DNA of 64,000 bases from Methanosarcina barkeri MS (GTDB lineage: Archaea > Halobacteriota > Methanosarcinia > Methanosarcinales > Methanosarcinaceae), in the NCBI RefSeq assembly GCF_000970025.1, contig NZ_CP009528.1:3211168-3275167 (forward strand), in the 5' to 3' direction. Positions within the stretch are counted from its first letter, which is position 1. The number at the start of each line of letters is the position of its first letter. The position numbers and the translations under genes are program-made. Of this stretch, positions 1 to 64,000 are shown in pieces. A model generated the notes under the pieces. It searched no databases. It was not told where the DNA came from and saw nothing but the letters and a program-made list of their open reading frames with translations.

Positions 1-602
1 GCCATGGTGTTTGCGGTAAACATTCCTGCACAAGATCCGGCTCCTCCACAGGAAAGGTTTTCAAGCCTTTTAAGATCAAGTTCTGAGATTTTGCCTGCGC
101 TGTAGGCCCCCACTCCTTCAAAGACCGAGATCAGGTCTGTATATTTGTCATCAACATAACCCGGAAGCATAGGCCCTCCAGTTACGACAATTGCAGGGAT
201 ATCAAGCCTGCCTGCTGCCATAAGGTGACCCGGCACGATCTTGTCACATGTGGGAATAAGGACAATCCCATCAAACTGATGGGCTTTAACCATAAGCTCT
301 ATCGTGTCCTCAATAACTTCTCTGCTGGGAAGGGAATATTTCATACCCTCATGTCCCATTGCGATTCCATCGCATACTCCTATAGTATGGAATTCAAAAG
401 GAACTCCCCCGGCGTTCCTGATTCCGGCTTTAACAGCCTCAGCAAGTTTATTCAGATGAATATGGCCAGGAATTATATCGTTCCAGGAATTAACGACTGC
501 GATGAATGGTTTCCTCATCTCGGAATCTGTGACTCCTGTTGCTTTCAGAAGTGAACGGTTGGGAGCACGTTCAGGTCCCTCTTTGATGATATCGCTTCTC
601 AT
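1..602 (-). CDS. ilvD: Dihydroxy-acid dehydratase, N-terminal part (runs off window)
   Basis: Dihydroxy-acid dehydratase removes water from 2,3-dihydroxy acids to give the 2-keto acid precursors of valine, isoleucine and leucine in the cytoplasm. About 200 N-terminal residues lie in the window. Visible family motifs are [13 protein letters not shown], the Fe-S ligand segment [11 protein letters not shown], and [18 protein letters not shown] near the window edge. The start ATG at 602 has an AAGGAGAT ribosome site seven bases upstream and opens [18 protein letters not shown], as expected for the family. The gene is cut by the window edge, so the C-terminal half cannot be judged. Confidence 0.96.
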
Positions 603-1264
603 TATAAATCTCCTTAAAATTTCATGATGAAAACTAAGTATAATGTATAGATAGGAAAAAACTTCATAGTATAAACAGGTTGGGGAAGAAAGAGTTGTAA
701 AAACAAAAGAAGAAGGTACTGGAAAATTGGGGGAATAATCACAGAGACGCTGGATGAAAAGATAACTAATAAAATTAACTGCAATCCAGTTGGAATAAAA
801 ATCTGGCTTTGGAAATCTAAATGAAGAGTTTCAGGGAAAAACTCAATTTAACTAATATATATTACAAGTGGATAAAAGTCTATGTTTTAACCGTAAAAAT
901 TCCCAAACTTTTCACAAAAAGGCAAGATTCTATAATATCATCCAAATACTTATATAACGAATCAGATTTTTGTATCAATTGCATAGTGAACGGGCCTTCT
1001 CTGGACCACATCTACAAGATCACACCCGAACAAACAAACTATAAAATTAACCATGAGAGGATTATACCCGTTCACAGTTTATTCTGTTTTTCGTTTGAGT
1101 ATTTATTTAATGATTAGTAGCAGGCGTATTTTCGGAATCTTTGACTCTCCAAGTGCAATTTTGGAATCGCCAGTATCTTCAAAACCATGAGTGTTATTCC
1201 TGAATGAAACAAATTGTTTTTATTACTAAGGAAGTACAGAGGGTCACGAATACCTCATCTTTAT
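603..1264. other. AT-rich intergenic stretch, no convincing gene
   Basis: This 660-base stretch separates ilvD from a decayed insertion sequence. It holds only a 98-codon open frame at 821-1117 with no ribosome site and no recognisable motif, which I do not regard as a gene. No hairpin or repeat stood out by eye. Confidence 0.4.
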
Positions 1265-2199
1265 AGGCTGTTCGACAATTACTGGTAGTAATAAAATAAT
1301 TATCGTCTGCTGTTAAATTGGAACTTTAACTTTATGAAATTTGCATTCCATTCCTTATTCCTTTCTTTTTAATGTGAAGAGTTCCATTTATTTCTATTTC
1401 TCATTCCAATTATTTTGTTTTTATTTGAGTAAATCCATAATTTTCTTGAGTTAGCTACCGTACACACTAAATTAAATTTGTTCTTGACTGATTTCAATCC
1501 TCTTGAATATATGGATCTAATCTCCAATAACTTTCAAAACGTCTTCTATTACCGTACTATTTTTTTGACGCCGAAGCTTTTACTATGTATCCATCAGTGC
1601 TTAATTACTCAAGACCTATTACTCCAAGATCTTTATTTAAATACTTCCGTGATCAATTTTTTATTTTCTTTCCTTAAGTCGCTGATTGTTCTAAATCAGG
1701 TTGCAGGTTTTCATCCAGATACCTGTAAACTACATTTTCTCGAACATTGCGAGCTATCGCTTGCGATGATCTAACCCTATCAAGTATCGATTGAATAAAA
1801 ATCTTACATATTATGCAAGGATGATAAGAGTTGTGTCCATAATCGTTAGATCTTACTTTAAATTCACTAAATCCCTCTCATCTACAAAATACTCAACCAA
1901 ATAGCAAACATGATCTAAAGGAATAAGATCTCGAATATCTGTATGTAAAGTCCAAACTTGATTTTTTGAATATTTGATGAAAGCCAGAACTCAAAATATT
2001 TGATATATTATTATAAAATTATTACTATGTATTCAAACCGTAACTCTAATTATCTGCGGTAATTGCTTGACTATATTACATTACAAGGTAAAGCGTCATC
2101 ATTAGACCTCGTATGCCAAAGATATCGTTCGTAGTTAAATCGCTAACAGAGATTGGAGTAACTGTCTAATCTGACAAAGTCAAGATTGTTGAGCAGCCT
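1265..2199 (-). mobile_element. Decayed insertion sequence with terminal inverted repeats
   Basis: The left end AGGCTGTTCGACAAT (1265-1279) and the right end ATTGTTGAGCAGCCT (2185-2199) are inverted repeats matching at 13 of 15 positions. The interior holds minus-strand relics of a DUF772/IS1182-like transposase. At about 0.93 kb it is shorter than an intact element carrying such a transposase would be, so it is probably internally deleted as well as frameshifted. A related end occurs alone at 38906-38920. No clear target duplication was seen. Confidence 0.7.
1470..2000 (-). pseudogene. DUF772/IS1182-like transposase relic
   Basis: Read on the minus strand, successive frames give pieces in the family order: DIRDLIPLDHVCYLVEYFVD (about 1880-1945), then GHNSYHPCIICKIF followed by RSSQAIARNVRENVVYRYL and DENLQPD (about 1690-1840), then RKENKKLITEVFK (about 1635-1675) and LSTDGYIVKASASK (about 1565-1605). 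These match the N-terminal half of transposases with the DUF772 domain. Stops and frameshifts between the blocks show that it is dead. The catalytic C-terminal region was not found. Confidence 0.7.
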
Positions 2200-2599
2200 G
2201 TTTAGGGGAGGGTAGCTGCAATCAATTTGATTTTTTACACAAAAACAGATTAATTGAAGAGTAAACAATATCAATCTTTCTAGAAATGTTGGAAAATTGA
2301 CATATAGAGGGGTTTTGAGTGAAGATATTCGGTTAATTTAGCTTTTTATTCCAATTTAATATATTCTTGGAAATTTGAATTTGATAATTGATTATAATAT
2401 AACTAAATATATAACAAAAATAGATCTTTGAATATAAATACTATAATTATAGTAAGTAAATTAATAATTACAAAAATTTAAACTTGATTAAATTTGGAAA
2501 GATATTTATGTCTAAAAATGTATTAAACTTCCTGCAATATAATTTAATACTGTAATATTTTTTTATACACTCAAGTGAGTTTTTATATGAGGAAAATTT
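2200..2599. other. Very AT-rich upstream region of the PfkB/AAA+ gene
   Basis: No gene is seen in these 400 bases. A run TTTTTTTATACAC near 2551-2563 lies about 40 bases before the next start codon and could be the archaeal TATA element, but AT-rich context makes this weak. Confidence 0.3.
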
Positions 2600-4864
2600 A
2601 TGAATGACTTAAAAATTGTTGTTGCCGGAGACGTAAGTGTAGATCGTTATTATTGGCCCAGAGTCAAATCCTCAAACGACGAAGATATAAACTGGAAATT
2701 GTACGATGGTATTAGCACAGAGAAACAACCTGGAGGAGCCGTTCTCTTAGCTGAAATAATAAAATGTTATCTTGTAAGTAAAAAAATTTCCCCTGAGTTA
2801 GTAATATCTCAAAATTGTAAAAATTTAATTCAAAAAAATTCTAATGAAATACTTCACACAAGTGTAAAATTAGATTTATTTCCTTCTTTCGATTCTAATG
2901 GTAAAAATAAGGAAGCTAAAATATATAGAGTAACAAAATATTTAGGTTACGCAACTCCTAAAGATGATATTAAATACCCACAACCATTAGAAATAATTGG
3001 TGATGATGAGAGTGCTAGTATCGTCGTACTTCACGATGCAGGAAATGGCTTCCGTAATGATAAAAATGTCTGGCCGAAAGCGATAAAAGGGGATAAAAAG
3101 CCAATTGTGATCTATAATATGTATCCACCTCTTTTTAATGGAGATCTATGGGATCATGTACTAAAGCATCATAAAGAAAATCTAATTTTAATCCTAAACG
3201 TAGACGATTTAAGAAAACTAGGCGCAAACATTAGTCGTTCAATTTCATGGGAAAAAAGTGCTATGGAGTTATTGTGGGAGATCGACAATAATGAAAAACT
3301 TGATAAAATTAAAGAGTTGACTAATGTAATTATCCGTTTTAAATTTGAAGGAGCGGTTCATTATAAAGGAAAAAACAGTAGATCAAATTTGTACTTTGAC
3401 CCAGTATCAATAGAGGGAGGTTGGGATGGTGATAAATTTGGTAAAATGAGGGCTGGAACACTAGTCTTTGTTGCTGTTTTATCTTCACGTTTATTTTATG
3501 GGCTTGATAACAATAATGATTATAAAGTTCAGATAGGACGTAGTATTAGAAGAAGTTTAATTACATCATATAAGTTTCTACTGGATGGTTATGGAAATCA
3601 TAACAGCACCCCATCCTTTAAACAAACTTTTTCAAACCTCTTTAATGAAAATGATCAAGGTTCCAGTAATAATGATCCTTCTTCATATAACGATAACTCA
3701 TCTATAAGTAAATCCCCGAATGATCTTTCTTCATATAACAATAACTCATATATAATTAAATCTTCGAAATCCTCTGCTAGTCGTATACAATGTGTCACAT
3801 TACCACAAATAGATGGTGCAATAAGACCAGATCCAAGTTTTTGGACAATTCTTGGAGGAAAAACAGAAAAAGAGTGTGCTGAAAAGAAAGAAAAGCCTAT
3901 TGATCTAGAAAAACTTGCTTTAAATATAGTTACAGATGGGCTATCTACTCTTAAAGATTTTCCAGTAGGAATGTTTGGGAAATTAATTACAGTCGACCGA
4001 GCAGAGATAGAGAGTTTCAGAAGTATAATGAATATAATGAGAGAGTATATCTATTCTGAAAATAAACAAAAACCTCTGTCTATCGCAGTTTTTGGATCTC
4101 CAGGTTCTGGAAAGTCTTTCGGAATAACTGAAGTTGCAGAAAGTATAGATAACAAAAGAATTCAGAAAGTAGTTTTTAATATTTCGCAATTTACATCTAC
4201 CAAGGACTTGGCAAGTGCCTTTCATAAAGTTAGAGATATTTCCTTAAGAGGGAAAATTCCACTAGTATTTTTTGATGAGTTTGATTCCAAGTTTGAAAGG
4301 GAAAATTTAGGTTGGATAAAATATTTTTTAGTACCAATGCAAGATGGGGAATTTATGGACTGTGATACCATGCATCCTATTGGAAAATCAATATTTGTTT
4401 TTGCGGGAGGCGTTTACTACACATATGACGATTTTTATAATTACTGTCGTTTATGTACCAACCAAAATATCCCTTCTGACAAAAATTTCTGCGATGATGT
4501 ATCTAATAAATGCCCCGATTTCTTGAGCAGGCTTAGAGGATTTGTCAATATTCTTGGCCCTAATAAAACAGGTGATTTTGATGAGGCATACAAAATCCGT
4601 AGGGCAATTCTGTTACGCTCATTGATTGAAATGAACGCTCCAAATATGATCGATAGTAATGGTAATTTGCATATCAATGAAAAATTGTTAAATGCTCTTA
4701 TCGACGCTCCAGGATATATTCATGGGGTACGCTCAATGCAGGCAATGGTGGATATGAGTATGCTTCATGAGGAAAATTCATGGCAAAAAGCCTCTTTACC
4801 TCCTAAAGAGCAACTTAAACTTCATATTGATGAAATAGATGCATTTTATCGAATTTTGGTCTGA
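2600..4864 (+). CDS. PfkB-like domain fused to AAA+ ATPase, unknown function
   Basis: This 754-residue protein has two nucleotide-handling halves. Residues 1-330 resemble a ribokinase/PfkB fold: KIVVAGDVSVDRY at the start, GGAVLLAE where the family has its GGA motif, LILNVDDLRKLG, and EGGWDGDKFGKMRAGTLVF where the catalytic GAGD motif is expected. That last motif is degenerate, so kinase activity is doubtful and nucleoside or nucleotide sensing is an alternative. A Ser/Asn-rich linker with a small internal repeat (about 345-390) leads to an AAA+ ATPase with Walker A GSPGSGKS at 499-506, Walker B VFFDEFD with D559/E560, a sensor-like FVFAGG and FLSRLRG as a candidate arginine finger. It stands alone in an AT-rich accessory region. 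The start has a weak GAGG/AGGA-type site (about 2589-2593). The architecture suggests a regulated NTPase, possibly in host defence; that is inference. Confidence 0.85.
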   Translation: MNDLKIVVAGDVSVDRYYWPRVKSSNDEDINWKLYDGISTEKQPGGAVLLAEIIKCYLVSKKISPELVISQNCKNLIQKNSNEILHTSVKLDLFPSFDSNGKNKEAKIYRVTKYLGYATPKDDIKYPQPLEIIGDDESASIVVLHDAGNGFRNDKNVWPKAIKGDKKPIVIYNMYPPLFNGDLWDHVLKHHKENLILILNVDDLRKLGANISRSISWEKSAMELLWEIDNNEKLDKIKELTNVIIRFKFEGAVHYKGKNSRSNLYFDPVSIEGGWDGDKFGKMRAGTLVFVAVLSSRLFYGLDNNNDYKVQIGRSIRRSLITSYKFLLDGYGNHNSTPSFKQTFSNLFNENDQGSSNNDPSSYNDNSSISKSPNDLSSYNNNSYIIKSSKSSASRIQCVTLPQIDGAIRPDPSFWTILGGKTEKECAEKKEKPIDLEKLALNIVTDGLSTLKDFPVGMFGKLITVDRAEIESFRSIMNIMREYIYSENKQKPLSIAVFGSPGSGKSFGITEVAESIDNKRIQKVVFNISQFTSTKDLASAFHKVRDISLRGKIPLVFFDEFDSKFERENLGWIKYFLVPMQDGEFMDCDTMHPIGKSIFVFAGGVYYTYDDFYNYCRLCTNQNIPSDKNFCDDVSNKCPDFLSRLRGFVNILGPNKTGDFDEAYKIRRAILLRSLIEMNAPNMIDSNGNLHINEKLLNALIDAPGYIHGVRSMQAMVDMSMLHEENSWQKASLPPKEQLKLHIDEIDAFYRILV

Positions 4865-6146
4865 AGCTTGATTTTACCTTAAGTGTGTAAGTACCCGCAA
4901 CGAAGTAACCTATGCAACTTATGATTTATTGTGACTTTGATTGGCTACCTTGATCGTGAAAACCAAAACGTCCAATTGGAAATCTGCATAGTTTATTCTG
5001 AGACGGAGCCTAAGTATTAAAATTATATTTTCCAATAAATAAAGATACATCAAATTGTGGTCGGCCACTTCACTCTAAAAAATAGGTATGCTTCAGACCG
5101 CCCACAATTTGATTTTTAAAGATTTTTAAATCTTATTTTGCAAAGAACTGGTGTTACAGTTATGTGAATATAAAATAGCTAGTGAGGGTCACTTCATTCA
5201 CAGACTTGAAAGTCAGGGCGTATTCGCGCCCCTCTGTGCCTCTATAGTAGTAAAAAGTCTCTAATTTCTTTTGGAACTGTATTAGGAATGTAGTTATTTT
5301 TTAACTGGCGATTTTTTTTCAGCATATTAACATTTGGTGAAGTTTTTGCTTTTTTGTGTTAACTTCATGAGATGTTTTTTATCCGTTTTAGTCATGTTTG
5401 CTAACTCCATACAAGGTTTATGCTGTTAATATATTCTAATTGTTCAAGGCATCAAGATCGCGACATAATTTGAGTATAACATCTAAATAATATAGACTCA
5501 TTGAAAAATAATTAGTTTTTTAATGGATATTAAACCTTATTTTCCCAATTAAATGTAGTGTCAGCCCTTACCCCTTTAAGGTACATTCATTAAATGATCT
5601 ATTTGCTGTTTAAAGGACTTAAATACTTTAATTGATAATTTAAACGTTGATTTTTCCTTACTTTTAACATTAAATTCGGTATGGATAAAAACGATATCAC
5701 ATGCCTTATTTATAAATAAACATAAATTGTAAAAGAATAAAGTATTTATCTCGCTCTCTTCTTGATTTTAAAGAGTATTATAAATTATTTATCTAAAAAA
5801 TTGATTTTTAGAGTGTACCTTAATTGGAGAAACCCTAAATGCATACTTATTATCCAAAATAAGCATTGTATATCCTTAGTTTTAGTACTGATTTGGAAGG
5901 ACCCTAAAATAATAGTTTAATAGCTTGGTCTAATGTTCTGATTTTTCTGTTTGTTTCTTCATTCCAGATATTTATAGAAAATGCCAATAATAACATATTG
6001 CAAACCTACATACAGAAGTAAGCGAACTCGAACAAAAGCTATACTATCTATGTAATTTTCTATAATTTATGTAATTATCTATAACTGAACATATATAAGG
6101 ACTTAAGATTGTAATTACATACTTATAAAAATCTGGAGGTTGTGCA
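4865..6146. other. Long AT-rich intergenic region
   Basis: About 1.3 kb without a supported gene. It contains the hairpin repeat at 5051-5111 and a short GC hairpin GGGCG-TATT-CGCCC near 5217-5231. The rest is AT-rich with many stops in every frame. I see no transposase or RNA gene signature. Confidence 0.4.
5051..5111. repeat. Dispersed hairpin repeat, copy 1
   Basis: A perfect 10-base stem CAAATTGTGG (5051-5060) pairs with CCACAATTTG (5102-5111), and inner GC-rich segments extend the fold. The loop carries the core AAAAAATAGGTATGCTT. The core recurs in copies at 6576-6625 (opposite strand) and 43891-43937, each also forming a hairpin, so this is an interspersed repeat rather than a unique terminator. 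Confidence 0.65.
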
Positions 6147-6500
6147 GTGAGTGCAGAATGTTGTACTGAAAGACAACAACACAATTTAATGATTGAAGAA
6201 GAGATTGAAAAAATAAAAGCGGAACTCGAAATAGCATCTGAGAAGGTCGCGTATTTCGATAGTTTAATAGTAGCCGCAGATAACCTGAAAAAATCTGCAG
6301 AGAATAAGATTATACAAACACAATCCAAAAAATTAGATTCGATCACCAACAAATTGGATTCACAAATTCAAAGTCTCGGAGAACTAATAAGGAAAGCTGA
6401 GATCAAAAGAGAGGAAGCAGTAAACAAAGTACTGGACGCAGAAGTTAGTATAATAGTGCTAGAAAATAAAATATTACACTTAAAATTAGCAAATTTTTAA
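6147..6500 (+). CDS. Small coiled-coil protein, unknown function
   Basis: The protein has 117 residues, almost wholly charged helix: repeated Glu/Lys/Ala/Ile heptads run from about residue 8 to the end, with no membrane segment and no catalytic motif. The GTG start at 6147 has a strong GGAGGT site seven bases upstream, which supports a real gene despite the short length. It lies 1.3 kb downstream of the PfkB/AAA+ gene and 0.9 kb upstream of the PAS protein, so it is probably transcribed alone. A role as an oligomeric scaffold or adaptor is only a guess. Confidence 0.7.
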   Translation: MSAECCTERQQHNLMIEEEIEKIKAELEIASEKVAYFDSLIVAADNLKKSAENKIIQTQSKKLDSITNKLDSQIQSLGELIRKAEIKREEAVNKVLDAEVSIIVLENKILHLKLANF

Positions 6501-7419
6501 TCAATGTATAAAGGTCAAAAAGTAGTTGTGTGATGGGAAAATGTGTAGACTCTGTTTTTAAATTACAACCAGAACAGTGGCGCGAACATACCCATTACTT
6601 TTGGTGGGGTGGCCGTCCGCAATTTGATTTTCTTACGTCCTTATGATGAGATTGGAAATTACGGTGTATTCTGAAAAATGAATCCTGAAAGTAGATCGCA
6701 ATATTAAGTATAAAGAGACTGAAGTAGGGTCTCCCTCATACCCTACTGCAGATCTTTAATGGAGGTTTTATGTTGTTTTAGACTTTTTGCCATTTTTGGG
6801 TTTTTTGCCATTTTTCTTTATTGTACTCCAGATTTACCGGTTTACTCAATTACTGTATCGTCTTCTAGAAATCCACTTACTTCACGCTTACCGATAAAAG
6901 TCTCTTTTTGAGATCTTTTAACTTTTACGTGTCTGATTAATGATGGGGTTCATGATAGACATCCAGATTTTAGAGACCCTATCTATGGTGGTATAATTAT
7001 GAAATTTAACACCAGAGTTTCTCTAGCTGCAGACTTATACCTGCAATCTAGGAGTACGGATTCTTATTACCGTGCATTTATTATATATATTTTTCCCTTA
7101 AGGTGATAAAACAGAATTCGATGCATAAAGCTGAGTATCGGGGAGCTAAAAAAACTCATTATTTATAGTTATCGCTGTTAGCATTAATAACGACAAGAAA
7201 ATAAAACGCTGTAATCAAAAAAATTGATGCTATCTAGATATGTAATCATATAAATGAACTATAGATAAAAAGCAAGAGCACAGAACACAAGAATAAAGGA
7301 GCGCAGGAAAGGGATATTAAAGAGTCCTGTGAAGGTGATTATATAGATGGATGAGGGGTCCCGAGGGCAAAGATCGTTAAGTTTGCGAGGGAAAGTGCTT
7401 TGTGAAGGTGATTGTGTAT
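6501..7419. other. AT-rich intergenic region before the PAS protein
   Basis: No gene is supported. It contains hairpin repeat copy 2 (6576-6625) and two T-rich direct repeats TTTTTGCCATTTTT (about 6784-6817). A partial duplication of the translation-start region of the next gene lies at 7331-7358: it repeats GTGAAGGTGATT plus an ATGG start found again from 7402. Confidence 0.4.
6576..6625 (-). repeat. Dispersed hairpin repeat, copy 2
   Basis: On the minus strand this reads GCGGACGGCCACCCCACC, then an A-rich loop, then ATGGGTATGTTCGCGCCACTG. It has the same order of parts as the copies at 5051-5111 and 43891-43937: GC arm, CACCCCAC, A-run, ATGGGTATG and a complementary GC arm. It is followed on the plus strand by CAATTTGATTTT, which also follows copy 1. 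Confidence 0.55.
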
Positions 7420-9225
7420 ATGGGTGAGGAATTAGAGAACTATGGAGCTTTGAACGCGAACTTCCAGAACGCTGGTAGTAAAAACAACGTAGGAGGAGAA
7501 GCTCTCCACGCAGCTCTGGAAAGAGAAGAAACTCTGAGAATGATGATCAATAACAGCCACGTAGTGCTCTTTCTCTGGAAGAACGAAGATAAATGGCCTG
7601 TGGAGTTTGTCTCCGAAAATGTGACAAAATTCGGATACTCTGTAGAAGATTTCACTTCTGGAAGGATGCGATATAAAGATCTAATATACTTAGGTGATCT
7701 CAAAGAGATTGAGGAAGAATTTGAGAAAAAAGTAAAAAGTGGGGTTTCTACGTTCAGCCTGGAATACAGGATTGTAACAAAAACAGGAGATCTCCGCTGG
7801 ATAAACGAAAGGACTTTTATCCAGAGAGATAAAAGTGGAGAGGTGACATACTTCCAGGGAGTAGTGCTTGATATCACCAGACGGAAAAAAGGCGAAGAAG
7901 AACTGAAAAAAACTCTTAAAATGCAGAAAGTGTTGATTACAGCAGTTAATAATAGTCCTGCAGTGGTCTTTCTCTGGAAGAATGAAAAGTACTGGCCTGC
8001 GATTTTTGTATCCGATAATGTAGTACAGTTTGGATACACAGTTGGCGACTTTCTATCACAGAAAATTCAGTACGGAAAAATCATACACCCTGATGACCTG
8101 AAAAGAGTAGAAGAGGAACTTGACAGGAGCATTCAAAAAGGGGAGGTAAGCTTCAACTCTGAGTACAGGATTTTTACAAAAGCCGGAGATATGTTGTGGG
8201 TAAACGAGAGAACCTTTATTCAGAGAGATATAGAAGGAAAAGTAGCCTGCTTTCAGGGAATAGTACTGGATATAACCCATAGAAAGAAAACTGAAAAAGC
8301 CCTGAGAAAATCATTAAAAACGCAGGAAATGCTGGAAAGCATAATTAATAAAAGTCCGGCAGTAGCTTTTCTAAGAAACAATATAGGGAGAATTCCTACA
8401 AATTTAGAAAAATTGTCTGCAAATTTAGAAAACTGGCCTGTAGATTATATTTCTGAAAACGTAACGCAGTTTGGGTACTCAGTAGAAGATTTTCTTTCTG
8501 GAAAAGTACATTATGGGAACATAATCCATAGAGAAGATATTCAGGCAGTGGCTGAAAGTCTGGCACGCTCGGTAAGAGAAGGATATGATTCCTTCGAGAT
8601 GGAATATAGAATTATTACCGGAGACGGCAGTATATACTGGGTCGAAGACCGAACACTTATTCAGCGAGACAGTAAAGGCAAAGTCACTCATTTTCAGGGA
8701 ATAGTCATCGATGTTACTGAGAGAAAAAAGGCTGAGAAAATGCTCGAAATCCAGAGGGAGCTGGGGGTATCCCTCAGTACTACCTGGAATCTTCAGACCA
8801 TGCTTAACCAGATCCTTGACACCTGCCTGAAAATAGAAGAGATAGATGCTGCAGGCATATATTTGAAAGACGAACTTCTGGACCAGATTAATCTGGTTGC
8901 ACATCGGGGACTTTCTCCCGAATTCGTGAAAAGTGTTTCAATATATAGGGCAGATTCTCCTGAAGCTCGGCAGATATGGACTGAGAAACCGGTCTACAGG
9001 ATGGATTTTTTTGCAGATAAAATGACAGATTTAATCAGGAAAGAAAAACTTACTGCAATCGCCGTGATTCCTATGAAGCACAGAGGAGAAATCATAGGCA
9101 GCCTTAATTTTGCTTCTCATACTACAGACCGGATTCCACAGAACGTATGCAATTTTCTTGAGAGTGTAGCTCTCCAGGTAGTGAACTATATATCTCCTCT
9201 TCGTATTGCGGCAGACCTTGGATAA
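7420..9225 (+). CDS. Triple PAS/PAC plus GAF sensor protein without kinase
   Basis: A cytoplasmic signal sensor of about 601 residues. Counted from the GTG at 7402, three PAS/PAC units lie near residues 54-160, 187-297 and 319-446, each with a WPxxFVSENVxxFGYxxxDF type segment and a closing FQGxVLDITxRKK type PAC end. A GAF domain follows at about 453-605. No histidine kinase, receiver or membrane segment is present, so the output must be through a partner. The third PAS unit has a 15-residue insertion after VAFLRNN. I prefer the ATG at 7420, because AGGTGAT sits seven bases upstream; GTG at 7402 adds six residues. The ligand (haem, flavin or other) is unknown. The flavodoxin gene 200 bases downstream hints at redox sensing, which is inference. 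Confidence 0.9.
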   Translation: MGEELENYGALNANFQNAGSKNNVGGEALHAALEREETLRMMINNSHVVLFLWKNEDKWPVEFVSENVTKFGYSVEDFTSGRMRYKDLIYLGDLKEIEEEFEKKVKSGVSTFSLEYRIVTKTGDLRWINERTFIQRDKSGEVTYFQGVVLDITRRKKGEEELKKTLKMQKVLITAVNNSPAVVFLWKNEKYWPAIFVSDNVVQFGYTVGDFLSQKIQYGKIIHPDDLKRVEEELDRSIQKGEVSFNSEYRIFTKAGDMLWVNERTFIQRDIEGKVACFQGIVLDITHRKKTEKALRKSLKTQEMLESIINKSPAVAFLRNNIGRIPTNLEKLSANLENWPVDYISENVTQFGYSVEDFLSGKVHYGNIIHREDIQAVAESLARSVREGYDSFEMEYRIITGDGSIYWVEDRTLIQRDSKGKVTHFQGIVIDVTERKKAEKMLEIQRELGVSLSTTWNLQTMLNQILDTCLKIEEIDAAGIYLKDELLDQINLVAHRGLSPEFVKSVSIYRADSPEARQIWTEKPVYRMDFFADKMTDLIRKEKLTAIAVIPMKHRGEIIGSLNFASHTTDRIPQNVCNFLESVALQVVNYISPLRIAADLG

Positions 9226-9429
9226 TATTTTTTCATACGTAAAGTCAACCTGATCCTGGACGAAACCCTTATTTAAATTAATTTTTATAATTAATGCAGG
9301 ATTGAAAAGTGAGAAAACTTCGGGTCTCGCCTTGTTTCCCGGTTTTTGGAAAATACGCAAACCTGTTTTGATCACTTTTTGTCCGTTACTGACGTTAATA
9401 TAAGATCTTACATAGGGTGGGGGATAATA

Positions 9430-9900
9430 TTGAAGGCGGTAGTAGTTTATCTCAGTACCTCGGGGAATACGAAAGCTATGGCAGAAGCAATAGCTAGTGG
9501 AATTGAGTCAAAACATGTGGATGCAAAAGCTATTAGCTTTTATGACGTAAAACTCGAGGATCTTTACGAAGCCGATGCGATCGCAGTCGGTTCATCGACT
9601 TTTTATTACAGGATGCTTCAGCCCATGGAAAAATTCATGGATGAAACTCTAGCTTCCACAAACCCAAAAGGAAAAATAGGGGTTGCTTTCGGATCGTACG
9701 GATGGAGCGGAGAAGCACCTATAATGATAGCCGAAAAAATGCGAGACATGGGAATGACTGTCATAGACCCTGTACTCAGGATACTGCACAAGCCCACAGA
9801 CAAGGACCTGCAGGAGTGCAAAAGGCTTGGAGTTGACATTGCCGAAAAGCTAAAGCATAGAAGTAGCAAAACTCCACAACCACAGGGAGCACCGAGTTAA
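9430..9900 (+). CDS. Flavodoxin family protein
   Basis: This 156-residue protein is a small FMN-binding electron carrier or FprA-like flavodoxin domain. The phosphate-binding loop YLSTSGNTKAMAEAI lies at the N-terminus, VGSSTFYYRM follows the third strand, and FGSYGWSGEAP is the typical second FMN loop. The start chosen is TTG at 9430, with the G-rich site GGGTGGGGGAT directly upstream; the open frame extends further upstream to 9346 but without a ribosome site and with residues not typical of the fold. It is a stand-alone flavodoxin with no fused rubredoxin or beta-lactamase part. The tail is Gln/Pro rich. Confidence 0.88.
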   Translation: MKAVVVYLSTSGNTKAMAEAIASGIESKHVDAKAISFYDVKLEDLYEADAIAVGSSTFYYRMLQPMEKFMDETLASTNPKGKIGVAFGSYGWSGEAPIMIAEKMRDMGMTVIDPVLRILHKPTDKDLQECKRLGVDIAEKLKHRSSKTPQPQGAPS

Positions 9901-9999
9901 CCTCAGTTTTGAAAGCATACAAACTTGATATCTAAACCTACTCCAAGCCCGGTAACCATGAAAATACTGGACGGAAAACCAAATTAAACTGCAGAAACC

Positions 10000-10057
10000 A
10001 CCGAAGATGCGGGAAACACCCAAAGACTATACCTCTGTTTTTTTCAGCGTCTTCGGT
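10000..10057 (+). terminator. Possible hairpin downstream of the flavodoxin
   Basis: ACCGAAGA (10000-10007) pairs with TCTTCGGT (10050-10057) across a 42-base loop that contains a T-run. The long loop makes a classical terminator uncertain. The surrounding 9901-10254 interval otherwise contains only the REP-like repeat. Confidence 0.3.
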
Positions 10058-10167
10058 ATTAATTTACTTCACTGTCGAAACCTGGGAAAATCAGTCTTTG
10101 ATAGAGTTGAACGCAAGTTTCTCTAGTCCATAATTCAGTCGTCTTGAGCCAACCGTTGCGCCGGTTA

Positions 10168-10225
10168 ATCACGCCGACCATGTTGTTGCCGGGGTTTTCG
10201 GTCAAGCCTTTTTTAAAAAGGGTTG
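10168..10225. repeat. REP-like module, copy A (58 bp core)
   Basis: The 58 bases from ATCACGCCGACCATG to TTTTTTAAAAAGGGTTG match 44934-44991 at 57 of 58 positions. The end forms an imperfect hairpin CAAGCC-TTTTTT/AAAAA-GGGTTG. A second, weaker unit CAAGCAGTTTTTTCAAAAGG follows directly and runs into the stop of the regulator gene at 10255. Confidence 0.75.
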
Positions 10226-10254
10226 CGGGCAAGCAGTTTTTTCAAAAGGCTTAC

Positions 10255-11052
10255 TTATTCATGTAGTACTTGAGTAATCCGTGTAGAGGTCCTGAGCAAC
10301 TCGTCAAAAAGCTCACTTCCAAACTGGAGAGCTGAAGGCTCGTAACTTATCAGGCTTTCCCTATCGAAATGCTTCTGACTTTTCGGGAAAAGGGAAATCA
10401 TGACAAATCTGTCGGTTGCGGTAAGATTTGCGATCCTGAGTTCTCCAGAGTACAGGAAAAACTTCACGTTCTCGAAGGTCAGTATATTCTGGAGTTCTTT
10501 GAGGTAATCCTCAGAGTAGTGCTCAAAAACAGGTTCAGACACGAGAAAAGAGAGCTTGACTCCTTCTCTGGCAAGTTCCTGGCACATCGAAATAAGCGAG
10601 GAATCAAAATAGGCTATGCATTCAAGAATACTACTCGATTTAGAGAGGTTGTCAACAATCTCTGGATCAAGCTCGAACATCCTGTCCAGATCTGGCTGAA
10701 TCAGCTTACACTTTCCGAGTTCTCCAAGCCTCCTTCGGAAAGAAAGGGGAATTCCCTGAAAATCTCTTTCAGCCCAGTAATCAAAATTGTCCTCGAAAAC
10801 ATTAATTATGCTGACAAGAGGCTGCATCTTTTCAACAAGGACTTTTCCTATAAGTGAGAGGTTGTAGGTTTTGTCTTCCTGAACAACCAGGGATTTTTCT
10901 TTTAATTTTTTTATCTGAGGCAAAATGGCAGTTGACGTTACCTCAAGGGCCCCCTTGATCTCATCCATATTTTTCGGCCCGTCTTTCAGAAAGAGCAATA
11001 ACTGCTTTCGCTTGTCGGAAAGAAAAATCAACTCTAGAAGTTCTAATTGCAA
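10255..11052 (-). CDS. FilR1-like (DUF1724) winged-helix regulator A
   Basis: A 265-residue transcriptional regulator. The N-terminal 80 residues form an ArsR-type winged helix (DKRKQLLLFLKDGPKNMDEI, then a recognition-helix region TAILPQIKKLKEKSLV). The C-terminal part is the FilR1/DUF1724 domain found in methanogen regulators, including DFQGIPLSFRRRLGEL, DLDRMFELDPE and TDRFVMISLF. The start is TTG at 11052 with AGGAG about ten bases upstream. A paralogue with the same layout lies at 14904-15713. The related filR1 is linked to methanogenesis or filament control, but the target here is unknown. Confidence 0.85.
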   Translation of the reverse strand: MQLELLELIFLSDKRKQLLLFLKDGPKNMDEIKGALEVTSTAILPQIKKLKEKSLVVQEDKTYNLSLIGKVLVEKMQPLVSIINVFEDNFDYWAERDFQGIPLSFRRRLGELGKCKLIQPDLDRMFELDPEIVDNLSKSSSILECIAYFDSSLISMCQELAREGVKLSFLVSEPVFEHYSEDYLKELQNILTFENVKFFLYSGELRIANLTATDRFVMISLFPKSQKHFDRESLISYEPSALQFGSELFDELLRTSTRITQVLHE

Positions 11053-11255
11053 CCCTTCAGTCTCCTATTGAATTTTATATAGCTAAAGAGATTAGAGCTG
11101 TCAAAGGTATATAAGTTACTACTGTTTCCAACCTTTTTATATATTTAAATTTATTAAAATTGTTATATTGATAATTGGACTGGGTTAATAGACTAAAGAA
11201 CTATTTTGAAGAAGTTTTTTATGAAGAAGTTTCCCACGTTTTGCCCTGATATATA

Positions 11256-11385
11256 GAGTTCATCCCAAAACCAACTTTATTCCCATCTCACATAAATTTA
11301 CATAACTGTTTTCCGTGATCAGAAACTCGATTGCGTATTCAAAATTAGTTATTTAAAGAGTAATTTTGAGTTTTGGGATCGGCTC
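11256..11385. mobile_element. 130-bp MITE-like element
   Basis: Terminal inverted repeats GAGTTCATCCCAAAAC (11256-11271) and GTTTTGGGATCGGCTC (11370-11385) match at 14 of 16 positions. The interior has no open frame. A lone related end GTTATGGGATAGGCTC lies at 38260-38275, so the ends belong to a family present elsewhere in the window. ATA flanks both sides and may be a short target duplication. Confidence 0.6.
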
Positions 11386-11464
11386 ATAATTAAACAGAAA
11401 ATAAAGAGTAAATGAAAAACTACCAATTTTACAAAAAGAGTGTAAAATAGATAATAATTAAAAA

Positions 11465-11533
11465 ACATACGGAGTCTCCTCGCCCTGGAACGCTCACGCT
11501 ACTTTCCAGGATAAGGGAACCCATTTAGACTCC
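11465..11533 (-). ncRNA. Candidate structured RNA / strong terminator hairpin
   Basis: Read on the minus strand, GGAGTCT (from 11533) pairs perfectly with AGACTCC (to 11471). Inside, CCTGGAA pairs with TTCCAGG around an AGTAGCGTGAGCG loop, giving a two-storey stem. GTATG and a TTTTTT run follow at about 11461-11465. It lies between the DUF1699 gene and regulator A, both on the same strand. It could be the 3' hairpin of the DUF1699 transcript, a stand-alone small RNA, or a leader element of regulator A. No match to a named RNA family is claimed. Confidence 0.45.
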
Positions 11534-11653
11534 TTAAAATTAAGGTTTAAGCTAGAATCTGGATAATAGAGAATATTCTCAAAGACTTGAGACTAATTAT
11601 ATAGCTTTACCTGCACTCAAGAATCTAGTGGAAATTCCTGATCTGATATTTAT

Positions 11654-12061
11654 TCAGGCAGAAGCTTCCTTGGTCAGGATATAAGCAACCATCTCAGGAT
11701 TGAGTTTGCTTTCTCTTGCAACCTTTTCTTCGATTCTTTCAGCAGGTGTCCCTTCCGATTTTAGCTCCCTTATTTTTTCAATGACTGAGGAAGGAATACT
11801 GTAGTATTCGTTAATATCCTTCCTGTGACCCCAGACATCACCTTCGATAAGCTGGATTCTCTGCATCTCAAGGAACATTTCTATAGATTTCGACACCGTG
11901 CGCCTATAAGATTTGGGCAACTGAATTACCTCAATTTTCGGGCAAGTTTCAACGAGTGCAAAAATGTCCTTGTTCGAAGGCCTGAAGGCCAGATGAACAA
12001 CACGCTCATTAGGATTGAGAGTGAATATTTCCTCTCTGGAACTAACGACTCTAATCTTCAT
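11654..12061 (-). CDS. DUF1699 family protein
   Basis: A 135-residue protein of a family restricted mainly to Methanosarcinales. It begins MKIRVVSSREEIFTLNPNER and contains VVHLAFRPSNKDIFALVETC, IQLPKSYRRTVSKSIEMFL and GDVWGHRKDINEYY, which are conserved in DUF1699. The C-terminal third is helical and could be a small DNA- or protein-binding bundle. The ATG at 12061 has a GGGGGAA site upstream. Function is unknown; the neighbours are regulators, so a regulatory role is plausible but unproven. Confidence 0.85.
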   Translation of the reverse strand: MKIRVVSSREEIFTLNPNERVVHLAFRPSNKDIFALVETCPKIEVIQLPKSYRRTVSKSIEMFLEMQRIQLIEGDVWGHRKDINEYYSIPSSVIEKIRELKSEGTPAERIEEKVARESKLNPEMVAYILTKEASA

Positions 12062-13474
12062 GTATGCAATTCCCCCACTATAAAGTTCTTATTTTTTACC
12101 TCAATATAAACTACTTATACTTATTATAAATATTTATCTGCCCGCGCTTTTAATTTTTACGTAGTTACCAAGTCTTCGATATCCGTTTCAGTCCCCATAA
12201 AGGCCGGTAAAAGCCTGGAAAGAATAAGACCTGCAAAAATAATCATAACTCAGAAATTTTAGTCCTCGCGGGAATTCTCAGCAAAGAAATAAAAGAAAAA
12301 ACAAAAACCTGTTTCTGAACGTGCTACTGAACGTGCTACTGAACGTGCCCCCTTTAACGTGCTCCCTTAACATGCTCCTAAATGTACTCCTGAACGACTC
12401 CTAAAACAGAGATATACCCATAAAGTTTGAGAAATATTCTGGAAATATAACATTGCAAGTATAACCATTCAGTACCGCAAAATCCGGAAAGAAAAAGCCA
12501 CCCTGCTATTATATAATACTTGATGTCAGGTCATCTGGCAGCTTCATACTTCATAGGAAGAGCTAGAAATCCAGAAATTAAAAAAACAGGAAATAATTTT
12601 GGAAGAAAGATATTCTTTGAGACATACAATTGCCCCAGAAAGGAAAAAATAAGGACAGAGGTTACTTCATGCCGTAAAAATCAAGGTATCAGCCTACTGC
12701 ATATATCTTTTCCCGATTAACTATTAGCACAAACTTTACGATAAACTTATACTTTCTGGCATTTTTTGAATAAAAAATTATTAGGAGAAGCAGTTTGTTA
12801 CTTTTCCTGTAAAATCACAAATCTCAAAAAGTTGTTGGGTAGAAAATTCCATATAAGTAGATCAATTTTCTCCATAGTGCGCAAAAACTTGACTTCAAAT
12901 TTAAAGCAAATTTGAGACACTGCTTTAGGATTTGGCATTTGGTCAGTTGAATATGTTATCACTTTAGAATCCGGAGCTAAGAATACGACTTTTCTGACTT
13001 TGTTTTCCAAAAAAACGGGTTGTACTTCCTGTCAAACTTTTTTAGCTCCTTAGAGACAAACATAGAGAATTAAGGATAAGAAATCCTGAGAGACACATAT
13101 AGAGAATTAAGGATAAGAAATACGTCATAAGAGCCTGTTATTGAAGTAGGGTAGTATAACTGTTGTATATCAGGTATTATTTACCCTGGAAAGACCAGCT
13201 GTTCAGGGATAATGCAATCCGCAAATATTGCAGTCCATAGCGATTCCTGGTTCTGTACTGCACAGGAAATCCGAAAGACTGGAGAAATGTATGCAGGTAG
13301 CTATACCCAAAATTCTACTTGAAACATGCCAGGATTATTTAGAAAATGCTGCAGGCAGAGTCTCTCTTAGAGTAAATAAAAAAATCTGAGATCCCAGCCT
13401 ATCAGCAGCTTAAGAAGTCAAGTTTCAACCTGAAACAAATTGCTTTTGAAGTTTAAATTGCGCGGAATTATAAC
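12062..13474. other. 1.4-kb intergenic region with short repeats
   Basis: No secure gene. Two short tandem repeats are visible: GCTACTGAACGT-like units at about 12314-12410, and AGAGAATTAAGGATAAGAAAT twice at about 13062-13123. A 70-codon minus-strand frame at 12798-13010 (TTG start, no ribosome site) reads like protein in its first 30 residues but has no support. On the plus strand, 13290-13390 reads AIPKILLETCQDYLENAAG and may be a gene relic that I cannot identify. Confidence 0.4.
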
Positions 13475-13957
13475 TCAGGCAAACGGATGTTTTGCTGAAT
13501 CTTTTTTAGCAAGCGCTTCTTTGACAGTAGGCCTGCCTTCCATAGCTCTTGCTATTGCAAGCTTTGTCGCCTCATAGTTAAATTCATAAACTTTGTCCTT
13601 ATCTTTCGCATCCCATTCAATAAATACGGAAACGATAATAAAAGTGTCATCAGCCTGTTCTTCAGAGAGCACTCCATCAGCTACGGAATCCATAACTGCC
13701 TTTGCAACTGCAGCCTGAGCCGGCCCGAACATAAGAGCAGCTTGCGATACATTTTTAATCGTTACCTTATTTACAAGCAAGGTCGCAGGTTTGGGCTGGA
13801 TATTTGGTTCCAGGACTGCAAGAAGTGGAGTATGACCCTGCCTGGGCATTGCAAGCGAATTCATAAACGCTGCTTCAACTGGGCTTCCTCTAGGCCCAAT
13901 AACAAGATCTATGTGTGCAACTTCCGGACCAGAGCCTATGAGAGCTTCTCCTACCAT
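13475..13957 (-). CDS. fae: Formaldehyde-activating enzyme (5,6,7,8-tetrahydromethanopterin hydro-lyase)
   Basis: Fae condenses formaldehyde with tetrahydromethanopterin to methylene-H4MPT in the cytoplasm, protecting against formaldehyde and feeding the C1 branch. The 160 residues show the family signature VGEALIGSGPEVAHIDLVIG with the catalytic His at about residue 15, then GPRGSPVEAAFMNSLAMPRQ, TLLVNKVTIKN, MFGPAQAAVAKAV and the ending KHPFA. The open frame extends 23 codons further to a TTG at 14026, but homologues begin just before VGEAL, so I place the start at ATG 13957. No Shine-Dalgarno site is obvious there, so a leaderless or upstream start is possible. It is not fused to a hexulose-phosphate synthase. 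Confidence 0.92.
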   Translation of the reverse strand: MVGEALIGSGPEVAHIDLVIGPRGSPVEAAFMNSLAMPRQGHTPLLAVLEPNIQPKPATLLVNKVTIKNVSQAALMFGPAQAAVAKAVMDSVADGVLSEEQADDTFIIVSVFIEWDAKDKDKVYEFNYEATKLAIARAMEGRPTVKEALAKKDSAKHPFA

Positions 13958-14321
13958 ACTTTTTAGGATATTTTTTACCAGATTTAACACCTCAGCGTAT
14001 TTTATAAACAAAGACTTAATACCCAAAATCGCCAGAGAGAAGAGAATAAATTTTCATATCGTCAATGGATAAGATGGCGAATTAGTTATTAAGCATAATT
14101 ACTCCTTAGGGAGAATGATTAACCCTGTTAATACTTATACACATACATAAATAATTTGCCAGTTCTGGATTAAACAGAGCAATGAAAACAGAAGTTCGAA
14201 ATCAGGTGCAAAAAGGAATAAGTAAATTAGACAAAAAACAGAAATATTCAAAAAAAGCTTCAAAAGGCAAAACCATGACGATAAAACTTCAAGCTAATGA
14301 CTGGAAACTTAAAGTATCGGT

Positions 14322-14612
14322 TCAAAAAGAAATACCTGAAAGGATTTCAAGTCTTTTGTTCCAGTGGTCCAATCCTCTTTTTGCTGCATACCAGTCGAAA
14401 AAACTGCTTTCTTTATTTATAGTTGGAGTTTCGAGCTCTGCCTGGAGTTCAGCAGAACTGAACCCAAATTTTGTTTCGAAATCCCTGCAGATTGCAGAAT
14501 AACTTTTGATTTTATACCTGGCAACGTGCTTTTCATGCTCAAGAGCCGAGCGAATAGCCTCAGTCACTTCGTGAGGCGAGAAATTAGTTTCGATATTAAG
14601 CGTGAAACTCAT
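14322..14612 (-). CDS. 96-residue antitoxin-like protein, copy 1
   Basis: Short soluble protein with N-terminal pattern SFTLNIETNFSPHEVTEAI, then ALEHEKHVARYKIKSYSAIC and a C-terminal FFDWYAAKRGLDHWNKRLEIL. A paralogue at 16131-16421 shares ALEHEKH, YKI, DWYAAKRGLDHW or EWYAAKRGLDHW, and KRL. The helix pattern with a terminal W-A-x-x-x-G-L block recalls antitoxins of the TumA type, but no TumE-like toxin gene adjoins it. The ATG at 14612 has a GGGGGAT site. It lies downstream of regulator B on the same strand. Confidence 0.75.
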   Translation of the reverse strand: MSFTLNIETNFSPHEVTEAIRSALEHEKHVARYKIKSYSAICRDFETKFGFSSAELQAELETPTINKESSFFDWYAAKRGLDHWNKRLEILSGISF

Positions 14613-14744
14613 AACTATCCCCCACTAATATTAGCCTCTTATTCCATTAAACAGTTATCCAAGGTAAATGGTTAGACACACTTGCTACCTGAAAAACTCT
14701 GTATTTTAAGCTTTAAGAACAAACTGAAAGCCTTTAATTTTTTA

Positions 14745-14832
14745 AAGCTTTTATATTTTGAGCTTTTTATATTTTGAGCTTTTTATATTTTGAGCTTTTT
14801 ATATTTTGAGCTTTTTATATTTTGAGCTTTTA
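14745..14832. repeat. 16-bp minisatellite, about 5 units
   Basis: Units AGCTTTTTATATTTTG repeat head to tail from about 14745 to 14832 between regulator B and 96-residue copy 1. The last unit is partial. The units are nearly identical, which indicates recent slippage. Confidence 0.9.
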
Positions 14833-14903
14833 GAACTTTTATATGAGGGTCTAACTGTTAGCTGCTCACTATTATCTACATTTAACTTCAGATGAAATAA
14901 AAC

Positions 14904-15713
14904 CTAAAGAATTATTGGATTCGTTTTGGCTGAAACCGGTACTGCTTCCTTTTGTAAATATGAAAAAAGATCGGTCCCCCATTTGAGAGCTTGAGGCTCG
15001 GAGCTGAACAGGCTTTCATGCTCAAAAAACTTTACTTGAGGAAGAATGGTGAGCAGGAAGAACCTATCTGTAACTGTAACTCCTGCGAGTTTAGAGTCTT
15101 TCGGGAAAAGATACAAGCTGACATGTTCAAACTGAACCAGAGTTTGGAAACTTTCGCTGTAATCAGCTTTAAATCTCTTTAACACAGGCTCGGTCAGGAT
15201 TAAAAAAATCTGAGCTTCTTTTTTTGCGATTTCCAGGTAGAGAGAAACAAGTGAGGGATGAAAATAGGAACTGAAGCTGAGAACCTGCTTTGAAAGAAGG
15301 AGATTTTCCACAAACTGAGGGTCCAGTTCGAACATATGGCTCAGATCTGGACGGATAAGTTTGCAGTTTTTCAACTCCAAGATTCGACTTCGTAAAACAT
15401 GAGGGATTCCATCGAAACTCCGTCGTGACCAGTAATCAAAATTATCTTCGAACACCTCCAGAGTATCCAGAAGAGGCGACATCTTATCTACAATCGCTTT
15501 TCCCATAACGGAGAGCTCATAAGTGTGACCCTTCTGTATAATCAGTTCTCTGTCCTTAAGTCTTTTAAGCTGGGGGAGGATAGAGACAGAGTCTACAGAC
15601 AAGTGTTCCTGAATTTCGTCTATGGATCTGGGCCTATCTTTGAGGAAAATCAGGAGGGTTCTGCGCCTTTCAGACCGAAAGACCAGTTCCATTAACCCGA
15701 TTTTTGTGCCCAT
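14904..15713 (-). CDS. FilR1-like (DUF1724) winged-helix regulator B
   Basis: Regulator of about 269 residues, colinear with regulator A at 10255-11052: a winged helix (SERRRTLLIFLKDRPRSIDEI, then SILPQLKRLKDRELI), the FDGIPHVLRSRILEL segment, DLSHMFELDPQF and the late TDRFFLLTILP. I choose ATG 15713 because GGTGG lies five bases upstream and the alignment with regulator A begins there; the frame also allows TTG 15728 or ATG 15725. It is flanked by minisatellites on both sides and by 96-residue antitoxin-like genes on both sides, so these may be regulatory partners. Target unknown. Confidence 0.83.
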   Translation of the reverse strand: MGTKIGLMELVFRSERRRTLLIFLKDRPRSIDEIQEHLSVDSVSILPQLKRLKDRELIIQKGHTYELSVMGKAIVDKMSPLLDTLEVFEDNFDYWSRRSFDGIPHVLRSRILELKNCKLIRPDLSHMFELDPQFVENLLLSKQVLSFSSYFHPSLVSLYLEIAKKEAQIFLILTEPVLKRFKADYSESFQTLVQFEHVSLYLFPKDSKLAGVTVTDRFFLLTILPQVKFFEHESLFSSEPQALKWGTDLFSYLQKEAVPVSAKTNPIIL

Positions 15714-15922
15714 CAGAACCACCATCAAAAAAGCTTATTATATGAAGATGGTATGACAGTTATAAATACATTTTCATTAATTTTACACACTTGAAAGTAA
15801 GTATTAGATACAAAAAAGCTCCATTTTTAAATTTTGGAGCATTTTAACCCCAGAAATATATAAGAACTTTTTAATTTTATATATGATGATAATATAAAAG
15901 GAATCTCAAACAGTTTCTCAAA

Positions 15923-16075
15923 AAGTTGTCAATTCGTTTTTTAGAAGTTGTCAATTCGTTTTTTAGAAGTTGTCAATTCGTTTTTTAGAAGTTGTCAATT
16001 CGTTTTTTAGAAGTTGTCAATTCGTTTTTTAGAAGTTGTCAATTCGTTTTTTAGAAGTTGTCAATTCGTTTTTAG
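15923..16075. repeat. 22-bp minisatellite, 7 units
   Basis: AAGTTGTCAATTCGTTTTTTAG is repeated seven times without interruption; the last unit lacks one T. The array lies upstream of regulator B and immediately downstream of 96-residue copy 2. The units are identical, and there are no spacers, so it is not a CRISPR array. Confidence 0.95.
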
Positions 16076-16130
16076 AAACTTTTGAGAATTCTTGTTTTTT
16101 TAGAAGTTTGTTAATAAGTTTTTAAAGCAG

Positions 16131-16421
16131 TTATATTTTAATGCCCTTAAGGAGAGAAAGCCTTTTCTTCCAGTGGTCAAGCCCTCTCTTTGCAGCATAC
16201 CACTCAAGATATTTATCCTCAGCGATAAGTTCGCCAGCTTCGAATTTTGTTATGAATTCAGTAGAGATCAGGTCGTACCGATCTTCAAATTCATCACAGA
16301 TCATGGCGTAGCGATCTATCTTGTATTTTGCAAGATGTTTTTCATGTTCCAGAGCCGAGCGAATAATCTCGCTTGCTTCCTGAAGCGAGTAATCGGTATC
16401 AATCTGCAAGGTCAACTCCAT
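16131..16421 (-). CDS. 96-residue antitoxin-like protein, copy 2
   Basis: Paralogue of the protein at 14322-14612 with the same length and plan: ELTLQIDTDYSLQEASEII, RSALEHEKHLAKYKIDRYA, acidic FEDRYDLISTEFITKFEAGE, and YLEWYAAKRGLDHWKKRL near the end. The segment EFITKFEAGELIAEDKYLEW is very like the central part of TumA-type antitoxins, which supports a toxin-antitoxin origin. No toxin partner is adjacent. The ATG at 16421 is preceded by GGGAT. It precedes regulator B on the same strand, separated by the 22-bp array. Confidence 0.78.
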   Translation of the reverse strand: MELTLQIDTDYSLQEASEIIRSALEHEKHLAKYKIDRYAMICDEFEDRYDLISTEFITKFEAGELIAEDKYLEWYAAKRGLDHWKKRLSLLKGIKI

Positions 16422-16830
16422 GTTTATCCCATAGAAAGTTATTGCTGGTACTAAAAAATGATCCTATATTTCTTTTTCTATTTTATCTGTGAAGCTTATT
16501 AATCAAGATTATTAGTCAGACCTTATCCTCCGGCCTGAAAAATTCAATTAATTCTTTTTTTCGTGTCTGAGGATTATTTGTACCCTACGTTTTCACAATT
16601 AATAACCTTTTACCTCTTTTGAGCAGAAAATATAACTAAAAACTTTACTTTAGCTACATTTAAAAATCAGGATCAATTTAAAGTAAAAAACCTGAAATGG
16701 AAAACAACAAAGAGTATCAAATAACAGCAATACGCGAATGGGAAAAGACAAAGGGTAAAAAAGGAAAAAGAAAAATTCAGAACAGATAGTTACTATAGAA
16801 TGTGGTTTTTAGAGCAAAGCCACACAGTCA
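16422..16830. other. Intergenic, no gene seen
   Basis: About 400 bases between the antitoxin-like copy 2 and the small membrane protein. AT-rich; no repeat, hairpin or coding signal stands out. Confidence 0.35.
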
Positions 16831-17070
16831 TCAGTTCTCGGCTAGGCTGGGAATTTTCCCGGAATTCTCCAGATTCCTGTAAATGAATGCTGAAGAGTAA
16901 GCAAGCAACATGAATGTAAAACCACCGAGGAAATCTGTCTCGATAAATTTTAAAATCATGCCTACGAAGAACGCAAGCTGTATAGCACACAGAACCACTC
17001 CGGTTACTGTGAACATTTTTTGACGACTGCTACTATCACTACTGTCTGGATCATCTGATTCTTCTGACAT
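16831..17070 (-). CDS. Small two-helix membrane protein
   Basis: The 79-residue protein has an acidic, Ser-rich N-terminus (SEESDDPDSSDSSS), followed by two hydrophobic segments, about residues 22-42 (VTGVVLCAIQLAFFVGMILKF) and 48-65 (LGGFTFMLLAYSSAFIYR), with a short polar tail. The ATG at 17070 has a GAGG site. No family is recognised. The length, start signal and clean membrane pattern support a real gene. Confidence 0.65.
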   Translation of the reverse strand: MSEESDDPDSSDSSSRQKMFTVTGVVLCAIQLAFFVGMILKFIETDFLGGFTFMLLAYSSAFIYRNLENSGKIPSLAEN

Positions 17071-17475
17071 TTTGTTTCAAGCCTCGCAAATAAAGGTACT
17101 AAGTGTGCTCTTTATTTAGCTCGTTTTTGTTTGTCTTAACTGGTTTTTGTGTTTTAGTCAATCAGACCTTATTGTCAGCAGTTTTCAACTAGCTCAAAAA
17201 TCAAAGATGGTTCTCCGCAAAAGCATATAGACTAACTCTTATGGAGTTCTTAAAATGAGACAAAAAAGCTGAAAACTTCAATGGATGCATCTGAAGGTTC
17301 AGTTCTACATTGATCCTCTGGTGCAACATTATCTGAAAAAACACGCTCCGAATTAGAGACTTTTATACAGTATCCCTATTTATTGGGGATGGTATATATA
17401 ACTTGCGAAGGAGACAGGATATTTCTGAGCTTGATACTGATTTTTAGGTATCAGTGTTTAGGTTAATATGTCAAT

Positions 17476-17580
17476 CGTTGGGATAATTTTCAACTTTTTA
17501 TTCCAGATATCAAGTCCCCTTTTTGCTGCATATCAGTCGAAGAAGTCATCGTCGTCTTCAGCTTCTTCGATATCTGATTT
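17476..17580 (-). pseudogene. C-terminal relic of a third 96-residue antitoxin-like gene
   Basis: On the minus strand this reads DDDDFFD-stop-YAAKRGLDIWNKKLKII. It matches the end of the proteins at 14322-14612 and 16131-16421 (FFDWYAAKRGLDHWNKRLEIL), with the invariant Trp codon TGG changed to TGA. The N-terminal two thirds are not recognisable upstream. It lies just before the lipoprotein gene on the other strand. Confidence 0.7.
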
Positions 17581-17704
17581 TTTGCATAAATAGATATGAA
17601 CCCAGAATTTAGCGACGAAATAGATTAGTGTCAATAGCATCAATAAAGAAGTAAAACAAACTTTCACTTTGAAATAAAGGAAGAGAATTTTCGGGAGGAG
17701 GGTT

Positions 17705-18232
17705 ATGAAGAAAGTTTTAAAAGCCATAGCAATGCTCTTCGTCGTCGCTGCTGTCGTCTTTGCAACCGGCTGTGGGGGAAAGACAGGAAACATGGGAAAT
17801 GGAGCTAAGGAGAATGAAACTCAGGGAAATAACGACCAGCTCCAGCCTGTGAATCCTGAAATATCAGCAAACGTGACTAACAACACGACTGAAGCTAACG
17901 AAACAATAGAGAAAGGCCAGGTAGTAACCAAAGCTGACAGCGGAAAAACCATAAGCCTCAAAAAAGGAGAGAATTTTACTATTAGCCTTAGAGAAGACCC
18001 ATCAGCAGGTTATTTATGGAAACTTAACCTGAGCAGTGGGCTCAGTATTCTCGACGACGAATATATCGAAGGTCTAAACCCTGAACACCTTGAAGGTGTC
18101 CCTGGAACTCATTTATGGGTAATTGAAGCCACAGCTCCGGGCAGCCAGAAGGTAAATGGCATATATAAGAGGACCTGGGAGAACATAACCGGCACGGAGG
18201 AGAAATTTACATTAAATGTTGAGGTTGAGTGA
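17705..18232 (+). CDS. Chagasin-type (I42) protease-inhibitor lipoprotein
   Basis: A 175-residue exported lipoprotein: signal peptide residues 1-22 end in the lipobox-like ATGC, followed by a Gly/Asn/Glu-rich linker (about 25-80) and a C-terminal domain of about 95 residues. That domain has the chagasin/I42 loops: DPSAGYLWKL (usual NPxTGY), GVPGTHLWVIEATAPGSQ (usual G-G/F-R loop) and the IYKRTWE segment (usual RPW). I42 proteins inhibit C1 cysteine peptidases. The ATG at 17705 has GGGAGGAGGG upstream. No peptidase gene adjoins it. The inhibitor motifs are recognisable but slightly diverged, so activity should not be assumed. Confidence 0.85.
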   Translation: MKKVLKAIAMLFVVAAVVFATGCGGKTGNMGNGAKENETQGNNDQLQPVNPEISANVTNNTTEANETIEKGQVVTKADSGKTISLKKGENFTISLREDPSAGYLWKLNLSSGLSILDDEYIEGLNPEHLEGVPGTHLWVIEATAPGSQKVNGIYKRTWENITGTEEKFTLNVEVE

Positions 18233-18403
18233 GAAGAGTTTTTCAGGTTACATTTTCTTTTTTCATTCTTTAGGTGATAAGAAAATCACAGTAAGCTGGA
18301 AACTGTAATAAAAATGAGCTTGTGAACTGTAAAAAAATTTGACGTTTCAAGATAAATAATGAAAGAAGGATATCAAAAACTGATAACGAATAGTTAAATA
18401 GCA

Positions 18404-18815
18404 CTAATTGTTTGGGAAATTAACTGGTTTTAATTTGAAAACATAAGTATTAAATCCGTTTTTAGGAGTATACTCCCAATCAATTACTTTGAGCAATCCA
18501 ACATACTTCCACACTCTTTTTTCACGATCTTGTCTAAATCCATATACACTTCTTCCATCGTTTTGCGAATCAACAAGAGCTTTATTTGCAGCCGTTAATT
18601 TTTGATTTTTATTTACTCCTTCCCCATCATAGGAAAATGTGTTCTCACTAAATTCATCTGTGTAAGGACCAAGTTGCTTTTAGAACAAAATAATATGGCC
18701 TACCATCTGTGAATTTCTCAAGTTGATTCCTTTTATTCCATAACCAAAATGAGTACCAAATCGATTCAATTTCTTCTTTTGCATATTCCTTGTTTAATGT
18801 TAAGTTAAAACTCAT
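18404..18815 (-). pseudogene. Frameshifted SRA/YDG-like (McrA-type) gene
   Basis: From ATG 18815, MSFNLTLNKEYAKEEIESIW continues to GRPYYFVLK. One extra base near 18672-18676 then shifts the frame, and the rest reads QLGPYTDEFSENTFSYDGEG, NKNQKLTAANKALVDS, VYGFRQDREKRVWKYVGLLK and ends PVNFPNN-stop at 18404. Removing one base gives an uninterrupted product of about 136 residues. The YDGEG, NQKL, GNKAL-like and WKYVGLLKVIDW blocks resemble SRA/YDG or McrA-like modified-DNA-reading domains. Assignment of the fold is tentative. Only one lesion is present, so it is either very young or a sequencing error. Confidence 0.55.
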
Positions 18816-19029
18816 AATAAATTAGATGTGATTAGAATTTTTATACATTTTGATTGTTAAAATGTTATTAAAAACTACAACTTTAACTCTCATCTCCTCC
18901 TTGATAGAGGGACATTTCCATTATTAGGGCTCTTCGCTATTTCGGATGGATTGAAAATAATTACTCAGTTAAATAGTAGCTAGGTCAAAAAGAGAAACAT
19001 CAAGCTTGAGCATGATTTTCAACACCAAG

Positions 19030-19086
19030 TGTTTCTGGATATTGGATATGTTTCTGGATATTGGATATGTTTCTGGATATTGGATA
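19030..19086. repeat. 19-bp tandem repeat, 3 units
   Basis: GTTTCTGGATATTGGATAT occurs three times in tandem, in the otherwise empty interval 18816-19242 downstream of the surface protein gene. Nothing else is seen in that interval. Confidence 0.9.
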
Positions 19087-19242
19087 TATTACTTCAGTAT
19101 TTAGTAGATGAATGGAAGTTACCCACATAAAACAGCGAAGAGCCAAAATTAAGGTCGAATTGCAGGAGTCTTGAGATTAAGGGATTGTAAACTACAACCA
19201 GTAATATAAAGTAAATGTAGCTACACATCCCTTATCTCGGTC

Positions 19243-20838
19243 TTAATGAATTCGTTTTTTCAAAGTATAGAAAGCAAAAAGCCCAAAAATAGTTATAAAT
19301 AACCCAAATCCAGGACTCTTAGGTTCCTCTTCTGATTGGATACTATTCCTTGCTCCAGTGGAAAGGAGCTGTGAGCTAGATGATGACCCTTCCTTAACTT
19401 TTATCGGTAGATTGAGTGTGTAATCCTCGGCATCTTCTGGATCACCATCAAAATAATAAATTACCCTGCCGTTGACATTAAAGTTTCCAACCTGATTGGA
19501 CTTAATTCTTATTTCGATATCTTTTCCCTGTCCGGGCTCAAGCTCATAAGTAGTTGTATACTGGCCAGCTCCAGAATTAACAAATTCGGAGGATGTTACA
19601 CTCATTCCAGAAGGTGGAAGAAGAATCACCTGGATGCTCATGGTTGGTTTGGTGATCAAATTCACAGCAGATAGTCTGAGCAGAATGTCTTCTCCTAAAG
19701 TAACGTCTGTCTTTTCACCATACAATTGCACGCTAGCAGATGATTGTCCCTCATTATTATTTTCAGTTTTTTCTGTTTGTTTGGGCCTGAGATATTCTGT
19801 TTGTTTAGGCTTGGGATGTTCTGAACTAGAAGATCCAGAAGGGTTAGAACTTTTTTCATCAACAAATTCAGAAGGTTCACTTGTTTCATCCATTCTGGTT
19901 TCGGTCTTGTCAATTATAAACCCATTCGCAGTCCCTGAGCTGTCTGTTACAAGTTTTACCTTTAATGTATCCCCTGTATACCATTCTGTCCATAAATCCT
20001 GATAATTAACACCGTTATTCATTCCGTATGTTTTAAGCACATTATCATATTTATCATAAAGAATTAACTTATCGTAAACTTGAAAATTAATTCGCTGATT
20101 TTGGGCAAGCTTAAGATATTCAAAATGTAGTCGTATCTGATCAGCACCAGGTTCGCTTATGGTCCAGGTATTCTTATAGTTGTTTGCATAAGGATGATCA
20201 GACTCGGCTAAAGAGTCAGACTCAGCTAAAGAGTCAGACTCAGCTAAAGAGTCCTTAGAGGTGCTCGTATCTGTTCTGGTTTCGGTTTTGTCAATTATAA
20301 ACCCATTCGCAGTCCCTGAGCTGTCTGTTACAAGTTTTACCTTTAATGTATCCCCTGTATACCATTCTGTCCATAAATCCTGATAATTAACACCGTTATT
20401 CATTCCGTATGTTTTAAGCACATTATCATATTTATCATAAAGAATTAACTTATCGTAAACTTGAAAATTAATTCGTTGATTTTGGGCAAGCTTAAGATAT
20501 TCAAAGTGAAGTCGTATCTGGGCGGCACCTGGTTCACTTATAATCCACGTATCTTCAAAATTATTTGCATAAGGGTGATCAGACTCGGCTAATAATTTAG
20601 ATCCAGTTAAAGAGTCCTGAGAAGTACTCGGATTTTGTCTGGTTTCTGCCTCAATATCTTCTGAAGTATCTATTTCTACATTGTTAGAGGTTTCTGTTTC
20701 GTTGCCATAAGAATAACCCGAATCTGTTAAAGTTTCAGATGAGGCACACGCGCTTATGACATTGCCTGTTAAAAAACAACCTATTAAGAGATACGTTGTT
20801 AAAACCCTTAAAACTCTTAAACTATCTCTCTCAGACAT
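19243..20838 (-). CDS. PGF-CTERM surface protein with two CUB-like repeats
   Basis: A 531-residue exported protein. The signal peptide spans about residues 10-32 (VLTTYLLIGCFLTGNVISAC), followed by a Ser/Thr/Glu-rich region. Two nearly identical domains of about 105 residues each run from HPYANNxxxTW to GFIIDKTET; the SxxGFxID and WTEWYTGDTLKVKLVTD features resemble CUB-like adhesion domains. They are separated by SLAESD tandem units. A third Ig-like domain contains GQYTTTYELEPGQGKDIEI and is related to one in the protein at 21156-21887. The end SPGFGLFITIFGLFAFYTLKKR is a PGF-CTERM archaeosortase signal: PGF, membrane helix, basic tail. Start ATG with GGTGAT. Probably displayed on the cell surface. 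Confidence 0.9.
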   Translation of the reverse strand: MSERDSLRVLRVLTTYLLIGCFLTGNVISACASSETLTDSGYSYGNETETSNNVEIDTSEDIEAETRQNPSTSQDSLTGSKLLAESDHPYANNFEDTWIISEPGAAQIRLHFEYLKLAQNQRINFQVYDKLILYDKYDNVLKTYGMNNGVNYQDLWTEWYTGDTLKVKLVTDSSGTANGFIIDKTETRTDTSTSKDSLAESDSLAESDSLAESDHPYANNYKNTWTISEPGADQIRLHFEYLKLAQNQRINFQVYDKLILYDKYDNVLKTYGMNNGVNYQDLWTEWYTGDTLKVKLVTDSSGTANGFIIDKTETRMDETSEPSEFVDEKSSNPSGSSSSEHPKPKQTEYLRPKQTEKTENNNEGQSSASVQLYGEKTDVTLGEDILLRLSAVNLITKPTMSIQVILLPPSGMSVTSSEFVNSGAGQYTTTYELEPGQGKDIEIRIKSNQVGNFNVNGRVIYYFDGDPEDAEDYTLNLPIKVKEGSSSSSQLLSTGARNSIQSEEEPKSPGFGLFITIFGLFAFYTLKKRIH

Positions 20839-21155
20839 TCTATCACCTATTATGTAACAATTATGTTATCAAAACACTTGTCGATTGATATTGATTTTGA
20901 GGAAACCGAGGGATCTGACAAATAACTGAAGGACAATTAAAAACGCAATAAGTCGCCGAAAATCTAAGAAAATCTGTTCACAGAGATTTGTCTATTAAAT
21001 TTATAAAGATGGCAATTTCTCATCTGGTAGGATTTTCAATATTTCACCTGGGTTTCAAACTCATTGGTTTTATTTTACAACTGGCTGGAGTCTTAAAAAG
21101 GGAAAATTCATGAATATTCCCTCTTTAAGCCATTTGAGCTCTATTTATTTTCGAA

Positions 21156-21887
21156 TTATCTTCTCCTAACAATATACACGCCTAGCAGCCCTATGCCTGC
21201 AATTATTGCTCCAAAGCCGGGGGTACTGAATGAACCTTGTCCTTTTGCTTCTACTCCAGAGTTCTCTTCAAGGTCAGGAGTTTCTGTGGAGTTCTTGGAA
21301 GGTTCCTTGACTGTAAAGGGATGAGAAAGGGAAATAGGACTATAATCGTCCTTTTTATCTCCAGGCCAGTAAAGACCTGTGAAATGTACAGTATAGCTAC
21401 CCACCTTTTCTCCTTTTATATTAATGTAAATTGTCCGGGAATTTCCTGGCGGTACTGAAAACATGCCATATACAACGCCAGCTGAGCCTGTCTGGCCAAA
21501 ACCCTGTCCGTATACATGAATACCAGAGGGTACGCTGATCCTTGCATCCACATTCAAAGTCACGTCATTGAGGGATGGATTATCGATATAAAGTTCAACA
21601 AGACCATCTTCGTTTTCAGTAATGACGTCGTTAACCGGTCGAAGGACTACAGTCGGGCCAATCCTGAATTTCTGTTCGACTGTAGTAGTTCCTTTTGTTT
21701 CTTCTACATTTTCAGTTACATTGACCAGGCATGATTCGTTTGTAGGTGTGGATCTATTGGTAGTTGAGACCTGAGATACCGATTGATTTTCGGTCGTGTT
21801 ATTTCCCTGTGCCCCAGCGGTAACGCCCGTGAGAACAACTCCAAAAACAAGAATTGACATTAGCAGCATTGACAGATATTCTTTCAT
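21156..21887 (-). CDS. PGF-CTERM surface protein
   Basis: A 243-residue exported protein with signal peptide (residues 1-25, LLMSILVFGVVLTGVTA), an Asn/Thr-rich segment with many N-glycosylation sequons, one Ig-like domain (PSGIHVYGQGFGQTGSAGVV, then SVPPGNSRTIYINIKGEKVG), and the tail FSTPGFGAIIAGIGLLGVYI followed by RRR, a PGF-CTERM archaeosortase signal. The Ig-like part resembles the third domain of the protein at 19243-20838, so the two are probably functionally related. The ATG at 21887 has a GAGGTG site. The genes are about 320 bases apart on the same strand; that gap (20839-21155) shows nothing else. Confidence 0.88.
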   Translation of the reverse strand: MKEYLSMLLMSILVFGVVLTGVTAGAQGNNTTENQSVSQVSTTNRSTPTNESCLVNVTENVEETKGTTTVEQKFRIGPTVVLRPVNDVITENEDGLVELYIDNPSLNDVTLNVDARISVPSGIHVYGQGFGQTGSAGVVYGMFSVPPGNSRTIYINIKGEKVGSYTVHFTGLYWPGDKKDDYSPISLSHPFTVKEPSKNSTETPDLEENSGVEAKGQGSFSTPGFGAIIAGIGLLGVYIVRRR

Positions 21888-22588
21888 CCTCTACACCTCT
21901 TCCAGGGTACTACCTGTAAAATTATTTTTATCAAAAAACAAACATAATATACACATATAAATCTGTATTGATAATACTTGTGATATTAATTTTAATACTA
22001 AATTTTTTACTAAGTGTTGGGTAATTTCTATACAAGAAGATCTTTAAACAAGCAATATACCCGAAATAGGATTAAAAAGGCATTATCATCTCAATTCTAA
22101 TAAATTGTCTTAGAATTCAAAATATTGATACAATTGAATAATAAGCAATGCTAGCTTTAAAATCCAGACCGTAATTATTCCGGAGTTCAGGTAAATATAC
22201 CTTAAACTTGTAGCTCATCCATAGGACTTACGCATTAGATAAAAGTATTCAATTAAAATGCTAATTAGAGCCTAAATTGTAGAATAATCCTTATTTAGAT
22301 TTAAGTTCATTATTGTCTATTATCCAACTGTAGAAATTAGTTCTGCTTTGAGACAGTATTTGAGACGGTATGTTTGCCTACTTATTCTCAGCTTGATGAA
22401 ATTTCAGAAAGCGACATAAATTTTAAGATATGAAGTAATATAAAAAAATAAACAATATCGGAGAAATTTTTAAATTACTATATAAAAACATAGAAGAATT
22501 CCCTCCATTAAGACTACACCTTTAAATCTCATACCTTCCTTTTCTATCCTATAATATAACTCTTATAATTTTATTTGGTGACATTTTT
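21888..22588. other. 700-bp divergent region with a lone IS/MITE end
   Basis: The region lies between the surface protein and the aminopeptidase, transcribed in opposite directions, so it must hold both promoters. TAGGACTTACGCA (22222-22234) matches the ends of the MITE at 32827-32945, without a partner nearby. TATAATATAACT near 22549-22560 could be the TATA element for the aminopeptidase gene. The rest is AT-rich and featureless. Confidence 0.4.
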
Positions 22589-25450
22589 ATGAAATGTAGG
22601 CTTTGCAAATATTATCCTGAAGATTTCGGGGAACTTACTGTTAACGTTTTGCATATGGATCTGGTATTTGATGTTTATGATGACAGGACGAATGTAAAGT
22701 CCATACTCAGGGTAAGGACAAAAGATGCTCCTATCGAGACACTGGAATTAAACTGCAGGGACCTTGAGATCAGGGCTGTGAGCTGCATACAGTACGAGGT
22801 TTCTTACAGATACCGGAAAGATGATGCGATTCTTGAGATTAATTTTAGGGAAGAGATCCCGCCGCATACCGAAGTTACGGTCATTACGGATACGGTTTGC
22901 AGGCCGACTAAAAATATCCTTGAAGGGCTTTACTATGACGAAACGCCGGCAGGAGCTCCTCCTCAGCAGATTACGCAGTGCCAGCAGTGGGGGTTCCAGA
23001 GGATCGTGCCTTGCATTGACGATATGGCCGCAAAATGCACTTACAAGACTACCATAATTGCGGATTCGAGGTATACGAACCTTATTACGAACGGGGATGT
23101 CGTGGTTGAGAGGCATACGGTAAAACCCGGACGGGACAAAATCGTATACGATAACTCGGTCACGCCAATGGCGACCTATCTCTTTTTCCTGGGGGTTGGG
23201 ACTTATGCGACCTTTAAAAGGGAGTTTGAGTACCCTGACGGAGGCACTTTCATGCTTGAACTGCTTGTGCCGCCAGCCTCAGATGCAGCCGCAGCCGAAA
23301 AAGCGCTTGATATCCTGCATGATGCAGTTATGTGGGTTTACCTTTTCACAGGACCTGAGCAGTTCGATGAGGAGAAGCTGCCTGTCAGGAAGGAGCTCTG
23401 GGACCTTGTCCGCATGAGAGAGAAGATGAAACTTGAAGCAAAGCCCGAATCCACAATGGAAGAAGACCTTAAAAAGGTCAGAGAAAGGCTTGCCGAGCTT
23501 GACAAAACCATCAGTCCCGGATACAGGTATACAGGTACTGTCTACAGAGAAATCGGCATGCAGAACTCGGACTTCGGAGGCATGGAAAACGTCGGGAACA
23601 CTACGATTACTACAAACCGCATAATGCCGTTCCCGCAGATAACGGACCCGGCTTTTGAATATATGACACAGGTAAAGGTCCACGAATATCACCATAACCA
23701 GAACGGGTCCGAAGTCACCGGAAGAAGTCCGTTTGAGATCTGGCTGAACGAAGCCGTGACCGTGCATGTGGAAGAACAGTATCATGCCTTTCTCTTTGGC
23801 GAGGACTACGACAGGCTGGACAGAGTGCTTGAACTGCTTGCGCCGGCTTCAGGGACCTTTGCCCTGGATTCGGGGGCAGCTTCCATGCCGATCATTCCTG
23901 ACGGCTTCAATGACCCAAATGACCTGATCACCTCAGTCACCTATGTAAAAGCCCCGGAATACGTGCGCATGGTCGAGTCCCTTATAGGGAAAGACACCTT
24001 TGTCAGAGGCCTGGACAGGTACTTCAAAAAGTTCAAACATTCCAACGCAGCCACCCAGGACTGGATTGAAGCTATGGAAGAAGAAAGTGGGCAGCCCTTA
24101 AAGGAGATGTCCGAAACCTGGCTGAGACAGGCAAAATTCCCTGTAGTCGAGGTTTCAGCCGAATATGACCGGGATGCCAGGAAATTCACATTCTTCCTCA
24201 AACAAAAAGTCCCAGACGGCGGAAAACCCTGGGAATTCCCATTTAGGGCAGCCCTTGTTGACGAACATGGGAATGATCTCGTAGAAATTTTGGAAAGAGT
24301 CAGCGGGAAAACCTCAGAGATTGTAGTTGAAAACGTGGACATGCCAGCCTTCCTATCACTTAACAGGGGTTATTCTTTCTACGGGAAACTTGTATACAAA
24401 GCAAGCCATGAAGAGCTCATGATGCAGGTAAGGAAAGATAAAGATATCATAGGCAGGTTTATGGCTTTCTATACCCTTGTTGACAGGGAAAAACTAAAGC
24501 TCCTTAAAAATCCTGAAGCAAAGCCCTCTGAAGACTTTATCGAGCTTTACTACAGGCTTCTCAATGACCGGCAGCTTCTCGAAAAGGCAGGAGGACAGTT
24601 CCTAACCATTTTTGAGTCCGTTGAGGATGAAGAGTTTGCCCACAGGTACCAGGAACTTTATGATGTTAGACAGAAACTCCTGAAAGCTGTTGCCCGGAAA
24701 TATGTAAACTCCGTAATTTCCGCCTACCGCTTCTTTGAAGAATCATCAGTTCCCAGGGACTCAACTCTTGAGGAGACAGCAAGGGTAATCAAGAACCGGC
24801 AGGCCAAAAATGTCTGTCTTGGAATCCTTGCAACCCTTGATACTTCCGAGATTCATGCAATGATAAAACAGCAGTTTGAGACTGCGACCTGTGCAACGGA
24901 CCGGTTGAACGCATTTGCTGCATACCTGAATAGCTCGGCGCCTGACAAAGTTGAAGTCCTGAGAGCCTTTGAAAACGAGTCAAAGAAAAATCTTGTTGCC
25001 TGGGAAGCTTTCCTTTCTGTAATCGGAAGCAACAGCAGCGTTGATGTAGTAGACCTTGTCAGGGAAATGGAAAGGTCAGAAGCTTTCAGGATCGAGCAGG
25101 CAAATGACCAGCGTGCCCTTTATGGAAGCTTTGCCCGCAACAGGAAAAAATCCCTCCAGACCGAGGAAGGCAGGACCCTCTTTGCAGAAATCCTGAGAAA
25201 GCTGGCCCCTGTGAACGAGTACAGCACGGTCAATATGCTCAACGCCTTTGCAAACATAGACCAGATGGAATCAAAGTATCATGTCCCACTGGTAAAAATC
25301 CTGGCAGACCTTCTCGGAGAACTTAACGCCCAGAAATATCCGAGTGTTTATAACAGGATTAGAAAACTCCTGCTTGGAGCTCCGAATGCTGTCAAAACAT
25401 ACATTACAGCGCACGGAGAAATTCCGGGACTGCAGCCGGGAAAGAAATAA
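22589..25450 (+). CDS. M1 family aminopeptidase
   Basis: A 953-residue zinc aminopeptidase that removes N-terminal residues from peptides in the cytoplasm. Zinc site: HEYHH with H365, E366, H369, and the third ligand E388 in NEAVTVHVE, giving the M1 spacing HExxH-x18-E. The substrate-binding GxMEN motif is GGMEN, in the segment DFGGMENVGNTT, about 30 residues earlier. The N-terminal domain starts with a Cys pair, MKCRLCKYYPEDFGEL. The C-terminal 350 residues are helical. The length and plan resemble aminopeptidase N rather than the shorter leukotriene-hydrolase type. The ATG has a GGTGA site. Codon use is GC-richer than nearby intergenic DNA, as expected for a core gene. A clear terminator follows at 25528. 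Confidence 0.95.
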   Translation: MKCRLCKYYPEDFGELTVNVLHMDLVFDVYDDRTNVKSILRVRTKDAPIETLELNCRDLEIRAVSCIQYEVSYRYRKDDAILEINFREEIPPHTEVTVITDTVCRPTKNILEGLYYDETPAGAPPQQITQCQQWGFQRIVPCIDDMAAKCTYKTTIIADSRYTNLITNGDVVVERHTVKPGRDKIVYDNSVTPMATYLFFLGVGTYATFKREFEYPDGGTFMLELLVPPASDAAAAEKALDILHDAVMWVYLFTGPEQFDEEKLPVRKELWDLVRMREKMKLEAKPESTMEEDLKKVRERLAELDKTISPGYRYTGTVYREIGMQNSDFGGMENVGNTTITTNRIMPFPQITDPAFEYMTQVKVHEYHHNQNGSEVTGRSPFEIWLNEAVTVHVEEQYHAFLFGEDYDRLDRVLELLAPASGTFALDSGAASMPIIPDGFNDPNDLITSVTYVKAPEYVRMVESLIGKDTFVRGLDRYFKKFKHSNAATQDWIEAMEEESGQPLKEMSETWLRQAKFPVVEVSAEYDRDARKFTFFLKQKVPDGGKPWEFPFRAALVDEHGNDLVEILERVSGKTSEIVVENVDMPAFLSLNRGYSFYGKLVYKASHEELMMQVRKDKDIIGRFMAFYTLVDREKLKLLKNPEAKPSEDFIELYYRLLNDRQLLEKAGGQFLTIFESVEDEEFAHRYQELYDVRQKLLKAVARKYVNSVISAYRFFEESSVPRDSTLEETARVIKNRQAKNVCLGILATLDTSEIHAMIKQQFETATCATDRLNAFAAYLNSSAPDKVEVLRAFENESKKNLVAWEAFLSVIGSNSSVDVVDLVREMERSEAFRIEQANDQRALYGSFARNRKKSLQTEEGRTLFAEILRKLAPVNEYSTVNMLNAFANIDQMESKYHVPLVKILADLLGELNAQKYPSVYNRIRKLLLGAPNAVKTYITAHGEIPGLQPGKK

Positions 25451-25527
25451 AATTTTTCGGAGAAACAGGTTATTTAGAAGTCATCAGTTTGGAAAAACGA
25501 GCACTATAAACCTATAAGATAACCCGC

Positions 25528-25576
25528 CCGGAAGGATTCGGAAATAATTATATCCTTCCGGAAATTTGCTTTTTTG
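25528..25576 (+). terminator. Hairpin terminator after the aminopeptidase
   Basis: CCGGAAGGAT (25528-25537) pairs perfectly with ATCCTTCCGG (25552-25561) over a 14-base loop, followed by TTTGCTTTTTT. It sits about 80 bases after the stop. The rest of 25451-25781 shows nothing else. Confidence 0.75.
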
Positions 25577-25781
25577 TACCTATTTCATGAACTTCAGATT
25601 TTTTACTTTAGATATTTTCCTTCCGATCTATTTATCCGTTTCTCAGGTCATGTTTCCGTAAAAAAGCAGTTCCATATCACTTATAAAATATCACTTATGG
25701 ATATTTATTGAAATGAAACTGAGTTCTGAAACTACATTTGCAGGACAGATACAGAAAGAATATTTATTCAGGGGACATTAA

Positions 25782-26171
25782 TTGTATTTGGAATCTTTAT
25801 CGGATTTTAATATTTGGCTTTTGAGGGGGTTTAAAAGGATATTTCAATATTTTGAAGGCTTGTTGATAGAGGCTTTCTCTTCTCTATTTAATATTATGGG
25901 CTCTTTTCTCATAATATACGGTGGCCTAAGATCAATGTTAGGAGTTATCCTCATTGAAGTATTAAAGAAACCTCATAGCTATCAGGAAGTAAGAAAAGAA
26001 CTTACAAACAAAATTGTCTTCGGACTTGAATTTTTCATTGCAGCCGATGTTCTTGAAACCGTACTTAATCCATCTCAGGAAGAACTGCTCCTGCTGGGTA
26101 CGGTTGTATTGATAAGAACAATTCTTGGTTATTTCCTCAGCAAGGAAGTTTTGGAGTACCAGCTTGATTAA
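25782..26171 (+). CDS. DUF1622 membrane protein
   Basis: The 129-residue protein has three hydrophobic segments: about 33-53 (AFSSLFNIMGSFLIIYGGL), 83-97 (IVFGLEFFIAADVLE) and 103-120 (ELLLLGTVVLIRTILGYFLS). The order and the conserved FGLEFFIAADVLETV and VLIRTILGYFL stretches match the DUF1622 family of small membrane proteins, of unknown function. The start is TTG at 25782 with AGGGGAC eleven bases upstream. It is a single gene, followed by a minisatellite. Confidence 0.88.
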   Translation: MYLESLSDFNIWLLRGFKRIFQYFEGLLIEAFSSLFNIMGSFLIIYGGLRSMLGVILIEVLKKPHSYQEVRKELTNKIVFGLEFFIAADVLETVLNPSQEELLLLGTVVLIRTILGYFLSKEVLEYQLD

Positions 26172-26217
26172 AAAGATGTCGAAAAACCGAGTTGAAAGAT
26201 GCCTGAGCCTCCGTACT

Positions 26218-26328
26218 CTTTTAAAACCTTTAACTTTCTCTTTTAAAACCTGTACCTTTCTCTTTTAAAACCTGTACCTTTCTCTTTTAAAACCTGTACC
26301 TTTCTCTTTTAAAACCTTTTTCTGTAGT
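26218..26328. repeat. 22-bp minisatellite, about 5 units
   Basis: CTTTTAAAACCTGTACCTTTCT repeats about five times; the first and last units are diverged (CTTTAACTTTCT, CTTTTTCTG). It follows the DUF1622 gene. The remaining gap to 26728 holds a second small repeat, TACTGAAATAGATCTCAG twice (about 26590-26632). Confidence 0.9.
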
Positions 26329-26728
26329 TCCGGTCCAGATTATATATAAAAATATATATACAGTATATAAAGATAATAAGTACTTCCAGAGTTACTGAAT
26401 TTCCATGGTATTGAGTATGCTTTATATGGCTGCTGTTACGGAACTATTATAAAGTATAAAGCCTGAAAACCGTAAGATTTTAAAAAACGTATAATTTAAA
26501 AGCAAGTAGAGTATAAAGGATACAAAATATTATTAAACTTTAATATTATACTAATTAAACTATAATATTACACAAATCAGAAATCAGATTTACTGAAATA
26601 GATCTCAGATTATACTGAAATAGATCTCAGGTTGTACTGACCCGAAACGGGCGCACATAAAAACCCGAAATTTGAACTATTCAAAATTACCATACACAGG
26701 AAAAATTATCAGAAACAGGAGCAATTTA

Positions 26729-27946
26729 ATGTATCATCTCAAATGTATCGAATGCGGTGCAGAGTATTCCAAAGACGAAGTAATCTATACATGCAGAAAA
26801 TGTGATGGGCTGCTTGATGTAATTTATGATTATTCCTCAATAAAAATTGACATGGAAAAACTGAAGACCGAATGCCCTTCGGTCTGGAAGTACGCAAAAC
26901 TTCTTCCTATTGAAAGAGAGCCTGTAACTATCAGGGAAGGTGGAACTCCACTTTACAAATGCAACCGTCTGGCTGAGAAAATCGGGATTAAAGAACTTTA
27001 TGTGAAGCACGAAGGCATGAACCCTACAGGCTCTTTTAAGGACAGAGGGATGACCGTAGGGGTTACAAAAGCGCTTGAACTTGGCATGAACACCGTTGCC
27101 TGCGCATCTACTGGAAATACCTCGGCAGCCCTTGCAATCTATGGAGCAAAAGCCGGGATTCCTGTAATAGTACTTTTGCCTGCAGGAAAAGTCGCTCTTG
27201 GAAAAGTAGCCCAGGCCCTCATGCACGGAGCAAAGGTCCTCAGCATCCGTGGAAATTTTGACGACGCCCTCGCCCTTGTGCGCACTCTCTGTTCCCAGGA
27301 AAAAATCTATCTCTTAAACTCGATCAACCCCTACAGGCTGGAAGGCCAGAAGACTATCGGTTTTGAGATTGCAGACCAGCTCGGTTTCAAAGTACCTGAC
27401 AGAGTTGTCCTGCCCGTAGGAAATGCAGGAAATATTACAGCTATCTGGAAAGGCTTCAGAGAGTTTAAGAAGCTTGGCATAACGGATTTGCTCCCGAAGA
27501 TGACAGGGATTCAGGCCGCAGGCTCCTGCCCAATTGTAAATGCCATAAAGAGTGGGGCTCCTGAAATAACTCCAGAGGAGAAACCCGAAACCGTTGCAAC
27601 AGCAATCAGGATAGGAAACCCTGTTAATGCGAAAAAGGCCCTTGCTGCCATCCGAGAATCCGGTGGAACTGCAGAATCCGTTACTGATGAAGAAATCCTT
27701 GCAGCCCAGAAAGACCTTGCAAGGCTTGAAGGAATAGGTGTTGAACCTGCAAGTGCAGCTTCGGTTGCAGGGCTTAAGAAACTTGTTGATATGGGTGTTA
27801 TAAGCAGAGACGAGACCGTTGTCTGTATTACTACGGGACACCTGCTTAAAGACCCGCAGACTGTAATTGACGTCTGCGAAAAGCCTACTGTTGTGGATGC
27901 AAATATAGAAGCCATCCGGAAAGCTATCTTTGGAAAAGCAGAATAA
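26729..27946 (+). CDS. thrC: Threonine synthase
   Basis: A 405-residue PLP enzyme that turns O-phosphohomoserine into threonine. An N-terminal zinc ribbon carries C6, C9, C22 and C25. The PLP lysine is K104 in NPTGSFKDRG, preceded by LYVKHEGM. ACASTGNTSAALA binds phosphate, LPVGNAGNI is the Gly-rich phosphate loop, and CITTGHLLKDP is near the end. I start at ATG 26729 (MYHLKCIECG), because AGGAG lies seven bases upstream and homologues begin with the zinc ribbon; the frame is open upstream to 26672. The gene is monocistronic; the leucyl-tRNA synthetase gene follows after 305 bases. Confidence 0.95.
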   Translation: MYHLKCIECGAEYSKDEVIYTCRKCDGLLDVIYDYSSIKIDMEKLKTECPSVWKYAKLLPIEREPVTIREGGTPLYKCNRLAEKIGIKELYVKHEGMNPTGSFKDRGMTVGVTKALELGMNTVACASTGNTSAALAIYGAKAGIPVIVLLPAGKVALGKVAQALMHGAKVLSIRGNFDDALALVRTLCSQEKIYLLNSINPYRLEGQKTIGFEIADQLGFKVPDRVVLPVGNAGNITAIWKGFREFKKLGITDLLPKMTGIQAAGSCPIVNAIKSGAPEITPEEKPETVATAIRIGNPVNAKKALAAIRESGGTAESVTDEEILAAQKDLARLEGIGVEPASAASVAGLKKLVDMGVISRDETVVCITTGHLLKDPQTVIDVCEKPTVVDANIEAIRKAIFGKAE

Positions 27947-28057
27947 GATCTGAAAACCGCTAACATTAGGAATAATAGTGGAATAAATAAGCGTAGGAGA
28001 GAATAGTAGAAAGATTGACCTGACCGGAATCCGGCTCCTTCAATCCTTCATGGTTTA

Positions 28058-28089
28058 CTGGAAGAGGTTATAACTTCCAGAAACCTCTT
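28058..28089 (+). promoter_or_regulatory. Possible pseudoknot or alternative hairpin in the leuS leader
   Basis: CTGGAAG (28058-28064) pairs with CTTCCAG (28074-28080), while AGGTT (28065-28069) in its loop can pair with AACCT (28082-28086), extendable to AAGAGGTT/AACCTCTT if the first stem opens. This geometry is an H-type pseudoknot or a pair of competing hairpins. It lies 160 bases upstream of leuS and downstream of thrC. It may be a terminator of thrC or an element of a leuS leader; nothing proves either. Confidence 0.35.
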
Positions 28090-28090
28090 A

Positions 28091-28162
28091 CTGTTATTTA
28101 GATTCAGACTGTTATTCAGATTCAGACTGTTATTCAGATTCAGACTGTTATTCAGATTCAAA
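28091..28162. repeat. 18-bp minisatellite, 4 units
   Basis: ATTCAGATTCAGACTGTT repeats four times in tandem with minor changes at the ends, in the thrC-leuS interval directly after the possible pseudoknot. Confidence 0.9.
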
Positions 28163-28251
28163 CGGTTTATCAAATTCTTTTGGTAATATCAAATCCTTTT
28201 AATTGGATCAAATTTTTTCAACACAAGAATAATCGATGGGCGTGAACACGA

Positions 28252-31152
28252 ATGGAGCAGGATTATAAGCCTCACGAGATCGAAAAGAAATGGCAAAAAA
28301 AGTGGAATGAGAGCCAGATTTTCCAGGCCGAACCCGATAAGCGAGAAAAATTTTTTATAACCATCCCTTACCCCTACCTGAACGGGAACCTGCATGCAGG
28401 GCATACCAGGACTTTTACCATAGGGGATGTTGTTGCAAGGCACAAACGGATGCTTGGGTATAACGTGCTTTACCCTATGGGCTTTCATGTGACAGGTACA
28501 CCCATTGTGGGGCTTGCCGAACTGATTGCAAATCGGGACCCTCAGACCATGGACGTTTATGAGCGCCTTCATGGGATTCCCGGAGACATCCTGCCGACGC
28601 TCGATACCCCTGAAAAAATTGTTGATTATTTCAAGCGCGAATCCGAGAAAGCCATGCGTAATATCGGGTACTCCATTGACTGGAGACGCAAGTTTACAAC
28701 GACTGACCCGACATATAAAAAGTTCATTGAGTGGCAGTATATCCGGCTTGGAGAAAAGGGCCTGATCGTAAAAGGCTCCCATCCGGTAAAATGGTGCCCG
28801 AACGACAATAACCCTGTAGAGGATCATGATATCCTGTATGGGGAAGAAGCCACTATTGTTGAATATACGCTGATCAAGTTCCAGTATAAAGACCTGGTCC
28901 TGCCCTGCGCAACCCTCAGGCCGGAAACAACGTACGGAGTAACTAACCTGTGGGTCAACCCTGATGTAACTTATGTAAAAGCAAAGGTCACACTGGATGG
29001 AAACGAGGAGTTCTGGGTTGTCAGCAAAGAAGCTTTCCGAAAACTGACTTTTACGGACCGGACAGTTGAGTATATTGAAGACGTACCTGCAAAATCAATA
29101 ATAGGAATAAAACTCACAAACCCGGTTACAGATGACGAAGTAATTTCCCTTCCTGCATCCTTTGTCCGGCCTGAAAACGGAAGCGGAATAGTAATGAGTG
29201 TGCCTGCCCATGCACCTTTTGACTACCTGGCCCTTCGCGACCTTTATGATGTTGACCTGAGCGAGTACGGGATAACCGAAGACCTTAGGAAAATCAAACT
29301 GATTTCCCTTATCAAAGTTCCTGAATTTGGAGAATTCCCTGCAAAGGAAATCGTTGAAAGCATGGGAATTACAAGCCAGAAAGACCCTAAAGCCGAAGAA
29401 GCTACAAAGATCGTATACAGAAGGGAGTTCCACGGGGGAGTTCTTAAGGAGATAACAGGAAAATACGAAGGACAGGCTGTCTCCAAAATCAAGGATATCC
29501 TTACAAAGGACTTAATCAGCTCAAATGCCGGAGAGACCTTTTACGAATTCAGTGAACCTGTTGTCTGCCGCTGCGGCACTCCCTGTGTAGTAAATATGGT
29601 CAAAGGCCAGTGGTTCCTTAATTATTCAAATCCCGAATGGAAAGCAAAGGTCTATAAGTGCCTCGACCAGATGCGAATTATTCCCGAAGAGTACAGGGTC
29701 GAGTTTGAAAACAAGATTGACTGGCTTAAGGATAAAGCCTGCGCCCGCAGGAAAGGGCTTGGAACTCACCTTCCCTTTGATAAGGAATGGCTGATTGAAT
29801 CTCTTGGAGATTCGACAATTTACATGAGCTATTATATTATTGTCAGGTTTATCGAAAGTGGGGAACTGAAGATAGAAAACCTTACTTTGTCATTCTTCGA
29901 CTACGTCCTGCTTGGGAAGGGCGATCTGGCAGCAGCCAGTGCGGATACTGGCCTCAATCCGGAGCTTCTTGAAGAGATCCGCAGGCATTTTAACTACTGG
30001 TATCCGGTTGACCTGCGCTCATCAGGCAAAGACCTTGTCCCGAACCACCTGCTCTTTTTCCTATTCCACCATGTAGCCCTCTTTGAAGAGGACAAGTGGC
30101 CTAAAGCTCTTGCAGTAAACGGCTTTGTCTCCCTTGAGGGGCAGAAAATGAGCAAGTCAAAAGGCCCGATCCTGACAATGGAAAATGCAGTCAGCACTTA
30201 CGGAGCGGACATAACAAGAATGTATATCCTTTCCACCGCCGAGCAGACGCAGGATGCAGACTGGCAGAAAACAGGGATCGAGTCTGCCAGAAGGCAGATG
30301 GACAGGTTTTATTCTTTTGCAAAGAATGTTATAGAGAGTGGAAAACGTGCAGATCTGAGCACCGAGCTAAAGCAGATCGACCACTGGATACTATCGAGGA
30401 TACAGAACTATATCAAGGGAACAAATACAGCCCTCTACTCTATTCAGACAAGGGAAGCAATCCAGAATTCGTTCTTCCTGCTGCAAAACGATATCAAGTG
30501 GTACCAGAGAAGAGGAGGAGATACCCTACTCTACTATGTGCTGGACAACTGGGTCAGGCTTATGGCTCCTTTTACCCCACACCTCTGTGAGGAAATCTGG
30601 GAAGCAATGGGGCATAAGGACCCGGTCTCTCTTGCCCAGTACCCTCTCTATAACGAAGATCTGATAGATGACGGCGCGGAGCTTGCCGAAGAAATGATAA
30701 AGGGAACCCTGGAGGACGTTGAGGAGATTATAAGGGTAACAAAAATGACCCCGCAGAAGGTCCACCTCTATACGGCCCCCACCTGGAAAGCCGAAGCAAT
30801 CAGGTGCGCCTGTGAAATGCAGCTTGAATGCTCGCTTGAAGTAGGCACCCTTATTAAAAAGCTAATGTCAAACCCCGACTTCAAACGCTTCGGCAAGGAG
30901 ATCCCGAAGTTTGTACAGAAAATTGTCCCGGAGTTCAAAAGTGGGAGCTCGGACAGGTATGAAATCCTTACAGGTCCTGATATTGATGAACAGGCCCTCC
31001 TGAAAGAGTCAATTTCATTCCTGGAAAAAGAGATTGGCTGCCCTGTTGAAGTCCACAGTGCCGACTCTCCTGCCTTTGACCCTGAAAAGAAGGCAAGGTT
31101 TGCAGAACCCCTGAGGCCTGCAATTTACATTGAAGGAAAAAAGAAAGAGTAA
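28252..31152 (+). CDS. leuS: Leucyl-tRNA synthetase
   Basis: A 966-residue class Ia synthetase that charges tRNA-Leu. The HIGH-type motif is HAGH in PYPYLNGNLHAGHTRTF (about residues 40-55), and the KMSKS motif is at 632-636 in GQKMSKSKGP. The editing domain has the LRPETTYGVTNLWVNP segment. WCPNDNNPVEDHDI and CRCGTPCVV may hold structural Cys. The length and the order with a long C-terminal part match archaeal/eukaryotic-type LeuRS. The ATG at 28252 is preceded by GTGAA but has no strong ribosome site. A terminator hairpin follows at 31198. Confidence 0.97.
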   Translation: MEQDYKPHEIEKKWQKKWNESQIFQAEPDKREKFFITIPYPYLNGNLHAGHTRTFTIGDVVARHKRMLGYNVLYPMGFHVTGTPIVGLAELIANRDPQTMDVYERLHGIPGDILPTLDTPEKIVDYFKRESEKAMRNIGYSIDWRRKFTTTDPTYKKFIEWQYIRLGEKGLIVKGSHPVKWCPNDNNPVEDHDILYGEEATIVEYTLIKFQYKDLVLPCATLRPETTYGVTNLWVNPDVTYVKAKVTLDGNEEFWVVSKEAFRKLTFTDRTVEYIEDVPAKSIIGIKLTNPVTDDEVISLPASFVRPENGSGIVMSVPAHAPFDYLALRDLYDVDLSEYGITEDLRKIKLISLIKVPEFGEFPAKEIVESMGITSQKDPKAEEATKIVYRREFHGGVLKEITGKYEGQAVSKIKDILTKDLISSNAGETFYEFSEPVVCRCGTPCVVNMVKGQWFLNYSNPEWKAKVYKCLDQMRIIPEEYRVEFENKIDWLKDKACARRKGLGTHLPFDKEWLIESLGDSTIYMSYYIIVRFIESGELKIENLTLSFFDYVLLGKGDLAAASADTGLNPELLEEIRRHFNYWYPVDLRSSGKDLVPNHLLFFLFHHVALFEEDKWPKALAVNGFVSLEGQKMSKSKGPILTMENAVSTYGADITRMYILSTAEQTQDADWQKTGIESARRQMDRFYSFAKNVIESGKRADLSTELKQIDHWILSRIQNYIKGTNTALYSIQTREAIQNSFFLLQNDIKWYQRRGGDTLLYYVLDNWVRLMAPFTPHLCEEIWEAMGHKDPVSLAQYPLYNEDLIDDGAELAEEMIKGTLEDVEEIIRVTKMTPQKVHLYTAPTWKAEAIRCACEMQLECSLEVGTLIKKLMSNPDFKRFGKEIPKFVQKIVPEFKSGSSDRYEILTGPDIDEQALLKESISFLEKEIGCPVEVHSADSPAFDPEKKARFAEPLRPAIYIEGKKKE

Positions 31153-31197
31153 TGGAAAAAAGTGATTTCTGACTAAACACTGACTAAACAATATGTA

Positions 31198-31236
31198 TCC
31201 GGGTAGATTGAAGAAGCCCGGAACGTCTTATTTTTT
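31198..31236 (+). terminator. leuS terminator hairpin
   Basis: TCCGGG (31198-31203) pairs with CCCGGA (31217-31222), followed by TATTTTTTCTTTTTTT. It lies about 45 bases after the leuS stop. Confidence 0.7.
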
Positions 31237-31494
31237 CTTTTTTTGGCATAGTTATAAAATTATTTTATATTGTTTTCAATAACAATAAATACTCATCTAA
31301 TTATTCGGTAAAAATTCCTATTACTTTTAGAATTAAGCAGTGTTTAGGTTTAGACTGCACGCATAAAATATAAGTAATAAATTGAATGGACAAACTGCCA
31401 TCCAGCCGAATAATTAGCTTCACTGACCTCAAAAATCGCATAGAAGGCTGTCCAGGCAAAAGCAATATTAGAAAAATGTTGTCCTTGGCTATCG

Positions 31495-31589
31495 GGAAGT
31501 ACCTGTCGAAGAAGGAAGTACCTGTCGAAGAAGGAAGTACCTGTCGAAGAAGGAAGTACCCGTCGAAGAAGGAAGTACCTGTCAAAGAA
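31495..31589. repeat. 19-bp minisatellite, 5 units
   Basis: GGAAGTACCTGTCGAAGAA repeats five times (31495-31589) with two single-base variants. It ends about 27 bases before the GTG start of the next gene, so it would lie in that gene's leader. Because 19 is not a multiple of three, all frames give different open peptides; the frames crossing it are artefacts. Confidence 0.95.
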
Positions 31590-31616
31590 TAAAGAAAAAA
31601 TAAGAGGGGAGTAGTA

Positions 31617-32558
31617 GTGAAACAACAAAGTATCATTACAAATGTTCTTGAAAAAGCAGGCAACAAAAATTTGATAAACGAGCTTATAACCAGGCTGTCA
31701 CAATCTGAAATTAATACACTTTTGCTTGCTCTTTCAAAAGAAATAGCGAACAAAAACACTCCTAACGATATCTTAAACAAATACGAATCTAACCGATTTG
31801 TAAAGCCATCAGAACTTAGTCCTATTAAGGTGAAGCAAGTAGAAATTTTAATGCTCCAAATGGCTGAAGCCTCAGGTTTTTCGTCTGTTTTGCTTTCTCC
31901 TGCAAGCCTTTTGGGAAGCTGTTCTGTTATAGCTAAAGTTGATCAAACCAATGTTATCTCTGCAACAAGAGGATTGGAGCTAACTGCAGACAGTACCAAC
32001 ATGCTTGCTATATACCTTGCAGATAAAATAAAAAATAAAACCATTGATAATACAAAAAATCCTGTTCATTTATCTGCGGCCTGCAGAGTTACTCGTGGAC
32101 AAATGTTCAAGGTTGATGCTTTTGTTCCTCACTTTAGCTTGTTTACCCTTGTCAGTTCTGGAAAAGATACGGGTTCTTATGGCTTTGAAAAGGCTGCAAT
32201 AACCAGACATATACAGTATTATATAAATTATTTTGAAGAGAAATTAGGACATAAAATCAAAGTAACCATGAACCTGAGAAATGGCTATACCGATAAAATT
32301 GGATTTATTGATAGAGTTCACTGCTATCTTTGTGAGACATATCCAGATACTGAAATCACATTAAATAAGGAAGAAACTAATACTAGTTATTATCAGGGTA
32401 TTAATTTCAAGATTATTGTTGAAGGTATAGAACTTGTAGATGGTGGCTTCGTTGACTGGACACAGAAGTTACTTGGCAATAAAAAAGAACGCTTACTAAT
32501 CAGTGGAACAGGAATTGACTTACAGCTTATTACTGGAATGCTGAACAAGATAATTTAA
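31617..32558 (+). CDS. Unrecognised 313-residue protein, possibly class II synthetase-like
   Basis: The protein is soluble, with an N-terminal helical region (about 1-75) and a globular domain. Noticeable blocks are SSVLLSPASLLGSCSVIAKV, AACRVTRGQMFKVDAFVPHF with SLFTLVSSGKDTGSYGFEKA, VTMNLRNGYTDKIGF and a late LLISGTGIDLQLIT. The RVTRGQ...HFSLFTLVSSGKD region reminds me of the class II aminoacyl-tRNA synthetase (HisS/HisZ-like) core, but I do not see an ATP-binding motif set strong enough to claim it. The GTG start at 31617 follows GAGGGGAG. It lies directly behind a minisatellite and before a MITE, so recent acquisition is possible. Function unknown. Confidence 0.8.
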   Translation: MKQQSIITNVLEKAGNKNLINELITRLSQSEINTLLLALSKEIANKNTPNDILNKYESNRFVKPSELSPIKVKQVEILMLQMAEASGFSSVLLSPASLLGSCSVIAKVDQTNVISATRGLELTADSTNMLAIYLADKIKNKTIDNTKNPVHLSAACRVTRGQMFKVDAFVPHFSLFTLVSSGKDTGSYGFEKAAITRHIQYYINYFEEKLGHKIKVTMNLRNGYTDKIGFIDRVHCYLCETYPDTEITLNKEETNTSYYQGINFKIIVEGIELVDGGFVDWTQKLLGNKKERLLISGTGIDLQLITGMLNKII

Positions 32559-32728
32559 TAGTCTGGTAACTGAGACTTGTAACGCACTTTCCGCAGTAAA
32601 ATTTACAGATATTTTACAGATTTTGTATTTTTTAAAAGCATGCAAGTACTTTTAATAAAATTTCCACCATTTGTGAGGATTTCCATCATTGACCCACCTA
32701 AAAAAAAGCAAATTACAGGTTTTTTGGG

Positions 32729-32755
32729 CCAGTATAACATTATCTGCTATACTGG
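32729..32755 (+). terminator. Hairpin downstream of the 313-residue protein
   Basis: CCAGTATA (32729-32736) pairs with TATACTGG (32748-32755) over an 11-base loop. There is only a modest T content after it (ACTTTCATACTGGGTCTTT). It may be a terminator or part of a repeat. Confidence 0.45.
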
Positions 32756-32826
32756 ACTTTCATACTGGGTCTTTCCTGCAAATCCGCCGCGTAAAAAGGC
32801 AGAAAGTCATTATTGAGGTTTATTTT

Positions 32827-32945
32827 TAGGATTTACGCACTTGAGGAATAAAATCAATTACAGCAAAGACTGTAGATTAAAGCTATGTTTTAGACAGTTA
32901 ACGGTCTGATGCTGTTGATTCTTCAGTTCAACTGCATAAGTCCTA
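32827..32945. mobile_element. 119-bp MITE-like element
   Basis: TAGGATTTACGCACTTGA (32827 on) and TCAACTGCATAAGTCCTA (to 32945) are inverted terminal repeats matching at 15 of 18 positions. The interior AAAATCAATTACAGCAAAGA recurs, in reverse orientation, in a half copy at 39232-39292. A lone end lies at 22222-22234. No open frame is present, so it would need a transposase elsewhere. Confidence 0.65.
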
Positions 32946-32984
32946 ATTTTGTTCTTGATAAATAATTGGATGCCCGTTAATTTA

Positions 32985-34331
32985 TCAGCCTGGCTGAAAG
33001 GATAGGTCTATGCCTGAATCCTGACTTTCAACATATTCTAATCTCTTTATTTTCTCGTTTTGCCAGATCAATAAAGCAATCATAGAGATCATTAATCCGG
33101 AGATTATAAACATAAGGGCAATCCCCCTGTTTTCTCCCGTTCCAGTGATAAAACCTGCCGTTTCAGCCAGTAAACCATCCACCTCTAAAAGAGGATTGAA
33201 AATTTTATCTGCTAAGAAACCTGCAACTGCAAAAGCCATTATGGAGCCAAGATAAGTAATCATGGAAATGAGAGACCATACACGCCCCTGTTTTCTATTG
33301 TCAATATTTTTTCTAATTAAGACCTCAATAGAGGTGTTAATAAAAGGCAAAGTGGCAAAAAACATGAATCCTGCTAGAGTAACAAATATGATATTTTTTG
33401 AAAGTCCTAAATTTGCAAAGAATATACCTGACAGGAACAAAGAGATAGATAATGTTTTCACATACTTGTTCTTGCTGCCAAATACTCCAATAAACAAGCT
33501 TCCGATTAGTATGCCTGAAGCACATATTGATTGAGAGATCCCCACTGTTTTTACTGTTGTTAAGCTCAGCAGCAGCGGAATAAAAAGAGACTGAAGCAAT
33601 CCGACAAAAAAAAGTGTGATCATGGTAATAATAACCAAATTAAATACGCCTCTATTATTAGAGAACTCTTTCATTCCCTCTTTAAGGTCCGCTATGATGT
33701 TTTGTTTATGCTGGTCTATTTTTACCTTGCCTGAAATATTTCTTATCCAGATGACAATAGAACTGGAAATTAAGAGAGTGGTAGTATCGATTAAAAATAT
33801 AAATTTAATATCAATTATTGTTAACAAAATTCCGGCTAAAAAAGGAGAAATTAAATATTGAGCAGAACTTGCTAACTGCACCAGCCCACTTGCTCTGGCA
33901 TATTGAGCTTCAGGTAAGAGGTCAGTAATTAAAGCTTTATAAGCTGGTTCCTGAAAAGCCGAAAAAACAGAACTTGTTGCAATCCCAAGGTAAATTTGCC
34001 AGAGTTGAATATTTCCTTTTAGCATCATAAAAAATATGAAAAGAAGCCCAAGGGTTGCTCCTAAGTCTCCTAAAATCATCATTAAACGTCTGTCATAACG
34101 GTCTGCCAGTATCCCTCCATAGGGCTTTAGCAGAAAGGGCGGTAAAAAGACACACATCAGTATAAAAACATAGCTAGAAGCAGTATTTGTTTGCTGATAT
34201 ACGTATACCCCTAAGGAGAAAACAGTAAGCCCAGTGCCTATTACTGAGATAAATTGTCCAAACCAGATAAAAAGGAATCTGGAATAAAGATTTTTTTGTT
34301 CAGCCGTCATTTTTTCGGATTCGTCTGTCAT
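32985..34331 (-). CDS. MFS transporter
   Basis: A 448-residue integral membrane protein with about 12 hydrophobic segments and a central loop near residues 195-225. The family loop GGILADRYDRRLMM lies between helices 2 and 3 (major facilitator signature GxxxDRxxRR). The layout resembles drug or siderophore exporters of the DHA3/EntS type, which move small molecules out with protons. The start ATG directly abuts the stop of the CPBP gene (TAAATG), so the two form an operon. Substrate unknown. The C-terminal tail is soluble. Confidence 0.9.
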   Translation of the reverse strand: MTDESEKMTAEQKNLYSRFLFIWFGQFISVIGTGLTVFSLGVYVYQQTNTASSYVFILMCVFLPPFLLKPYGGILADRYDRRLMMILGDLGATLGLLFIFFMMLKGNIQLWQIYLGIATSSVFSAFQEPAYKALITDLLPEAQYARASGLVQLASSAQYLISPFLAGILLTIIDIKFIFLIDTTTLLISSSIVIWIRNISGKVKIDQHKQNIIADLKEGMKEFSNNRGVFNLVIITMITLFFVGLLQSLFIPLLLSLTTVKTVGISQSICASGILIGSLFIGVFGSKNKYVKTLSISLFLSGIFFANLGLSKNIIFVTLAGFMFFATLPFINTSIEVLIRKNIDNRKQGRVWSLISMITYLGSIMAFAVAGFLADKIFNPLLEVDGLLAETAGFITGTGENRGIALMFIISGLMISMIALLIWQNEKIKRLEYVESQDSGIDLSFQPG

Positions 34332-35207
34332 TTAGTGAGCCTCAGAAGCAGGATTTTGAGTTTCAGAAGCGAGATTTTGAGTCTCAGGAACAGGGCTTAC
34401 TTTTGAAAAAAACATCTCTTTGTCTAATACAATAATAACAGCGACAACTACAGTAATAACCAAAGTCTCAATGCACTTGGTCGTCTGAGTCACATTCAGT
34501 GCCTCCTGGCAGATATTTACAATAAAGTGAAAGAGAATTGCTGCAGGAATACTTTTTCTATTTTTAATGCATATCCAGCTGATTAATACGCCCATAGGGA
34601 TAATGCCGACAAAAAAATTCACTGCATACCATATGTTTTCATGAAGAATGTTATACGGATAGAAGTTGTTGACAAATATAAGAGGAAAGTGCCAGAGCGA
34701 CCATAGTATGCCGAAAACTATTGATGCCATGAAGTAGGTGTACCGGCTCTGCAGGCTATCAAACGCATATCCTCTCCACCCAAGCTCTTCAAAACATGCA
34801 GTAAGCATAAGAAAAAACAACGTAGGTACAGCCCCTGTCGAGAAAGAGAAACCATCAACAAGTTGAAACTGCGAAACTGATCCTCCAAACAGAAGTGAAA
34901 TAAAGATGGATACGAGAACAGCTAGAGGCATTACCAGGAAAAATACTGGAAGCATTTTTGCCCTTATTAGCCTGAGGTTGATAAGCCTGTTAACAAAATC
35001 CTTTTTTAAATCCGAATTTTTTGAAGCAAAAATCATAAAAAATGAGATTAAAAAAGGCACCATCAGTGCAAGAATTATTAATATCATATAAAGTCCATCA
35101 TTTTCGTCCTGAAAACTTAGATATGCTGCTGCAAACAAGAAAGCATAAGTTAAGATAAAGGTCGCAGCAAAAAAGACCCTGGGTTTATATCTGTAGTTAG
35201 AGACCAT
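34332..35207 (-). CDS. CPBP (Abi/CAAX-like) membrane metalloprotease
   Basis: A 291-residue membrane protein with about eight helices. Catalytic motifs of the CPBP family: FEELGWRGYAF (EExxxR), WSLWHFPLIF (FxxxH) and LFHFIVNI (HxxxN/D). These proteins are intramembrane peptidases of the CAAX-processing type, often linked to peptide or bacteriocin immunity. It is the first gene of a two-gene operon with the MFS transporter, touching at the stop/start. The ATG at 35207 follows GGAGG. The C-terminal tail has small TQNxASE repeats. A role together with the transporter, for example in peptide export or resistance, is inference. Confidence 0.9.
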   Translation of the reverse strand: MVSNYRYKPRVFFAATFILTYAFLFAAAYLSFQDENDGLYMILIILALMVPFLISFFMIFASKNSDLKKDFVNRLINLRLIRAKMLPVFFLVMPLAVLVSIFISLLFGGSVSQFQLVDGFSFSTGAVPTLFFLMLTACFEELGWRGYAFDSLQSRYTYFMASIVFGILWSLWHFPLIFVNNFYPYNILHENIWYAVNFFVGIIPMGVLISWICIKNRKSIPAAILFHFIVNICQEALNVTQTTKCIETLVITVVVAVIIVLDKEMFFSKVSPVPETQNLASETQNPASEAH

Positions 35208-35469
35208 CTATCTGTTCCTCCAAATATTAAATATCACGGCATGTTTGTATTTTTCAACTCAACGCAGTCTTGATAACCAAAAGTAACAAACTGTTCTTAA
35301 TTTAGATGTCTTCAACAAAAAATATAGTAAATTCTGTTAATTTATTGCATTGTTCATAATATATACATTTTTTTATCTAGTGAGTATATTATTTTCTGAA
35401 AAGTGAGGATGAAATGTAAAAAAAGCAGTCTCTGGTCGGACATAATAAGAGCAGCCTCTAACTGGACAT

Positions 35470-35523
35470 AATGAAAGAAAACGCGGGCTGGATATTAATG
35501 AAAGAAAACGCGGGTTGGATATA
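35470..35523. repeat. 27-bp direct repeat, 2 units, with shorter relatives
   Basis: AATGAAAGAAAACGCGGGYT followed by GGATAT occurs twice in tandem. TGGACATAAT-like pieces flank it from 35438 to 35550. The region 35208-35774 also has AATAACTAAGACTCT units (about 35633-35670), and no gene. Confidence 0.8.
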
Positions 35524-35774
35524 ATAAAAAACCTCTGATTGGACATGATGTTATCTGAGAGATAGTTTACACAGGGAAGTGAAAATTAGCAAATCAGTGA
35601 AATTAAAAACTTTAACTGTCAATGAGAGAAATTAATAACTAAGACTCTAATAACTAAGACTCTAATGACTAAAACTCCGCAAAAATTGAAAAATCAGATT
35701 CAACCAATTAGGATAAACCAGTTTCCATTAAGATGATAAATAATACAGTCACGGAAATTATTATCGAAAAAAAC

Positions 35775-36638
35775 TTAAATAATCTTTAGATCTTCAGAAT
35801 AAAGCTCAATTCTCCGATTTTCAAAAACGGGAATCATTTTACGAACTTCATTTTTCCTGGACAGGTCAAGGTCATGCACTATTATGCACTCTTTATTGCC
35901 GGCATCGGCTTTTACCTCACCCCAGGCATCGATTATCATGGAGTTGCCGAAATAACTGCAGTCAGGAGCAGAACCTATCCTGTTGCAGGCAATATGTGGG
36001 ATCTGGTTTTCAATCGACCTTGCCTTTGCAAGAATATTCCAGTGTTCAGACCTTGGATTAGGAAATGCAGCTGTGGTCACAAGCAGGTCAGAACCAGCAA
36101 GGGAAAGTTTTCTTGCAACCTCGGGAAAACGAAGGTCATAGCAGATCTCAAAACCAATTTTCAGATTTTGCTTTTTAAGAGAAATGGGCTCTATAGAGTC
36201 GCCTTTTGAGAAATAATTGTTTTCGGTTTTGAAGGGATGAGTTTTCCGGTAACTACCTGCAAGGGTTCCTGACTCAAAGCAAAAGCCGAGATTGTAGTAA
36301 AATGGGGAATTAATGGAATTCGAAAGAGTAGAATTTTCAGAATCCGCAGGTGTTCCAATGTCAGAAATCTCTTCCGAAGCGACTTTTTCAATTACTGAGC
36401 CCATGATAATGCAATCATTAGCCTCGGAAAAACAGGCCAGGTTTTCAAGGAGAGGAGAAGGCAAGGTCTCTGCTGCATGGTCAAAATGCTCGTAGCAAAA
36501 CCCTGTTGAGAAGACCTCGGGTAAAACAATGAGTTCGGCTCCTTTTCTTACCGCTTTAAGAGCCATATGAAGAGCTTTTTCAAGGTTTTCCTGTTTTCTG
36601 CAATGCAGCACGTCCATCTGTATACAGGCAACTTTCAC
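35775..36638 (-). CDS. Nitrilase-superfamily amidohydrolase
   Basis: A 287-residue carbon-nitrogen hydrolase. Catalytic triad: E41 in LIVLPEVFSTGF, K132 in GSYRKTHPF, C166 in FEICYDLRFPEV. It resembles omega-amidase (Nit2-like) and related amidases, which cleave amide bonds of small metabolites; the exact substrate is not clear. The segment around residues 86-112 (acidic and Ser/Asn-rich) looks like an insertion between core strands. The start is GTG at 36638 (MKVACIQMDVLHC), with no strong ribosome site visible. It lies alone, 150 bases downstream of a winged-helix-like gene. Confidence 0.92.
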   Translation of the reverse strand: MKVACIQMDVLHCRKQENLEKALHMALKAVRKGAELIVLPEVFSTGFCYEHFDHAAETLPSPLLENLACFSEANDCIIMGSVIEKVASEEISDIGTPADSENSTLSNSINSPFYYNLGFCFESGTLAGSYRKTHPFKTENNYFSKGDSIEPISLKKQNLKIGFEICYDLRFPEVARKLSLAGSDLLVTTAAFPNPRSEHWNILAKARSIENQIPHIACNRIGSAPDCSYFGNSMIIDAWGEVKADAGNKECIIVHDLDLSRKNEVRKMIPVFENRRIELYSEDLKII

Positions 36639-36790
36639 GTCCGAACCACCAGCCAGTTAAAACAAACAGTTTAATTCCTGTTAGCATAAGCCAATTTTAA
36701 GCAATGAACTTAAGAAATTAATTTGAAGTAACGAATTTAAAGAGATTAATTTTAAAGAAATGAATTGCAAAGTAAATAAATGAAAACTCA

Positions 36791-37480
36791 TCAGGGGAGC
36801 AGAGTAGTTTGTTTACTCTTTGCTACCAGGCCATCAAGGTCAATCCTGCGCTTTATCAACCCTGCAAAGACTTCATTCGCAAGTCTGACTACTTCTTCAT
36901 TATTTGCCCGTATTTCGTATGCAGGGTCATCGTGAGGGATCTCAATTTTCGTAATATCGGCTCTGGCTTTTTTCAAATGTGCATCCTGAGCTTCACAGAC
37001 TATGGCGGGTTTTTCCAGGTACTGATCAAGATGTTTTTGAGTAATTCCCAGAAGCTTCAATTCCCTGCGGAAACAGGGCCTTTCGAACAGTTTGGAGACC
37101 ACATATACTCCCACAGGAATCCTGAAATCCAGATCGATTTTAAGAAGCTGAGACCTGAGAATAAAATAAATTTCTTCTGGATCGGAAAGTTCAGGAGACC
37201 TGGACTCTTTGCCTTTTTCGGATGAAGACTCTTTGCCTTTTTCGGATGAAGACTCTTTGCCTTTTTCAGGCAGGGCATAAATCTTCGAAGGGGGAACTTC
37301 GGTTTCTTCCAGAATTTCAAGGTCTCTGAGCGCCCTGAGATAGCCTGTAAGAACCAGGCGGTGCTCATCTATACCTATGGCTTTCAGTTCTCTGGAAAGC
37401 CCGCTGATTGAGAGCTGCTTGCCTTCAAGTAGTTCCAGGAGTTTAAAGTTAAGTTTTTCTTCCATCTGTACCGACATCAT
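36791..37480 (-). CDS. Winged-helix-like protein with KGKESSSE repeats
   Basis: A 229-residue soluble protein. Residues about 5-65 look like a winged helix (FKLLELLEGKQLSISGLSRE, then LTGYLRALRDLEILEETE). Three units of KGKESSSE (about 73-96; the third reads KGKESRSP) form a charged linker, from a 24-bp DNA repeat. The C-terminal part, from EEIYFILRSQLLKIDLDFRI to AGLIKRRIDLD, is unrecognised. Homologues appear typical of Methanosarcina, and a transcriptional role is plausible. The start is uncertain: ATG 37480 has no clear ribosome site, and ATG 37465 is also possible. Confidence 0.75.
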   Translation of the reverse strand: MMSVQMEEKLNFKLLELLEGKQLSISGLSRELKAIGIDEHRLVLTGYLRALRDLEILEETEVPPSKIYALPEKGKESSSEKGKESSSEKGKESRSPELSDPEEIYFILRSQLLKIDLDFRIPVGVYVVSKLFERPCFRRELKLLGITQKHLDQYLEKPAIVCEAQDAHLKKARADITKIEIPHDDPAYEIRANNEEVVRLANEVFAGLIKRRIDLDGLVAKSKQTTLLP

Positions 37481-38345
37481 GTTTTATTGTTGTTAATTAA
37501 TTCTTCGGGCCTCCAGCCGGAAAAAACATTGTTTTTCAGAGCAGCCTGGAAAATGAACCCGTGTTTTTCCGAATCTTTGAAAAGACCTGACCTTTCCTAT
37601 ATGTGAGAGGAGTAAGCAAGAAAATTGCAAGGAGTAATACACGATGTAACTATTCTGCATAATATAAAGCTTATGAGAGAGCCTGAAGGGAGAAATAAAG
37701 AAAATACAGGAAGAGATTGGCAAATTTATATAAAAAGATATTTTAAACTCTCAAAAGAAAATTTAAGAAAATTTAATTTGAGAAAATATTGAGAAAAATG
37801 ACATAATCCCATAATCTAATGATTTCTCTTATTTTTGCTTCCTTAATCCTAAAAGGTTCTCTGAGAACTATTTTAAAAAGTTGCAATGATCTTGAAAAAC
37901 AGATTCCCTAGCATTTTTGCCAAATTTGTCTATTCATTCTGAGTTCGACAGTTTGATTTTTATGTTGAAAGATTGTTTTCATATCCGTTATAATAAGTCA
38001 TATTGTTTCAACAAATTTTTGCCCATTTATTATGATTCAATTTGACAGAGGATTTTCTTTCTCTTGATGGCTATTTTTATGATTTTGATCAATTTTTGGT
38101 ATAGAATTTGACAGATAGCATGAATCTCAGATAAAATATAGATGCTATCCAAAAAGTCAGGCACCAAAAGTGCAAAAATAGGACAAAAATCTTTACTAAT
38201 TTACTTTATAGTGATTATGATGCTGGGAAATCAGAGGCAATTCGGAGAAACAGTTTTGAGTTATGGGATAGGCTCAATTATAAAATTATAAATATGTAAT
38301 GATGTTACACTTATTTTTATTACCAGATTCTGGAACTGAGTCACT
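37481..38345. other. Intergenic region with a lone MITE end
   Basis: 865 bases without a supported gene. A 76-codon minus-strand frame at 37493-37723 has no supporting signal. GTTATGGGATAGGCTC at 38260-38275 matches the right end of the MITE at 11256-11385 but has no left partner nearby. TTTGACAG recurs (38040, 38107) in a T-rich segment. Nothing else is seen. Confidence 0.4.
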
Positions 38346-38858
38346 ATGAACTTAAAACCAATAATTGTAATTACCCTTATTATTTCGGCCGTTTTATTGG
38401 CTGCAAGAATATCTCCAGCAATGAACTCTGAGCAATATAGGGAAGGAAAATATATCCATATTGACAATATAGTAATGGAGTTTAGTGGAACAAATGCAAC
38501 AATTGATGTTGAATATCATCTATCTCCATTTGCCAAGGCATATATATTCCTTTTTGGCAGTAAAAATCTCGAGCCAAAAATGAAGGAAATATTTTTCAAA
38601 TTTCCAGAAATGCAAATAAAGGATATAAGACTTAACAGTGCCACAATCCAGCTGACAAACGTTTCGTGGAAATATGGTCATGATTATATGCATGACTCTC
38701 GAAAATTAGGGATTCATTCCGACGTTCTCACTATTATTTTTCCATATAATCAAGGCATTCGGAGAGTACAAAATACAAATTCAACATTGAGCGTCTTTTA
38801 TCCAGACAGCCCAAAATATTCTGAAATTCATAATAACATCACTAAATTATCTCAATAA
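38346..38858 (+). CDS. Exported protein of unknown function
   Basis: A 170-residue protein with an N-terminal signal or anchor (residues 4-20, KPIIVITLIISAVLLAA), followed by a mostly beta-type ectodomain with NATIDVEYHLSPFAKAYIF, EIFFKFPEMQIKDIRLN and LTIIFPYNQGIRRV. There is no Cys and no lipobox. No family is recognised. The ATG lacks a clear ribosome site, so a leaderless start is possible. The codon pattern and hydrophobic start support a real gene. Confidence 0.65.
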   Translation: MNLKPIIVITLIISAVLLAARISPAMNSEQYREGKYIHIDNIVMEFSGTNATIDVEYHLSPFAKAYIFLFGSKNLEPKMKEIFFKFPEMQIKDIRLNSATIQLTNVSWKYGHDYMHDSRKLGIHSDVLTIIFPYNQGIRRVQNTNSTLSVFYPDSPKYSEIHNNITKLSQ

Positions 38859-39593
38859 TCCGAAAAAGCTTCTGATACTGCAAAAGAAGAATCTCTGCAC
38901 TTCGCAGGCTGCCTGACAATTACTTTAAGTAATAAACGAATTCCTTTTCATGCGTCTTCGGTTAAGTGAGGAATCATGACAAATTGCGTCAATTTCCCAA
39001 CATTTAGTGAATAGTTTAATAAGTTAGAAGCTGGAACAGGGCATCGATTTCATGTTAATAGGCCAAAATTTAAGGCCGGTTTCTAATGCAAAATCGATAG
39101 CTTTCAGGCAAGAAAATTCCTTAACCAATGACCAATGGATGATCAGTGGATAATATAATTACCAATTTGCAAAGGTGCTTCTTGCTATTAGTTTTTATTG
39201 AAAATTCAGGAAAAATTGTGTTTATTTGAAAGTTCAGTTTAATTTACAGTCTTTGCTGTAATTGATTTTGTTACTCAAGTGCGCAAGTCCTAAATTTAAA
39301 AGCGTTATATACATTTTTTTGCATGATTTTGATTTGAAATCAAGCTTTTAAGAAAAATAGCATTATTATTTATAATTATCATATAGTTATAATTGAAATG
39401 GAAATAGTGCAACTATTTTAAATCGTTTGTGTAGGTTTAGAAGAATAATACGGAATTTTATTCGCATATATAAATAAAATAATAACGTTTTTTATTTTTA
39501 TTGCGTATTTATGATTAATATTAAAATATTATTAGTATTAAAAGTAAAAATTGACTATTTATAATTAGATCTCTTTATTTTATTTGTGATAAT
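38859..39593. other. Intergenic region with IS-end relics
   Basis: AGGCTGCCTGACAAT at 38906-38920, followed by TACT...AGTAATAAA, matches the left end of the decayed insertion sequence at 1265. A reversed half copy of the MITE at 32827 lies at 39232-39292. CGAT and TTAAGGCCGG pieces between them show no coding signal. No gene is supported. Confidence 0.45.
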
Positions 39594-40066
39594 ATGAAAA
39601 CATGGAAATTCTTTGTGTTATGTATTGTCGTGAGTATGATGGCTGTGTCTGTAGTTTCAGCCAAGGAAGATAATTCTATGGTTTCAGTAAAGGAAGTTAA
39701 TCCAGCTTCTCAGTCTATTAACATTAACTACATCGATAATCTCGTTTCCACATGTGCTTCAGGCAGCCTAAAACAAGGACAAACCCATACAAGCAAACTA
39801 AAGATCGGAAAAAAGTTAAATCGATAACGATAGAATGTGATTGGGGTAACCACAAAAATTCTCTAACACTCACTGTAATTGCACCCGATGGAAAAAAATA
39901 CGGCCCTTATTCTGACAGTTATGATGGAAAAATAAATGGTTATACGGGTGTAAAGTTAACAAAAAAGACAGGAGCGTGGACTGCAACGCCATGGACGATC
40001 AAAGTCTACGGTAAGAAGGTAAGAACTCAAACATTTGGTGTCTTCGGAAAATGGGTTGTAGCTTAA
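39594..40066 (+). pseudogene. Secreted protein interrupted at a run of six A
   Basis: The first part begins with a signal peptide (MKTWKFFVLCIVVSMMAVSV, then VSA) and reads to GSLKQGQTHTSKLKIGKK, where a stop follows soon after. Adding one A to the A6 run at 39809-39814 joins it to VKSITIECDWGNHKNSLTLT and YTGVKLTKKTGAWTATPWTI, ending FGVFGKWVVA. The product would be about 157 residues: a secreted beta-sandwich resembling convertase P-domain-like or pre-peptidase C-terminal-like folds (the LTLTVIAPDGKKYGPYSD part). It is either a young pseudogene or a slippage-switched gene. Start with a GTGAT site. Confidence 0.7.
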
Positions 40067-40654
40067 ATTAATATAAGAGTAAATGTAAGAGCAAATGAGT
40101 GAGGAAGAAATCTACTTCAATCTCGTTTTTTCCAAAATTTCCATTTACTTTGTTCTTTGATTTTGCTTCTTCTAATTATACATTGGTATTATTTTTTGCT
40201 TTTTCTCACCTTAATTTGACAGAAGGATATATTTGATAATGTATGAATGATCTTCAGGTATCTGTTTTCTTCATACAATTCAAATTTATCTTGTGTATTT
40301 ATTGATTTTTTTGACATTATTCATTTTACCACACGGCAATGTGTCAATACAATGTATTTTTTGTAAGAGGATATTGCATTAATTAACAGAATCTATCAAA
40401 TTAGGTTTCTAATTGGAGTGTTTTTTCATATTTTTGTTGCAAGAGACACCTGCTTTTTCCGGTCTTCCAGCATAGACTGAACCTGAGCCAGAAAAACATT
40501 GAGAAAAATAAAATAATTAATATAATTTTTATATTCACAGTTAACTAAATAAATAAGAATTGAGCTTTTTTCCGCAGAACTGAAGGGCAATGCTTAAAAA
40601 TAATAATTGCCATCTGAATTAGGCTTAAATTGATTATTTCACAAGGCTGCAAAG
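40067..40654. other. Intergenic, no gene seen
   Basis: About 590 AT-rich bases before pdaD. Several TTTGACAG/TTTGATAG-like T-rich pieces occur, but no repeat or hairpin that I can defend. Confidence 0.35.
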
Positions 40655-41152
40655 ATGATCACGAAATTAATTCCCAGAAAAGTATTTTTTACAAGTGGAG
40701 TTGGTACACATCCCGAAAATCTTGAATCATTTGAAGTTGCACTAAGGGATGCAGGTATTGAGAAATTTAATCTTGTAACTGTAAGTTCTATCCTGCCCCC
40801 TAACTGTGAGATTGTGTCCAAAGAGGAAGGACTCGCAGAGTTAAGTCCCGGAGAGATTGTATTTTGCGTAATGTCCAGGATTTCTTCCAATGAGCCAAGA
40901 AGGACGCTCAGTACATCAGTTGGCTGTGCACTCCCGCAAAGCATAAACAGGCACGGTTACATATCAGAATATCATGCCTATGGGGAAACCGCTCAGGACG
41001 TTGGGGAACATTCAGAAAAACTTGCAAGGAGCATGTACAGCACCTGGACAAATGAATCCCCTCTCAAGACTCTCAGTTTTCCCAGGTCATCTTCTGTAGA
41101 TGAACGTGGAGACTGGATGACCGTGATATCCGCAGCAGTCTTTACTATCTGA
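40655..41152 (+). CDS. pdaD: Pyruvoyl-dependent arginine decarboxylase
   Basis: The 165-residue proenzyme converts arginine to agmatine, the first step of archaeal polyamine synthesis. It cleaves itself at Ser44-Ser45 in TVSSILPPNCE, where Ser45 becomes the pyruvoyl group of the alpha chain. Other conserved parts are FFTSGVGTHPENLESFEVAL, EIVFCVMSRISSNEP and EYHAYGETAQDVGEHSEKLA. It lies 300 bases before deoxyhypusine synthase; that gap shows nothing else. The ATG at 40655 has no strong ribosome site. Confidence 0.95.
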   Translation: MITKLIPRKVFFTSGVGTHPENLESFEVALRDAGIEKFNLVTVSSILPPNCEIVSKEEGLAELSPGEIVFCVMSRISSNEPRRTLSTSVGCALPQSINRHGYISEYHAYGETAQDVGEHSEKLARSMYSTWTNESPLKTLSFPRSSSVDERGDWMTVISAAVFTI

Positions 41153-41453
41153 ACATTTAACAGTATGCCCTTAATAATTTCTGCGATTGTTTATGAACTC
41201 CACTCTGAAAAAATATACTCATCATGCTGTCAATTTCATATTCTTTGATCCAATTCAAACCCGGCAAATTAGTTTTCCTGAAGAAGACTCATCTCTAGTG
41301 ATATCATCAGGGAAGAGTCCGCATATATTGATATTTAATAAAATAATATAATTATATAGCGCTATTTGCATTTCTTACAGCCTGTCGCCAAATGCCTTCA
41401 GGTATTAGAAATCATATGCAAAACTATCATTATCTGTTTATTAGGAGAACGAT

Positions 41454-42491
41454 ATGCATCTTAATGTATTCACAGATAACCCAACCGTTCCGATAGATGT
41501 AAAGGACAGATCTGTAAGCGAATTGATGGAAGGAATGCTTAAGACAGGCTTCCAGGGAAGAAAGCTGGCCGAATCTGTCCAGGCATGGCACAACATGCTA
41601 AAAGAAAAGAATATGACCGTGCTTATGGGCCTGTCAGGAGCTATGGTCCCTGCTGGCATGCGCAGGATTATTTCCTATATGATCCGGGAGAGGATGATAG
41701 ACTGTCTTGTAAGCACAGGAGCAAACCTGTTCCATGATTCGCACGAAGCGCTTGGCAAGAAACACTATGTGGGTTCACATCTGGTTGACGATGAAAACCT
41801 CTTTGAGCACGGCGTTGACAGGATCTATGACGTTTTTGCAGTTGAAGAAGAGTTCAGAACCGCAGATAACCTGATTGCGGATTTTGCAGAAGAAATTGGG
41901 GAAATTTCCTGTTCCTCAAGGGAATTTATGTACCTGCTCGGAAAGGAACTGGCAAAACGCGGAGCGGCTGAAGATTCTATAATCGTAAGTGCATACAGAC
42001 ATAATATTCCTATATTCGTTCCTGCACTTTCAGACAGTTCAATAGGAATCGGGCTAACCATTGCAAGAAGAAGAGGATTGAAACTTGAGATTGACCAGAT
42101 AAAAGACGTTGATGAGGTTACTCAGATTGTAGAAAAATCAGGAAAAACAGGAGTTGTCTATATTGGAGGTGGAGTCCCTAAGAATTTTATTCAGCAGACT
42201 GAAGTGATAGCTTCTATTCTTGGAATGCAAATCGGAGGGCATGATTATGCAATTCAGTACACTACTGATGCCCCTCACTGGGGAGGACTTTCAGGCTGCA
42301 CTTTCGATGAAGCCGTTTCCTGGGGAAAAATTGCATCTCAGGCAAAAAAAGTGCAGGTCTTCGTGGATGCTACTATAGCTCTCCCTATTGTAGCCCATGC
42401 ACTTTATGAAAAATGCCGTGAACTGAAGCGAAATGCGCCGATTTTTAACTGGGACGGGCCTGAAGGGCTTGATATTGATTATAGAGAATAA
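41454..42491 (+). CDS. dys: Deoxyhypusine synthase
   Basis: A 345-residue NAD-dependent enzyme that attaches the aminobutyl group of spermidine (or an agmatine-derived equivalent in archaea) to the lysine of translation factor aIF5A. The active lysine is K243 in GGGVPKNFIQQ, corresponding to the catalytic lysine of eukaryotic DHS. GLSGAMVPAGMRR and STGANLFHDSHEALGKKHY are also conserved, and DEAVSWGKI closes the active site. The ATG at 41454 follows AGGAGA. The upstream pdaD gene makes agmatine, so the two may act in one pathway. Confidence 0.95.
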   Translation: MHLNVFTDNPTVPIDVKDRSVSELMEGMLKTGFQGRKLAESVQAWHNMLKEKNMTVLMGLSGAMVPAGMRRIISYMIRERMIDCLVSTGANLFHDSHEALGKKHYVGSHLVDDENLFEHGVDRIYDVFAVEEEFRTADNLIADFAEEIGEISCSSREFMYLLGKELAKRGAAEDSIIVSAYRHNIPIFVPALSDSSIGIGLTIARRRGLKLEIDQIKDVDEVTQIVEKSGKTGVVYIGGGVPKNFIQQTEVIASILGMQIGGHDYAIQYTTDAPHWGGLSGCTFDEAVSWGKIASQAKKVQVFVDATIALPIVAHALYEKCRELKRNAPIFNWDGPEGLDIDYRE

Positions 42492-42554
42492 TCAAATTAC
42501 AAATCTTTATTATATTTGAAAGCTTATAACATAAGACGAGAAGGAGAGGAGTAA

Positions 42555-43076
42555 ATGGGTAAACGAACTCGAATAATTAACGATCCTTCCTATTTAGTAC
42601 CATTACTCAGGACTTTTGGGTCAAGAACTCACAAAAGAATATTTGACACACTTTCAAGCAAATGGATGACAAAAGCAGAAATAGATGAATTCATGGGTGC
42701 AGACTCATCAAGAAGCCTTCATATCTTGAAAAAAGCCGGGCTCTTGGAGAGCCAGTGGAGAGTTCCAGAGGCAGGGCAAAAACCCTCCAAAGAATACCAC
42801 AGTTCCTATTCCAAGGTTCAGGTTAATTTTCAGTGTTCTTTTGAGGATTTAAGCGATATCATCATGCTGACCTTCAAACCATACGATGAGGTCAAGGATG
42901 CGATGGAAGAACTGGAAAAGCTAGTAGAAGAAGGCAATACCTCCATGAGCAGCCTCACACGGACACTTAATAGAAACCCATTTTATATTTGTGCTGTCGC
43001 CCGTAGATCTGAAAGGCTTTCTGTAATGGGGCAACGGTTAAAAATAATTGAAGATGTAGAGGAGAACTACGATTGA
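42555..43076 (+). CDS. ArsR-like winged-helix regulator
   Basis: A 173-residue protein with an N-terminal winged helix (LVPLLRTFGSRTHKRIFDTL, then MTKAEIDEFMGADSSRSLHI and LKKAGLLESQW) and a C-terminal helical domain with FEDLSDIIMLTF and two hydrophobic helices. There is no metal-binding Cys pair. AAGGAGAGGAG precedes the ATG. The last four bases (ATGA, 43073-43076) overlap the start of the next regulator, so translation is coupled. It lies 64 bases after dys and may be cotranscribed with it. Target unknown. Confidence 0.85.
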   Translation: MGKRTRIINDPSYLVPLLRTFGSRTHKRIFDTLSSKWMTKAEIDEFMGADSSRSLHILKKAGLLESQWRVPEAGQKPSKEYHSSYSKVQVNFQCSFEDLSDIIMLTFKPYDEVKDAMEELEKLVEEGNTSMSSLTRTLNRNPFYICAVARRSERLSVMGQRLKIIEDVEENYD

Positions 43077-43864
43077 TGATCAAAATCCTCCAAACTAAAA
43101 GTGGAGTAACCAAGTTTCAGGTCCTTATCGAAATTGCAGCCCACCAACCGAACGTAAGACAAAAAGAAATTGCCGCAAAGATAGGAATAACTCCCCAGGC
43201 AGTTTCCGAATATATTAAAGAACTTGTAAATGACGGGCTGATAGTTACTGAGGGACGGGTCCGCTATAGGATTACAAAAGAAGGTGTGGAATGGGTCCTT
43301 GATAATGCCACGGAAATGAAGCAGTATGCCCGCTTTGTCATGGAGGACATAATCAACCATATCTCAACCTGGACAGCAATTGCAAAAGAGGATGTAAAGG
43401 AAGACCAGCAGGTATACCTGAAAATGGAAGGTGGACTCCTGTACGTAAGCAGCACGGAAAAAACAGGTGCATCAGGCAATGTAATTTCCGACGCATCTGC
43501 TGGAGAAGATGTAGGAGTAACAAGCCTGCGAGGCCTGATCGACCTGGAAAATGCTACAATTACAATCTGCAAGGTCCCAAGGATTGAGCGTGGAGGCTCA
43601 AGAAAAGTAGATATTGAACGCCTGAGGGTTCTGACAAGCTCAAAACCCTATATCGCAGCTATAGGCGTGGAAGCACTTATAGCCCTGCGCAAGCTCGACA
43701 TAACCCCGAATGTTATGTTCGGAAGTAACGAATCAGTTATTGAGGCTGCATACCATGGCTTATCATCCCTTGTAGTCTCAGTAGATGAGCAGGTTCCTTC
43801 CCTTCTTAACAGGCTGGAAACCGAAAATCTTGAGTACGAACTCGTAGATCTGACTCTCGAGTAA
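43073..43864 (+). CDS. MarR/Lrp-type winged-helix protein with sensor domain
   Basis: A 263-residue archaeal regulator. The N-terminal winged helix (residues 10-80) contains QKEIAAKIGITPQAVSEYIK and LVNDGLIVTEGRVRYRITKEG. The C-terminal part includes DVGVTSLRGLIDLENATITI, KVPRIERGGSRKVD and ALRKLDITPNVMFGSNESVI, and looks like an alpha/beta ligand-binding domain; such proteins are conserved across methanogens. It overlaps the upstream regulator by four bases. A hairpin repeat follows the stop after 26 bases. Confidence 0.85.
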   Translation: MMIKILQTKSGVTKFQVLIEIAAHQPNVRQKEIAAKIGITPQAVSEYIKELVNDGLIVTEGRVRYRITKEGVEWVLDNATEMKQYARFVMEDIINHISTWTAIAKEDVKEDQQVYLKMEGGLLYVSSTEKTGASGNVISDASAGEDVGVTSLRGLIDLENATITICKVPRIERGGSRKVDIERLRVLTSSKPYIAAIGVEALIALRKLDITPNVMFGSNESVIEAAYHGLSSLVVSVDEQVPSLLNRLETENLEYELVDLTLE

Positions 43865-43890
43865 TTCATTCTAATTTTTAATTTAAAGTT

Positions 43891-43937
43891 GCGCTGGCGC
43901 ACCCCACTGCAAAAAATGGGGTATGCTTGCGCCACCG
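43891..43937. repeat. Dispersed hairpin repeat, copy 3
   Basis: GCGCTGGCGCA (43891-43901) pairs with TGCGCCACCGC (43927-43937) at 10 of 11 positions, with CCCCA/TGGGG inside and the core AAAAAATGGGGTATGCTT. It is the same repeat as at 5051-5111 and 6576-6625. Located 26 bases after the regulator stop, it could serve as a terminator. Confidence 0.7.
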
Positions 43938-44108
43938 CTCGAAATTCCGTAAAAGAAGACAATAAACCTGATAATGTTTAGTTCGAGCAGAAGTCAATAA
44001 ACAAAAAAATGGAGTTGTAAATCTTATCATTAACTGTTACCTGGGAAGTTTTCCATCCCCGCAGCAAGCTAGCTTGGGCATTTGACTGAAATAAATGCAC
44101 TAATTTCC

Positions 44109-44372
44109 TTATTTATCATTTTTTTTCTTTAACTTATCCAACATTTCAGAACCTGGTGCTTCGCCAGTTAAAAGAATAATTGCAATAAGAATAATTACCA
44201 TTACTGTAAGAATAGCATATCTGGTTATGCTCTCTTCAGAATAATGTATACCGACAAGTGGAGCAACAATTATAAATCCAATAGTTACCAACCAGCCTTC
44301 TAAACTAGCTGGGCTAACTCCCCAACCAATACGCCTTTTATGAAACCATGCTTTTTTGGTAAGTCTTTTCAT
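44109..44372 (-). CDS. Small two-helix membrane protein
   Basis: An 87-residue protein with a basic N-terminus (MKRLTKKAWFHKRRIGWGVS), an amphipathic PASLEGW turn, two membrane segments (about 28-44, LVTIGFIIVAPLVGIHY, and 53-70, YAILTVMVIILIAIILLTG), and a basic tail. WGVSPASLEGWLVTIGF matches a widespread family of small membrane proteins seen in bacteria and archaea. The ATG has a perfect GGAGG site. Function unknown. Confidence 0.75.
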   Translation of the reverse strand: MKRLTKKAWFHKRRIGWGVSPASLEGWLVTIGFIIVAPLVGIHYSEESITRYAILTVMVIILIAIILLTGEAPGSEMLDKLKKKNDK

Positions 44373-44914
44373 GTTTGGCCTCCATTTGTTTTTATTTCAA
44401 TCCTTGTTTTCATGAATCTTGCCCGCGAATAACTTTCAATATATTTAGGAATGATTCAAATATAAAATACTAAGGGTTTTTGTTACCAAAGATGACTATT
44501 TGGGGGAATAGGACTATAAATCAATTCCAAAGCTGAAAATATGAAGTTATATGTTTATAATTTATAAGTATGAATGAAATACCTGAACAGGAAAAATGAG
44601 GTTACCCTTAATATTTTGTTTCAAAGATGGTTTTATGAATTGACTTTACAAGGTTTAAAAATATTTAGATTTACTTGAACGGATGTAAAAGTAAGGAAAT
44701 TAATCTATACTAGAAGAATTACCAGAGTAAATGAAAAAACAGTTTTCAAGTTTTTAAAAATCTAGATGGCCCATCTTTATTCGACTAATATTTTAAAACA
44801 CCAATCAAATAAAGAGAGACCATCAATATTATAAAACCCAAACCCCTCAAAAAAGGAGAACATAACTCGATTTATCTTGAAGTATCAGGTTTTGATCAAG
44901 TCCTTTTTGAAAAA
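44373..44914. other. Intergenic, no gene seen
   Basis: About 540 AT-rich bases ahead of the modular repeat, without an identifiable feature. Confidence 0.3.
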
Positions 44915-45130
44915 GCTTGCGTTGAGTCGTTTGATCACGCCGACCATGTTGTTGCCGGGGTTTTCGGTCAAGCATTTTTTAAAAAGGGTTGTGATCACGC
45001 CGATAGGGTTTGAGGATAAGATTTTCAAACTCAAACGTTTCTCGGGGTTTTCGGTCAAGCATTTTTTAAAAAGGGTTGCGGGCAAGCATTATTTCAAAAG
45101 GGTTGCGCTCAAGCATTATTTCAAAAGGCC
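44915..45130. repeat. REP-like modular repeat array, copy B
   Basis: Units of a palindromic module (CAAGCATTTTTTAAAAAGGGTTG-like) occur several times: 44980-44991, 45055-45078, then two shorter units CAAGCATTATTTCAAAAGG (about 45083 and 45112). Between them GATCACGCCGA and GGGGTTTTCGGTCAAGC blocks repeat. The block 44934-44991 matches 10168-10225 at 57 of 58 positions. The array stops 50 bases before the phosphodiesterase gene. A 90-codon open frame reads through it but encodes only the repeat (FSVKHFLKRV units), so I do not call it a gene. Confidence 0.8.
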
Positions 45131-45182
45131 TGCCATAGATTTATCTTAAAATAATATATTTCATATAATTAGGAGATTTTCC

Positions 45183-45743
45183 ATGAAACTGATTGTACTT
45201 TCCGATACTCATCTGAAAAATGGAGTAATTCCCCAGCAACTTCAAACGCTTCTGAACGAGTGTGACCTTATAGTCCATGCAGGGGATTTCAATACTGTAA
45301 AAGCCTATAACGCCTTCAACGCCAGCGGCAAATTAAAGGCCGTTTCTGGAAACGATGATGCTTCCGAACTCAAAAAGCTCCTTCCAGAAAGACTGAAATT
45401 CGAAGTTGAAGGCGTAAAAATCGGAGTTGTACACGAAGGAGGGCTTTCGGTTAACGATACAACTGCACAGGGTTACCTGGCAAAAGAAATGGATGTAGAC
45501 ATTCTGATTTTCGGTCACCTGCACAGGCCTTTGATAGAGAAAAGAGATGTTGTGCTTGTTTGTCCAGGCTCTCCTACCAAACCCAGGATGTCAAACCCAA
45601 GTGTTGTAGAACTTATAATCGAAAAAGGAAGCATTAATGGCAGAATAATTACTCTTGAAGGAGATACCTGCGATTACATAAAGTTCCGGGATTCCCTGGA
45701 AAAACGCAAGCAGGAAAAAAACCGAAACAAGAAAAGGGCTTGA
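45183..45743 (+). CDS. YfcE/MJ0936-type metallophosphodiesterase
   Basis: A 186-residue calcineurin-like phosphoesterase. The dinuclear metal motifs are in order: LIVLSDTHL (D-x-H), VHAGDF (GD), VSGNDD (GN-D), VVHEG (H), and LIFGHLHRP (GHxH), followed by the usual LVCPGSPTKPR loop. Family members hydrolyse phosphodiesters such as model bis-p-nitrophenyl phosphate; the natural substrate is unclear. The ATG follows AGGAGAT. The tail (KRKQEKNRNKKRA) is basic. The REP-like array lies directly upstream and could influence its expression. Confidence 0.92.
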   Translation: MKLIVLSDTHLKNGVIPQQLQTLLNECDLIVHAGDFNTVKAYNAFNASGKLKAVSGNDDASELKKLLPERLKFEVEGVKIGVVHEGGLSVNDTTAQGYLAKEMDVDILIFGHLHRPLIEKRDVVLVCPGSPTKPRMSNPSVVELIIEKGSINGRIITLEGDTCDYIKFRDSLEKRKQEKNRNKKRA

Positions 45744-45894
45744 ACATCTCCGAAACTGGCAGGGATAGCACGAAGGAAACCACAATATGGACTACCCTGT
45801 AGGATAACCCTGAGCAGGAGCTTATTTACTGCTTGAAATCAGGCATATGCCCTGCTAAACAGGGTTAGGATATTCAATTTTAGCAAGCACGGTT

Positions 45895-46116
45895 TTACAG
45901 TGTTTCCAGTTTGAACATAGCACCTGTACCTTGAAGGCTCAGATATACCTTGTCCCCAAATTCGAGAATTTTCTCGACACTGACATTGCTATTCCAGTTG
46001 TATACAAAATCGTAGCTGCCCTTCACTGGTTCGAATCCCAGAGACATTAGCCGCTGGTTTACTTCTGACGGACGTGTCCCTTCACTGCTGAACCAGACCA
46101 GAAGATAGGTTTTCAC
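45895..46116 (-). CDS. Small conserved protein, unknown function
   Basis: A 73-residue protein: MKTYLLVWFSSEGTRPSEVN, RLMSLGFEPVKGSYDFVYNW, and EFGDKVYLSLQGTGAMFKLE. It looks like a compact alpha-beta ferredoxin-like fold (beta-alpha-beta pattern), as in small regulatory or CRISPR Cas2-like folds, but no catalytic residue can be named. The GTG start at 46116 has GAGATGAT upstream. It is probably real and single. Confidence 0.65.
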   Translation of the reverse strand: MKTYLLVWFSSEGTRPSEVNQRLMSLGFEPVKGSYDFVYNWNSNVSVEKILEFGDKVYLSLQGTGAMFKLETL

Positions 46117-46344
46117 AGGATCATCTCACTTATAAGTTTGTTATTTACCCCTAAGCTTCATTCAAACACAAGTTACTCATTTTATACCATGTCTCGTTTA
46201 TTTATGTACATTTTGCCTCTTCTGGCTTTAAGACCATTAACAATAAAAATATTTACATAAAATAGCAGAAGTTAAAAATTAAATAGAAGAGTTACAGGGA
46301 AAATGACTATTCGCCATTCTCTATGGATAAAATGATTTTCGATT

Positions 46345-46575
46345 CAAGACCGCATTGATTGTTATGAGGAAATTATGAGGATATCCACACAAAAAGTAGA
46401 GCTTGACATTTCCACTTTCGATGTATGCAGTTGCTATAAATATCTTGTCTTCAAGAGTCCCATCCGTTTTCACAATTTAGGGATTGACTTTTCTTCCATT
46501 TTTACATAGAGAGAACCGGACTTTTTTGCCATCTACATCAACCTGATTCACGACTAAAGAATAGTCTTTATCCTA
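46345..46575 (-). pseudogene. S-layer duplication-domain relic
   Basis: On the minus strand one frame reads DYSLVVNQVDVDGKKVRFSL, CKNGRKVNP, stop, then IVKTDGTLEDKIFIATAYIE and SGNVKLYFLCGY. The LxxxQVDVxGxKVxLxLxKxGxxV pattern is that of the S-layer family duplication domain (DUF1608) of Methanosarcina surface proteins. An in-frame stop and the lack of flanking domains make it a relic. The rest of 46117-46779 shows no further gene. Confidence 0.5.
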
Positions 46576-46779
46576 TCTATGACGGTATCCATGAAGTTCT
46601 TTCAAGTCTACGAGAAATGAACAAATTATAAATTTGAGTTATGTTGAAAATGATTCTTATCCCTCGTAGACCTGACAGTGCCGTTCTGAAATACTTAAAA
46701 AGCCTCAAAACAATTATGTTCAAGCTTGACAGAAACGTGCATTTTCTAGAGGAAATAGCGGTTCATTAAGGTCCCCTAT

Positions 46780-47628
46780 CTACTCAGTTTGTTTTTCCCA
46801 CCACATTTTTACTCTGGTAGACCATCCTCTTTGAATAAGATTTTCATTATCTACCTCAAGAATGTCTTTCAGATAGGACCTGAGAACGGTCTCCTGGGTA
46901 CTAGAGGTTACATTGTAGTACGACTTGAAATCCTCAACTGCTTCTTCAAAAGTTGCATACCTGTGGATGTGCTCGAAAGGGAAAACTTTAACATTTGGAT
47001 AGATTCCCATATTGTAGAGCACATTGTAAAGAACATCACACTTCGGGGCTGGCTGATACTCACGTCCGTGAAGGAAAGGCCAGAGTCTCCGAGAATGCGC
47101 ATCCCATGAAGTTTCCCCCGCAAACCAGTACAGATAAACATACCTTGAAGAAGCAGCTATCATTTTTTGAACCGAAGTCCGTATGTCTTTCATGCCCAAG
47201 GAATAAGAAGCAAAAACCACATCATAAGGAGCAGAAAGGTCGGATTCGACATCAATGGCTTCCCAATCTTTGTGTACGCAGTCGATGTTATTGATTCCGT
47301 ACTCTTTAATGTTTTCCTGCATGATGCTCATCATGCCGTCAGAAGGTTCAACAGCAGTTACATGAGCTACCTGCTGTGCAATTGGAATTGCAAGGGTACC
47401 GGGTCCTGACCCTATATCAAGAACTCTGGAGTCAGAAGAGAGTTTCATGCCCTTTATCCTCTTTTCGGTTATTGCCTTTGCGTTATTATCCTGAAACATA
47501 TTCCAGAAGCGTCTGGCTCTTTCCTTGTTCTGCCATATAGATGAACAATCTACATTTTTGTTCGATTCTAACTCTCTTTCCAACGTCCTTTTCCAGACTT
47601 CATTCCAGTCAATGTTACATGGATCCAT
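46780..47628 (-). CDS. Class I SAM-dependent methyltransferase
   Basis: A 282-residue protein. Motif I is LDIGSGPGTLAIPIA (about residues 70-84), followed by motif II-like VTAVEPSDGMM and DVVFASYSLGM. The C-terminal 110 residues, including YVYLYWFAGETSWDAHSRRL and FPFEHIHRYATFEEAVEDF, form a substrate-specific cap. It transfers a methyl group from SAM to an unidentified substrate. It is divergent from the ABC transporter operon, sharing the 578-bp intergenic region 47629-48206. Such pairing is seen near metal or metallophore uptake systems, so methylation of a transported chelator is possible, but that is inference. Confidence 0.9.
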   Translation of the reverse strand: MDPCNIDWNEVWKRTLERELESNKNVDCSSIWQNKERARRFWNMFQDNNAKAITEKRIKGMKLSSDSRVLDIGSGPGTLAIPIAQQVAHVTAVEPSDGMMSIMQENIKEYGINNIDCVHKDWEAIDVESDLSAPYDVVFASYSLGMKDIRTSVQKMIAASSRYVYLYWFAGETSWDAHSRRLWPFLHGREYQPAPKCDVLYNVLYNMGIYPNVKVFPFEHIHRYATFEEAVEDFKSYYNVTSSTQETVLRSYLKDILEVDNENLIQRGWSTRVKMWWEKQTE

Positions 47629-48206
47629 ATTATCAGCTCAAACTATTTACATATCGAATTACTTAAAACTATCAAAATACAAATTATCAAAATATGTTAC
47701 AAAAACGAATACAAATATGAATATATATACTTTATTAAATGGTAAAACAAATGCATTAGAGCTGACAACCACTAAAATTACACTTATTGAACTCTGATTG
47801 ACATTCAAGAAAAATGGAGATTTTCTTGAATTGCACTGCAAATGCAATAATACACCGCCCATTTCACCAGTTGAATACGATACTTTACCCCGATTTTCGA
47901 GATATTGAGAATTGGTTTATTTGTTCAGGTTTTCAACCAGGTAATACATTTGTTAACAGTGTTTACATTATATTTTATAAAAAAATCCTTTTATATAACC
48001 AAGTATTACAATAACTTATTAAATTCATATTTATTATAACAATGCATTCACACTAAAAAGATATTATAAATATATCTATCGTTCTAGCCTATACAGTGTT
48101 TAAATTGGTTTTTAATTTTGAGATAAATCGTGTTCTTCGATTTCTTCGATTTCTTCTCGAAAGAGCCGCTTTTAGAAGTCCTTTTAGCCGAATTGAGGAT
48201 TATCAT
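47629..48206. other. Divergent regulatory region, methyltransferase / ABC operon
   Basis: 578 bases containing both promoters. It is AT-rich, with several TATAT runs (for example 47720-47732 and 48061-48073) as possible TATA elements and the imperfect dyad ATAACTTATTAAATTCATATT near 48012. I cannot identify a NikR or other operator with confidence. A small TTCGATTTCTTCGATTTC repeat lies at 48135-48152, inside an open frame that extends the first transporter gene upstream. Confidence 0.35.
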
Positions 48207-49781
48207 ATGGATCGGAATTTCAAATTTATTTTATTAACCTGCATGCTGCTTGCAGTAATTGGTGCAAGTGCCTGCATAGGCGGAGATAAGGATGAAACTG
48301 CCAAAGGAGACAGTTTCGGGGAAAACTCTCAGGACCTTGTTGTGGGCATAAGTTCAGACGTTAACAACTGGTATCTTGACAAGTTTGCGGATGGCGATGC
48401 CAGGTTTGTTTGGTCTCAAGTCTATGAAACCCTTGTAAGGCTTGACTCTAACCTGAATATTACCCCAGGACTCGCCGAGTCGTGGGAAACGCCTGACAAC
48501 GGAACGACATGGCTCTTCCACCTACGCAAGAATGTGACCTTCCATGATGGTACACCTTTTAACTCAGACTCGGTTGTGTTTTCCTACTCTAACAAATCTT
48601 ATGTGAGACAGGCAGTACTGAAACCGATTAAAAGTGTAGAGGCTATTGATAACTATACCGTGAAATTTGTTCTCCAAAAACCCATGCCTCTGCCTTTTTA
48701 CCTGACTCATGTAGCCTGGCCCATAATGGGGCCTGGCTGTCTTGATAAAGCAGGAAATTTTGTCAAACCGGTAGGGACAGGTCCTTTTAAGTTTGAATCG
48801 CAGACAAAAGATCAGGAAATAGTGCTTACCAGAAATGACGCTTACTGGGGAAATAAGTCTCTGCTTGACAAGGTTATTTTTAAAGTTATCCCTGATCCTT
48901 CTACGCAAGTTATGGCTTTTGAGAATGGGGAACTGGATATGATTATCAAGGTTCCAGAGTACGATGTCAAGAGGCTCGAAGCCAAAAAAGGTATCCAGGT
49001 TCAAAGGAAGTTAAGTACCTTTACGGATTTCCTTCAATTCAATTGCGATAAAACTCCTTTTAACGACACAAAAATACGCCAGAGTGTTGCTTATGCAATC
49101 GATACCAATACCCTGGTGAACGGTGTTCTTAACGGCATTGGAAAACCGGCAGGAGGAAGACCGTATTCCCCCAACATGATGTACTCTGACCCTGACCTGA
49201 AGACATATTCGCAAGACCTTGATAAATCAAAGGCTCTACTTAAAGAAGCAGGATGGGAAGATTCCAATGGGGATGGAATTTTAGAAAAAGATGGAAGTCC
49301 CTTGAATTGTACCTTGCTTGTAAGTAAGGGTGCATGGGCAGCCAGGCATACTCTTATGGCTCAGGTTGTGCAGGAAGATCTCAGGAAAATAGGAATGAAT
49401 GTGGAAATTCAAGTACTTGATGAGGGAGCGATCAGCAAACTAGAAGGTGTGGGAAACTTTGGCATGATACTAAGAAGTGGCTATTTTGTATGGGGCCCCT
49501 ATCCAAAACACTTCTTTATTCACCATTCTAAAAGTCCTTACTCTCACTACCACAATGAAACCTACGACCAGCTTGTAGACGCAGCAGATTCGACCATAGA
49601 TCCACAGAAACAGAAGGAATTCTATTACGCTCTACAGGCCTTTGTAATAAAAGAAGTCCCTGCTTTTTATCTTGTACATGAAGAAAAGGTGGTAGCAACC
49701 GGCCCTTCTGTAAAAGGCTTTGTGATAACAGCAGAAGATCCCTGGCTGGATCTTTCTGGAGTTTATCTTGAAAGAAAGTAA
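48207..49781 (+). CDS. ABC transporter substrate-binding lipoprotein (SBP family 5)
   Basis: A 524-residue periplasmic-side binding protein of the DppA/OppA/NikA class. Lipoprotein signal: MDRNFKFILLTCMLLAVIGA with SAC before GG. Family blocks are VYETLVRLDSNLNITPGLAE, SWETPDNGTTWLFHLRKNVT, GTGPFKFES and RNDAYWG. The true start is ATG 48207, with TGAGGAT upstream; the frame extends to 48096 but without a ribosome site. Ligand may be nickel, a metallophore or a peptide. First gene of an operon of five. Confidence 0.95.
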   Translation: MDRNFKFILLTCMLLAVIGASACIGGDKDETAKGDSFGENSQDLVVGISSDVNNWYLDKFADGDARFVWSQVYETLVRLDSNLNITPGLAESWETPDNGTTWLFHLRKNVTFHDGTPFNSDSVVFSYSNKSYVRQAVLKPIKSVEAIDNYTVKFVLQKPMPLPFYLTHVAWPIMGPGCLDKAGNFVKPVGTGPFKFESQTKDQEIVLTRNDAYWGNKSLLDKVIFKVIPDPSTQVMAFENGELDMIIKVPEYDVKRLEAKKGIQVQRKLSTFTDFLQFNCDKTPFNDTKIRQSVAYAIDTNTLVNGVLNGIGKPAGGRPYSPNMMYSDPDLKTYSQDLDKSKALLKEAGWEDSNGDGILEKDGSPLNCTLLVSKGAWAARHTLMAQVVQEDLRKIGMNVEIQVLDEGAISKLEGVGNFGMILRSGYFVWGPYPKHFFIHHSKSPYSHYHNETYDQLVDAADSTIDPQKQKEFYYALQAFVIKEVPAFYLVHEEKVVATGPSVKGFVITAEDPWLDLSGVYLERK

Positions 49782-49826
49782 ATTCAAACAAGATTCCGAA
49801 AAGATGGAACATTAAAAAACTGCGCA

Positions 49827-49956
49827 GATGGAAAGGTAAAACTTAAAATGAAACTTCATAGACGGGAAGATAAAACTTAAAATGAAACTTCATAGACGGG
49901 AAGATAAAACTTAAAATGGAACTTAAGAGATGGAAGATAAAACTTAAAATGAAATG
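49827..49956. repeat. 34-bp minisatellite, about 4 units
   Basis: AGACGGGAAGATAAAACTTA followed by AAATGAAACTTCAT repeats about four times between the binding protein and the first permease gene. Edge units are shorter or diverged. It lies inside the operon and ends 65 bases before the permease start. Confidence 0.9.
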
Positions 49957-50020
49957 TCTGAGAGCATCAGAAATTAAGAGATCGATATCAGAAAATGACA
50001 GAAAAGTAAGAAGAATATCT

Positions 50021-50962
50021 ATGTGGAAGTACATTGCAAAGCGCTTGGCCATGGTACTAGTAGTAATATCAGGGGTTACTCTTGTTTCTTTTGTTGCTAT
50101 GTACCTTGCGCCAGGAGATCCTGCTGAGCTCATAGCTCTTGAGAGATATGGACAGGATCTCGATGCAAGCCAGATTGAATCCGTCAGGGAAGCAGAAGGA
50201 CTTGATGCTCCTGTTTATTTCCAGTACTTTATATGGCTGGATCATCTCTTGCATCTTGATCTTGGAAGATCTATTATAACCTCTGATGATGTCCTTGAAG
50301 AAATTCTCCTGAAGTTACCGGCGACTATAGAACTTACAGTTGCCGGCTTATTAATCTCTCTCCTAATCGCCTTACCTATAGGAGTTCTGGGCGCTCTCCA
50401 GAAAAATACTCTGCTTGACAATTGTTGCGCGTTTATTTCCCTGATAGGTATTTCTATCCCTAACTTCTGGCTTGGAATTCTTCTGATCTGGCTTTTTTCC
50501 CTGACTCTTCATATTTTCCCTAGCTATGGGTATGGAAGCCTGAATCACCTTGCTCTTCCTGCTCTAACCCTTGGAATTTCAATGTCTTCAATTACAGCCA
50601 GACTTACCCGAGCTAGCCTTATGGAGGTGATGGAGAAGGAATATATTTTGGCTGCACGTGCCAGAGGATTTGATGAGTATACTATCGTTTTACGGCATGC
50701 ACTGAAAAATGCCTTACTCCCAGTTGTTACATTTGCAGGAATGCAATTGGGTTATCTTCTTGGAGGAGCTGTTATTGTGGAAACAATTTTCTCCTGGCCA
50801 GGTATCGGAAAACTTCTTGTTGATTCGATCTTTGCAAGAGACTTCTCTATGGTTCAGGGCTGTGTTCTTTTTATCGCAGTGCTCTTTTCTCTTTCCAGTC
50901 TTGCAGTAGATATATTGTATGCAGTGCTTGACCCGAGAATCAGGTATGACATGTATGATTGA
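50021..50962 (+). CDS. ABC transporter permease, DppB/NikB type
   Basis: A 313-residue permease with six membrane helices. N-terminal MWKYIAKRLAMVLVVISGVT is typical of NikB/DppB. The EAA loop is EYILAARARGFDEYTIVLRHA, which contacts the ATPase. ATG 50021 was preferred to an upstream start at 49916, which would read through the minisatellite. No strong ribosome site is visible, so translation may depend on the upstream gene. The stop overlaps the next gene's start by 8 bases. Confidence 0.94.
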   Translation: MWKYIAKRLAMVLVVISGVTLVSFVAMYLAPGDPAELIALERYGQDLDASQIESVREAEGLDAPVYFQYFIWLDHLLHLDLGRSIITSDDVLEEILLKLPATIELTVAGLLISLLIALPIGVLGALQKNTLLDNCCAFISLIGISIPNFWLGILLIWLFSLTLHIFPSYGYGSLNHLALPALTLGISMSSITARLTRASLMEVMEKEYILAARARGFDEYTIVLRHALKNALLPVVTFAGMQLGYLLGGAVIVETIFSWPGIGKLLVDSIFARDFSMVQGCVLFIAVLFSLSSLAVDILYAVLDPRIRYDMYD

Positions 50963-51857
50963 AAATATAAAAATGGCTGAAAAACTTTCTATAAATAAAA
51001 AAAGGCTAAGTCTATGGCTAAGTCTATGGGAGTTTAAAAAAAACAAACTTGTGCTCTTTAGCATTTTGTTTATTGCTATCCTATGTTTTCTGGCCCTATT
51101 TGCTCCTTATATCTCTCCAAATGATCCTTTTGTCCAGAGACTTGACAAACAATTTCTTAGTCCCTGTCGTGAATACCCTTTAGGAACCGATGAATTTGGG
51201 CGTTGCATTTTTTCAAGAGTAATTTATGGCACACGTATCTCTCTCGGCATTGGAATTCTCGTTGTTGCAGTTACATCCATTGCAGGTACCTCTATTGGGT
51301 TGTTTTCAGGGTACAAAGGAGGCCTGATTGATGAAATCCTTATGAGAGGTGTAGACGTGATGCTGGCTTTTCCCAATATTATTCTTGCCCTTATGATAGC
51401 AGGACTGCTGGGACCAGGGGGTTTAAGTGTCGTCCTATCCCTTTCCCTTACTCAGTGGCCTGTTTATGCAAGGCTTGTACGTGGACAGGTTCTCTCTTTG
51501 AAAAAGAGAGATTTTGTGGAAGCGGCAAGGGCTCTTAGACCCTCAAATTTTTACATTATGCGAAAACATATACTTCCAAACTGCATGGAACCTGTAATCG
51601 TTCTTGGAACTCTTGAGATTGCCAATGTAATAATCTTTGCCTCTGCTCTGAGTTTTCTAGGACTTGGAATCCAGCCTCCTACGCCTGAATGGGGCTCTAT
51701 GCTCAAATCCGGAATTCCATACCTGCGCACATCTCCTCACCTTTGTTTTATTCCAGGTCTCATGATTATGCTTACAGTTTTTGCTTTCAATTTTGCAGCA
51801 GACGGATTAAGAGCCAGCTTGGGCCAGTCTGTTAAACAGGAGGTGCTGGACAGATGA
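50955..51857 (+). CDS. ABC transporter permease, DppC/NikC type
   Basis: A permease of about 300 residues with a cytoplasmic N-terminus and six helices: PFVQRLDKQFLSPCREYPLG (then TDEFGRCIFSRVIYGTRISL) is the conserved DppC/NikC segment, and DFVEAARALRPSNFYIMRKH is the EAA loop. Start choice is uncertain between ATG 50946 and ATG 50955; both overlap the upstream gene. The stop overlaps the ATPase start by four bases (ATGA). Confidence 0.94.
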   Translation: MIENIKMAEKLSINKKRLSLWLSLWEFKKNKLVLFSILFIAILCFLALFAPYISPNDPFVQRLDKQFLSPCREYPLGTDEFGRCIFSRVIYGTRISLGIGILVVAVTSIAGTSIGLFSGYKGGLIDEILMRGVDVMLAFPNIILALMIAGLLGPGGLSVVLSLSLTQWPVYARLVRGQVLSLKKRDFVEAARALRPSNFYIMRKHILPNCMEPVIVLGTLEIANVIIFASALSFLGLGIQPPTPEWGSMLKSGIPYLRTSPHLCFIPGLMIMLTVFAFNFAADGLRASLGQSVKQEVLDR

Positions 51858-52921
51858 GTATTTCTTTCCTCTCCACTCAACTCCTTTCAGTAGAAAACCT
51901 GAGCGTCTCTTTCAAAACCTCAAGGGGCCTTGTAAAAGCAAACGAGAACATTTCCTTTGAGATCAAAGAAGGAGAAATTTTTGGGCTTATTGGAGAAACA
52001 GGCTGTGGAAAAACTACCCTTGGAAAAGCCCTTTTGAGGCTGCTCTCAAATAATGCAAGGATAGAAGGGAGAATCGTTTACAGGGGTAAGAATATATTAA
52101 GTCTTTCTGAAAAAGAAATGAGGAGCCTGAGAGGAAAGAAAATAGGGATCATGCTACAGGACCCTTCAATCTGTTTTAACCCCGTACTCTCTGTAGGAAG
52201 TCAAATTGCTGAAATTTATCGATACCATGAAGGCATGAGAAAAAAAGATGCAGAAAAAAAAGCTTCAGAGATGCTTGAGCTTGTTGGAATAGATTCCTCA
52301 AGAAAGTCTGAATATCCTCACCAGTTTAGTGGTGGGATGCTGCAGAGAATTATGATAGCAGTAGCGCTTGCTCTCAAGCCAAGACTTCTTATTGCAGACG
52401 AACCTACAAAGGGGCTTGATCCTGATATGAAATTGCAAATTCTAGAAATTATTACCAAGCTTGTCCGGAAGGAAAATTCTTCCATGCTCTTAATTACTCA
52501 TGATCTGGATGTAGCCACTAAACTTACAGATAGGACTGCAGTGATGTATGCAGGAGAAATCGTTGAAATCGGGAAGACAGCAACGGTCATTTCCGATCCA
52601 AAACACCCTTATACTTTTGCACTACTGCATTCTCTTCCAGAAAAAGGGCTAATGACTGTTTTAGGTCAGTCTCCAAGCCTGATCTCCCCTCCTTCCGGTT
52701 GCAGGTACCATCCCCGATGTAGTAACCAGCTGGCAGACTGCTCAAAGATCCACCCTGAACTATTGGAACATGTAGATGATCATTTTGTCCGCTGCTTATT
52801 ATCTGAAAAAAACAGTAAGAATGTAAGAAGAAAAGGCAGTAAGAATGTAAGAAGAGAAGCACAATTGATCCCAGATACTCCCTCTCCTGGGTGTGCGGAG
52901 GTGGGCGTATGGCATTGTTAG
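51854..52921 (+). CDS. ABC transporter ATPase, DppD/NikD type
   Basis: A 355-residue ATP-binding subunit. Walker A GETGCGKTT near residue 50, Q-loop MLQDP, signature FSGGMLQR, Walker B LLIADEPTKGLD, switch His in LITHDLD. The C-terminal oligopeptide/dipeptide (oligo_HPY) region has SGCRYHPRCSNQLADC. A 33-bp repeat near the end (KNVRRKG/SKNVRRE) and the unusual tail suggest slippage there. It overlaps the previous gene by four bases and the next by 13. Confidence 0.94.
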   Translation: MSISFLSTQLLSVENLSVSFKTSRGLVKANENISFEIKEGEIFGLIGETGCGKTTLGKALLRLLSNNARIEGRIVYRGKNILSLSEKEMRSLRGKKIGIMLQDPSICFNPVLSVGSQIAEIYRYHEGMRKKDAEKKASEMLELVGIDSSRKSEYPHQFSGGMLQRIMIAVALALKPRLLIADEPTKGLDPDMKLQILEIITKLVRKENSSMLLITHDLDVATKLTDRTAVMYAGEIVEIGKTATVISDPKHPYTFALLHSLPEKGLMTVLGQSPSLISPPSGCRYHPRCSNQLADCSKIHPELLEHVDDHFVRCLLSEKNSKNVRRKGSKNVRREAQLIPDTPSPGCAEVGVWHC

Positions 52922-53619
52922 AAGTGAAAAATCTGAAAAAGCATTATTATTCCGGGCTTTTCCAGATTCAGGTTAACAAGGCTGTAGACGGTGTCAGTTT
53001 TAGGATAGAAAAAGGGAAAACTCTAGGTCTTGTTGGAAAAAGTGGTTGCGGAAAATCCACACTTGGAAGAACAGTGTTGAGATTGCTTGAACCGACAGAA
53101 GGTAGCATTATCTTTGATGGTCAGGACATTTCAGGACTTAAAGACCACTCTTTAAAATACCTGGGAACCAGGATGCAAATTATTTTTCAAAACCCTAAAT
53201 CATGCTTGAACCCAAAGATGAAAGTTTATGATATAATTGCAGAACCTTTAAGGCTTCACAGGCTTTGCGCTAAAGACGAAGAATTGGAGAGGGTAAAGGA
53301 ACTTATTGAAATTGTTTCCCTTAATGAAGAGCTTCTTTTTCGCTATCCTAAAGAGCTGAGTGGAGGTCAACTTCAGAGAGTTGCAATTGCAAGAGTCCTT
53401 AGCATGAAACCGGAATTAATAGTAGCGGATGAGCCTACTTCGATGCTCGATCCACTTGTCCAGGCTCAAATTCTTTCGCTTCTTAAGGGACTGCAAATCA
53501 AGTTCAAGATAAGTTTTCTGTTTATCTCCCACGATATTAAGGTTGTTGAATGGATGAGTGACGAGATTGCCTTTATGGAGAAAGGAAAAATTGTTAATTT
53601 TAAAATAGTGTCACGTTAA
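52909..53619 (+). CDS. ABC transporter ATPase, DppF/NikE type, short
   Basis: A 236-residue second ATPase subunit. Walker A VGKSGCGKST, Q-loop IFQNPKSCLNP, signature LSGGQLQRV, Walker B LIVADEPTSMLD and switch His in FISHDIK are all intact. It ends soon after the core fold (MEKGKIVNFKIVSR) and lacks the C-terminal oligo_HPY region present in DppF but often absent in nickel-type NikE, which supports a NikE-like role. The ATG at 52909 has GGAGGTG, inside the upstream gene. Last gene of the operon; the following 270 bases show nothing clear. Confidence 0.93.
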   Translation: MALLEVKNLKKHYYSGLFQIQVNKAVDGVSFRIEKGKTLGLVGKSGCGKSTLGRTVLRLLEPTEGSIIFDGQDISGLKDHSLKYLGTRMQIIFQNPKSCLNPKMKVYDIIAEPLRLHRLCAKDEELERVKELIEIVSLNEELLFRYPKELSGGQLQRVAIARVLSMKPELIVADEPTSMLDPLVQAQILSLLKGLQIKFKISFLFISHDIKVVEWMSDEIAFMEKGKIVNFKIVSR

Positions 53620-53892
53620 CCCCCAAAGACAAAAGAATTCTGAACCATTTTAAGTAATTATATATGACATTTTAATGCTGACGAGATAGTATTTTACTGA
53701 AGGATTTTTTCCTACGAGCTATTGAATTCCCTTTATATACCCATTTTCTTTGAAAGTTGAGTTAAGAGAAAAACGTAAAATACCTGAAAAGAGACAGTGA
53801 AAGGAAAAGAAAAAGGAACAAAAGTTCCTTGAGAATAAATAATCACGTACTTTCATGCCAAAGAGGAATGGAAAGTTAGAACTGTTTCGAAC

Positions 53893-54806
53893 TTAGTCTC
53901 TGGAATAGTCAAACAGCAACATTTCTCCTGAATGTGCGTCAATCCATACTGAAGCAGGATAGGTATCGTCCCTTGCAAAACTTGAATCCATGAACCTGAT
54001 CCACCATGCCAGATGAATTTTATCTTCCTCGTCCTCTTTCCAGACAAGGTTCGACGAAATAACTTTTACACTATTTGCTTTTTCTTCTCCTATAGACGGT
54101 TTGTTACTCATGTATTCTTTGAGAATCTCAACTGCTTTTTCATCCGTAATGCTTGGTTCCGTATCAATGAGTGCTATCTCTTCTTCAGACATAGACCAGC
54201 TTTTGTCATAGCTTGAAACTTCGCCTGTTTCTGCATTAACATCAAGCAGTATTCCATCGGAAAGAGAGGTATTCCCCTGATAATTCTTGCGTAACTTACA
54301 TGATAATTTCCTGGCAGATCATCAGCAGGAGGTTCTATGTAGTTTACATATTCAGGCTCAATCTCATTAATTTTATCCGCTGAAACCCTGGATTCGATAT
54401 ATTCTTCTGCTATTTTCAGAGCATCATCTTTGCTTATACTGTCTCTGCCCTGTACATTCTTTGATCCATCGTATACAAAAAGCTGCTCTCCATTAGAGGC
54501 ATCTATTCCTGCAAAGATACTTTTTCCATTAGTTGTTTTTGAGCTTACTCGCCAGATTATCCCGAAATTTTCATCATCAATCAGTTCTCCATGTACAGAT
54601 TCATTGATTACTTCCTGATTTTCTGATATTAGTTTGTTTTTTGCATCCTCAAAACTAATATTTACGTCTGCAGTTGATGGATCAAGATATTTTGTTTGCT
54701 TTGCATCTTCTTTCGTAAAGATTATTCCTCCCTCTTCAGAAGCAAAAGCCACAAATATTGCACTTAATAATATCAAATCCAATATACAAATTTGATTAAG
54801 TTTCAT
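53893..54806 (-). pseudogene. Frameshifted secreted YcdB/PepSY-like protein
   Basis: From ATG 54806 a signal peptide (MKLNQICILDLILLSAIFVA, FA) leads to two domains with DINISFEDAK-type and SKDDALKIAEEYI helices. At 54260-54268 (CTCTCTTTCC) the frame shifts. The correct frame continues IPLSDGILLDVNAETGEVSS, YDKSW, then MSEEEIALIDTEPSITDEKA and VWIDAHSGEMLLFDYSRD-stop at 53893. The GIPL...DVNAETGEVSSYDKSW pattern is typical of YcdB/PepSY-type propeptide domains. It is dead unless the lesion is a sequencing error; the rest is intact over about 300 codons. Confidence 0.65.
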
Positions 54807-54819
54807 GATCTTTTCTCCC

Positions 54820-55319
54820 TTAAGGTCTTAAACACAAGTTTGAATTTCCTATAAATCTGTTATTGGCAACATCTGCTGCATCTCCAAACTCTTTTTCGAC
54901 TTGGTTTCTTGCATAGTTGGCTGCTTCAGAAACAGTGACATCGGTGAAAGTAGCCGCATCAAAGAATGCAGAATAAAAGAGGGCATTATGTAAGGTGTTA
55001 ACATTATCTTCATACCCAAAGTAGGTATCAAAACCGTTGTTAATAAACGCGTTTCCTAGATCTGTGTATTTTGCAGATTTACATGCACCTGCAAAAATGA
55101 ATCCTCCGTCTCGTTCGTCCATCCAACTGTTCACGTCCAAACTATATAGACAGCTTTCATCTTTGAATATTAAATAAGATAAAATCAGACGTTGTAAAAT
55201 CTCAAAATTAGGTTCGGCTTATATCTAACATAGCATCCGGATCCGCAGAAGCTGGCGCAGCAAACAAAAGTAGCAATACGCAAATTATATAATTTTAAAT
55301 TCGTTCTTTTTCTGCTCAT
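54820..55319 (-). pseudogene. Relic of a secreted caspase-like (clan CD) protein
   Basis: ATG 55319 opens a signal peptide broken by one frameshift (MSRKRTNLKL... then IICVLLLLFAAPASADPDAM). After an apparent deletion, the C-terminal part (about 54820-55210) reads SLDVNSWMDERDGGFIFAGA, CKSAKYTDLGNAFINNGFDT and YFGYEDNVNTLHNALFYSAF. FIFAGAC followed by a Gly/Asp turn and a YFGYEDNVNT strand resembles the catalytic-Cys end of caspase-like, gingipain or CHAT peptidases. The His part is missing. It adjoins the frameshifted YcdB-like gene, 13 bases away, so the two once may have been an operon. Confidence 0.5.
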
Positions 55320-56755
55320 TTCTTATTTACCTCATTCGATTTACTCCAGAGGCAAGATTATACAAATTTTGAACACTATCAAAGGCAACTATACCCTTAC
55401 CTTTAGGCGTTCAAGAGCTCAAACCGATTTTTCAAGTTCAGTTCAAATCTGTTTTGTTTTTTGTATACTGTTGTGTAAGAATAGTACTTTTTTCAACATA
55501 AATTTTACTACAAAATTCTTTAATTAGGTAAATAATATAATAATTTAATTAGAAATTAACATAATAATTTAATATTATATTGACAATGTAGTGTCGCGTC
55601 AATACTAAAGGATTCACAGGTTCCGAATAATTGCAATCGATTTTATGCGACATTTTACGATTGATTTGACAGTAGCTTATGAGTCTGTTTTTACATTACT
55701 TCATATTAGAAAAGAATAATAATTTATTTATATAGAATAGAAATCACTAGATGTAAAGAAAAATTCAATGTTTTTAAACAATTTTTAATATTATTAAAAC
55801 ACTATAGAATTCTTCGATTTCTTATTTCGAAAATGTATCAAAATTTAGGTACTTATTCGAATTCATATCATAGTTTATCGATTTGTTTAAGAACTGTATG
55901 TAAGTTCACATGCTCTTCTAAAGCTTATGAAAGGTCTTTCTTTTTCCTTCGGCTTAGGCAAAACCTCACGAACATTGTTTCAGAGTCCCAGAAAAAAATT
56001 AGAATTTGACCTATGAGGAAACCTATTCCCGATTATTTTGCTGACAACATTTTTAAAAAACTATTTGCTTGCATTTTTTATTCTTTTTCTCTTTTTTGAG
56101 TAAGAACAATAAAGAACAAGTCCAGTTCTGACAGCCAATAGCCTAGAACATAAACTTCTCTTCAAAACTCAGGCTTTTTTCAAGAAATTTTTGGAGAAGG
56201 TCATAAGACGTAATCCCTGTTGCTTCTTTGGGTTTACTGCGGGACCAGTATCTGGGCGAACCCTTGCGCCGGATAGTATGATAAATATAGAGGATTTCAC
56301 CGTCCTCATAGCGTCACTCCATACGTATTGAATGACGGATTTGTGCATTAACCAAACCAGTTGAGACCAAAAAATTAATGAAAAATGAGTTTTACCGTTT
56401 TTCTAGAATTTTCGGACAGAAATTTTTCAAAGAAAGTTAAAATACTGTATGCCCAAATGAGGCTTTATTGTATTCATTTAACTTATACAGAGAGCACAGA
56501 AGATTAAAAGGTGAAAAGAGAGATTTGGAAAAGAAAAAACCTGGACAAGAGTGTAGAATTACTAATAAGAGATGGAAATTAATAGAATTGTTAAATTAAA
56601 GAAATCTGAAAAACATCAACTGGTTAATGAGGAAGTACCTAAAACTCTGAAAATAAAAAACAGATAGAAAGAAAAAATAAAAATCGATTGAAATAAAAAA
56701 AGTTAAGGGGCATTTACCCCCGATTATGATAGTATGGTTTTTACTCTTTTTAGTT
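55320..56755. other. Long AT-rich region with a short coding relic
   Basis: 1.4 kb without an intact gene. Only the fragment at 56143-56315 reads like protein. The rest (55400-56100 and 56320-56755) is AT-rich; no repeat or hairpin that I would defend. Confidence 0.4.
56143..56315 (-). pseudogene. Short coding relic, unidentified
   Basis: On the minus strand one frame gives RYEDGEILYIYHTIRRKGSP, then RYWSRSKPKEATGITSYDLL and QKFLEKSLSFEEKFMF-stop. The mixed, protein-like composition and the lack of stops over 57 codons suggest the end of a conserved gene. A stop codon directly upstream and no start codon indicate a truncated copy. Family not recognised. Confidence 0.35.
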
Positions 56756-57325
56756 TCATTCCGTTTCTTTGAGAGACTCAAGAGCCTTTTTGACTATAGT
56801 GCGGTAGTAACCGATATCAGTCGAATAGTGTTCTTTTGCAAGTTTTGAGTTTTGATCTTCCTCTGATTCAATTGCCCTTATCCTCTCAAGAGTCTGTTTT
56901 GCAGTATCAAGCACCCAGAGGTCCCGGGTAAGTTCATCTACATGCTGGATAGACTCTGGACGGATAGAAGTCAGGACATTCCCATCATCTGTGGTATAGG
57001 TGCTAGTTTTGCCCACAACTGCTACAAAAGCTGGCAGCTCGCACTCGGCAAGGAATTGAGCAGCTTCAGGCTGATACTGCCCGGCATAGACTAGGAAAGA
57101 ACCTGTCGGGTCTGAAACTCTTCCCCTCCAGTACTCGGAATCAGTGCCGATATCTTCCTTTTCGATAAGTGTGCCAACAAGGAAGATACGGTTTACTTTA
57201 GCTCCTGTGGGCGTCAGGACATACTGTGGAGCATACTGATCATTTTCATCCCTTGAGGTCAGGTTCGAATCCTTCATTTCCTGGGCAAAAACCCTGCGGG
57301 CAACTTCTCTGAAAAAACCTGGCAT
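56756..57325 (-). CDS. RPA-associated protein (COG3390-type)
   Basis: A 189-residue partner of archaeal replication protein A. It contains an OB-fold-like core, with NRIFLVGTLIEKEDIGTDSE, WRGRVSDPTGSFLVYAGQYQ and FVAVVGKTSTYTTDDGNVLT, and a helical tail. Family members are nearly always encoded next to the RPA41 type of single-stranded DNA-binding protein. Here its ATG joins the stop of the RPA gene (TAAATG), so the two form an operon and their products probably a complex for replication and repair. Confidence 0.92.
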   Translation of the reverse strand: MPGFFREVARRVFAQEMKDSNLTSRDENDQYAPQYVLTPTGAKVNRIFLVGTLIEKEDIGTDSEYWRGRVSDPTGSFLVYAGQYQPEAAQFLAECELPAFVAVVGKTSTYTTDDGNVLTSIRPESIQHVDELTRDLWVLDTAKQTLERIRAIESEEDQNSKLAKEHYSTDIGYYRTIVKKALESLKETE

Positions 57326-58597
57326 TTACTGCACCTCCAGCTTGGTAAGTGTTTCATTAAGCGCAAGTATTTCATCAATCATCTCTCTATCCAGAGAAGT
57401 TTTTGGAGTAATGGAATCCACAAGGATATAGCGATCAAGCTTGTGACCGATTACAGTATAGTACCTGCCCAGCAGTTCCTGTTTTAGATTATCCAGAACT
57501 ACCCCTGGATCAAGAGCGTCTGCGGCCATTGCAATTGCAGTATCGAGAGAAAGCCCTGCAAGCTTCTCGGTAAGTTCTCTGTTAATAAGGATATCCTGAG
57601 TGGAAGTTCCGGAATCCAGAACCGCTTTTATCCTCAGGTCGTATTCCCCTTTTACTTTTCCGTGCTCCGGGCAAGCACCCTTAACCAGAGCCCTTTTACA
57701 CTCAGGACAGCGTTTTATGAGACCTGAACCAGTCTGAATGTCTACCATTGCTCCAAAGTATGTGGAAGTTAAGGATCCGACTTTGATATCTTCATCAAGT
57801 TCTTCTATAGAACTTGACCTGTTAAGCTGAATCTGGATCTTACCTCCCCATTCGTTAACAACTACATTATTCAACATGTAGCTCTTGCCCTCTTCCATGT
57901 CAGGAAGCTCGGAACTGGCCCAGTTAGTGAATTTAATAACCCCTGTGGGGTCTCCTATAAGCCCTGCCTGCTCAATTGATTCATGAGAGTTTTCCCAGAG
58001 TTGAACCACTTTTCCTTTAACTGTAGCCCATTGGCCTCCTGCAAGATCGGAGATGTTCCTGAGTTCAGACTCTCTTGCAGATGGTATGAAGTCCCCGCCC
58101 CCAACTCCAATGGCTTCATCCAGCTTTTCTATAGAAGTATTCTTGTTAAGCTGAACCTGGAACCTGCCATTGTACTCTCCTACAACAACGCTCCTGAAGA
58201 AATAACTCTCTCCCTGTTCAAGCTCAGGCAGTTCGGCATTTTTCCATGCAGTAAACTTTATAATTCCTGTTTCATCCCCCAGTAGTCCTACCTGAGAAAT
58301 TGACTCGTGAGTGTTTTCCCAGAGCTGGACAACCCTTGCCTTAAGATTTGCCCACTGCCCATTTTCCGAAATATCCATAATCTTTGTAAGCTGCGGCTCA
58401 GCCTGCCTCGTGTAAAATTCATTTTTAGGAATAGAATATTTCTTCAAAAAGTAATTGGTCACACTGCGCTGGGCTTCGTTTGAAGGAACTTTAAATTTAG
58501 TAATCAGTTCATCAAGTCTGCTTTCGATATCCTCTATAGGTACGTCGATGCCAAGCTTTAAAAATCGATCTCGAATAGATTCAGCTGTCTGTTTCAT
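57326..58597 (-). CDS. Single-stranded DNA-binding replication protein A (RPA41 type)
   Basis: A 423-residue ssDNA-binding protein. After an N-terminal helical region come two very similar OB folds, about residues 80-170 (WANLKARVVQLWENTHESIS) and 190-275 (WATVKGKVVQLWENSHESIE), each ending in a LN(K/R)xxSIE(K/E)LDE segment. A zinc finger CPECKRALVKGACPEHGK follows near residue 295. This matches the Methanosarcina RPA2/RPA3 type with two OB folds and a zinc finger. The ATG at 58597 has GAGGTAGGA upstream. First gene of the RPA operon. Confidence 0.94.
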   Translation of the reverse strand: MKQTAESIRDRFLKLGIDVPIEDIESRLDELITKFKVPSNEAQRSVTNYFLKKYSIPKNEFYTRQAEPQLTKIMDISENGQWANLKARVVQLWENTHESISQVGLLGDETGIIKFTAWKNAELPELEQGESYFFRSVVVGEYNGRFQVQLNKNTSIEKLDEAIGVGGGDFIPSARESELRNISDLAGGQWATVKGKVVQLWENSHESIEQAGLIGDPTGVIKFTNWASSELPDMEEGKSYMLNNVVVNEWGGKIQIQLNRSSSIEELDEDIKVGSLTSTYFGAMVDIQTGSGLIKRCPECKRALVKGACPEHGKVKGEYDLRIKAVLDSGTSTQDILINRELTEKLAGLSLDTAIAMAADALDPGVVLDNLKQELLGRYYTVIGHKLDRYILVDSITPKTSLDREMIDEILALNETLTKLEVQ

Positions 58598-59189
58598 TCT
58601 TCCTACCTCAAGCCTCTTGTTTATCTTTATTTATAGAGAGGCGTTTTAATCTACAACGCCACAGCATATAAAGTTAAGGAAAGCGGAGTGAAAGTATTTG
58701 CATCAAGGCCGTAATCTTATCTGATAATGTTCTTCTTAAAGACTGAGAAACCATGAAATTAACCCCTGAGACTCAATCCCACACAGTGGAAAGACTATTA
58801 TTTTGAAACTGTTTTTAAATTCCTTATGCATAATACCTGCTTCCTGCTTGAGTTCAATTTTGAAGTTACTTCAGATATTTATTCAAATTTTTTTAAGAGA
58901 TTATGTGTGTATACTATACTTAAACTTATTTACCCAGAGATTTTGCAGCATTATTACAAAGAACCAACTCAGCTTTATGAAGAATTAAAAATATGCCAAT
59001 TTTTGTAAATTTTTATTTTAGTAGACCCTCTTCAGACGCTTATATAAGCTTTTACAAGTTGTTTTCTGTTTTTGGAGCTGAGTCCCATAAAGGTCAGCTC
59101 TATTAATATATTCCCCGTTAATATATTATTTTATTTAACCATGATGTTTCCAGAGTAGATTAAGGATTTGCTCTGGACATCCAATATTT
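58598..59189. other. Intergenic, no secure gene
   Basis: About 590 bases. The frame at 58826-59008 reads LIYPEILQHYYKEPTQLYEE near its end, which looks protein-like, but it has no ribosome site and is short. I see no repeat. Confidence 0.35.
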
Positions 59190-60570
59190 TTATAGATGAG
59201 CAGTCCCCCTGACTAAGGTCAAGCGGTTCGCGAATCTCTTCATCGTCATATTTAAGATCAAAATGGCTGAATCCCCTACTTTGAAGGCCCCAAGTTCCGT
59301 TAAATTGAGGTAACGTTGATCATCTCCTTTCTGAAGTATAACTTTTGTCTCATTATTAAATTTGAAATTAATTGTATCCCCCCCACAGTGTTCGATTACG
59401 AGCTTGAGAACTATTTCACTTGGGTTTTTATCTTGGATTTCATCTTGAGGTTCATCCAGGATTCCATCCGGGATTTCATCCGGGGTTTCACTTGAGTCCG
59501 AGTTCTGAGATTCAACTGTAGACTGTGAGGTTTCTACTCCGTTTACTGAAACCAAAATGACAAGATCCTGAAAATCAGCACCAGAGCTGTCCAGGTTTGT
59601 ATTGCCCAGCTCAAAAATATATATAGCCTCATTTTCCTTAAGCTTGATACTACCGTTTTCAATGTATCCTTTTACAAAGTCTTCAATCGAGTCCTGACCA
59701 TGAAATCCGGGGATATCAGAAACACGATCTTCATTCATAAGGACCTTCAAATTGGAAGAATTAGTCGAAGTGCTAACTGTAAGAATTTGTTTTGATTTAT
59801 GATTCCAGAAATATTCCCAGGAGCAAGCTTCGACCGTTACAGGCGTATCCGCATTATAGGAAATTGGAGATTCCCAGAAGCAAGGATTTTTCCCGTCATT
59901 GATATTCCCTTTTGATGGATTCTTGTAATCTCCCCAGAGATCATAAGTATAGTCCCCTAACTTAAGACGCAAGTAACCGGAGACAATCCCCAGTTCCTAA
60001 TAAAAGCACAACCAATCACAGTTGTGTTGACCGTGAAGTTTTCTTTCGGTACTACCGTATTGTTGTTTATCACATTGAAATTAACGGTAAAACTCGCTTG
60101 AATACTGTGACTGGACGACACATTATTGAAGGTATAAGTGGAAACCGGCCCAACGGAATTCACGTCCACCAACACATTAAGAACTTTATAGTTTTCATCC
60201 GGGATTATACTGAAGAGCTTGTTGCCACCGGCGGGAACATAGGTACTTCCTGTGGGAGAAATATTATCCCCGAACCCTGAAGAAGCCTCAATTAAATAGC
60301 TGTCTAGCGTCGTTTCATTCTGCGTTGGTGTCGTTTCATCCTGGGCGTTGTTGAATCCTGCGTAAAATTAGAGCTTCTATCAAGAGATTTGCCCTGGGTG
60401 CACTTTCCGGGAATATTGGGGTACACCAGTGATGCAGCAAGTATGATGGTCACCACAACCATTAATATTTGCCCGTATACTTCTGAGACTGCCTGGCATT
60501 TCTCGCCAAGAGCCCTTGACTTTTTACCGGCCGCGATAATAAGTACCTTGCAAAAATTTAAGTTATGAAT
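59190..60570 (-). pseudogene. Decayed archaeal pilin-type surface protein
   Basis: The minus-strand frames give, in order: a type IV pilin-like N-terminus EKCQAVSEVYGQILMVVVTI plus ILAASLVY (about 60440-60500); NAQDETTPTQNETTLDSYLI and GSTYVPAGGNKLFSIIPDEN with a repeat-type DVLVDVNSVGPVSTYTF domain (about 60060-60350); then LGDYTYDLWGDYKNPSKGNI to the end at 59190. At least two frameshifts (near 60350 and 59975) break it. The last part contains an Asp/Glu/Pro-rich linker and a C-terminal beta domain (CGGDTINFKF, MTMKRFANRLTLVRGTAHL). Such proteins are pilins or surface adhesins exported by the archaeal pilus system. Confidence 0.65.
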
Positions 60571-61374
60571 ATTAAACGAACACTTTTTAATATTAATAAA
60601 ATTGTTTGTATGAACTATTAATTTTAGGCATTATAGTGACTGATTGGTCGAGGCTAAAAAAATACATTTTATTTATTATAATGTATAGAAATCTTATTAG
60701 TCAACCGAGATGTAACATCCTGGAACACAGGACATATAACCGATTACGGTTTACGATTATAGAAGATATACAATACCATTTCCAGGGTCTACTGAAAAAT
60801 CGAGTTTAAAGAAAGAATAGAAACGCAGATTTTCAGGGCTGTCCGAAAAAGTGATCCCAATAAATGATCTTCCAGAAGCTTCAATACTACTCAATATTTT
60901 TTATTTTTTGGTTTTTGTAGAAATTATAGGGTATTCTGAAGGATTATAAGAATTAGACTATTATTTTTAATAAGTTGTCACAACTATTTATCAAAAGTAT
61001 GGAAGTTAATAAAACTTTCAATAGAAAGGATTCCTTAAGAATTGCCCGACTTCTCAAAGGTTGGGAAGCATAAAACATAAAAAGTAGGAAATACATACAG
61101 GATTTTATGAAATAAATAAGTTTCGACACTTTTAAAAAAATAAAATTGCCTGTAAAAGCTAGAAGTGGAACGAAATTTTTTATAGAGTTGCTGAATTCAT
61201 GTTATGGAGTTGTTTATCCTGTAGAAAAAACTTATTTTTCAATTACATAGGATTACTTTTTTATTGATAGCTGTCCCTTATACAGATATAAAACTCTATC
61301 GATATATATACACAGTTGCTTTGGTTAAAACTTTTGAAGGTAATATATAAATTCTAAAAAAGGTTCTTAAAATT
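60571..61374. other. AT-rich intergenic region upstream of glmU
   Basis: About 800 bases without a secure gene. GGGCTGTCCGAAAAAGTG at 60837-60854 resembles a mobile element end, but no partner was found. A TATATATA run near 61302 lies about 70 bases before the next ATG and may be the promoter. Confidence 0.35.
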
Positions 61375-62592
61375 ATGAAAGCTATTATCCTTGCAGCAGG
61401 AGAAGGGCTGCGCTGCAGGCCTCTTACTCTAACTCGTTCAAAAGTAATGCTTCCTATAGCCAACAGACCTATTTTAGAACATGTAATAGGTTCGCTTGAA
61501 AAAAATGGAATAACTGATATTATATTAATTGTTGGATATAAAAAAGAACGCATAATGGACTATTTCGAAGACGGGCTAAACTTCGGAGTGAAAATTAGGT
61601 ACATTGAACAGAAAGCTCAGCTAGGTACTGCACATGCAATTGAGCAGGCAAAAAAATGGATTGAACCCGAGGACTCGGTATTTCTTGTGCTCAATGGAGA
61701 TAACCTGGTGGAACCAAAAACTATAGCGGACCTTCTGAATAATTATGAAGGAGACGCAAGCCTTCTAACTGTTCAGATGGAAGAGACTGCAGGCTATGGT
61801 GTGGTTCTGAAAGAAAAAAAGAGAGTCACAAGAATTCTGGAAAAAAGGCCTGGAGACCTGAGCCGTATTGTAAATACCGGAATTTATATTTTTACACCGC
61901 AGGTCTTTGAAACCATTGAAAAAACCCCGATATCCGAAAACGGGGAATATGCAATAACCGATACCCTCCAGCTTATGATTGACGAAGGGAAAATCGTTAC
62001 TTCTGTTTCTACCGAATCAAAATGGCTTGACGCTGTTCATTCCTGGGATCTATTAAAAGCTAATGCCATAGTCTTAAATTCAGCCAGGAACTTGAAGCTT
62101 GAAGGAGAAGTTGAAGAGGGAGTTTTCCTCAGTGGAAAGGTGACAGTAGGAAAGAATACAAGGATTCGTTCAGGAACTTACATTGTAGGCCCTGTAGTCA
62201 TAGGGGAAAATTGTGATATCGGACCCAATGTAGTAATTCTGCCCTCCACAACAATAGGAGACAATGTATCGATCAGGTCATTTACCGAAATACAGAACAG
62301 TATAATAATGAATGACTGCAGGATATACTCTCATGGGCAGATCTCTAATTCCATAATTGGAAGCAACAATACAATTGGCTCAGGTTTCCTTGTTGAAGAA
62401 AAAGAAGGTCTATCGATCATTATGAACGGAACTATTCATCGAGCTCCCAAACTCGGCACCATCTTCGGAGACGACAACCGGATTGGGAATAGTGTACTTG
62501 TGAAAGCTGGAGTAACAATAGCTGTTGACTGTCAGGTTGAATCTGGGAATACCATATACAGGGACCTGTCCCGTCATTCGGTTGTTCTTTAA
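61375..62592 (+). CDS. Bifunctional sugar-phosphate nucleotidyltransferase (GlmU-like)
   Basis: A 405-residue two-domain enzyme. Nucleotidyltransferase domain 1-235: LAAGEGLRCRPLTLTRSKVM, with the usual GxGxRxxPLT signature slightly changed (LRCRPLT), VLNGDNLVEPKTIADLL and NTGIYIFTPQVFE. The C-terminal left-handed beta-helix (about 250-400) with hexapeptide rungs (IGENCDIGPNVVIL, SIIGSNNTIGSGF) indicates an acetyltransferase. It likely converts glucosamine-1-phosphate to UDP-GlcNAc, or makes another sugar nucleotide. The next gene is glmS, 17 bases downstream, so it shares the hexosamine pathway. Confidence 0.93.
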   Translation: MKAIILAAGEGLRCRPLTLTRSKVMLPIANRPILEHVIGSLEKNGITDIILIVGYKKERIMDYFEDGLNFGVKIRYIEQKAQLGTAHAIEQAKKWIEPEDSVFLVLNGDNLVEPKTIADLLNNYEGDASLLTVQMEETAGYGVVLKEKKRVTRILEKRPGDLSRIVNTGIYIFTPQVFETIEKTPISENGEYAITDTLQLMIDEGKIVTSVSTESKWLDAVHSWDLLKANAIVLNSARNLKLEGEVEEGVFLSGKVTVGKNTRIRSGTYIVGPVVIGENCDIGPNVVILPSTTIGDNVSIRSFTEIQNSIIMNDCRIYSHGQISNSIIGSNNTIGSGFLVEEKEGLSIIMNGTIHRAPKLGTIFGDDNRIGNSVLVKAGVTIAVDCQVESGNTIYRDLSRHSVVL

Positions 62593-62609
62593 CCCTAAAA
62601 GGTGGAAAA

Positions 62610-64000
62610 ATGTGTGGAATTGTAGGATATGCAGGTGAAAACTCTGCTGCATCTGTCATCATAGAATCTCTCAAAAAACTCGAGTACCGTGGATACGATT
62701 CTGCTGGGATTTCGATTCTGGGCAGCGGAATCAATACTTATAAGTCAGTAGGTAAAATCGTAAACCTTGAAGCCACAATCCCAGATGAAATAAGTGGCAA
62801 CATCGGAATAGGGCACACTCGCTGGGCAACCCACGGACGACCCAGCACAATAAATGCTCATCCGCATACCTCTGGAAACCCATGTAAGATATCTGTTGTG
62901 CATAACGGAATCATAGAGAACTACATGGCATTGAAAGAACAACTGACTGCAGAAGGATATGAATTTAAATCGGAAACTGATACCGAAGTGATCGCACACC
63001 TCCTGCATAAACACATATACGGTAAGCCCGATGGAAGAGAAGCAAAATGCGAACTTCTTACAGGACTGCGGGAAGCGCTAAAAGAGATCGAAGGTTCATA
63101 TGCTCTTGCAGCTATCTGTGCTGACGAACAGGGAAAACTCGTGCTTGCCCGGAAAGACAGCCCACTTGTTATAGGACTCGGCAAAGGAGAGAACTTTGCC
63201 GCATCGGATGTAACTGCTTTTTTGAATTATACAAGGGATGTAATTTTCGTAAATGACTTTGAAACCGCAGTTCTGACTCCTACCAATGTAGAGATCTTTG
63301 ACAGAGAAGGAAAAGCACGCGAAAAGAAGATAGAAAAGATCGAGTGGGACTTTGAAGCTGCTGAAAAAGCCGGCTACGAACATTTCATGCTCAAGGAAAT
63401 TCACGAGCAGGTGAGCGCGATTCATAATACACTTGCAGGCAAGGTCTCGGAACTTGAAGGAACGATAGATCTCAAAGAACTTAATATGACCGATGAAGAG
63501 ATAAGGAAACTTTCAAGAGTCCAGATTCTGGCATGTGGAACCTCCTGGCACGCAGGGCTGCTTGGGAAATACCTTTTTGAGCAGCTTGCAGGAATTCATT
63601 GCGACATAGACATCTGCTCGGAGTACAGGTACAGAAGCCCGGTTATAAGTGATGGAACTCTCGCCATCGCAATCACCCAATCCGGGGAGACTGCAGATAC
63701 TCTCGCGGCTGTTAGGGAAATAATGTCCTACAACTGCCCTACACTTGCAATTACAAACGTTGTAGGAAGCACCATTACAAGAGAAGCTAACAGTGTGCTC
63801 TATACCAGAGCAGGACCTGAGATTGGAGTTGCCGCGACCAAAACCTTCAGTACCCAGCTTACACTTCTTTATCTGCTTGCCGTAAAGTTCGCCCTCTCAA
63901 GAGGTAAGCTAAGTCCTAATTATGTTAAAGGATTCATTACGGGTCTAAGAAAAATACCAGGTCAGATTCAGCAGATTCTCAACCAGAAAGAAGCAGTAAA
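62610..64000 (+). CDS. glmS: Glutamine-fructose-6-phosphate aminotransferase, partial
   Basis: GlmS makes glucosamine-6-phosphate from fructose-6-phosphate and glutamine. The N-terminal nucleophile Cys follows Met (MCGIVGYAGENS), and the glutaminase domain has HTRWATHGRPS and HNGIIENYMALKE. The linker runs to about residue 290, then the first SIS domain starts: VQILACGTSWHAGLLGKYLF, ITQSGETADTLAAVRE. The reading frame is open at the window edge, so the last roughly 150 residues are outside. The ATG has GGTGG five bases upstream. Cotranscription with the preceding sugar nucleotidyltransferase gene is very likely. Confidence 0.96.
   Translation, partial: MCGIVGYAGENSAASVIIESLKKLEYRGYDSAGISILGSGINTYKSVGKIVNLEATIPDEISGNIGIGHTRWATHGRPSTINAHPHTSGNPCKISVVHNGIIENYMALKEQLTAEGYEFKSETDTEVIAHLLHKHIYGKPDGREAKCELLTGLREALKEIEGSYALAAICADEQGKLVLARKDSPLVIGLGKGENFAASDVTAFLNYTRDVIFVNDFETAVLTPTNVEIFDREGKAREKKIEKIEWDFEAAEKAGYEHFMLKEIHEQVSAIHNTLAGKVSELEGTIDLKELNMTDEEIRKLSRVQILACGTSWHAGLLGKYLFEQLAGIHCDIDICSEYRYRSPVISDGTLAIAITQSGETADTLAAVREIMSYNCPTLAITNVVGSTITREANSVLYTRAGPEIGVAATKTFSTQLTLLYLLAVKFALSRGKLSPNYVKGFITGLRKIPGQIQQILNQKEAV

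Follow-up and report, generated by a model that had tools for sequence, protein, structure and literature searches.

A Predicted Pseudokinase-AAA+ Fusion Protein of Methanosarcina barkeri from a Family Whose Members Commonly Carry a RyR Domain

The open reading frame at positions 2600..4864 (+ strand) of the window, the whole 64,000-nucleotide stretch of the Methanosarcina barkeri MS genome that was analyzed, has an ATG start and encodes a 754-residue protein; relatives align with it over its full length, so it is a real gene. Its product joins an N-terminal domain with the fold of ribokinase, predicted to be catalytically dead, to a complete AAA+ module, a fusion for which Pfam, NCBIfam, and PADLOC have no model. 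Most useful among the new findings are the connection of this widespread family with RyR domains, from which the window protein departs, the pseudokinase state of its N-terminal half, and the immune-type operons in which it is found outside the Clostridia. For the family, a nucleotide-sensing NTPase switch in a defense-type system is the best-supported description.

RESULTS

Both halves of the fusion proposed by the first-pass annotation, a PfkB-like domain and a complete AAA+ module, are borne out, the first by fold comparison of an AF2 model and the second by a PF00004 match and conserved motifs. The N-terminal domain comprises residues 1-345 (2600..3634, +). An earlier AF2 model from 12 sequences was poor (pLDDT 54.8) and was set aside, but the model from 75 sequences has a pLDDT of 86.6 and a pTM of 0.88; in it, residues ∼1-400 align with ribokinases, pseudouridine kinases, and tagatose-6-P kinases with Z scores of 17-19.7, and the top structural match is a ribokinase (Z 19.7, 281 residues, rmsd 4.9), so that the ribokinase fold expected within residues 1-330 is present. 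The fold is seen by fold comparison only, since the N-domain gave nothing reliable when its sequence was compared with Pfam and with PDB sequences; a Pfam scan of the window protein produced no PF00294 match above the cut-off, and a PfkB Pfam match was found in 1 of 59 relatives (E 0.08). The likeness to the ribokinase/PfkB superfamily (ribokinase, pseudouridine kinase PUKI/PsuK) thus lies in the fold of the N-domain over ∼280 residues, but the window protein differs in its low identity (9-15%), in the loss of the GAGD aspartate, and in being fused to an AAA+ module.

The counterpart of the GAGD motif is AGTL in the window protein (residues 285-288; 3452..3463, +), in which the catalytic Asp is absent, and the family consensus is G-[LY]-T-S (GLTS); the equivalence was set by inspection of the start of the FVA(G)L helix, not by residue-level structural superposition. 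The composition of this column shows that Asp has been lost in 72 of the 75 aligned members. With the motif missing from almost all of the family, the N-terminal half is a predicted pseudokinase. The motif had already been described as altered, which is correct, but its location was displaced, since residues 285-288 fall at the end of, and just past, the segment that had been quoted for it. Asp is present at this position only in L065, L071, and L100 (as GLTD or GVGD), where it may possibly be a remnant of an active kinase or a reversion.

The two domains are separated by a variable linker (residues 346-434; 3635..3901, +) that is gap-rich in the alignment and partly disordered, with pLDDT values <50 at residues 356-390, in keeping with the low-complexity linker noted at first. 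The AAA+ module, residues 435-754 (3902..4861, +), is the sole part of the protein matched in the Pfam scan (PF00004, 23.7 bits against a cut-off of 21.2, E 7e-5). Its Walker A sequence, GSPGSGKS (residues 499-506; 4094..4117, +), and the Walker B acidic pair Asp559/Glu560 (4274..4279, +) are exactly where the annotation had placed them and are invariant or nearly so, the acidic pair in 75 of 75 sequences. Arg644, in PDF(x)SRL(R/K)G (4529..4531, +), and Arg711, in HxxRS (4730..4732, +), are also invariant (n = 75) and are, by analogy with Clp-type AAA+ proteins, a putative arginine finger and a putative sensor 2 residue, respectively. The AAA+ half is probably an active ATPase, as judged from these motifs. 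Clp-type AAA+ modules (ClpB D2-Skd3) are among the best Foldseek matches, which are whole-model matches of low coverage from which no clade was assigned. Walker A and B and the invariant arginines of SRLRG and HxxRS are features in common with these proteins, but the window protein differs from them in its N-domain, and no protease partner was seen.

Of 100 related genomes, 17 have homologs, as do 7 of the 31 genomes of the genus; some of these homologs are fragments, and fragmentary copies are present in G003 and G094, two genomes other than that of M. barkeri MS. When one genome was scanned for each species, the best 80 of 251 candidates were retained; among these are homologs from Clostridia, Chloroflexota, Planctomycetota, Acidobacteriota, deltaproteobacterial lineages, Hydrogenedentota, Verrucomicrobiota, and archaea. 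Clostridium magnum has three copies of the gene, and two homologs are plasmid-borne.

The usual protein of the family has ∼850-900 residues. A C-terminal extension, at least 134 residues long, is found in 66 of the 75 aligned members and, where scanned, carries a RyR domain (PF02026). A profile of the family matches solved RyR structures with an E value of 2e-27. The domain, the R12 repeat of animal RyRs that is also found in a putative prokaryotic RyR (3nrt) and in phage RyDEP, is carried by relatives, but the window protein differs in having none: PF02026 gave no match to it, and a search downstream of the gene found no RyR remnant. The domain is also absent from its three Methanosarcina clade-mates. 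These four members, which have 53-59% identity and fully conserved AAA+ motifs, form one clade in the tree (100/100) that is located beside archaeal copies in which the RyR domain is intact, frameshifted, or truncated; judged from the sequences, the Methanosarcina clade of the window gene has lost it. A second member in the same genome (L016:9571-12768; G000:C2:2484070-2487267) encodes 1065 residues and has kept its RyR domain (PF02026, E 3e-15). This paralog and the window gene fall in distant clades, the paralog grouping with a verrucomicrobial relative, and two separate lineages of the family thus meet in one genome.

Phage RyDEP, which has the RyR fold, binds cADPR through His75, Trp78, His100, and Asp117 (PMC13232231). 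By spacing, 11 of the 23 non-Clostridial bacterial members match all four ligand residues, against 2 of the 39 Clostridial members. RyDEP-type residues are conserved in a Chloroflexota member aligned to the solved RyR repeat, and the RyR domain of the M. barkeri paralog retains the His, Trp, and Asp.

The neighborhoods of the homologs differ by lineage. In Clostridia, the gene is solitary in 46 of 47 loci, an immune-type neighbor being found in one, whereas 21 of 24 loci of non-Clostridial bacteria have an immune-type gene at most three genes away. The immune-type queries were TIR, SLOG, SLATT, TrkA-RyR, Rel-SLOG-RyR, DUF4062, and SIR2; at the non-Clostridial bacterial loci they matched 41 of the 105 genes close by and 4 of the 54 farther off (Fisher p 9e-6, an optimistic value because the queries were picked after the same loci had been viewed). 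The recurring neighbors are a SLOG-like protein at +1, a TrkA_N-RyR protein at +2, and TIR, DUF4062-STAND-type, SLATT, and RelA/SpoT-SLOG-RyR proteins. The order gene - SLOG - TrkA/RyR, at offsets +1 and +2 and on the same strand, is repeated in several Chloroflexi. The SLOG label of the small +1 protein is based on SLOG-SLATT similarity and a weak DprA-like match. The TrkA_N-RyR proteins L093:7805-9598 and L067:6093-7919 have N-terminal hydrophobic segments and are channel-like, with a prokaryotic RyR domain. The RelA/SpoT-SLOG(TRPM type)-RyR proteins L090:10685-13264 and L107:13221-15755, which stand beside members of the family, are possibly alarmone-type synthetases with a RyR sensor.

In a Desulfomonile MAG, a TIR domain is fused to a homologous AAA+ half (L060:2347-3906) directly upstream of the PfkB-AAA-RyR gene, so that TIR replaces the pseudokinase in this paralog; the arrangement was seen once, and no further TIR-AAA fusion was evident in the 30 genomes behind the loci. 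The M. barkeri paralog adjoins a divergent SIR2-domain gene, similar to Thoeris ThsA models, and a GNAT gene, and the homolog on a Methylobacterium plasmid has a large SIR2 gene within ∼1.4 kb, with two small genes between. TIR and RyR genes are accordingly found beside homologs, as the survey of neighbors suggested by the annotation had anticipated, and the homologs are not located in a housekeeping operon. A 2TM zinc-ribbon gene found beside three Methanosarcina homologs was considered as a partner and rejected, since six congeners that have no fusion gene also possess it, which makes a resident flank the more probable explanation.

The operons of homologs share SLOG, SLATT, TIR, SIR2, TrkA-RyR, and RelA-SLOG-RyR genes with nucleotide-centered conflict systems of the SLOG/SLATT/TIR kind and with Thoeris, but the family differs in having no ThsA/ThsB pair and in its central pseudokinase-AAA+ gene, which PADLOC does not recognize. 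DUF4062, reported to be a TIR-like NADase in phage defense (Swarozyc; PMC13174449), is represented by proteins within three genes of homologs at several loci; no DUF4062 gene is near the window gene, however, and the neighbor that was scanned has AAA/NACHT-like and WD40 parts, not the tested auxiliary domain.

The window copy itself has no immune neighbor and no partner gene, the pair of ThsB TIR protein and ThsA effector being absent among its neighbors, which agrees with the original observation that it stands alone. It lies in DNA of 30-32% GC, with ilvD upstream on the opposite strand and, on the other side, a PAS-GAF gene and then a flavodoxin gene. The PAS-GAF gene (7402..9225) encodes a sensor protein with three PAS domains and one GAF domain, internal repeats, and no kinase domain, and is conserved at this site in congeners. 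A repeat-rich 5.5-kb segment (1191..6693) that includes the gene is missing from the chromosome of the nearest relative, G029 (92% identity in the upstream flank), where the bases matching window positions 1190 and 6694 are adjacent; four further relatives have the same gap at nearby points, and the interval from ilvD to the flavodoxin gene is ∼8.8 kb here compared with 2.6-3.9 kb in other congeners. The repeats flanking the gene have many copies in the genome, and a dispersed repeat of ∼415 bp (5491..5909) with no long ORF has nine other copies at 85-92% identity and is like a MITE or an IS remnant. Neither target-site duplications nor terminal inverted repeats were found at the ends of the segment. 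Of the earlier description of this region as AT-rich and IS-scarred, the low GC content, the repeats, and the missing segment stand, but no specific IS element was identified. The segment is probably accessory cargo that was acquired horizontally; alternatively, the gap may represent a deletion in the relatives.

DISCUSSION

The reading that we favor, plausible but still tentative, is that the family is an AAA+ switch of ADPR/NAD-type immune signaling, with the window copy as a variant that lacks the RyR domain. The kinase fold of the N-domain would have been converted from an enzyme into a ligand sensor or docking platform and, in the common form of the protein, the C-terminal RyR domain would provide a pocket for ADP-ribose-type signals. 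Binding of an NAD-derived nucleotide to the RyR domain, to the pseudokinase pocket, or to both would cause the AAA+ ring to assemble or to hydrolyze ATP, and the ring would then activate or release a partner effector, with TIR or DUF4062 NADases, channel-like TrkA_N/RyR proteins, and SLATT membrane proteins as the candidates. The RyDEP residues in the RyR domains, the reported NADase activity of DUF4062, and the TIR and SIR2 neighbors make a signal of the ADPR/NAD type the most economical choice of ligand. In the window copy, input would come through the pseudokinase pocket, the pseudokinase being the sole candidate sensor within the protein, or through another protein. Ring assembly, the ligand, the partners, and an antiviral role are what we infer for the family from these comparisons.

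The patchy distribution among the 100 relatives and the presence/absence polymorphism at the site support the immune-switch reading. Against it are the window copy, which has neither RyR domain nor immune neighbor, and the Clostridial homologs, which make up most of the sampled loci and have no conserved partner; in addition, most Clostridial RyR domains do not have the full ligand set, PADLOC is blind to the family, and the TIR-AAA fusion is single. The annotation's proposal of a nucleoside- or nucleotide-sensing NTPase switch in defense therefore holds best for the family, through its TIR and RyR neighbors, and less well for this gene: linked genes for signal, sensor, and effector are present at 21 of the 24 non-Clostridial bacterial loci and at none of the positions around the window gene.

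The solitary Clostridial copies and the three copies in C. magnum, together with the likeness of the AAA+ half to Clp-type remodelers, would also fit a stress or metabolic AAA+ activase or remodeler with no part in immunity, in which the pseudokinase would respond to a nucleoside or sugar phosphate, the ring would reactivate or take apart a metabolic complex, and the Chloroflexi neighbors would reflect an accumulation of variable genes. This is a serious possibility but a somewhat doubtful one, in view of the ordered same-strand gene - SLOG - TrkA/RyR arrangement that recurs in several Chloroflexi, the RyR domains common to neighboring genes, and the patchy distribution and polymorphic site.

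A different question concerns the window clade, which could be a decaying or decoupled derivative in which loss of the RyR domain left a non-functional protein or one that hinders or attenuates the paralog in which the domain is kept. The domain is missing in all four members, related archaeal copies have it in truncated or frameshifted form, and there are fragmentary copies in G003 and G094; however, the 754-residue frame is intact and the AAA+ motifs are fully conserved across four proteins that have 53-59% identity. The RyR-less form has also persisted, because it is a supported clade, and we regard decay as unlikely. A counter-defense or mobile-element fitness gene that handles or binds host nucleotide signals for a carrier element, as phage RyDEP does, is a highly improbable reading: phages do have RyR proteins that degrade or sequester cADPR (PMC13232231), the window copy is on a variable segment, and two homologs are plasmid-borne, but the IMG/VR scan turned up just a single viral contig with a gene for a relative, phage records match the RyR part only, and the RyR domain is exactly what the window copy is without.

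The immune-switch reading can be extended to a bolder form that is rather doubtful as a whole: members of this widespread and as yet unnamed family would use a dead-ribokinase sensor on an AAA+ ring to couple ADPR-type immune nucleotides, via the RyR domain, to NADase, channel, or membrane effectors, and the Methanosarcina branch, having shed the RyR domain, would rely on the pseudokinase alone to detect a different ligand. Burroughs et al. reportedly described RyR/SLOG systems by comparative genomics in 2015, so that a prior account of RyR/SLOG neighborhoods is possible; our literature search found no paper that joins RyR with a PfkB-AAA+ protein.

If the immune-switch reading is true, the pseudokinase-AAA+ RyR family is a candidate host-side reader of cADPR-type immune signals, whose handling by RyR domains has only just been reported, in phage proteins (PMC13232231). 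The family would make the role of prokaryotic RyR domains directly testable, and it represents a case, in archaea and bacteria, of a metabolic kinase fold that has been turned into a likely regulatory domain.
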